Virus record (IMG/VR): IMGVR_UViG_3300020477_000164
Location: 1-20,943 of that record
Direction: 5' to 3' (one strand)
DNA from: a virus
DNA: 20,943 nucleotides
Shown piece by piece: positions 1 to 20,943 of the stretch. Each line of letters opens with the position of its first letter. Within the stretch, counting starts at the first letter, position 1. The notes under the pieces were generated by a model. It did no database searches. It was not told the DNA's origin and worked only from the letters and a program-made list of their open reading frames with translations. The position numbers were made by a program, and so were the translations under genes.

Positions 1-3000
1 GCTTCCATTGATCAGCGGGACGGAACCGGACTCTACTTGGAAGAGGGAGACATCGGGGACATAGACGTTGACACCCTGATGGACCGAGAGCTTGTCATAA
101 AAGATGAGGATGGGCGGTATCGGGTGAGCAGTATTGGCATGCGTATCATGTCTTGGGAGCCATCCGACACTATCGGTGAGTTTTCCGAAATGGCCGACGA
201 GGACTACGACGACCGGTGGTCCTTGGGTTCATTCAACGGGTTGGATGAAATCGAGATTGAGGAGATGGGCTGGGCCACCCTGAACGGGGAGATGGCACTG
301 AGGAACTCCCCGCACGAGGGGAAGGTGATGGACCTGATCAAGGAGATTTGGTCTGGCAACGAGAGGGGCCAGATCGTTCGTTGGCTCAGGGAAAACGACA
401 GCAAGGCCCTCAAGAAGGTTGTGGACTCAGTTTGGTCTAAGGAGTACAACGCCCTCCTCAAGGAGGCTGATGGGGAACTGGTTCGTTTCGTTGACCAGAT
501 CAGGAAGAGGATGCTGTCGGGCAAAAGGACCCGAGACGTGAAGGCTGGCGACGCTGAGTGGAAGCTGCTCAACAGGGCGCAGTTCGTCGTTCCATCACCG
601 AACGAGTACAAGCAGCTAGAAGCCAGTACCGACCGTCTGTCCGTAAAGATTCACGACCTAGAACTCACTGAAGACTACTGGGACGAAACCTCAAAGCATC
701 ATGTCGACGAGCGGACTAGGCAAGCCGTGGACAAGGTGCGTGCTTTTGAACACATCAGAACACCTAAAGAAATACGGACCCACCTAGAGGACGAGGTCAA
801 AGGGCAGTCTGAGTTCAACAAGGACCCTCTGGGAACAATAAAGAGTCTTATCCAGAAGGGACTGGAGGGTCAGGTGTTCACGTCAAAGGACTGGGTGCTT
901 GCCGAGATGGGCCATGCCCACATCCTTTCGATGCTGGACGCTGGAAAGCTGACAGCGGCTGAGATGGAGAGGATGACTCAGCAGAAGATTTGGCTGGCTA
1001 TGTACTCCAACGAGGCTGCTTCTGAGTGGGGCCGTGCTGGCTCGATGATGAGGGACAGGGTTGAGTCGGTGAAGGACCGGTCGAAGCGAGCAATCGACAA
1101 GGCCCTGTATGCTCCGTCCGAGAGGCTGAAAAGAAGGATCGGCAGGGCGAAGACTCTCAAGCAGTGGGACAAGGTGAAGAAGCTGCGACAGGAATGGCAC
1201 AACGAAAACCGAAGGGTGGAGCGTTCCCTGATAGCCAAGGGCTGGGACTTCAATCAGCTGGAAAAGTACATGGGCAGCAGGGAAGCTGTGGAGTCGTTCG
1301 TGTACGAGGTCATGAGGGAGAAGGGCGAGGTTGGCACTGTAGCCAGTATCGCCTATGAGATTTGGGTCAACTTCATCTTGTCTGGACCCCTGACCCACGC
1401 AGCGAACATAAGCAGTAACATATTGATGTCCGCTTATGAGTTTGGACCCAAGAGGATTGCCGAATCCTTGTTGAACGAGGTGGCCGTGCAGGCTGGCCTT
1501 GGTGACAAAATGGCACCTAGGATTGGTGAGCTTCCCCACCTTTACGTGGCCATGGGCAAGGGGTTTATTCAAGGGGCCAAGTATTTCTGGAGATCCATAG
1601 TCACTGAGGACAGTGCGTTCGAGAAGGCTCTGGGTGTAGACAAGTCCAGAACCAAGATAGAGAGTTCTCACCTGAAGCAGATCGGCGGGCCGGGGTCATG
1701 GAACAGGGGTGTTGGCGGAAAGGCTGCGGTTATTGCTGGAAGGGGTCTTAGACTTACCGGCACAACATTCCTGAACGCAATGGACTCGTGGCAAAAGAGT
1801 GTGAACGCCCACGCAGAGGTTGTGGCACTGGCCTACAGGGATGCGAAGTTTCAGGGGCTTGTCGACGATCAGGTTGGTCAGTACATGGACAACGTGATCA
1901 ACGATAAATCACACCGTCTATGGACAGACGCACTCGTCAAAGCTCGTGACACAGTGTTCCAAGGCGAGCCTTCCATTGCTGGACGTGCAGCACTTACAGT
2001 CAGGGGGACAGTCCCCGGTGCTAAGTGGCTCATGCCGTTTATCCTGACACCCGACAACATCTTGCGGAAGGGAATCTCTTATTCTCCTCTGGGTGCTGGG
2101 CAGTGGGGATACGGAGTGTACAAGGGATTCACTGAGGGCGATTGGTCTGGGATGGGCGAGAAAAGCGTCCAGCAGATGATCGCTTATTCCATTGTCCTTA
2201 TGATGCTGGGCGACGACGAGGAGGAGCCATGGATAACTGGCACTGTCCCATCGCAGCCAAAGGAGTGGGCTGGTCAGGCTAGGTCTCAGACGATACCGGC
2301 GATGTCCATCAAGGTTGGCCATGCAGAAAACGGGGACGCGATATACCGGTCTTACGCTCGCATAGAACCTTTTGCGACCATGCTGTCGCTATCAAAAGAC
2401 ATCGTTGTCATGGCCAGAAGTAAGTCGGTGAACCTAGAGGAGGCGTGGTTCAAGCTTACAGAGTCTGTTGTGGAGATGACCAAAGACAAGACATTCCTGA
2501 GGACGGTTGCAGACCTGTCGGTGTTTTTGAACAACCCAAAAAACGGCGCGAGAAGGATCGCTGGGGGATTCATAACGTCTGCCGTTCCCAATATGTACAA
2601 GCAAATCCGCAAGGCAAGCAGGGAATACAAAAAAGAGAGGCGGGACTGGGGGGATGACGGTCGGTTTGAGATGTGGATGAAGGGGAACATCATGAAGATG
2701 GAGCTTCCCTTTTTCGAGGAGTACGACAAGTACGACCAGTACGGCAAAAAGATCCCAGAGAACTGGACGCCGAACTCTTCTCACAAGTCCAGCTTCTGGT
2801 ACAAACTGCTTGTTCCAGCAAAAACAAAGAGTGTACACGAGGGGGTTGCTGACAAGATCCTAAGGAGATGGAACGACCAAAACCCAGACAAGGATCGAAA
2901 AGGCATAGAGGAACTGGACCCATACTTCCTGATCAAGGGTGTTAGGCGTTACCTAACTAAGCCAGAGTATGAAGAGTACACCAGACTCACGGGGCAAGTG

Positions 3001-3504
3001 TTCAAAACACTGGTCGACTCAGAGGCCGTGGATATCGAAGAGCCTACAGAAGGGTATGTCGAAAACCTTTGGAACTCAAACTGGAGTGCGGCGAGGTCAG
3101 CGTCGCAGGCGATTCTAAAAAAGAAGTGGGCTGGCCTCCCCTACAACGACGAAGCTGAGAAAATTGGACAGCAGGTGTACCAAAACAACATAAACAAAAG
3201 GATAGCTGTACTAGGCAAGCCTAATCATGTGCTTTGGAAGCAGAAGCCGGAAGTGATGAAGCTTCCTATTGCCAAGAGAAAGCAGATGCTGGACGCTGAA
3301 CAGAAGGAACTTCTGGAAGAGAAGAAGGAAGCTGTTGAGTGGCTGGTGCAGCAGGGCTACACTGAAGAGAACTTCCCCCGTCTAACTGACAGGAAATGGT
3401 CAGAAAGCCGGGGCAGAGCATTGGGGTCATTCAAGAACTTGAGCAGGGGGGTAAAAGGTGCGAGGAAGCGAACTGTTCCACCACGAGTTGAAGCTACTAG
3501 GTGA
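1..3504 (+). CDS. Large phage virion (internal/ejected-type) protein, 5' truncated
   Basis: The reading frame is open from the first base, so the TTG at 37 is probably internal and the gene starts outside the window; at least 1167 residues are present. The protein is charged and largely helical, with a more hydrophobic centre. Around nt 1366-1425 it contains W-V-N-x-I-L-S-G-P-L-T-H-x-x-N-x-x-S-N, which matches the 'LLSGPxTHxxNxxxN' signature I know from very large phage internal virion and polyvalent proteins. A glycine/aromatic stretch around nt 2040-2220 may be membrane-active. The C-terminus is basic. By family it is likely packaged in the capsid and ejected with the DNA, but no enzymatic motif is visible to me. 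The next gene starts inside its 3' end (47 nt overlap), which indicates translational coupling. Confidence 0.75.
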   Translation, partial: ASIDQRDGTGLYLEEGDIGDIDVDTLMDRELVIKDEDGRYRVSSIGMRIMSWEPSDTIGEFSEMADEDYDDRWSLGSFNGLDEIEIEEMGWATLNGEMALRNSPHEGKVMDLIKEIWSGNERGQIVRWLRENDSKALKKVVDSVWSKEYNALLKEADGELVRFVDQIRKRMLSGKRTRDVKAGDAEWKLLNRAQFVVPSPNEYKQLEASTDRLSVKIHDLELTEDYWDETSKHHVDERTRQAVDKVRAFEHIRTPKEIRTHLEDEVKGQSEFNKDPLGTIKSLIQKGLEGQVFTSKDWVLAEMGHAHILSMLDAGKLTAAEMERMTQQKIWLAMYSNEAASEWGRAGSMMRDRVESVKDRSKRAIDKALYAPSERLKRRIGRAKTLKQWDKVKKLRQEWHNENRRVERSLIAKGWDFNQLEKYMGSREAVESFVYEVMREKGEVGTVASIAYEIWVNFILSGPLTHAANISSNILMSAYEFGPKRIAESLLNEVAVQAGLGDKMAPRIGELPHLYVAMGKGFIQGAKYFWRSIVTEDSAFEKALGVDKSRTKIESSHLKQIGGPGSWNRGVGGKAAVIAGRGLRLTGTTFLNAMDSWQKSVNAHAEVVALAYRDAKFQGLVDDQVGQYMDNVINDKSHRLWTDALVKARDTVFQGEPSIAGRAALTVRGTVPGAKWLMPFILTPDNILRKGISYSPLGAGQWGYGVYKGFTEGDWSGMGEKSVQQMIAYSIVLMMLGDDEEEPWITGTVPSQPKEWAGQARSQTIPAMSIKVGHAENGDAIYRSYARIEPFATMLSLSKDIVVMARSKSVNLEEAWFKLTESVVEMTKDKTFLRTVADLSVFLNNPKNGARRIAGGFITSAVPNMYKQIRKASREYKKERRDWGDDGRFEMWMKGNIMKMELPFFEEYDKYDQYGKKIPENWTPNSSHKSSFWYKLLVPAKTKSVHEGVADKILRRWNDQNPDKDRKGIEELDPYFLIKGVRRYLTKPEYEEYTRLTGQVFKTLVDSEAVDIEEPTEGYVENLWNSNWSAARSASQAILKKKWAGLPYNDEAEKIGQQVYQNNINKRIAVLGKPNHVLWKQKPEVMKLPIAKRKQMLDAEQKELLEEKKEAVEWLVQQGYTEENFPRLTDRKWSESRGRALGSFKNLSRGVKGARKRTVPPRVEATR

Positions 3505-3757
3505 CCTGCACGATTCAAAGCAGGTTGACTATGGAAGGCCAGACGACCCGTTCTCCAATGTTCGGGCATCAGAGGAGTTTGGCATAGACCCGTGGATAGG
3601 CTGCATGGTCCGTGCGAACGACAAGATACGTCGCATCCAAACGTACGCCAAGAACAAAAGCCTGAAGCACGAGAGCGTGGAGGACAGCTTCCGTGACTTG
3701 GCCGTGTACTCGCTCATCGCGCTGTGCTTGTACAAAGAGCAGCACGAGGACGCCTAG
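3458..3757 (+). CDS. MazG/DUF1599-like nucleotide-modification-associated protein
   Basis: The product has 99 residues. The pattern K-x-x-D-Y-G (22-26), 'DPFSNVRASEEFGI' (30-43), W-I-G-x-M-x-R-A-N-D-K (46-56) and 'ESVEDSFRDLAVYSLIAL' (72-89) is that of small phage all-alpha NTP-pyrophosphohydrolase-like proteins, often annotated MazG-like or nucleotide modification associated domain 1. E75, D76 and D80 would be the metal-site acidic residues. The family is thought to act on nucleotides in the cytoplasm; the exact substrate cannot be read here. The start is GTG with a G-rich SD inside the preceding gene. Its stop TAG lies in a CTAG shared with the stop of the convergent gene on the other strand. 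Confidence 0.75.
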   Translation: MRGSELFHHELKLLGDLHDSKQVDYGRPDDPFSNVRASEEFGIDPWIGCMVRANDKIRRIQTYAKNKSLKHESVEDSFRDLAVYSLIALCLYKEQHEDA

Positions 3758-4011
3758 CCGTCTGGTGTAGAGGAAAACCTCGGCTCATTGAGGATCTTGT
3801 GGATCTCGAACTCGTTTTTCAGTCCACAAAAAGAATCCAAAATGTCGCACACGTCCTCTAGTTCAAGAGGCCCGTCGTCATTTGACCAGCGGTACAGGAT
3901 GTCCACTAGTCCATTCCTCTCAAGGTCCAGTGACTTCTCTGAGTCATCTGTCCTGATGATGTAAGTGTGACCATCTGTGAAACACTCTATCTCAAAAAGC
4001 GTCTTTCCCAT
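3754..4011 (-). CDS. Small acidic hypothetical protein on the opposite strand
   Basis: About 85 residues with normal amphipathic, acidic composition, for example 'GKTLFEIECFTDGHTYIIR' near the N-terminus. I do not recognise the family. The gene is convergent to the MazG-like gene and their stop codons share one palindromic CTAG (3754-3757). It is divergent from the nuclease gene. It fills a 250-base gap that has no rightward reading frame, and this supports it being real. Two starts are possible: ATG at 4011 (chosen) or TTG at 4017; neither has a clear SD. It is the only leftward gene in the left half of the window, so it may be a late-acquired or separately expressed gene. Confidence 0.5.
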   Translation of the reverse strand: MGKTLFEIECFTDGHTYIIRTDDSEKSLDLERNGLVDILYRWSNDDGPLELEDVCDILDSFCGLKNEFEIHKILNEPRFSSTPDG

Positions 4012-4033
4012 TTTCAAGCTCGCTTTTTACCTT

Positions 4034-4052
4034 GACGGGGAGGCTCCCCGTC
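4034..4052. repeat. Perfect 8-bp inverted repeat between divergent genes
   Basis: GACGGGGA and TCCCCGTC flank a 3-base loop. It lies between the divergent starts of the small leftward gene and the nuclease gene. No T-run follows on either strand, so it is more likely an operator or mRNA hairpin than an intrinsic terminator. No sigma70-like promoter is obvious beside it. Confidence 0.45.
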
Positions 4053-4089
4053 CCCATCATAGCAGTTCACCCACGAAGGAGGACGAGCC

Positions 4090-5160
4090 GTGTACGCATA
4101 CTTGCGTGAGGCGTTCTCGGTCATAGATGAAATGGCCAAGGACAACGAGTTGGTAGCCACCCAGTGCAGTGCCTTGATGACGGCCTATGCCGCCGAGTAC
4201 CACAGCACCAACTCTAACTATGAGATCGTTGAAATAGAGAAGGTCTATACCGCCCCACTCCGCAACTTGGACCCGAAGGGCCGAATAAGCAGGAAGTGGA
4301 CTCTGGCAGGCAAGATCGACAAGCTGATCAAAGTGGACGGCGAGCATTACCTCGTTGACCACAAGACCACATCAATGCCGATTGCTGACCCTGACGCCAA
4401 TTACTGGAGGAACCTCAGGATCGAGAGTCAGCCTAGGCACTACGAGATCCTGATGTACTCCAATGGCGTTCCGCTCAGGGGCATCATCTGGGATGTGGTC
4501 AAGAAGCCAACAACAAAACCACGCAAGATAACCGAGGCCGTTCGCGCCCACACTAGGAACACTGGCCTCTACATGGGGGAACGTGTTTCAGACGCAACGC
4601 TCAAGGAACTCCTGTCCATAGACAGAGAGAACATGGAGATGTATCACGTCCGTCTTGTGAAGGAAGTGATGGAGAACAGGGACAAGTTCTTCAAGCGTAA
4701 GAGCATCACGCTAACGACTGAGGAACTAGAGCAATACAACCGTTCTTTGTGGCAGGTGTCAGAGGACATGACGGCCACAATGAAGAGGACGGAGAAAACT
4801 CAGATGACCCCGTACAACCCATCTGGTTGCATGATGTGGAACACGCCGTGCCAATACCTAGGCATCTGTTCTCACCATGACGACCCGAGCAGCCAGAACT
4901 GGCAGCACACAGCGGATGTACACCCTGAGCTTGAGGGTGAGGCTTCACCTCAGGGTAACAGGTCATTGCTTACGAACAGCAGGGCGAAGTGTTTTCAGCT
5001 TTGCCCGACAAAACATCACTATCGCTACGTGATGGGACTGGAGAGGGTTCGCGAAGAAGTGAAGCCCGCTCTGTTTTTTGGAAACGTCTGGCACGCAGCA
5101 ATGGATGCGTGGTGGGCGGCAGTTTCTGGTTACGAAAGGGGAGACGATGCCACCAACTAA
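4090..5160 (+). CDS. PD-(D/E)XK RecB/Cas4-like exonuclease, apparently circularly permuted
   Basis: The product has 356 residues. The catalytic core is near the N-terminus: E50, 'AGKID' with D77, 'VDHKTTS' with D90-x-K92, and the Q-x-x-x-Y motif at Q114/Y118. C247, C254 and C260 look like the C-terminal cysteines of the 4Fe-4S form (AddB/Cas4-like), followed by a 'DVHPELEG' tail typical of the natural end of these proteins. After a short linker comes what is normally the N-terminus: S-R-A-K-C-F-Q-L-C-P (297-306, giving the expected fourth cysteine C305), 'YRYVMGLERVREE' and the motif-I histidine in F-G-N-V-W-H335-A-A-M-D. All parts are present but in permuted order. The GTG start has SD AAGGAGG; an in-frame stop lies 30 bases upstream, so nothing is missing 5'. 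In phages this nuclease travels with the Sak4-like ATPase and SSB-like genes that follow, as part of a recombination module. Confidence 0.82.
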   Translation: MYAYLREAFSVIDEMAKDNELVATQCSALMTAYAAEYHSTNSNYEIVEIEKVYTAPLRNLDPKGRISRKWTLAGKIDKLIKVDGEHYLVDHKTTSMPIADPDANYWRNLRIESQPRHYEILMYSNGVPLRGIIWDVVKKPTTKPRKITEAVRAHTRNTGLYMGERVSDATLKELLSIDRENMEMYHVRLVKEVMENRDKFFKRKSITLTTEELEQYNRSLWQVSEDMTATMKRTEKTQMTPYNPSGCMMWNTPCQYLGICSHHDDPSSQNWQHTADVHPELEGEASPQGNRSLLTNSRAKCFQLCPTKHHYRYVMGLERVREEVKPALFFGNVWHAAMDAWWAAVSGYERGDDATN

Positions 5161-5968
5161 GACGAAGACAACTTCTAACTGGCTGAAGAATGTCCGCAAG
5201 GGCATTGCGAAGCGGCCACCTTCTATGGTCATTGCTGGACCGGCTGGGGTGGGGAAGAGCAGCCTTGCTGGGAACATTCCCAAGAGTCTGGTCATGCCTT
5301 TTGGTCAGGAGGACACGTGGGATCTGCTGAAGTCCAGTGGGTCTGTTCCTGCTGATCTTCCTGTCCTGCGTCCTGCTAGGACCTACAGTGACATGATGGA
5401 GATGATTGGGGAGGTTACCGAGGAGGACCATGACTACAGGTTCTTGGTGATCGACACCATCACTTGTGCTGAGAGGATTACTCACGAGAGCGTGTGTAAC
5501 CGAGAGTTCTCTGGCGACTGGTCCGACAGGGGCTTCTTGGGTTTCAACAGAGGGTACGAGGTTTCACTGAGCGACTGGAGGGAATTCATAAACGCCCTTG
5601 ATCGACTCAGGGATGAGAGGGACATGGGTATTGTTCTTCTTGGCCACACAAAGGTGGCACCCTACCGGAACCCAGTTGGTGCGGATTACGACCGGTTCAC
5701 GGTTGACCTTCACCACAAGACGTGGAGCCTTACGCATCGCTGGTGTGATGCTGTGCTGTTCTACAACTACTGGATTGATGTTGATGAGTCTGGCCTCAGA
5801 GCCAAGGGTAAAGGTGGACACGCAAGAGTCCTCCACACACAGCACTCAGCAGCGTTTGACGCCAAGAACCGCTTTGGGTTGCCACCTGAGATTGAGGGTG
5901 GGGACAGTGGGGCAGAGGCTTGGGCAAACCTGAAGAGTGCAATCGTTGAAGCTAGGAGAGAAGCATGA
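5147..5968 (+). CDS. Sak4-like RecA-fold ATPase (phage recombinase)
   Basis: The product has 273 residues. Walker A is GPAGVGKSS (31-39) and Walker B is 'RFLVIDT' with D103. The RecA-like core continues with 'GIVLLGHTKVAPYRNP' and a C-terminal 'NRFGLPPEIEGG' segment, the layout of phage AAA/RecA-type ATPases of the Sak4 group. These proteins bind ssDNA and promote annealing or strand exchange with a phage SSB. The ATG at 5147 was chosen over upstream in-frame starts because AAAGGGGAGACG precedes it; it overlaps the nuclease gene by 14 nt. The stop overlaps the next start (ATGA), so nuclease, ATPase and SSB-like protein form a coupled operon. Confidence 0.85.
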   Translation: MPPTKTKTTSNWLKNVRKGIAKRPPSMVIAGPAGVGKSSLAGNIPKSLVMPFGQEDTWDLLKSSGSVPADLPVLRPARTYSDMMEMIGEVTEEDHDYRFLVIDTITCAERITHESVCNREFSGDWSDRGFLGFNRGYEVSLSDWREFINALDRLRDERDMGIVLLGHTKVAPYRNPVGADYDRFTVDLHHKTWSLTHRWCDAVLFYNYWIDVDESGLRAKGKGGHARVLHTQHSAAFDAKNRFGLPPEIEGGDSGAEAWANLKSAIVEARREA

Positions 5969-6453
5969 GTTCTTACGAAGAAGGTCGTTACGAGTGTACA
6001 GTTATGGGTCAGGGTTTCGGGACTGCTGGAGAAAAGCAGACCCCGTACTTTGGGATTGAGATCCTTCCCCACAAGTACATTGGGGCAGAAGGCGAGTTCG
6101 TTGTGGACGCGAAGTTCACTAGGACCGTCAAGCTGTGGATGAACAGTGACTCCAACGTGGAGCGATCATCCGAGTACCTCAAGGACTTGGGGTGGGATGG
6201 CAAGTTCAAGGACCTTGAGCCGGGGGGTTCCTGCGACCTGACCGGAATGACTGTCGAATTAGTGAACAAGCACCACCACACAGATAGTGGGAAGGTGTGG
6301 GACAGTTTTGAGTTCCCTTTTAGGGGTGAGGCACTGGCCACCATCGCAAACGATAACAGTATCGCTGCGAAGCTGGACCGTCTCTACAAGACCTCTAGCG
6401 GTCCTCAGAAGGCCGCCACAGCCACTACAACGGACGAAGAGACTCCGTTCTAA
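5965..6453 (+). CDS. SSB-like protein (DUF669-type) with acidic C-terminal tip
   Basis: The product has 162 residues. The beta-rich body ('YECTVMGQGFGTAGEKQTPYF', 'FTRTVKLWMNSD') resembles DUF669-type phage proteins that accompany Sak4-like ATPases. It ends in a low-complexity linker and the tail D-E-E-T-P-F, the acidic aromatic tip by which SSB proteins recruit replication and recombination partners. ATG overlaps the ATPase stop by ATGA. An intrinsic terminator follows about 115 nt downstream, closing the operon. The single-stranded DNA-binding role rests on context and the tip; the OB fold itself is inferred. Confidence 0.75.
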   Translation: MSSYEEGRYECTVMGQGFGTAGEKQTPYFGIEILPHKYIGAEGEFVVDAKFTRTVKLWMNSDSNVERSSEYLKDLGWDGKFKDLEPGGSCDLTGMTVELVNKHHHTDSGKVWDSFEFPFRGEALATIANDNSIAAKLDRLYKTSSGPQKAATATTTDEETPF

Positions 6454-6455
6454 TA

Positions 6456-6492
6456 GAGTCCTCCTTTCGTGGGACGGGGGAGTAGTGACCCC
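6456..6492 (-). promoter_or_regulatory. Orphan leftward-type leader (CACTAC plus ACGAAAGGAGGA) without a gene
   Basis: Read on the minus strand this is GTCACTAC, a short C-rich stretch, then ACGAAAGGAGGA. That is the stereotyped leader found in front of the leftward genes between 13 and 20 kb (for example GTCACTAC-CTCA-ACGAAAGGAGA before the gene at 13567). No start codon leads into an open frame here; the SD runs into the antisense of the SSB-like gene. I infer a leftover leader from a lost or recombined gene. Chance similarity is less likely because both the box and the SD match. Confidence 0.4.
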
Positions 6493-6493
6493 C

Positions 6494-6545
6494 AACCGTT
6501 ATCGCGTCCACGGTCGCCAGCCCGTTCAAGTCGGGCATAGCGGTT
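6494..6545 (+). ncRNA. tRNA-like acceptor/T-arm fold in the 3' UTR of the recombination operon
   Basis: AACCGTTAT (6494-6502) pairs with ATAGCGGTT (6537-6545), 9 bp with one G.T wobble that favours the plus strand. Directly inside the 3' half is GCCCG-TTCAAGT-CGGGC (6520-6536), a perfect 5-bp stem with a 7-nt T-loop-like sequence. Only 17 nt lie in place of the D and anticodon arms, so this is not a complete tRNA. It could be a tRNA remnant, an attachment-site-like tRNA fragment or an mRNA 3' structure. Confidence 0.4.
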
Positions 6546-6565
6546 TTAGCCAAGGATGGCACATC

Positions 6566-6586
6566 GGGGCAGGGAGGCCCCTTTTT
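6566..6586 (+). terminator. Rho-independent terminator after the SSB-like gene
   Basis: The stem GGGGC / GCCCC encloses a 6-nt loop and is followed directly by TTTTT. It closes the nuclease-ATPase-SSB operon. On the minus strand the same stem precedes the orphan leftward leader, much as stems do between the leftward genes. Confidence 0.75.
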
Positions 6587-6659
6587 GAGGCGAAATTGTG
6601 GCAACCATGTGGGAAATTAGAGGCTGTAAAACTATGAGGGCGGTTCAGCTTCATCGCCT

Positions 6660-6780
6660 GTATGCCTACATGGGTCTGTTACCCGACCGGTTTCGCAAAC
6701 CGGATGCTGGGGGCGTGAAAATCGAGGCAATGTCTGGCCGACATCCTCGGGGGACACAAGCTACAAACACGTAGCCAGCA
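6660..6780. other. Gene-free stretch with nested inverted repeats (possible structured RNA)
   Basis: No gene fits between the terminator and about 6840. The stretch holds GGGT/ACCC, CCGGTTT-CGC-AAACCGG (a perfect 7-bp stem), and then TGCTGG/CCAGCA closing over two hairpins: CGAGG-ATGTC/GACAT-CCTCG and GCTAC/GTAGC. The first two stems look superficially like D and anticodon arms, but the D-loop is too short and there is no T-arm or acceptor, so it is not a tRNA. It may be the 5' UTR of the next operon. Confidence 0.35.
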
Positions 6781-6839
6781 GACAGACGATGCTACGATAT
6801 GGGGGAATGGTAAGTGTCCCCGATAGGCCGCGATGTATC

Positions 6840-7025
6840 ATGACACCTATACCGAACTGCCCCGACTGTGGGGTGAAGCCGGAACTGAAGGAGAACTACA
6901 TGGCAGTGGGCGGGCATCTGTTTAGCGGGGTGGAATGCCCGTCATGCAAACTGGTCGCGATGCACTTCAACACGCAGGCTGGCATAGACCTTTGGTTTGA
7001 GATGTGCGAGGAGTGGGAGGATTAG
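6840..7025 (+). CDS. Small zinc-ribbon protein, Lar-like
   Basis: About 61 residues with 'CPDCG' near the N-terminus, a second 'CPSC' about 26 residues later, and the ending 'AGIDLWFEMCEEWED'. Two CxxC knuckles followed by an A-x-x-x-W helix are the layout of small phage zinc-ribbon proteins of the restriction-alleviation (Lar) type. Function cannot be assigned from this alone. The start is uncertain: ATG 6840 lacks a good SD, and in-frame ATGs at 6789 and 6807 would extend the protein. Confidence 0.5.
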   Translation: MTPIPNCPDCGVKPELKENYMAVGGHLFSGVECPSCKLVAMHFNTQAGIDLWFEMCEEWED

Positions 7026-7119
7026 TGGGCGACATACATCCCGTGCTTTTGTCCACCAAGGTTGTGGTGGTGGTTCAGTTTTTTTCCCTGTGTTTCCTTT
7101 TGTTGTCTGGTTCTTTGAC

Positions 7120-7404
7120 ATGGAAAAAAAGGCGTTGAAAATCGCCCTTGCTGCTCTGGTTGTGTTTCATAGCTACATTGTCGTGGCCAACGTGCTGGCA
7201 TTCTTTGTCGTGCCGTTTGTTGAGCCTTGGTACGTGGCTGTTCCAATCATGTCTGTGGTGCTGCTTCTTGTGTTTTCAAAGGTGCTGGACTGCCCGCTAA
7301 CGAACCTAGAGAACCACATCAGGAAGAAGCTAGGCATGAAAAGGATAGGTGGGTTCGTTGGGCATTACTTTATAAAGCCAATAAGGAGAAGTCGTGGGTC
7401 GTAA
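7120..7404 (+). CDS. Small inner-membrane protein with CPLTxLEN motif
   Basis: 94 residues: two strongly hydrophobic segments (about 6-31 and 38-54), then 'DCPLTNLENHIRKK' (57-70) and a basic tail 'GGFVGHYFIKPIRR'. The CPLTxLEN motif followed by a GxFxxHY element resembles DUF2784-type membrane proteins. A holin-like role is possible but there is no direct evidence. ATG at 7120 gives a compact membrane protein but lacks an SD; the frame is open upstream to 6997. The 3' end overlaps the next gene by 11 nt. Confidence 0.6.
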   Translation: MEKKALKIALAALVVFHSYIVVANVLAFFVVPFVEPWYVAVPIMSVVLLLVFSKVLDCPLTNLENHIRKKLGMKRIGGFVGHYFIKPIRRSRGS

Positions 7405-7663
7405 CTATGAGAAGGAGAGGCTGAACGAGACTAAGGCACGTAAGGCTAAGAGGGCGTCACGCAACAGGGCGAGGCGTAGGCTAAAGAACTCTGGCGTGAA
7501 TGTTGAAGGAAAGGACGTACACCATAAGGACGGGAATGCTAACAACAACAGCCTGTCCAATCTCACTACCAAGGACCCTTCTAAGAACCGGTCTGTCCCT
7601 AGGACGAAAACGGCTCGAAAGAAGCGGGTTTCAGCGATGTCCCATAAGAAAAGGAAGAAATGA
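7394..7663 (+). CDS. HNH-type small DNA-binding/endonuclease protein
   Basis: 89 residues, extremely basic. The core 'GKDVHHKDGNANNNSLSNL' (positions about 39-57) is an HNH motif: the HH pair, the D-G-N turn and the conserved N-x-x-S-N-L. N- and C-terminal arms are Arg/Lys-rich, as in short HNH proteins of podovirus-like phages. It could nick DNA or simply bind it. The GTG start follows AAGGAGAAGTC (good SD). Its TGA overlaps the next ATG. Confidence 0.7.
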   Translation: MGRNYEKERLNETKARKAKRASRNRARRRLKNSGVNVEGKDVHHKDGNANNNSLSNLTTKDPSKNRSVPRTKTARKKRVSAMSHKKRKK

Positions 7664-8217
7664 TGTCACTAGATCAACAGGCCATGGCACTTTATATGGC
7701 CTATCCACGAAAGGTTGCCCGTGCAGCGGCACTGAGGGCCATCAAAAAGAGCTTGCGTAACGAGGAGTTTGAGGTCCTAATGGAGGCGGTTCTCTCCTAC
7801 GCAAAGTCTAGGGAGGGACAAGACAAGCAGTACACCCCGTACCCAGCAACTTGGTTCAATCAAGAGAGATGGGCAGATGACAGGGAAGAATGGTTCCCGT
7901 CAAAGCCGGAAGTTTCTGTCGAGGAGGCTTGGCTGATGGTGCGAGACGCCGTGCGAAAGCATGGTGTTATGGGTATGCCCGAAGCCCGCAAGTGCCTTCC
8001 TTTGGAAGTTTCTGGTGCGGCAGAGAAAGTAGGCTGGCGAAACCTTTGTGACATGACGGAGTTCAACAGCGAGAAGCTGCGGTCAAATTTCCGTGTTGTT
8101 TATGAGAGGATAGCCAATGGGAGGCCCAGAGAACAAAACCCTGCGGGAACACGAGAAAGCTTTAGCGGCAGCTTGGGAAACATACTTCGCATCAGTGCCG
8201 GGGACAGCGGAGGCTAG
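7660..8217 (+). CDS. Replication-associated protein with 'AYPRK' motif
   Basis: 185 residues. The N-terminal part 'LYMAYPRKVARAAALRAIKK', followed by 'QYTPYPATWFNQERWADD' (about 57-74), is a common module of phage replisome-organiser or helicase-loader type proteins. A second segment (about 88-150) is helical. The role is inferred. The last ~34 residues, rich in G, S, R and P, look like read-through of another frame: from 8117 the +1 frame is more protein-like. The start is coupled to the HNH gene by ATGA; a second ATG follows immediately. Confidence 0.6.
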   Translation: MMSLDQQAMALYMAYPRKVARAAALRAIKKSLRNEEFEVLMEAVLSYAKSREGQDKQYTPYPATWFNQERWADDREEWFPSKPEVSVEEAWLMVRDAVRKHGVMGMPEARKCLPLEVSGAAEKVGWRNLCDMTEFNSEKLRSNFRVVYERIANGRPREQNPAGTRESFSGSLGNILRISAGDSGG

Positions 8218-8422
8218 AGAATCCCTGAGGGTTGCCGCTACATATCCCCTGTCACCGGAGGGAAGACGTGGCACGCCCAGTTTACGAAAGCGCGGCAGAC
8301 AGAAAGAGGGAGAAGTCCTTCGCTCACCAGATAGAGAAGGTGACTGGGGCTTTCCTGAAGAAGACCCCCCCGTTCTACCACGTAGACTTCATGGGGCTGA
8401 CGAGGCAGAGCAAAGGTGCTAA
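8117..8422 (+). CDS. Possible overlapping small gene
   Basis: An ATG inside the previous gene is preceded by a good SD (GAGAGGA, 5-6 nt spacing). Its first ~50 codons ('ENKTLREHEKALAAAWETYF') look like a natural alpha-helical protein, whereas the overlapping C-terminus of the upstream gene does not. The second half overlaps the next nuclease gene in a frame that looks unnatural. Either a true overlapping gene of up to 101 codons, or a frameshift in this stretch. Confidence 0.35.
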   Translation: MGGPENKTLREHEKALAAAWETYFASVPGTAEARESLRVAATYPLSPEGRRGTPSLRKRGRQKEGEVLRSPDREGDWGFPEEDPPVLPRRLHGADEAEQRC

Positions 8423-8717
8423 TGTCGGCTTCTTCGTGGAGATCAAGCATAGGAAAATTGACCACAACAGATACGACACGTACATGCTGTCGTTGAAGAA
8501 GTGGATCAACATGAACCTCATACGCAGGTATGGGGGGGTCCCTGTGTTTCTGGCTATCCGCTATTTGGATATCGACCTGTGCATCCCCGTCACTGACGAG
8601 GTGTTCCCAATCAACTACATGGGAAGGGTCGACAGGGGGGACGAGGCAGACATGGAGCCTTGTATCCTGATACCGATCCCTAGACTGTTGCCATTGGAGA
8701 GGATGCGGGATGGCTGA
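8268..8717 (+). CDS. Small PD-(D/E)XK-type nuclease
   Basis: 149 residues. 'YHVDF' (D40), then 'FFVEIKHR' (E58-x-K60) and a downstream helix 'MLSLKKWINMN' match the D...ExK core of small phage nucleases of the Holliday-junction-resolvase/VRR-like type. A nuclease in DNA recombination or processing is likely; the substrate is unknown. The GTG at 8268 is chosen because GGAGGGAAGAC precedes it; the upstream in-frame ATG at 8232 has no SD. The stop overlaps the RuvC-like gene start by 8 nt. Confidence 0.65.
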   Translation: MARPVYESAADRKREKSFAHQIEKVTGAFLKKTPPFYHVDFMGLTRQSKGANVGFFVEIKHRKIDHNRYDTYMLSLKKWINMNLIRRYGGVPVFLAIRYLDIDLCIPVTDEVFPINYMGRVDRGDEADMEPCILIPIPRLLPLERMRDG

Positions 8718-9249
8718 TCTGAAGATACACAAGCCGGAAAGCACTATTGTGGCTGTCGACCCCGGCAACAAGATGTCGGCGTTTGTGGTCCTAGAAGACG
8801 GTGAGCCTGTTGACCTTGGGATACACGCAAACGAATACTTCCTGTCCCTGCTGGACTACGTGAGCATTATCTGGCCGGAAGCGACACTGGTCATAGAGAT
8901 GATCGCTTGCTACGGGATGCCTGTTGGGGCTGAGGTGTTTGACACTTGTGTGTGGATAGGTCGGTTTAGGGAAAGGTTCCATGGACCCGTTGAGTTTGTG
9001 TACCGAAAAGATGTAAAAATGAACCTTTGCCAGAGCATGAGGGCTAAGGATGCCAACATCCGCCAAGCTGTGATTGATCGGTTCGGCGGTAAAGAGTCTG
9101 GCGTAGGAAACAAGAAATCCCCCGGCCCGCTGTATGGGGCAAAGAAGGACATCTGGGCGGCAATAGCCGTGGGGCTAACATACATGGATGAGATCAATGC
9201 AGGACTTAGAGAGGCGGCTGATACAGGTAGAGGAGAAGCTGAAGTCTGA
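8710..9249 (+). CDS. RuvC-like Holliday junction resolvase (RNase H fold)
   Basis: 179 residues. 'IVAVDPGNKMSAFVV' with D17, 'TLVIEMIACYGMPVG' with E63 and 'GAKKDIWAAIAVGL' with D147 give the acidic triad and the terminal D-x-W-A-A-x-A-V helix of phage RuvC-like resolvases. The expected 'DTCVWIGRF' and 'MRAKDANIRQAVIDRFGG' blocks are also present. It would cut branched DNA before packaging. The ATG follows GAGAGG and overlaps the previous gene. Confidence 0.8.
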   Translation: MADLKIHKPESTIVAVDPGNKMSAFVVLEDGEPVDLGIHANEYFLSLLDYVSIIWPEATLVIEMIACYGMPVGAEVFDTCVWIGRFRERFHGPVEFVYRKDVKMNLCQSMRAKDANIRQAVIDRFGGKESGVGNKKSPGPLYGAKKDIWAAIAVGLTYMDEINAGLREAADTGRGEAEV

Positions 9250-9469
9250 GGTTGGGGACGACAAGGACGACGGGCAGGTGTGGAGGGTTGTCAACGACCA
9301 CACGGCTAGGCTCGCTAAGCTGGACGACATGATATGGAGGGGGAACGGGGACAGCATAACGGCACAGATTATAAAACTACGCACGGAACTCAGGACCATC
9401 GCTATCTGTGTTAGCGTTCTGATCCCAATCATTATGAAGGTGGTCGACGCATGGCTGGAAAAAATCTAG
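9197..9469 (+). CDS. Coiled-coil protein with C-terminal membrane helix (lysis-associated candidate)
   Basis: About 90 residues: a charged heptad-like N-terminal helix ('LERRLIQVEEKLKSEVGDDK'), a short 'WRGNGDSITAQIIKLRTELR' linker and a terminal hydrophobic helix (~68-86) ending 'DAWLEKI'. This is the layout of XhlA-like haemolysin or small holin-accessory peptides. It starts inside the RuvC-like gene and its end overlaps the secreted protease gene. ATG 9197 or ATG 9188 are both possible. The lysis role is an inference from layout and neighbours. Confidence 0.5.
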   Translation: MQDLERRLIQVEEKLKSEVGDDKDDGQVWRVVNDHTARLAKLDDMIWRGNGDSITAQIIKLRTELRTIAICVSVLIPIIMKVVDAWLEKI

Positions 9470-10338
9470 TAGCACTTATAGTCGGACTCCTGACGCTGAG
9501 GCCGGTGCTGGCCGAGAACCGCGAGGTAAAGCCGTCCTACTACAACGCCGTCGTGAGGATTGGTGGATGCAGTGGGGTGCTTATCAAGAAGGGTGATGTC
9601 GTGACCGTAGGTGTGTCGGCACAGCATTGCACGGGCAGGGTCGGAACGACGGTGTACTTCAACAACCCAGACGGGACGGGGGGATTAGCACGATGGATTG
9701 CCGAGGATGTGAAAAGCGACCTTTCTCTGTTTCGTGTGTGGACAAAGGACACGAAGGGGGTTGTTGCCAATGTCCAGCCAGACTCAGAAAAACCCAGCAA
9801 GGAATACAGGGGGTTGGGCTACCCGAAGGGGGAGGGGCCACGGAGAAAGGTCCTCACTTGGGAGGGGACATTCCACATAGACTCACTAGAAGGAAAGCGT
9901 AATCAGTTCAGGGTGGAGTCGGGGGTGTTCAACAATGGAGACTCTGGCGGCGGGGTGTTCAACAACGGCAAGCTGTTTGGCATAACCTCTCACGGGTCAA
10001 AAAACCACGAGCATCTTTTTTCCTGCACGAAGGAGCAGTTGAATGCTTTTCTGGAGAGGGAGGCTGACAAGCTGGACACCAAACTGGTAGAGTGGGATAG
10101 CAGTAAGGCCCCTCCGCTTGGATCAGACAAAGACAGAACAGTCGCTCTGGCTGCGGTGATAAAAAAGCTGGCCGAACTGGACGCCGAGAATAAAAAGCTG
10201 CGGGAGGAGTTGCGGAAGATCCTAGACACGCCAACTAGGGTGCAGGTGTTAGACCCAGAGACGGGAAAGGTTCTGGCCGAGGAGTCCTATCCTTTTGGTA
10301 CGCCCATCAAGCTGGTCCTCCCAGAGGTGAGAAAATGA
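9451..10338 (+). CDS. Secreted trypsin-like serine protease with C-terminal coiled coil
   Basis: 295 residues. An N-terminal signal peptide ('NLVALIVGLLTLRPVLA', cleavage near 21) is followed by a chymotrypsin-fold protease: H59 in 'SAQHC', D90 in 'KSDLSLFRV', S165 in 'NNGDSGGGVF'. C40 and C60 could form the usual disulfide around the histidine loop. After residue ~225 comes a heptad coiled coil ('VIKKLAELDAENKKLREEL') and a short beta-like tail. It is predicted to act outside the cytoplasmic membrane, for example on envelope proteins during lysis or on exported virion proteins. Flanked by a membrane peptide gene (19-nt overlap upstream) and a Cys-rich microprotein (ATGA overlap downstream). 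Confidence 0.82.
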   Translation: MAGKNLVALIVGLLTLRPVLAENREVKPSYYNAVVRIGGCSGVLIKKGDVVTVGVSAQHCTGRVGTTVYFNNPDGTGGLARWIAEDVKSDLSLFRVWTKDTKGVVANVQPDSEKPSKEYRGLGYPKGEGPRRKVLTWEGTFHIDSLEGKRNQFRVESGVFNNGDSGGGVFNNGKLFGITSHGSKNHEHLFSCTKEQLNAFLEREADKLDTKLVEWDSSKAPPLGSDKDRTVALAAVIKKLAELDAENKKLREELRKILDTPTRVQVLDPETGKVLAEESYPFGTPIKLVLPEVRK

Positions 10339-10421
10339 ACTGTTCTTGCACAGGTGCGTGTAACCCAGACTGTCTATGTCCATGTCACAGGAGAGATGAA
10401 GATGCCACAAGAGTCAGTTGA
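10335..10421 (+). CDS. Cysteine-rich 28-residue microprotein
   Basis: ATG overlaps the protease stop (ATGA coupling). The 28 residues begin M-N-C-S-C-T-G-A-C and contain six cysteines at 3, 5, 9, 13, 15 and 17 followed by H18, then a charged tail. Such spacing could bind zinc or another metal, or form disulfides. I do not recognise the family. Its end overlaps the next gene by 20 nt in another frame. Cysteine density and the coupled start make it more than a chance frame; there is no direct proof of expression. Confidence 0.4.
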   Translation: MNCSCTGACNPDCLCPCHRRDEDATRVS

Positions 10422-10632
10422 ACTCGCCGCCAATGACTATGCCATGCTGAAGATGCACGCCATGAACGGCGCGCAGCACGCAGCCAACGGTATTACGGCC
10501 CTGCTCGAAGTGATCCGCTACGAGCATCAGGAGTCGAAGGCCATGGTCTCGCAGGCTGAGGCACTGGGTCACCGGATCGTTGAGGAAAGCGGTTCGGGCA
10601 AGTCACGCAACACGGCTCCCTCGGGTGCCTAG
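10402..10632 (+). CDS. Hypothetical helical protein
   Basis: 76 residues, mostly alpha-helical with several His and Met ('MHAMNGAQHAANGITALLE'), no motif I recognise. The ATG at 10402 is set by AGGAGAG 8 nt upstream; the longer frame from 10354 would include that SD as coding. No membrane segment. It lies between the protease/microprotein pair and a strong hairpin, so it probably ends a transcription unit. Confidence 0.55.
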   Translation: MPQESVELAANDYAMLKMHAMNGAQHAANGITALLEVIRYEHQESKAMVSQAEALGHRIVEESGSGKSRNTAPSGA

Positions 10633-10693
10633 CGTGTCCCCCCGCGACGAGGCTGGCCAGATGGCCGACAATCTGTCGGTACGCCTAAGTCGC

Positions 10694-10735
10694 ATTAGGG
10701 GGGCTTCCCTTCGGGGGGGCCTCCCTAATCTTATT
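10694..10735 (+). terminator. Long UUCG-capped hairpin, likely terminator
   Basis: A 16-bp stem (10694-10709 with 10714-10729) is fully paired with three G.T wobbles, all of which pair only as plus-strand RNA. It is capped by a C(UUCG)G tetraloop and followed by CTTATT. Two smaller perfect stems (GGCC-AGAT-GGCC and CCGACA-ATC-TGTCGG) precede it in the same gene-free gap. Confidence 0.6.
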
Positions 10736-10760
10736 CGTGCCTTGGCTGGGGAGGCTAGAG

Positions 10761-11210
10761 ATGAGTGCGAAGGACTTGAAGGAAAAGATTCTGGAGAGGT
10801 GGGCGGGCCTGAGGATGGCTGAAGAAGCCGTCATGGTTGACGACCTGTCAGAGCTTCTACAGATCAACAGGGAAACTGTGAAGGCACACAACAGGACCCT
10901 TCTGGATAACTACGAGGACGGGGATATGGGGAATATCCACGTAGGGGATGTCGTCAACCACGAGGCACCCACGTCTCTGAAGAAGGGCGCGGGCAAGGGG
11001 ATGATCGCCACCATGGTGTTGGGGGCGTTGGCTGGCGGGGGAGGTCTTGGATACTTTGCCCCGCTTTTGTTGGGAAATGGGAGCGGTGGCAGCGCCGTTG
11101 TGAGTCCCGAGGACTCGGACACGAGATACATACTCGGCCTAGGCAAACCCGACAAACAGGAAGCCAAAAATGAAATACCTAAAGGTGAGAGACAAGATCA
11201 GAAACGGTGA
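10761..11210 (+). CDS. Hypothetical single-pass membrane protein
   Basis: 149 residues: an N-terminal helical, HTH-like part ('DDLSELLQINRETVKAHNR'), a short 'GDMGNIHVGDVV' motif seen in some small phage proteins, and a Gly-rich hydrophobic segment (about 81-104) followed by a polar tail. It could be a membrane anchor or holin-like protein; neither is proven. The ATG is placed by GGGGAGG 6 nt upstream. Its tail overlaps the papain-fold hydrolase by 41 nt. Confidence 0.55.
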   Translation: MSAKDLKEKILERWAGLRMAEEAVMVDDLSELLQINRETVKAHNRTLLDNYEDGDMGNIHVGDVVNHEAPTSLKKGAGKGMIATMVLGALAGGGGLGYFAPLLLGNGSGGSAVVSPEDSDTRYILGLGKPDKQEAKNEIPKGERQDQKR

Positions 11211-11727
11211 CGTTCTAGCGTTCCGTGGTACGAGATGGTGGTCTTGGCTCATAAGGTACTTCACCCAGTCCAGAACCTCACACGTTGGGTTCGCTCTCTG
11301 GATGCACGGTCGACTCTGTGTCATGGAGGCACTGGAGGGGCGTGGCATCAGGATCTTCCCAGTGTCCAAGTGCCTAGAGGATGGCGAGTGGATTGACTGG
11401 TACGAACTCCACAAGCCTGAGGACAACAAGATCGACAGGGAGGTTCTCGTGGCCACCGCCCTGTCGCACTGGGGAAAGCAGTACGCACCGTGGTGGCAGT
11501 TCGTGAGGACGTGGTGCCGATGGCTGCGGAGATACATGGATATGAGGGGCAAGCCCATGGACGTGGACCCTGAGCGTTTCTTCTGCTCTGAGTTCGTCCT
11601 TACCTGCCTCCGCATGTCTGGGTATCTGGGTGAGGGGTTCGCCTCCAACCTCAGCCCTGCGGCGGCATCGCCGGGGGACATCATCGAGCTTCCCTGCCTG
11701 CACCGTATGGGTAAACTGGAGCAGTGA
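11170..11727 (+). CDS. Permuted NlpC/P60 (YiiX-like) papain-fold hydrolase
   Basis: 185 residues. 'IRNGDVLAFRGTRWWSWLI' then 'SRTSHVGFAL' (H38), 'CVMEALEGRGIRIFPVSKC' (E53) and 'RFFCSEFVLTCLR' (C139) give the His-first, Cys-last order of permuted NlpC/P60 proteins, ending in the usual S-P-G-D-I-I segment. The family cleaves amide or ester bonds in cell-wall peptides or lipids. In a phage with membrane and protease genes beside it, it may serve in lysis or cell entry. No signal peptide is visible, so it would need a holin or virion packaging. Confidence 0.78.
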   Translation: MKYLKVRDKIRNGDVLAFRGTRWWSWLIRYFTQSRTSHVGFALWMHGRLCVMEALEGRGIRIFPVSKCLEDGEWIDWYELHKPEDNKIDREVLVATALSHWGKQYAPWWQFVRTWCRWLRRYMDMRGKPMDVDPERFFCSEFVLTCLRMSGYLGEGFASNLSPAAASPGDIIELPCLHRMGKLEQ

Positions 11728-11794
11728 AAGGACCACTACCCGCAGTGGGTACTCAGGTCTGAGTGCTGGATGGATTACGAGGAGGTCGGTGTAG

Positions 11795-12013
11795 ATGACT
11801 AAGCAGTCAAACGACTGGTTCGACCCAAGAATGGGAAACTACGGGTCTATGCCACAAAGCACCGGCAACCTCATCAGCGGACTCAGCATGGACTATGGCT
11901 TGTGGGGGGTCGACCCGTCTGGAGGAATAGGGAACAACTTCCAAGATGACCTGTACGGGACGGCCCACATCCCCTACCCTTACCAAGACTGGTTGAGGTG
12001 GTGGTACTCCTGA
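11795..12013 (+). CDS. Hypothetical protein rich in G, N and aromatic residues
   Basis: 72 residues with many Gly, Asn, Asp, Tyr and Trp ('GGIGNNFQDDLYGTAHIPY') and the ending 'QDWLRWWYS'. No family is recognised; composition suggests a flexible virion-associated or extracellular protein. The start is set by AGGAGG at ~11780. Two small stems lie in the preceding 67-nt gap (TACCC/GGGTA and ACTCA-GGTC-TGAGT). The stop overlaps the nuclease start as TGATG. Confidence 0.5.
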   Translation: MTKQSNDWFDPRMGNYGSMPQSTGNLISGLSMDYGLWGVDPSGGIGNNFQDDLYGTAHIPYPYQDWLRWWYS

Positions 12014-12363
12014 TGGTCAGAGACGAGTTCGTAAGGGAAGCGGAGGTCCTGAGGATCATTGACGGCGACACCTATGTTGCGATGGTTTCTCTGGGCTTTG
12101 ACACGTATCGGAAGATACACATACGACTCAACGGTGTGGATACTTGGGAGTCGAGAGGAGAGGAGCGAGAGCTTGGGAGGCTCGCGACAAGGCACGTCAC
12201 GGGTCTTTGCTCAGATACGGACGGGGAGGTCCTTATCAGGAGCGTCGATTACAAGACTGGGAAATATGGTCGGACCATTGCAGATGTTGTGAGCGTCAGC
12301 GACGGGACCGACTGGGGGAAATCTCTGGTGGAGAATGGTCATGCCAAGAAAAAGAGTACCTAA
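12013..12363 (+). CDS. Staphylococcal-nuclease-like (thermonuclease) protein
   Basis: 116 residues. 'VLRIIDGDTYVAMV' (D17, D19), 'IRLNGVDTWE' (R38, D43, E46) and 'TGKYGRTIADV' (R87) reproduce the Ca2+ and catalytic residues of the SNase fold, including the Arg-Glu-Arg set. It ends 'LVENGHAKKKST', the usual C-terminal helix. It degrades DNA or RNA non-specifically; a phage role in host DNA breakdown is plausible. No signal peptide is visible. The start overlaps the previous stop (TGATG) and the next gene begins 23 nt before its end. Confidence 0.82.
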   Translation: MVRDEFVREAEVLRIIDGDTYVAMVSLGFDTYRKIHIRLNGVDTWESRGEERELGRLATRHVTGLCSDTDGEVLIRSVDYKTGKYGRTIADVVSVSDGTDWGKSLVENGHAKKKST

Positions 12364-12715
12364 GTCCAACAAGGGCCTTCGTGATTTTATGCGGGACGTT
12401 GTCCCCGTGTGGAACAAGCAGTGTGTGAGATGCACCACGGTCTACAGTAAGTTCCACAGGCTGTGTCCAGAGTGCGAGTACGGGGACTGGCTTCTGGAGG
12501 GTGAGGTCGAAAGCACAGAGCCGTCTGATACTCATCCGTTCAACAAACAGCGGGAGCATTACAAGCCTAGGCTGGAAACGATCAGGTCGGTCTGCCGCAT
12601 GATACAGAAGGACTGGGTGAAGGACGGGGACGTCCGAGCTACCCAAGGACCGATGCGATGGACCCCGCCGGGGTCGCAAATGAAGCAGCGAGACGCTGAT
12701 CACGACCAATTTTGA
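12341..12715 (+). CDS. Zinc-finger-like basic hypothetical protein
   Basis: 124 residues. 'CVRCTTVYSKFHRLCPEC' forms two CxxC knuckles near residue 28-45, a likely zinc ribbon. The rest is charged and helical. The family is not recognised. The ATG at 12341 follows GGAG with 8-nt spacing. It is the last rightward gene; a hairpin shared with the leftward operon follows. Confidence 0.55.
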   Translation: MPRKRVPKSNKGLRDFMRDVVPVWNKQCVRCTTVYSKFHRLCPECEYGDWLLEGEVESTEPSDTHPFNKQREHYKPRLETIRSVCRMIQKDWVKDGDVRATQGPMRWTPPGSQMKQRDADHDQF

Positions 12716-12777
12716 CGTGACTCATACCTCACGGGAGGCCATCCAAAGCCCTTAGAGGGCAAATACGGAGGCCAAAT

Positions 12778-12787
12778 CGTGACCGTA
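12778..12787. repeat. CGTGACCGTA motif, copy 1
   Basis: Exact 10-base match to four other intergenic copies at 15916, 17197, 18408 and 19569. This copy lies just beyond the terminator of the leftward operon, between the convergent gene sets. Confidence 0.5.
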
Positions 12788-12792
12788 ACCAC

Positions 12793-12831
12793 AAAAAAAG
12801 GCCCCTGCAAGGGAATTCCTCGCAGGGGCCT
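12793..12831 (-). terminator. Rho-independent terminator of the leftward operon
   Basis: A 10-bp perfect stem (AGGCCCCTGC with GCAGGGGCCT) is followed on the minus strand by seven Ts. It begins eight bases after the stop of the gp88-like gene, so it ends the ribozyme-bearing operon. On the plus strand the stem has no T-run but could still stop rightward transcription. Confidence 0.88.
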
Positions 12832-12838
12832 CTGTGTG

Positions 12839-13567
12839 TCACTTCAGGAAAGGCACGTAGCCTTCCGGCAACATGTCCTTCCTAACTCGGAATCCCGTCA
12901 TGTCTTTCCTTGCCCTGCCTTTGGCAGTCAATCCGACAATGCGGGGCCGTTCGTCTAGGAACCGAAGGTCGTGTTCGTCACCGTCGATGACTTCGAACGT
13001 GCCGTACGTCTTCGGCAACTCCTCGAACACCACCGCGACGTTGCCGCCGCAATGGAGTACGTCCAAGCACTCGTGCCAATTGTCCTCGCTACGCGAGAAG
13101 GTTAGGTAGTAGTTCTCAGGAAACGCTCCGCTCAAAAAGCAGAGCATCCTGCTGAGGTGCTTGGTGTAGTCAAGGAACTGGGTGTCTTTACACTGCTCGA
13201 ATATGTCAGGAGTTTCCTCCTCCCAAGCAATGTCAGATGTCCCGTTCAGCCGAATAACAGGGGTCATCCCCACGGTTTCAGAATCGTACTGGTGCATGGA
13301 ACACTCTCCTTGCAGCGCGGCTCTGAAGGTGAAGTTGTCCTTGAAGAACCACTCCGTCTTGTAGTCGTGAGCCGCTCGCACGTTCTTGTGGAGGAAATGC
13401 CCGCTGTTCCTGAAGCAGGAACTGGCACACCCTTCGCTCTCTTTACCACAGGTGTTCCCGAAGCCGGACGAGTCGGCAGGCGAGAGGTGCATGATCTTCA
13501 TGCTGTATCCCGTCTGCTTCCTGTTCGTCTTCAAGACCTTCGTGTTGCCTTTAGACAACAGATCCAT
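12839..13567 (-). CDS. Gp88-like phage protein
   Basis: 242 residues. 'LSKGNTKVLKT', 'HLSPADSSGFGNTC' with C40-x6-C47-x3-C51, 'VIRLNGTSDIAWEE', 'FLDYTKHLSRM', 'YYLTFSRSEDNWHE', 'GGNVAVVFEELPKTY' and 'VIDGDEHDLRFLD...IVGLTAKG' reproduce, in order, the conserved blocks of the gene-product-88 family. The three cysteines may bind a metal. Biochemical function is unknown. SD CGAAAGGAGAG precedes the ATG. It is the last gene of the leftward operon. Its leader carries a simple hairpin rather than a ribozyme. Confidence 0.8.
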   Translation of the reverse strand: MDLLSKGNTKVLKTNRKQTGYSMKIMHLSPADSSGFGNTCGKESEGCASSCFRNSGHFLHKNVRAAHDYKTEWFFKDNFTFRAALQGECSMHQYDSETVGMTPVIRLNGTSDIAWEEETPDIFEQCKDTQFLDYTKHLSRMLCFLSGAFPENYYLTFSRSEDNWHECLDVLHCGGNVAVVFEELPKTYGTFEVIDGDEHDLRFLDERPRIVGLTAKGRARKDMTGFRVRKDMLPEGYVPFLK

Positions 13568-13600
13568 AGTTCTCTCCTTTCGTTGAGGTAGTGACAGAGT

Positions 13601-13631
13601 GGACCGGTGCGGGTGTCCCCAACACCGGCCC
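13601..13631 (-). other. Leader hairpin before the gp88-like gene
   Basis: GGGCCGGTG pairs with CACCGGTCC (9 bp, one G.T wobble that pairs only on the minus strand) around a small inner GGG/CCC stem. It occupies the slot where other leftward genes have a ribozyme but lacks the L3 loop and catalytic strand. It may instead protect mRNA ends. Confidence 0.45.
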
Positions 13632-13636
13632 CAAGG

Positions 13637-14293
13637 TTAGATGGTTTCAGTTACGTTTGTGAATTCTTCGACTTCGTTGATGACGCTCCCGACCACGGGG
13701 ATGGTGATGCTGGGACGCCGCAGCGTCTCCTTGCTATCCGTCTCCGCGATCATGCAGGAAAGCTCAACCGCTTCTGAAGTCTCGACAGACCACACGCCCT
13801 TGTTTGTGAAGGTCGTGAAGTGAGCCGGTCCAGCCCAAGGGCTGTAGTGGACGGAGTACGTCCCCGGCTCTGAGTCTGAGAGACCCATCGCTCCGGTTTG
13901 TCTCCAAATCCCCGAGGCTCCGAGAGATGAACTTTCGTCCACCTTCGCACGAGCAGACATGAGGTCCATTGGCCTGAAGATTTCGATCTTGCAGTAGGTT
14001 TCGACGGCATCAATGTTCCCACTCGCGGACGAGTGAGGAAGGTGCCATTGTCCACCTATTGCGATCACATCCCCAAGCACGCGAGCGTGGACGTTCTTAC
14101 GCCCCTCGTCTTGCGCCCTCTCTCTGCCAGCCTCGCTGACTTGGAATGAAGATTGACCCATCCAGACATGCTGGGCGTGGGCAATCACCTTTCCGTAGTG
14201 GTAGTCGGGGAGTCCCTGCGTGGTGAGGTCCTCGTTCCGAATCGAAAACAGCCGCTTGTGGCTGTTCCAATAAACTCCACATCGTAATCCCAT
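13637..14293 (-). CDS. Conserved phage hypothetical protein ('VYWNSHK...NVHA')
   Basis: 218 residues. The N-terminal pattern V-Y-W-N-S-H-K-R-L-F-S-I, 'GKVIAHAQHVWM', 'FQVSEAGRER' and 'KNVHARVLGDVI' is one I associate with conserved unannotated phage proteins. The C-terminal two thirds are beta-rich with no known motif. SD is CGAAAGGAAG, 6 nt before ATG. The preceding intergenic region holds a tRNA-like minihelix and two hairpins instead of a clear ribozyme. Confidence 0.6.
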   Translation of the reverse strand: MGLRCGVYWNSHKRLFSIRNEDLTTQGLPDYHYGKVIAHAQHVWMGQSSFQVSEAGRERAQDEGRKNVHARVLGDVIAIGGQWHLPHSSASGNIDAVETYCKIEIFRPMDLMSARAKVDESSSLGASGIWRQTGAMGLSDSEPGTYSVHYSPWAGPAHFTTFTNKGVWSVETSEAVELSCMIAETDSKETLRRPSITIPVVGSVINEVEEFTNVTETI

Positions 14294-14354
14294 AACATCT
14301 TCCTTTCGTGTGCCTGAAAGGCTCAGGCGGGCCGTGACCCGTAGTGGGCCAGAG

Positions 14355-14387
14355 AGGTGGACGGGGGAATCGAACCCCCGCCCACCT
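14355..14387 (-). ncRNA. tRNA-like minihelix (acceptor plus T-arm hairpin)
   Basis: On the minus strand, a 13-bp stem (one G.T wobble) caps in the loop TTCGATT. The inner five pairs GGGGG/CCCCC with this 7-nt loop are a textbook T-arm, and the outer pairs GGTGGGC/GTCCACC mimic a 7-bp acceptor stem. D and anticodon arms are absent, and no complete tRNA can be built around it. It sits 5 nt after the stop of the gene ending at 14393. It may be a tRNA mimic that attracts tRNA-processing enzymes, or a tRNA-derived remnant. Confidence 0.55.
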
Positions 14388-14392
14388 ACTTC

Positions 14393-14782
14393 TCAGTTCA
14401 AAGAGACAGGAATGTTATCGAGAGTCCTCACGGACTCGGGTTCATCCATGGCCTTGGTGACGGAGTCCACGTCTAGTAGAACGCCAACCCTGTCAAGGAA
14501 TTTTCCCACCGTGACATCGACCTTTCCGCCGCTTAGTTCACTCAATTCGGAAGTGCGCCATCGGATGACCTTGCAGACTTGGACGAACAACTCGGCAACA
14601 GCCTCGTAGTCGTCTTCTGCGACGGGAGGCTTCCCGCCGGTTCGTTCCTCTGCCCGCTTCTGAAAACCAGCAATGCTGGACGGTTGGTAGGCGATGGTCC
14701 TGATGAGTGCGCCGAACAATTGCACGGCACGATCCCAGCAGATAACGCAGTCTGCCCCTTCGAGATGTTCTTCGTAGGACAT
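14393..14782 (-). CDS. Hypothetical protein
   Basis: 129 residues, helical, with 'GADCVICWDRAVQLF' near the N-terminus and a central 'DDYEAVAELFVQVCKVIRW'. No family recognised. The start is the ATG after CGAAAGGAGAGACT; the longer frame from 14863 would run through that SD and a structured RNA, so it is rejected. Confidence 0.6.
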   Translation of the reverse strand: MSYEEHLEGADCVICWDRAVQLFGALIRTIAYQPSSIAGFQKRAEERTGGKPPVAEDDYEAVAELFVQVCKVIRWRTSELSELSGGKVDVTVGKFLDRVGVLLDVDSVTKAMDEPESVRTLDNIPVSLN

Positions 14783-14814
14783 AGTCTCTCCTTTCGTAAG
14801 AGTGAGAAGTGTGA

Positions 14815-14916
14815 TGAGACAACAGGATGGGAAGCCATAACCATCGACGGGGTTGAAATCCATAGGTGGACCCCGCCCCCTTCACTGTAGGAGGCTTTGA
14901 CTGGGCTGTTGTCTCA
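14815..14916 (-). ncRNA. Branched 5' leader RNA closed by an 11-bp stem
   Basis: TGAGACAACAG and CTGTTGTCTCA pair perfectly over 11 bp. Inside are three more stems: GCCTCC/GGGGGC (6 bp, one T.G wobble that pairs only on the minus strand), CGGGGT/ACCCCG holding an inner TCCA/TGGA, and GATGG/CCATC. This gives a four-way junction of 102 nt, 33 nt before the start codon. It lacks the HDV-like L3 and J4/2 signatures, so it is a different structure in the same position. Riboswitch, unknown ribozyme or stabilising cap are all possible. Confidence 0.55.
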
Positions 14917-14956
14917 AGTGGACGCCGCAGCCTGTCGGCATACGACGCCCCTTCGC

Positions 14957-15355
14957 CTAGTGACTGGAACCCAACGGGTCAATGTTTGTGAAACCCGCTG
15001 GGGCGGTAGCATGTAGCTCCACTCTGGTCCCCTGACAGGGCTGGACAATCTGGGGTTCAGCCGCCTCGACGGCCACAGCCGCTTCGGTAGAGGCTTTCCG
15101 TTCTTCAACCTTCTCGTTGTAGAACTTGAACCGTATCTTGCCAAGCCGCATGAGGCACTGAGCTTGTAGCTTCAGGCCCGCCCGCTTGGCGTAAGAGTAC
15201 AGGACGCCACGCATCGAGACAACTTTACAATCAAAGTCTGTCCCGAGGGTGATTTCCCAGATGTTCCCATCCCCCCATTGGTTCCATGGATACTTGGAGT
15301 TTCCATGGTCTCCCTTGGGTGTCCCGTCAAAGAACTCCAGCACTTTCTTCGCCAT
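14957..15355 (-). CDS. Hypothetical protein, paralogue of the adjacent upstream gene product
   Basis: 132 residues. Residues 21-80 ('KYPWNQWGDGNIWEI', 'GTDFDC', 'LYSYAKRAG', 'GKIRFKFY') align without large gaps to residues 19-76 of the product of the gene at 15440-15718. An Ala/Glu-rich C-terminal extension of about 50 residues is unique to this copy. The conserved Y-P-W-x-x-W-x-D-G-x-x-W-E and G-x-D-F-x-C blocks resemble short proteins of other phages and plasmids. Function unknown. ATG follows AAAGGAGAACTACT. Confidence 0.65.
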   Translation of the reverse strand: MAKKVLEFFDGTPKGDHGNSKYPWNQWGDGNIWEITLGTDFDCKVVSMRGVLYSYAKRAGLKLQAQCLMRLGKIRFKFYNEKVEERKASTEAAVAVEAAEPQIVQPCQGTRVELHATAPAGFTNIDPLGSSH

Positions 15356-15407
15356 AGTAGTTCTCCTTTCATAGAGAGTAGTGAAGTGAGGCGAAAGATT
15401 GGACAGA

Positions 15408-15429
15408 GGGGGCCTCTCGGCACCCCCCC
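15408..15429 (-). other. G/C hairpin in intergenic leader
   Basis: GGGGG and CCCCC enclose a ~10-nt loop. It lies between stop and SD of the two paralogous genes. It resembles the post-stop hairpins of the ribozyme cassettes, but I see no ribozyme after it. Confidence 0.4.
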
Positions 15430-15439
15430 GCCCCAAGAC

Positions 15440-15718
15440 TCACGTGTCGTCGGGAAAGTCTTCGTCCTCATCGAGGCCGTCGACATCCACAAAGCGAAAA
15501 CGTATGACACCTTCGTCTGGCAAGGTCATACTTGTGACCTTCATAGCCAACGTCTTGGCAATGGAGTACAGGCCGTTGCGGAATGAGTTGAGCGTACACT
15601 CGAAGTCTTCGCCCTTCTCAACTTCCCACGTCCTGCCATCCGTCCACTCTGCCCAAGGGTATTGGTGAGTGCGGCCTCGGTTGGTTACCAGTAGGCTGTC
15701 ATCAACTCGTCTTGCCAT
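15440..15718 (-). CDS. Hypothetical protein, paralogue of the downstream gene product
   Basis: 92 residues. 'HQYPWAEWTDGRTWEVEKGEDFEC' (split over 18-41), 'LYSIAKTLAMK' and 'GVIRFRFV' match the 132-residue product of the next gene, so the two arose by tandem duplication. It ends in an acidic tail 'DEDEDFPDD', which the paralogue lacks. AAAGGAGGGACAAC precedes the ATG and lies within the previous gene, so the two are translationally coupled. Confidence 0.65.
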   Translation of the reverse strand: MARRVDDSLLVTNRGRTHQYPWAEWTDGRTWEVEKGEDFECTLNSFRNGLYSIAKTLAMKVTSMTLPDEGVIRFRFVDVDGLDEDEDFPDDT

Positions 15719-15899
15719 GTTGTCCCTCCTTTCTTAGTCGGAGCAATTCGATTACGTCATATTCGTATATCACAATCGCTTCCTGTTCAGTGAGTCCACG
15801 GGAGGCGTACCTTTCCTTGTACCCCTCCCAGTTCCAACCACGATAGAGCATGAACTCCTCGTGGTCCTGTAGAGCTTTGACTCCTTCAAAGCTATCCAC
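15702..15899 (-). CDS. Small hypothetical protein
   Basis: 65 residues beginning at GTG, chosen because GAAAGGAGATGAT precedes it; the longer frame to 15962 would read through the ribozyme. 'FMLYRGWNWEGYKERYASRG' followed by a helical 'IVIYEYDVIELLRLR' is seen; no family recognised. Its stop lies 17 nt inside the next gene, giving a coupled pair downstream of one ribozyme. Confidence 0.55.
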   Translation of the reverse strand: MDSFEGVKALQDHEEFMLYRGWNWEGYKERYASRGLTEQEAIVIYEYDVIELLRLRKEGQHGKTS

Positions 15900-15915
15900 A
15901 TCATCTCCTTTCAAT

Positions 15916-15925
15916 CGTGACCGTA
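15916..15925. repeat. CGTGACCGTA motif, copy 2
   Basis: Exact copy, here between the ribozyme's 3' end and the SD of the 65-residue gene. It explains the longer spacing (38 nt) at this junction. Confidence 0.5.
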
Positions 15926-15937
15926 GCTGATGTGACT

Positions 15938-15990
15938 GGGACATTGGTTGGCTATCCAGCATCGCCTCGTGGCGGCTGTCCCGTGATGCC
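15938..15990 (-). ncRNA. HDV-like self-cleaving ribozyme 1 (before the 65-residue gene)
   Basis: 53 nt on the minus strand. P1 GGCATC/GATGCT (6 bp, G1.U wobble), J1/2 AC, P2 GGGACA/TGTCCC, P3 GCC/GGC with L3 GCCACGA, P1.1 GG facing the L3 CC, and a minimal P4-less strand ending C-AA before P2. Cleavage is predicted 5' of the G at 15990, one nucleotide after the hairpin at 15992-16007. Confidence 0.88.
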
Positions 15991-15991
15991 T

Positions 15992-16007
15992 GCCCCCTTG
16001 CGGGGGC
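15992..16007 (-). other. Post-stop hairpin abutting ribozyme 1
   Basis: A 6-bp stem GCCCCC/GGGGGC with a GCAA (GNRA) tetraloop, 9 nt after the DUF932 stop codon and 1 nt before the predicted cleavage site. No T-run follows, so it is better seen as a 3'-end stabiliser of the cleaved mRNA than as a terminator. Confidence 0.7.
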
Positions 16008-16016
16008 GTGAAGTGG

Positions 16017-17099
16017 TTACGCAGCAAGGGCTACCCTGCGCCATTCGCTGGGGTTGAGGTCGATCACACGTCCACCGAACTGTTCAAGCTCAGTGGCACG
16101 ATCGTAAGACTGACAATCCTCAGCGGAGCGGGTGACGGCGTTAGCCATACCCCACTGACTGAGGTCGCCACCAGTGATGAGGTTCTTCAGCACGTTGTCG
16201 GTTTCGTCCTCGGACAATCCGAAACGACGCTGAACAACCTCAATCGCCTTCTGGGGTTTCCCCTCGATGTGGCGGTCGGTAGTCTCACGAAGCTGGTGAA
16301 GCCTATCCGCCCAGCAACGCTGGTCGAGAATAGCCTCTACTGCGTCCCTGATCTTTGCCCAAAAGGCTGCGTCGTCGAGCTTTCGGGTCGAGTCCTTGTA
16401 GAACTCCTGAGCAGCATCGACCGCGCCGATGCCCGTACTACGTCCAAGATGGGTCTTGCGAACCGCTGTCGCCTGAACCATCCCGTTCGTGCAGACGAGC
16501 CGATAAAGGAACTCGTCAATCCTCAGTGATCCCTGTCCGACCTCGCTGTTGGACACAACGATCCCGCCTTGGACCACGTCACCAACCTTGACCTCGCCTT
16601 GCAACCTCGGGCATACAGCCTTGAGGTAGAGACGGCTCTCAGTCAGTTCACATGATCTCATTTCGAGTTCGCTGTCCTCGAACGTGGGCATTATCGCGCC
16701 CATCAGTTCGTAGTTGTCCAGAGGACGGTAGCGATCAGAGAGGAACGCACGAACCGTGTCGGTTCGGGTGTCGGTTCGGACAAGACGCTTCTTCCCGCCA
16801 CCATCATTCCACCAATGGTTGATGTTAGTGGCGAGAAGACTCGGACATTCCGTCCGCATCCTGTCGTAGTACGCCTTTGGAATCTTCGCAGCGGCAGCGA
16901 TCTGCCCGTGGGCGAGATCAGTTGCCTTGTGATACGGCAGGTCCTCAGAAATATCGAAGACCACGTCGTTATCCTCACCGCCAGTGAAGGCGGACTGCTC
17001 AGCTTCCATTGCTCTGGTGTTGACCACAAAGTCCTTCCCGCTGTTTCTCAACGCTTGGACCTCAAGGGCAATGTCAGAGATATTACGTCCCAACTTCAT
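16017..17099 (-). CDS. DUF932 phage/plasmid-like protein
   Basis: 360 residues, the usual family length. 'VRAFLSDRYRPLDNYELM', 'SRLYLKAVCPRL', 'GDVVQGGIVVSNSEVGQGSLRIDEFLYRLVCTNGM' (in pieces) are hallmark blocks of DUF932/LGT_TIGR03299 proteins, which occur in phages and plasmids. Biochemical function is unknown; a role in DNA metabolism is often suggested. The ATG follows CGAAAGGAGAGAACT. Ribozyme 2 lies upstream, but with 78 nt to the start and extra hairpins (CCAGC-AATC-GCTGG and a G-run stem) in between, unlike the other leaders. Confidence 0.85.
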   Translation of the reverse strand: MKLGRNISDIALEVQALRNSGKDFVVNTRAMEAEQSAFTGGEDNDVVFDISEDLPYHKATDLAHGQIAAAAKIPKAYYDRMRTECPSLLATNINHWWNDGGGKKRLVRTDTRTDTVRAFLSDRYRPLDNYELMGAIMPTFEDSELEMRSCELTESRLYLKAVCPRLQGEVKVGDVVQGGIVVSNSEVGQGSLRIDEFLYRLVCTNGMVQATAVRKTHLGRSTGIGAVDAAQEFYKDSTRKLDDAAFWAKIRDAVEAILDQRCWADRLHQLRETTDRHIEGKPQKAIEVVQRRFGLSEDETDNVLKNLITGGDLSQWGMANAVTRSAEDCQSYDRATELEQFGGRVIDLNPSEWRRVALAA

Positions 17100-17177
17100 A
17101 GTTCTCTCCTTTCGAGAGTGGTGGGGGAGATAACCTGCCCCCCCGACAGGATCCAGCGATTGCTGGCATGTATTGTT

Positions 17178-17242
17178 GAGAGCCTCGGTAGGTCAGCGTG
17201 ACCGTAACAGCACCGCCGCGAGAAGGCGGCTCTCGTGGTGCC
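17178..17242 (-). ncRNA. HDV-like self-cleaving ribozyme 2 (before the DUF932 gene)
   Basis: 65 nt. P1 GGCACC/GGTGCT with G1.U, J1/2 AC, P2 GAGAGCC/GGCTCTC (7 bp), P3 GCC/GGC with L3 TTCTCGC (close to the UCCUCGC of HDV itself), and J4/2 C-GA. The P4 region contains a GGT/ACC stem and one CGTGACCGTA copy. Cleavage is predicted 5' of the G at 17242. No stable hairpin directly abuts this site, unlike the others. Confidence 0.88.
17197..17206. repeat. CGTGACCGTA motif, copy 3
   Basis: Exact copy inside the P4 region of ribozyme 2. Confidence 0.5.
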
Positions 17243-17736
17243 ATGGAGTGAGTGGTGATCGACGCCCGATCTGTAGATAACCCACGGCGGTGTATACACT
17301 CTGCGGCCAACTATACGCCAGCACACACAGACCACCGCTGCTAGCAGGGAGTCTACCGAGAGACGTAAGTCCAGAGGACTTGAGGGACTAGCAGGGACCT
17401 ATCGCAAAAGGCTATGCGGTAGCTGAACCAGTGAGTAAGATCGTGTGTCATCCGTGGTCACCTAGGCTCACACGGCGAGGGAAACGTCTACTGCACTGCC
17501 AGCCCTATCCGAAAGACTTGCTGGAGTGAGGTATGTCGAGTGTCGAAGACAATAGTCTTATGGTCTCTCAATCGGGCGGCGATCACCGCCCACTCATCCT
17601 TTTGTTGTGTTGAGATCGGAGCGGGGGGGGCAACTAGCAGGCAGGATCGCATAAACCCGCTGCTGCCCCCCTCACTCGTCTCTCGTCTCTACCTTATGTA
17701 TCGACACATTGGGCAGAGAACTTAACGTGTTTCTTC
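17243..17736. other. 494-nt gene-free stretch rich in stems
   Basis: No credible ORF or SD on either strand. Stems include GGCGGTG/CACCGCT (17286, 17333), AAGTCC-AGA-GGACTT (~17368), CTATCGC/GCGGTAG (17399, 17416), CGTGTG/CACACG (17442, 17469), CACT-CCAGC/GCTGG-AGTG (17494-17528), AAGAC-AATA-GTCTT (17546), GGGCGG-CGATCA-CCGCCC (17574) and GGGGGGCA/TGCCCCCC (17625, 17664). Three wobble pairs fit only plus-strand RNA, but this is weak. The 10-mer CTAGCAGGGA occurs at 17341 and 17388, and CTAGCAGG again at 17634. It lies between a stop codon and ribozyme 2, so as leftward RNA it would be released as a long 3' UTR. A large structured non-coding RNA is possible; I cannot match it to a known class. 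Confidence 0.45.
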
Positions 17737-17955
17737 TCAGTTTGAAACTTTTTCTTGGGTCGGCTCGAAGTCAAAGTAGAACCGTGGTTGGTGTTGGAAC
17801 TCAAGGGAGCCGATGACTCCATCGGATTTCCTCTTGACGACAACGAAGGGGGCAGCGAACTGCCGAACCTCGAAGTCCTCTTGTAGTTCCTTCGTGTCCC
17901 AAACACGGCCACGACTTGTGAGTCCTTCAAGCTGTTCCCTAGTCAAGTCTTGCAT
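17737..17955 (-). CDS. Small hypothetical protein
   Basis: 72 residues, mixed alpha/beta, charged ('GRVWDTKELQEDFEVRQF', 'FVVVKRKSDGVIGSLEF'). The middle looks like a short beta-sheet domain of the type found in small phage proteins; no family recognised. Chosen over the overlapping 78-codon frame because CAGAGGAGACTCAG precedes this ATG. Ribozyme 3 ends 31 nt before the start. Confidence 0.6.
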   Translation of the reverse strand: MQDLTREQLEGLTSRGRVWDTKELQEDFEVRQFAAPFVVVKRKSDGVIGSLEFQHQPRFYFDFEPTQEKVSN

Positions 17956-17986
17956 CTGAGTCTCCTCTGTAAAGGGAAGTGAAACG

Positions 17987-18039
17987 GAAGCATCGGTTGG
18001 TTATCCAGCACCGCCACGTGGAGGCTGCTTCGTGGTGCC
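17987..18039 (-). ncRNA. HDV-like self-cleaving ribozyme 3
   Basis: 53 nt. P1 GGCACC/GGTGCT with G1.U, J1/2 AC, P2 GAAGCA/TGCTTC, P3 GCC/GGC with L3 TCCACGT, P1.1 GG, then a short P4-less strand ending C-GA. Same length and layout as ribozyme 1 with compensated changes in both P1 and P2. Cleavage is predicted 5' of the G at 18039, two nt after the hairpin at 18042-18055. Confidence 0.9.
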
Positions 18040-18041
18040 GT

Positions 18042-18055
18042 GGGCATCCTTGCCC
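18042..18055 (-). other. Post-stop hairpin abutting ribozyme 3
   Basis: GGGCA-AGGA-TGCCC, 6 nt after the upstream stop. It is identical in sequence to the hairpin at 18448-18461, although the ribozymes beside them differ. Confidence 0.7.
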
Positions 18056-18061
18056 GTCATG

Positions 18062-18340
18062 CTATTCCGCAGGGACCTTGTTGATTAGGAATGGCTTGCT
18101 GCCCGTTTTCGGGTAGCGAAGCGATCCGTCAATACCATCGACGGTCGTGTCCTCAGACACAATCCACCAAGCCTGAGTCTCCTTGGCCTTCAAGGCTTTG
18201 CCTCTGATCTTTTTGATCTCGGCCTTGGCCTCGTCTACCGTCGACCCCATGCCGTAGTAGTTTTGAACAAGGATCAGCACCTTGGTGAAGTTGTGTCTCA
18301 TGGACTGGATCGCGTCGGTGCGTGTGTCCAGTGTGGTCAT
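18062..18340 (-). CDS. Hypothetical protein
   Basis: 92 residues: helical N-terminus ('QSMRHNFTKVLILVQNYYGM'), Lys-rich centre ('EAKAEIKKIRGKALKAKE') and a C-terminal beta part ('GSLRYPKTGSKPFLI'). No family recognised. The ATG follows AAGGAGAGAGCT; the longer frame to 18475 would read through the ribozyme and is rejected. Confidence 0.6.
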   Translation of the reverse strand: MTTLDTRTDAIQSMRHNFTKVLILVQNYYGMGSTVDEAKAEIKKIRGKALKAKETQAWWIVSEDTTVDGIDGSLRYPKTGSKPFLINKVPAE

Positions 18341-18365
18341 AGCTCTCTCCTTCTGGGGTAGTGGT

Positions 18366-18445
18366 GGCAATTGGTTCTCGGCTCTCGGGCCGTCCAGCGT
18401 CGCCATTCGTGACCGTAGTCCCGATGGGGGCTTGCCTCTGACGCC
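18366..18445 (-). ncRNA. HDV-like ribozyme 4, with expanded L3
   Basis: 80 nt. P1 GGCGTC/GACGCT with G1.U, J1/2 AGA, P2 GGCAA/TTGCC, P1.1 GG, P4 with CGGC/GCCG, and J4/2 C-AA are all present. P3 GCC/GGC encloses 24 nt instead of 7; the extra part folds as CCC-ATC-GGG plus GAC-TACG-GTC and contains a CGTGACCGTA copy, leaving TCACGA as the apparent L3. Cleavage is predicted 5' of the G at 18445. Activity is less certain because of the insertion. Confidence 0.75.
18408..18417. repeat. CGTGACCGTA motif, copy 4
   Basis: Exact copy within the expanded L3 of ribozyme 4, where it supplies the TCACGA loop bases. Confidence 0.5.
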
Positions 18446-18447
18446 TT

Positions 18448-18461
18448 GGGCATCCTTGCCC
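18448..18461 (-). other. Post-stop hairpin abutting ribozyme 4
   Basis: GGGCA-AGGA-TGCCC, 6-7 nt after the SWIM-protein stop and 2 nt before the predicted cleavage site. Confidence 0.7.
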
Positions 18462-18467
18462 CAATGC

Positions 18468-18653
18468 TTACGCACTGGCCATCCATGCAGTCAAGTGCTT
18501 ACAACACTTCGCTCCCTTCTTGAAGGTCCGATACCTCTGTGAGAAGCACGAGCAATCGAGTTGCCCGTTCGCTTTCACAGTGATGTCGTAATGCTTCTTC
18601 CCGCTGGAAGATTTCATCGTACCTATCACGGGTCGCTTCTTGCGTTTCTGCAT
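18468..18653 (-). CDS. Small SWIM-type zinc finger protein
   Basis: 61 residues. 'LDCSCFSQRYRTFKKGAKCCKHLTAW' (split) gives C34-x-C36-x14-C51-x-H53, the SWIM zinc-binding pattern C-x-C-xn-C-x-H, after a short beta segment 'HYDITVKANGQ'. SWIM motifs bind DNA or protein. The N-terminus is strongly basic, favouring nucleic acid. ATG follows GAAAGAGGAGACAGTC. It is 33 nt after the 92-residue gene with no ribozyme between, so the two share one message. Confidence 0.7.
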   Translation of the reverse strand: MQKRKKRPVIGTMKSSSGKKHYDITVKANGQLDCSCFSQRYRTFKKGAKCCKHLTAWMASA

Positions 18654-18686
18654 GACTGTCTCCTCTTTCGTGGTGAAACAAACTAC

Positions 18687-18965
18687 TCAGCGATCTTCGT
18701 TGACGATGTACGTCACCAGCGCGACGTAGGCATTGGTGTGGATGGTGGGTTCCTCATCGAAGATACCCATGATCCCGTTGTGTTTCTTTTCGATACGCTC
18801 CACCTCCTCAAGGGAGCCGGTGAAGTATTCGCTAAGACACGCCCTAGCCTTCTTGTCTGCGTCGTTGACGTGGCCGTTGAACACGCTGAAGAACGGGTCG
18901 AGTTGCTCTCGTTCCGGTTCAGCTTCGTCACCCACGTAGGGCTTAGATCGTTTTACTGTAGTCAT
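18687..18965 (-). CDS. Hypothetical protein
   Basis: 92 residues, acidic and helical ('ADKKARACLSEYFTGSLEEVERIEKKHNG', in part) with a terminal 'YVALVTYIVNEDR'. No family recognised. ATG follows CGAAAGGACGAGACT. Ribozyme 5 ends 28 nt upstream. Co-transcribed with the SWIM gene. Confidence 0.55.
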   Translation of the reverse strand: MTTVKRSKPYVGDEAEPEREQLDPFFSVFNGHVNDADKKARACLSEYFTGSLEEVERIEKKHNGIMGIFDEEPTIHTNAYVALVTYIVNEDR

Positions 18966-18993
18966 AGTCTCGTCCTTTCGTAGAAGAAGTGAT

Positions 18994-19056
18994 GAGCATC
19001 GGTTCTCGGCTCACAGGCCGTCCAACACCGCCACGGGGAGGCTGCTCTCTGGTGTC
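18994..19056 (-). ncRNA. HDV-like self-cleaving ribozyme 5
   Basis: 63 nt. P1 GACACC/GGTGTT with G1.U, J1/2 AGA, P2 GAGCA/TGCTC, P3 GCC/GGC with L3 TCCCCGT, P1.1 GG opposite the L3 C pair, P4 CGGC-CTGTGA-GCCG, J4/2 C-GA. Cleavage is predicted 5' of the G at 19056. A longer P4 distinguishes it from ribozymes 1 and 3. Confidence 0.88.
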
Positions 19057-19059
19057 GTC

Positions 19060-19089
19060 CCTACCTCATGTATCGACACATGAGGCAGG
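19060..19089 (-). other. Post-stop hairpin abutting ribozyme 5
   Basis: A 12-bp stem (CCTGCCTCATGT with ACATGAGGTAGG) around GTCGAT; its single imperfect pair is a G.T wobble only on the minus strand. A weaker relative (AATGT-GTCGAT-ACAT core) lies at about 17695-17712, after the stop of the 72-residue gene. Confidence 0.7.
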
Positions 19090-19099
19090 GTTCTTGAGA

Positions 19100-19465
19100 C
19101 TATTCGTCGAATTCAAGTAGGTTCTCGCCGTGGTCGTTCACCACTTCGATGCCATGCCATTGGAGCTTCTTCATGGCGAGTCGGTTCACAGTTGCGAAGT
19201 CTTCGTTACATTCTTCAATGTATTCCTCCTCGCAGATGTGACCATGGCTCCACGAGTGTTCATGACGCAGGGTGCGTCTATGCAGTTCACTCGCAAACAT
19301 GGTCCCGAAATGCTCGTCACAGAACTCAATGATCTTAAGGTCACCATTAGTACCACCCTCATGCGTTAGCTTAGTGCTAAGCAGGGGCTTCCTTGGTTCA
19401 CCACACCATCCTGCTACTCGAACAGGATCAGCGGCGGTAACCCATCTCTTGATAACGTCAAACAT
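19100..19465 (-). CDS. Hypothetical protein
   Basis: 121 residues with clustered His, Glu and Cys ('HRRTLRHEHSWSHGHICEEE', 'YIEECNEDF'), possibly metal-binding. No family recognised. The start ATG follows AAGAGGAGACAGAGAT; the longer frame to 19558 crosses the ribozyme. Ribozyme 6 ends 28 nt upstream. Confidence 0.6.
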   Translation of the reverse strand: MFDVIKRWVTAADPVRVAGWCGEPRKPLLSTKLTHEGGTNGDLKIIEFCDEHFGTMFASELHRRTLRHEHSWSHGHICEEEYIEECNEDFATVNRLAMKKLQWHGIEVVNDHGENLLEFDE

Positions 19466-19493
19466 ATCTCTGTCTCCTCTTGGGGAAGTGAAT

Positions 19494-19559
19494 GACCCTC
19501 TCAGCTTAGGCCGTATGGCCGAACAGTGGACACCACGTGAAGGCGGGGTCTTGTCCACC
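19494..19559 (-). ncRNA. HDV-like self-cleaving ribozyme 6 (CPEB3-like L3)
   Basis: 66 nt. P1 GGTGGAC/GTCCACT (7 bp, G1.U), J1/2 AA, P2 GACCC/GGGTC, P3 GCC/GGT with L3 TTCACGT (the same seven bases as the L3 of the human CPEB3 ribozyme), P4 GCC-ATAC-GGC, J4/2 C-TAAG. Cleavage is predicted 5' of the G at 19559. Confidence 0.92.
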
Positions 19560-19562
19560 TGA

Positions 19563-19590
19563 GGCAGGCGTGACCGTAGTCAAGCCCGCC
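19563..19590 (-). other. Post-stop hairpin abutting ribozyme 6
   Basis: GGCGGGC/GCCTGCC (7 bp, one G.T wobble on the minus strand) with an inner TGAC-TACG-GTCA stem. It starts 5 nt after the upstream stop and ends 3 nt before the predicted cleavage site. The inner stem includes a CGTGACCGTA copy. Confidence 0.65.
19569..19578. repeat. CGTGACCGTA motif, copy 5
   Basis: Exact copy inside the hairpin before ribozyme 6. Confidence 0.5.
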
Positions 19591-19595
19591 CCTTC

Positions 19596-19937
19596 TCATT
19601 TCCTGTTCTCAATTAGAGAATTCTCCAAACCGGCATCAGCGTAGATGCATTCGACGTAGGCGAGTTGGTTGATCTGAGCTTGCGTCAACTGACGTCTCTC
19701 CATCGAGTCGAAGTTGGTCAGTTCACCCTCATTGATGGCACAGGTAATACTGGCCGAGAAGGTCACTGGTCTGCTTCGGGGATAGTAATCCCTATCCACG
19801 TGGATTCCGTCGTCTCCGTGTTCGATCTCCCAACCACCCCACTTCAAGACTCCGTTAGCCACTGGTGTGACTGGTCCGAATCTGTGCCATCGCTTGCTGG
19901 CTTGGGCCGCAAGTTGCATCTCTTTGAGTGTGGTCAT
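19596..19937 (-). CDS. Hypothetical protein
   Basis: 113 residues: 'TTLKEMQLAAQASKRWHRFG' at the N-terminus, then a beta-rich middle ('VLKWGGWEIEHGDDGIHVDRDYY', in part) and a helical end. No family recognised. The ATG 19937 follows GAGAGGACATACC; the upstream in-frame ATG at 19952 lies before that SD and is not used here. Ribozyme 7 ends 29 nt upstream. Confidence 0.6.
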   Translation of the reverse strand: MTTLKEMQLAAQASKRWHRFGPVTPVANGVLKWGGWEIEHGDDGIHVDRDYYPRSRPVTFSASITCAINEGELTNFDSMERRQLTQAQINQLAYVECIYADAGLENSLIENRK

Positions 19938-19966
19938 GGTATGTCCTCTCATTAGGGGAAGTGAAT

Positions 19967-20032
19967 CGAACCGCTCAGCTTAGCCCGAAGGCGTACAGCA
20001 GCCACCACGTGAAGGCGGGTTCGTTGGCTGCC
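19967..20032 (-). ncRNA. HDV-like self-cleaving ribozyme 7 (CPEB3-like L3)
   Basis: 66 nt. P1 GGCAGCC/GGCTGCT (7 bp, G1.U), J1/2 AA, P2 CGAACC/GGTTCG, P3 GCC/GGT with L3 TTCACGT, J1/4 GT, P4 GCC-TTCG-GGC, J4/2 C-TAAG. Every helix differs in sequence from ribozyme 6 yet still pairs. Cleavage is predicted 5' of the G at 20032, one nt after the hairpin at 20034-20049. Confidence 0.92.
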
Positions 20033-20033
20033 T

Positions 20034-20049
20034 GCCCCCTCTCGGGGGC
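20034..20049 (-). other. Post-stop hairpin abutting ribozyme 7
   Basis: GCCCCC/GGGGGC with a GAGA (GNRA) tetraloop, 5 nt after the upstream stop. Same stem as at 15992-16007 with another GNRA loop. Confidence 0.7.
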
Positions 20050-20054
20050 GTTAG

Positions 20055-20375
20055 TCACGCAACAACTCTGACAACTGGGTCGAGACTGTTGCACGAGATG
20101 ATAAGAAACTTGGAGCGAGTCGTGACTGTAGCTTGGCTTCGCTTGTTGCGTCGCCTGTTACGTTTCTTCTTGGCCTTGGCCTTGGGAGTGGGCGTCGCTG
20201 CCTTGGGCTTGGGAGTAGTCGTCTCCGGCTTGGCCGGAGTTTTCTTCCGTCGCTTGACAGTCGTGACGGGTTCATGATGTGAAGGCCTCACGGCCTCCTC
20301 GAACCACTGGTCCATCTCCGCATCGGTCGGTCCATTGGAAATGCCAAAGACTCGGTTGATCAAGTTGGAAATCAT
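20055..20375 (-). CDS. Lys/Pro-rich basic-tail protein (first gene of the leftward operon)
   Basis: 106 residues. A folded acidic N-terminal part (~1-35, 'GPTDAEMDQWFEEAV') is followed by a low-complexity tail of Lys, Arg, Pro, Thr and Ala ('TPKPKAATPTPKAKAKKKR'), like histone-H1-type tails, ending in a more hydrophobic segment. Nucleic-acid binding is likely: DNA compaction or RNA chaperoning are both possible. ATG follows AACAGGAGAACGAGATT. As the most upstream gene it is probably made first. Confidence 0.65.
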   Translation of the reverse strand: MISNLINRVFGISNGPTDAEMDQWFEEAVRPSHHEPVTTVKRRKKTPAKPETTTPKPKAATPTPKAKAKKKRNRRRNKRSQATVTTRSKFLIISCNSLDPVVRVVA

Positions 20376-20404
20376 AATCTCGTTCTCCTGTTGAAGATGT
20401 GAAA

Positions 20405-20482
20405 AGGCAGTTAGCTTAGCCCGTCATAGTTGTCACTCGGGGCGAACAGTAGCACCATACGTGAAGGTCTGCCCGTGCTACC
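20405..20482 (-). ncRNA. HDV-like self-cleaving ribozyme 8 (first in the array)
   Basis: 78 nt. P1 GGTAGC/GCTACT with G1.U (a seventh A-T pair is possible), P2 GGCAG/CTGCC, P3 ACC/GGT (a compensated change from GCC/GGY) around TTCACGT plus AT, J1/4 GT, a long P4 closed by CCC/GGG, J4/2 C-TAAG. Cleavage is predicted 5' of the G at 20482, 29 nt before which (downstream side) the first gene's start follows the ribozyme end. Confidence 0.88.
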
Positions 20483-20485
20483 GGA

Positions 20486-20530
20486 CCAGCGGTTTGGTAC
20501 AATGCAAGAAAGCAGGCACCGCGCCGCTGG
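20486..20530 (-). other. Stem upstream of ribozyme 8
   Basis: CCAGCGG (20486-20492) and CCGCTGG (20524-20530) pair perfectly, 3 nt before the predicted cleavage site. It would be the 3' end of any leader RNA removed from the operon transcript. On the plus strand a TACAAT at 20498 resembles a -10 box but has no matching -35. Confidence 0.45.
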
Positions 20531-20552
20531 CCTCACTTCAAAAGGTGAGACG

Positions 20553-20645
20553 ATGAGAAGCCCGCGCCCCGACCAGTTGCCGTTGCCATTGCGGTCCTCA
20601 TCGCCTCATAGAGATGAGACACGACCAGCGGTTACTATCCCGTAG
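20553..20645 (+). CDS. Possible 30-residue peptide
   Basis: ATG preceded by AAAGGTGAGACG, almost the same leader as that of the Sak4-like gene. The 30 residues are rich in Pro, Arg and Ser and match nothing I know. Could be a leader peptide of a divergent rightward unit, or chance. Confidence 0.2.
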   Translation: MRSPRPDQLPLPLRSSSPHRDETRPAVTIP

Positions 20646-20728
20646 GCTCTACTGCCCAGTCATACGCATCGGCATCATGCCATGACTCTGGTCGCTGCGA
20701 CTGCCCGTCCGTTTGGATCACTGTCCAT

Positions 20729-20784
20729 TGTGGTAGCGTCATCCCCCAGCCAGTTGCTGGTATTTAGTTAGGGGGCTTTCCACA
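20729..20784. repeat. Stem element, copy 1 (TGTGGTAGCG...GGGGGCTTTCCACA)
   Basis: TGTGG pairs with CCACA; inside, CCCCC pairs with GGGGG around a further CAGC/GCTG stem. Shares TGTGGTAGCG-W-CATCCC and GGGGGCTTTCCAC with the second copy 20 nt downstream. Confidence 0.5.
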
Positions 20785-20802
20785 GGATCGTAGAGCAGCC
20801 GG

Positions 20803-20838
20803 TGTGGTAGCGACATCCCGTCTTGGGGGCTTTCCACC
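20803..20838. repeat. Stem element, copy 2
   Basis: Same conserved ends as copy 1 with a much shorter apical part (CCC/GGG). The constant ends and variable apex suggest an RNA or protein-binding element. Confidence 0.5.
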
Positions 20839-20943
20839 GCTTAGCGATCCGTCGCTACAGTAGTTATCGGCAGACCATGGGCTGACCATTAGATAATTCG
20901 AGGATGATTAGAAAATAAATCAGATGGATGGGGGGGGGCTGGG

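Follow-up and report, generated by a model that had tools for sequence, protein, structure and literature searches.

Few biological roles are established for the small self-cleaving ribozymes of bacteria and phages. The phage operon considered here raises the question of what such RNAs might do for the genes around them, as a sequence-only reading had proposed that eight HDV-like ribozymes lie in series along it and dice its polycistronic RNA into separate mRNAs. We addressed this question using the whole stretch of viral DNA that was analysed (20,943 nt; hereafter the window) together with related loci and other phages.

HDV-like elements along one phage operon

We scanned the window with a strict descriptor in which only the HDV order was fixed (P1-P2-P3-L3-P3'-P1'-(P4 region)-C-N-R-A-P2'), which returned five elements, all of them from the minus strand. 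A relaxed descriptor, in which the G-C pair of P1.1 was obligatory and 0-2 nt were tolerated between CNRA and P2', matched seven of the eight elements, compared with 0.14 matches per strand in 400 dinucleotide shuffles. Swapping the catalytic C in the descriptor for A, G or T left zero, one and zero matches, respectively (seven with C). With the L3 motif and the G1.U wobble added, the window gave seven matches, with the plus strand again empty, and the shuffles 0.011 per strand. The remaining element (18366-18445) was matched, both in the window and in L001, once a 24-nt L3 holding an inserted hairpin was permitted, and an element like it in the relative L233 (positions 1498-1578) has a different hairpin in L3. 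All eight elements are present on the minus strand where the sequence-only reading had placed them, and the nested double pseudoknot it described (P1, P2, P3, P1', P2') is recovered by descriptor in seven and, with the expanded L3, in the eighth. An Rfam scan of the window gave no match at the gathering score, and permissive thresholds gave nothing useful; the CPEB3 model reached 21.2 bits, with 35 required, in a placement shifted by ~10 nt, and such models cannot hold pseudoknots. Matches from plain pattern searches were mostly due to chance. The features of the operon, all on the minus strand, are listed here from 5' to 3'.

20489-20527, minus: hairpin before E8, -15.3 kcal/mol, stops 6 nt short of the predicted E8 cut
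20405-20482, minus: E8, candidate HDV-like ribozyme 5' of the operon's first gene (descriptor); P1 GGUAGC/GCUACU, P2 GGCAG/CUGCC, L3 UUCACGUAU, P4 of kink-turn type
20055-20375, minus: gene 1, 106 aa
20034-20049, minus: hairpin before E7, GCCCCC-GAGA-GGGGGC, stops 1 nt short of the predicted E7 cut
19967-20032, minus: E7, candidate HDV-like ribozyme (descriptor)
19596-19937, minus: gene 2, 113 aa
19561-19592, minus: hairpin before E6, -21.4 kcal/mol, UACG loop, 1 nt short of the predicted E6 cut
19494-19559, minus: E6, candidate HDV-like ribozyme (descriptor)
19100-19465, minus: gene 3, 121 aa
19059-19090, minus: hairpin before E5, -23.0 kcal/mol, stops 2 nt short of the predicted E5 cut
18994-19056, minus: E5, candidate HDV-like ribozyme (descriptor)
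18687-18965, minus: gene 4, 92 aa
18468-18653, minus: gene 5, 61 aa, the sole gene of the ribozyme region lacking its own ribozyme
18448-18461, minus: hairpin before E4, GGGCA-AGGA-UGCCC, 2 nt short of the predicted E4 cut (from sequence)
18366-18445, minus: E4, candidate HDV-like ribozyme, 24-nt L3 with the inserted hairpin
18062-18340, minus: gene 6, 92 aa
18042-18055, minus: hairpin before E3, -6.8 kcal/mol, stops 2 nt short of the predicted E3 cut
17987-18039, minus: E3, candidate HDV-like ribozyme, short-P4 class (descriptor)
17737-17955, minus: gene 7, 72 aa
17246-17598, minus: conserved structured non-coding RNA, ~350 nt, closing helix stops 3 nt short of the predicted E2 cut
17178-17242, minus: E2, candidate HDV-like ribozyme (descriptor), would define the 3' end of the ~350-nt non-coding RNA
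16017-17099, minus: gene 8, 360 aa, DUF932 family (PF06067)
15992-16007, minus: hairpin before E1, GCCCCC-GCAA-GGGGGC, stops 1 nt short of the predicted E1 cut
15938-15990, minus: E1, candidate HDV-like ribozyme, short-P4 class (descriptor)
15702-15899, minus: gene 9, 65 aa, start codon GTG; the genes after it lack ribozymes

Covariation and class of the elements

The G1.U wobble claimed for the base of P1 holds throughout, with U opposite G1 in all 45 array elements even though the search also permitted C. The C claimed to lie just before P2' is likewise present, but a different C is preferred in 19494-19559, 19967-20032 and 20405-20482; here the best candidate for the catalytic residue is the C of the CUGA or CUAA closest to P2', not the C preceding UAAG, and in the first two of these elements 2 nt separate the tetranucleotide from P2'. 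Absent from the earlier reading is the covariation at P1.1, in which CC or UC in L3 changes together with GG or GU 3' of P1'. With the J position unconstrained in the search, the second pair of P1.1 was of the CC/GG form in 53 elements and the UC/GU form in 26 (79/79).

P1 and P2 display strong covariation among relatives. In 24 gapless elements of the short-P4 class both sides had changed in 12 of 18 pairs, and pairing stood at 96% with the true partners versus 29-46% with slid partners. When we searched with the P3-L3 core, leaving P1 and P2 out of the requirements, all six P1 pairs were found in 33 of 45 matches, and every match with full P1 and P2 contained C-N-R-A. Given that the evidence to hand comes from sequence, the folds might be imagined as mere structural leaders or protein-binding sites in which cleavage is incidental or absent. 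We consider this very improbable, as the catalytic C, G1.U, P1.1 and C-N-R-A stay constant while the helices vary freely; such a leader would have no need of a catalytic core, nor of a hairpin ending at the cleavage site.

With respect to class, the elements share with HDV, CPEB3 and minimal drz-Mtgn ribozymes the helix order, P1.1, an L3 of 7 nt whose sixth residue is G, a G1.U pair where the cut falls and C-N-R-A in J4/2 before P2'. Unlike those ribozymes, they occur in series between phage protein genes and include several types of P4 (one with a kink-turn-like arm) and, in E4, a hairpin in L3. The P4 arms are variable, and a kink-turn is found in many elements. Assignment to the hammerhead class was rejected, as no Rfam hammerhead match was obtained in the window and the HDV topology fits instead. 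Theta ribozymes are, like the present elements, HDV-like ribozymes of tailed phages, and Kienbeck et al. 2024 reported 526 matches unlinked to tRNAs, most of which fall in non-coding regions; none of the terms tandem, cluster, upstream and operon occurs in the main text of that study (PMC10879173). We do not regard the present elements as theta ribozymes because there is no tRNA nearby: none occurs in the window or in the related loci L001-L004, L102 and L233, the theta hallmark of a cut no more than 5 nt from the 3' end of a tRNA is missing, and the predicted cuts instead follow hairpins after protein genes.

Arrays in other phages

Arrays occupy the same operon in related phages, with eight elements in L002, five in L003, ten in L004, five in L233 and five in L102, all in the sense orientation. 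The number and order of genes vary among these relatives, while the cassette remains between genes. Such variation would suit a DNA-level cassette, in which hairpin and ribozyme promote gene shuffling through repeated homology and RNA cleavage is secondary. We consider this very unlikely, and the least probable of the alternatives, because the cassette sequences diverge with pairing retained, a pattern accounted for by selection at the RNA level but not by recombination between shared DNA stretches.

The elements also recur in unrelated phages. G001, an unrelated 107-kb phage, contains five within 2 kb in the same layout, and the cultured Acaryochloris phage A-HIS1 carries a single element, near 50.36 kb and 5' of p090, in which U-A replaces C-G in P1.1. 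Descriptor counts, covariation in relatives and this recurrence give strong support to the original proposal that the elements are HDV-like ribozymes arranged serially between protein genes. A general tie between arrays and DUF932 was rejected. Among the distant DUF932 relatives L008-L013 (~40% identity) we obtained a single weak match, in L010 and probably due to chance, and the descriptor found no elements in Faecalibacterium phage Roos or one faecal contig; the arrays thus belong to the phage group rather than to DUF932, as distant relatives bearing this gene are practically devoid of elements. Relatives were not found in bacterial genomes, nor in phage records by BLAST at 1e-5.

End hairpins, leaders and the fate of the transcript

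Hairpins just before the predicted cut had been overlooked in the earlier reading. A hairpin of -10 kcal/mol or below, ending 0-6 nt before the cut, precedes 34 of 45 array elements versus 17% of shuffles, and one of -13 kcal/mol or below precedes 31 of 45 versus 6%; the elements without an end hairpin include those at 17242 in the window, 8120 in L004 and 14640 in L224. The median distance from ribozyme to start codon is 29 nt. Spacing and end hairpins, like structures, covariation and orientation, were computed directly. Ribozymes are absent from one gene (18468-18653) and from the genes that close the cluster (12839-15718). The earlier reading also overlooked that the operon's first gene has a ribozyme of its own and that 17178-17242 follows a structured non-coding RNA rather than a gene. 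We rejected the hairpins as intrinsic terminators, since no terminator-like site was found on the minus strand of 15400-20943 and just 0-6 nt separate hairpin and cut. The repeated CTACGGTCACG was rejected as a promoter, as it sits in the end hairpin at 19561-19592 with the UACG loop; a copy in 18366-18445 lies within the L3 hairpin.

The gene layout suggests that the operon is a single transcription unit. As the polycistronic RNA emerges, each ribozyme would fold and cut immediately 5' of its own G1, leaving the upstream RNA with a 2',3'-cyclic phosphate, usually 1-6 nt past a stable hairpin that should slow 3'-5' exonucleases. The downstream mRNA would open with a G that bears a 5'-OH and is enclosed in P1, an end that nucleases requiring a 5'-monophosphate (RNase J, and RNase E when it acts by 5' sensing) and RppH are predicted not to use. 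Its Shine-Dalgarno sequence and start codon lie ~29 nt 3' of the ribozyme. Since nearly every gene is preceded by a ribozyme, in most cases with a hairpin just 5' of it, one transcript should split into end-protected messages, each mRNA having a 5'-OH ribozyme leader and the mRNA upstream of it a hairpin-capped 3' end. We infer cleavage in vivo, end protection and an effect on expression, and an operon that dices its own transcript would be consistent with all observations.

In synthetic insulators of the RiboJ type, a self-cleaving ribozyme immediately precedes the ribosome binding site and strips the upstream leader. The phage elements share this placement right before the ribosome binding site, but are natural, of the HDV class and one per gene. 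That even the first gene has a ribozyme suggests a purpose beyond separating neighbours; much as with RiboJ, every gene would probably gain a uniform insulated leader and an independent stable mRNA. We favour, with reasonable confidence, the reading that HDV-like self-cleaving ribozymes 5' of the operon's genes yield insulated leaders and separate stable mRNAs.

Self-cleaving RNA in a 5' leader can also down-regulate a gene, as in glmS, and on this precedent cleavage might reduce or time expression in response to a ligand, protein or temperature rather than stabilise mRNAs; the variable P4 arms, with their frequent kink-turns, could bind a factor. This appears unlikely, given that no conserved ligand-like domain is common to all elements, and that such control would call for neither a ribozyme per gene nor a hairpin 3' of the upstream gene. 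Ligation of the gene-sized pieces into circular mRNAs by an RtcB-type ligase is, in our estimation, very unlikely. RtcB joins 5'-OH and 2',3'-cyclic phosphate RNA ends, so the expected end chemistry suits it, and phages with theta ribozymes are enriched in RNA ligase genes (PMC10879173). However, no RtcB match was obtained among 17 ribozyme-bearing phage records (a host RtcB could still act), the end hairpins fit linear mRNAs, and a search by Perreault et al. for circles arising from hammerhead clusters revealed none (PMC3088659). A search for T4 RNA ligase permits no inference either way, as its control matched nowhere.

The dicing idea has a precedent, and the claim that tandem series serving protein genes were undescribed was too broad. 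Perreault et al. 2011 described clustered hammerheads that flank individual prophage genes, proposed dicing into gene-length mRNAs and found a triple hammerhead cluster to be active in E. coli (PMC3088659). Both systems have several self-cleaving ribozymes flanking single genes; the present arrays differ in being of the HDV class, in running to series of 8-10 that serve nearly every gene including the first, and in having end hairpins and a start codon at a fixed spacing. As far as the searched open-access literature shows, what appears new is this HDV version, in its ribozyme class, its length and regularity, and the hairpins at the ends.

Across unrelated phages, the position, orientation and spacing of the elements and the hairpins beside them point to one role, the making of separate, end-protected mRNAs. 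We are evenly divided on the wider proposal that several unrelated tailed-phage lineages have self-processing operons, in which each gene carries a cassette made up of a 3'-end hairpin, an HDV-like ribozyme and a ribosome binding site and one transcript gives gene-sized mRNAs with both ends protected and no need of host RNases, and that one ribozyme matures a new structured ~350-nt non-coding RNA of the phage. The ribozyme set carries a clear prediction of RNA ends in infected cells, and the cultured phage A-HIS1 has one such element. If true, the arrangement would be a natural counterpart of synthetic ribozyme insulators.

Descriptor and pairing evidence for the eight elements

The phage record of the window comprises 20943 bases and encodes an internal virion protein, a Sak4-like protein, an exonuclease and a Holliday junction resolvase. 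Its ribozyme-bearing genes lie on the minus strand, from ~20.4 kb downwards, and the intergenic gaps in this region hold almost only a hairpin, a ribozyme and a ribosome binding site. To search for HDV-like elements we used a custom pseudoknot descriptor in which the helix order is fixed and C-N-R-A is demanded before P2'. The strict form matched five elements, all on the minus strand of the window, and left the plus strand empty, a result that alone is only suggestive because shuffled sequence yields 0.6 matches per strand. A form with a P1.1 G-C pair and 0-2 nt before P2' identified seven elements versus 0.14 expected; adding the L3 motif and G1.U still gave seven versus 0.011 expected, with that L3 motif derived partly from these same elements. 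Swapping the catalytic C for A, G or T in the descriptor left 0, 1 and 0 matches, respectively. The eighth element (E4, 18366-18445) has an L3 of 24 nt with an inserted hairpin, and the related locus L233 has a counterpart whose inserted hairpin is unrelated in sequence. The sequence-only reading of eight HDV-like elements was thus borne out.

Across 24 gapless short-P4 elements, two-sided changes occurred in 5/6 P1 pairs and 6/7 P2 pairs, and pairing fell from 96% to 29-46% when the partner was shifted one to three positions. As these rows were selected by a pairing-demanding descriptor, a second round used matches retrieved solely by the P3-L3-P3' core and GGA. All six P1 pairs were present in 33 of 45 such matches (in several others the pairing was displaced by one base), coding-like matches failed, and C-N-R-A was present in every match with full P1 and P2. 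At the second P1.1 position, L3 UC was matched by GU and CC by GG in 79/79 cases, with the J side left unconstrained, and U stood opposite G1 in all 45 array elements. Judged by these sequence features, the elements are very probably active HDV-like ribozymes.

The P4 arm at 20422-20440 (minus strand) matches a kink-turn (GAG N GACA N' C, three free bases, GAC), as do many P4 arms in L002, L004, L102 and L233, and is a possible protein-binding or docking site.

Arrays in related and unrelated phages

A search with the DUF932 protein returned four viral contigs, one being the same phage as the window, and DNA patterns added two further contigs of the group. Gene calls came from a simple picker and the contigs are fragments.

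HDV-like elements in related loci and in a cultured phage
L002: eight elements
L003: five elements, contig partial
L004: ten elements
L233: five elements and one expanded
L102: five elements; a sixth match, at 1246, falls within a gene and was excluded
L216 10260-10400, minus strand (FN436268 near 50.36 kb): Acaryochloris phage A-HIS1 element, hairpin before the cut

The relatives' array elements are all intergenic and sense to the genes, and the descriptor found none on the antisense strands. In L002, the large terminase subunit gene is among those beyond the operon start, transcribed away from the operon. Outside the group, a 107-kb phage contig (G001) carries five elements within 2 kb, plus one unconvincing match elsewhere, with ribozyme, ribosome binding site and start codon arranged as in the window; three of the five have an upstream hairpin. 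A RAGATH-16 RNA (Rfam; L224 16944-17014, minus strand) lies ~1.1 kb upstream of this array. Two further contigs (G002, G003) hold two to three elements each and many others a single one; the large collection was scanned with exact DNA patterns only. The A-HIS1 element, in the gap preceding p090, has U-A rather than C-G as its other P1.1 pair.

Hairpins, leaders and a structured RNA

A hairpin ends 1-2 nt ahead of the predicted cut in E1, E3, E4, E5, E6 and E7 and 6 nt ahead of it in E8, the element before the first operon gene. Of 45 array elements, 34 are preceded by a hairpin of -10 kcal/mol or below that ends within 6 nt of the cut, as against 17% when the same 60 nt are dinucleotide-shuffled; a threshold of -13 kcal/mol gives 31/45 and 6%. 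No terminator-like sites were found on the operon's minus strand in the window. The start codon follows the ribozyme end by 23-37 nt in most cases (median 29). Since the first operon gene also carries a ribozyme (window, L002, L004, L233, L102), cleavage would do more than set adjacent genes apart.

In L002, L004, L233 and L102 the first ribozyme is directly preceded by a conserved CATTGTACCAA (20489-20527 in the window, minus strand), a possible operator or leader element. Several minus-strand leaders in the window have a pyrimidine-rich TTCACTTCCCC-like stretch between ribozyme 3' end and Shine-Dalgarno. The DUF932 gene's Shine-Dalgarno lies inside a hairpin, CTCTC-GAAA-GGAGAG (17100-17120, minus strand), identical in four phages.

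The exception is E2 (17178-17242), which lacks the end hairpin and has no gene directly upstream. Instead, a structured non-coding RNA of ~350 nt (17246-17598, minus strand) precedes it, folding 6.3 standard deviations better than shuffles (z-score -6.3) and without a match in Rfam. This RNA is conserved in both L002 and L004, and some of the changes there are compensatory. Its closing helix ends 3 nt before the E2 cut, and its 3' end is apparently set by this ribozyme; L004 retains the RNA and has lost E2. The RNA contains a repeated CCTGCTAG motif. In L003 a different RNA with a similar closing helix occupies the slot. CGGGTTTATGCGAT followed by CCT occurs in a window hairpin (17640-17700, minus strand) and in G001 (L224 14677-14690, minus strand), there in a structured element directly upstream of a ribozyme.

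Precedents and proposed role

HDV-like theta ribozymes in phages mostly adjoin tRNAs, and 526 other HDV-like elements were left unexplained (Kienbeck et al. 2024, PMC10879173); unlike theta ribozymes, the present elements have no tRNA link. Clustered hammerheads flank genes in prophages, dicing into gene-length mRNAs was proposed for them, and a triple cluster cleaves in E. coli (Perreault et al. 2011, PMC3088659). The earlier claim that a tandem series serving protein genes is undescribed therefore holds only in part: the dicing principle has precedent in another ribozyme class, and HDV-class arrays appear to be new. As far as the open-access literature shows, the novelty lies in arrays of 8-10 HDV-class elements, with one element per gene and the first gene served too, and in the constant spacing, the hairpin bordering the cut and the recurrence in unrelated phages.

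A-HIS1, a cultured cyanophage with an element, offers a ready test system.

After HDV-type cleavage, one product begins with a 5'-OH and the other ends in a 2',3'-cyclic phosphate. Both RNase J and RNase E in its 5'-sensing mode prefer a 5'-monophosphate, and stable 3' hairpins impede 3'-5' exonucleases. Combining these properties, we infer that each cut would create two protected ends and give each gene a uniform leader, and that the elements probably serve as mRNA-making, insulating leaders.
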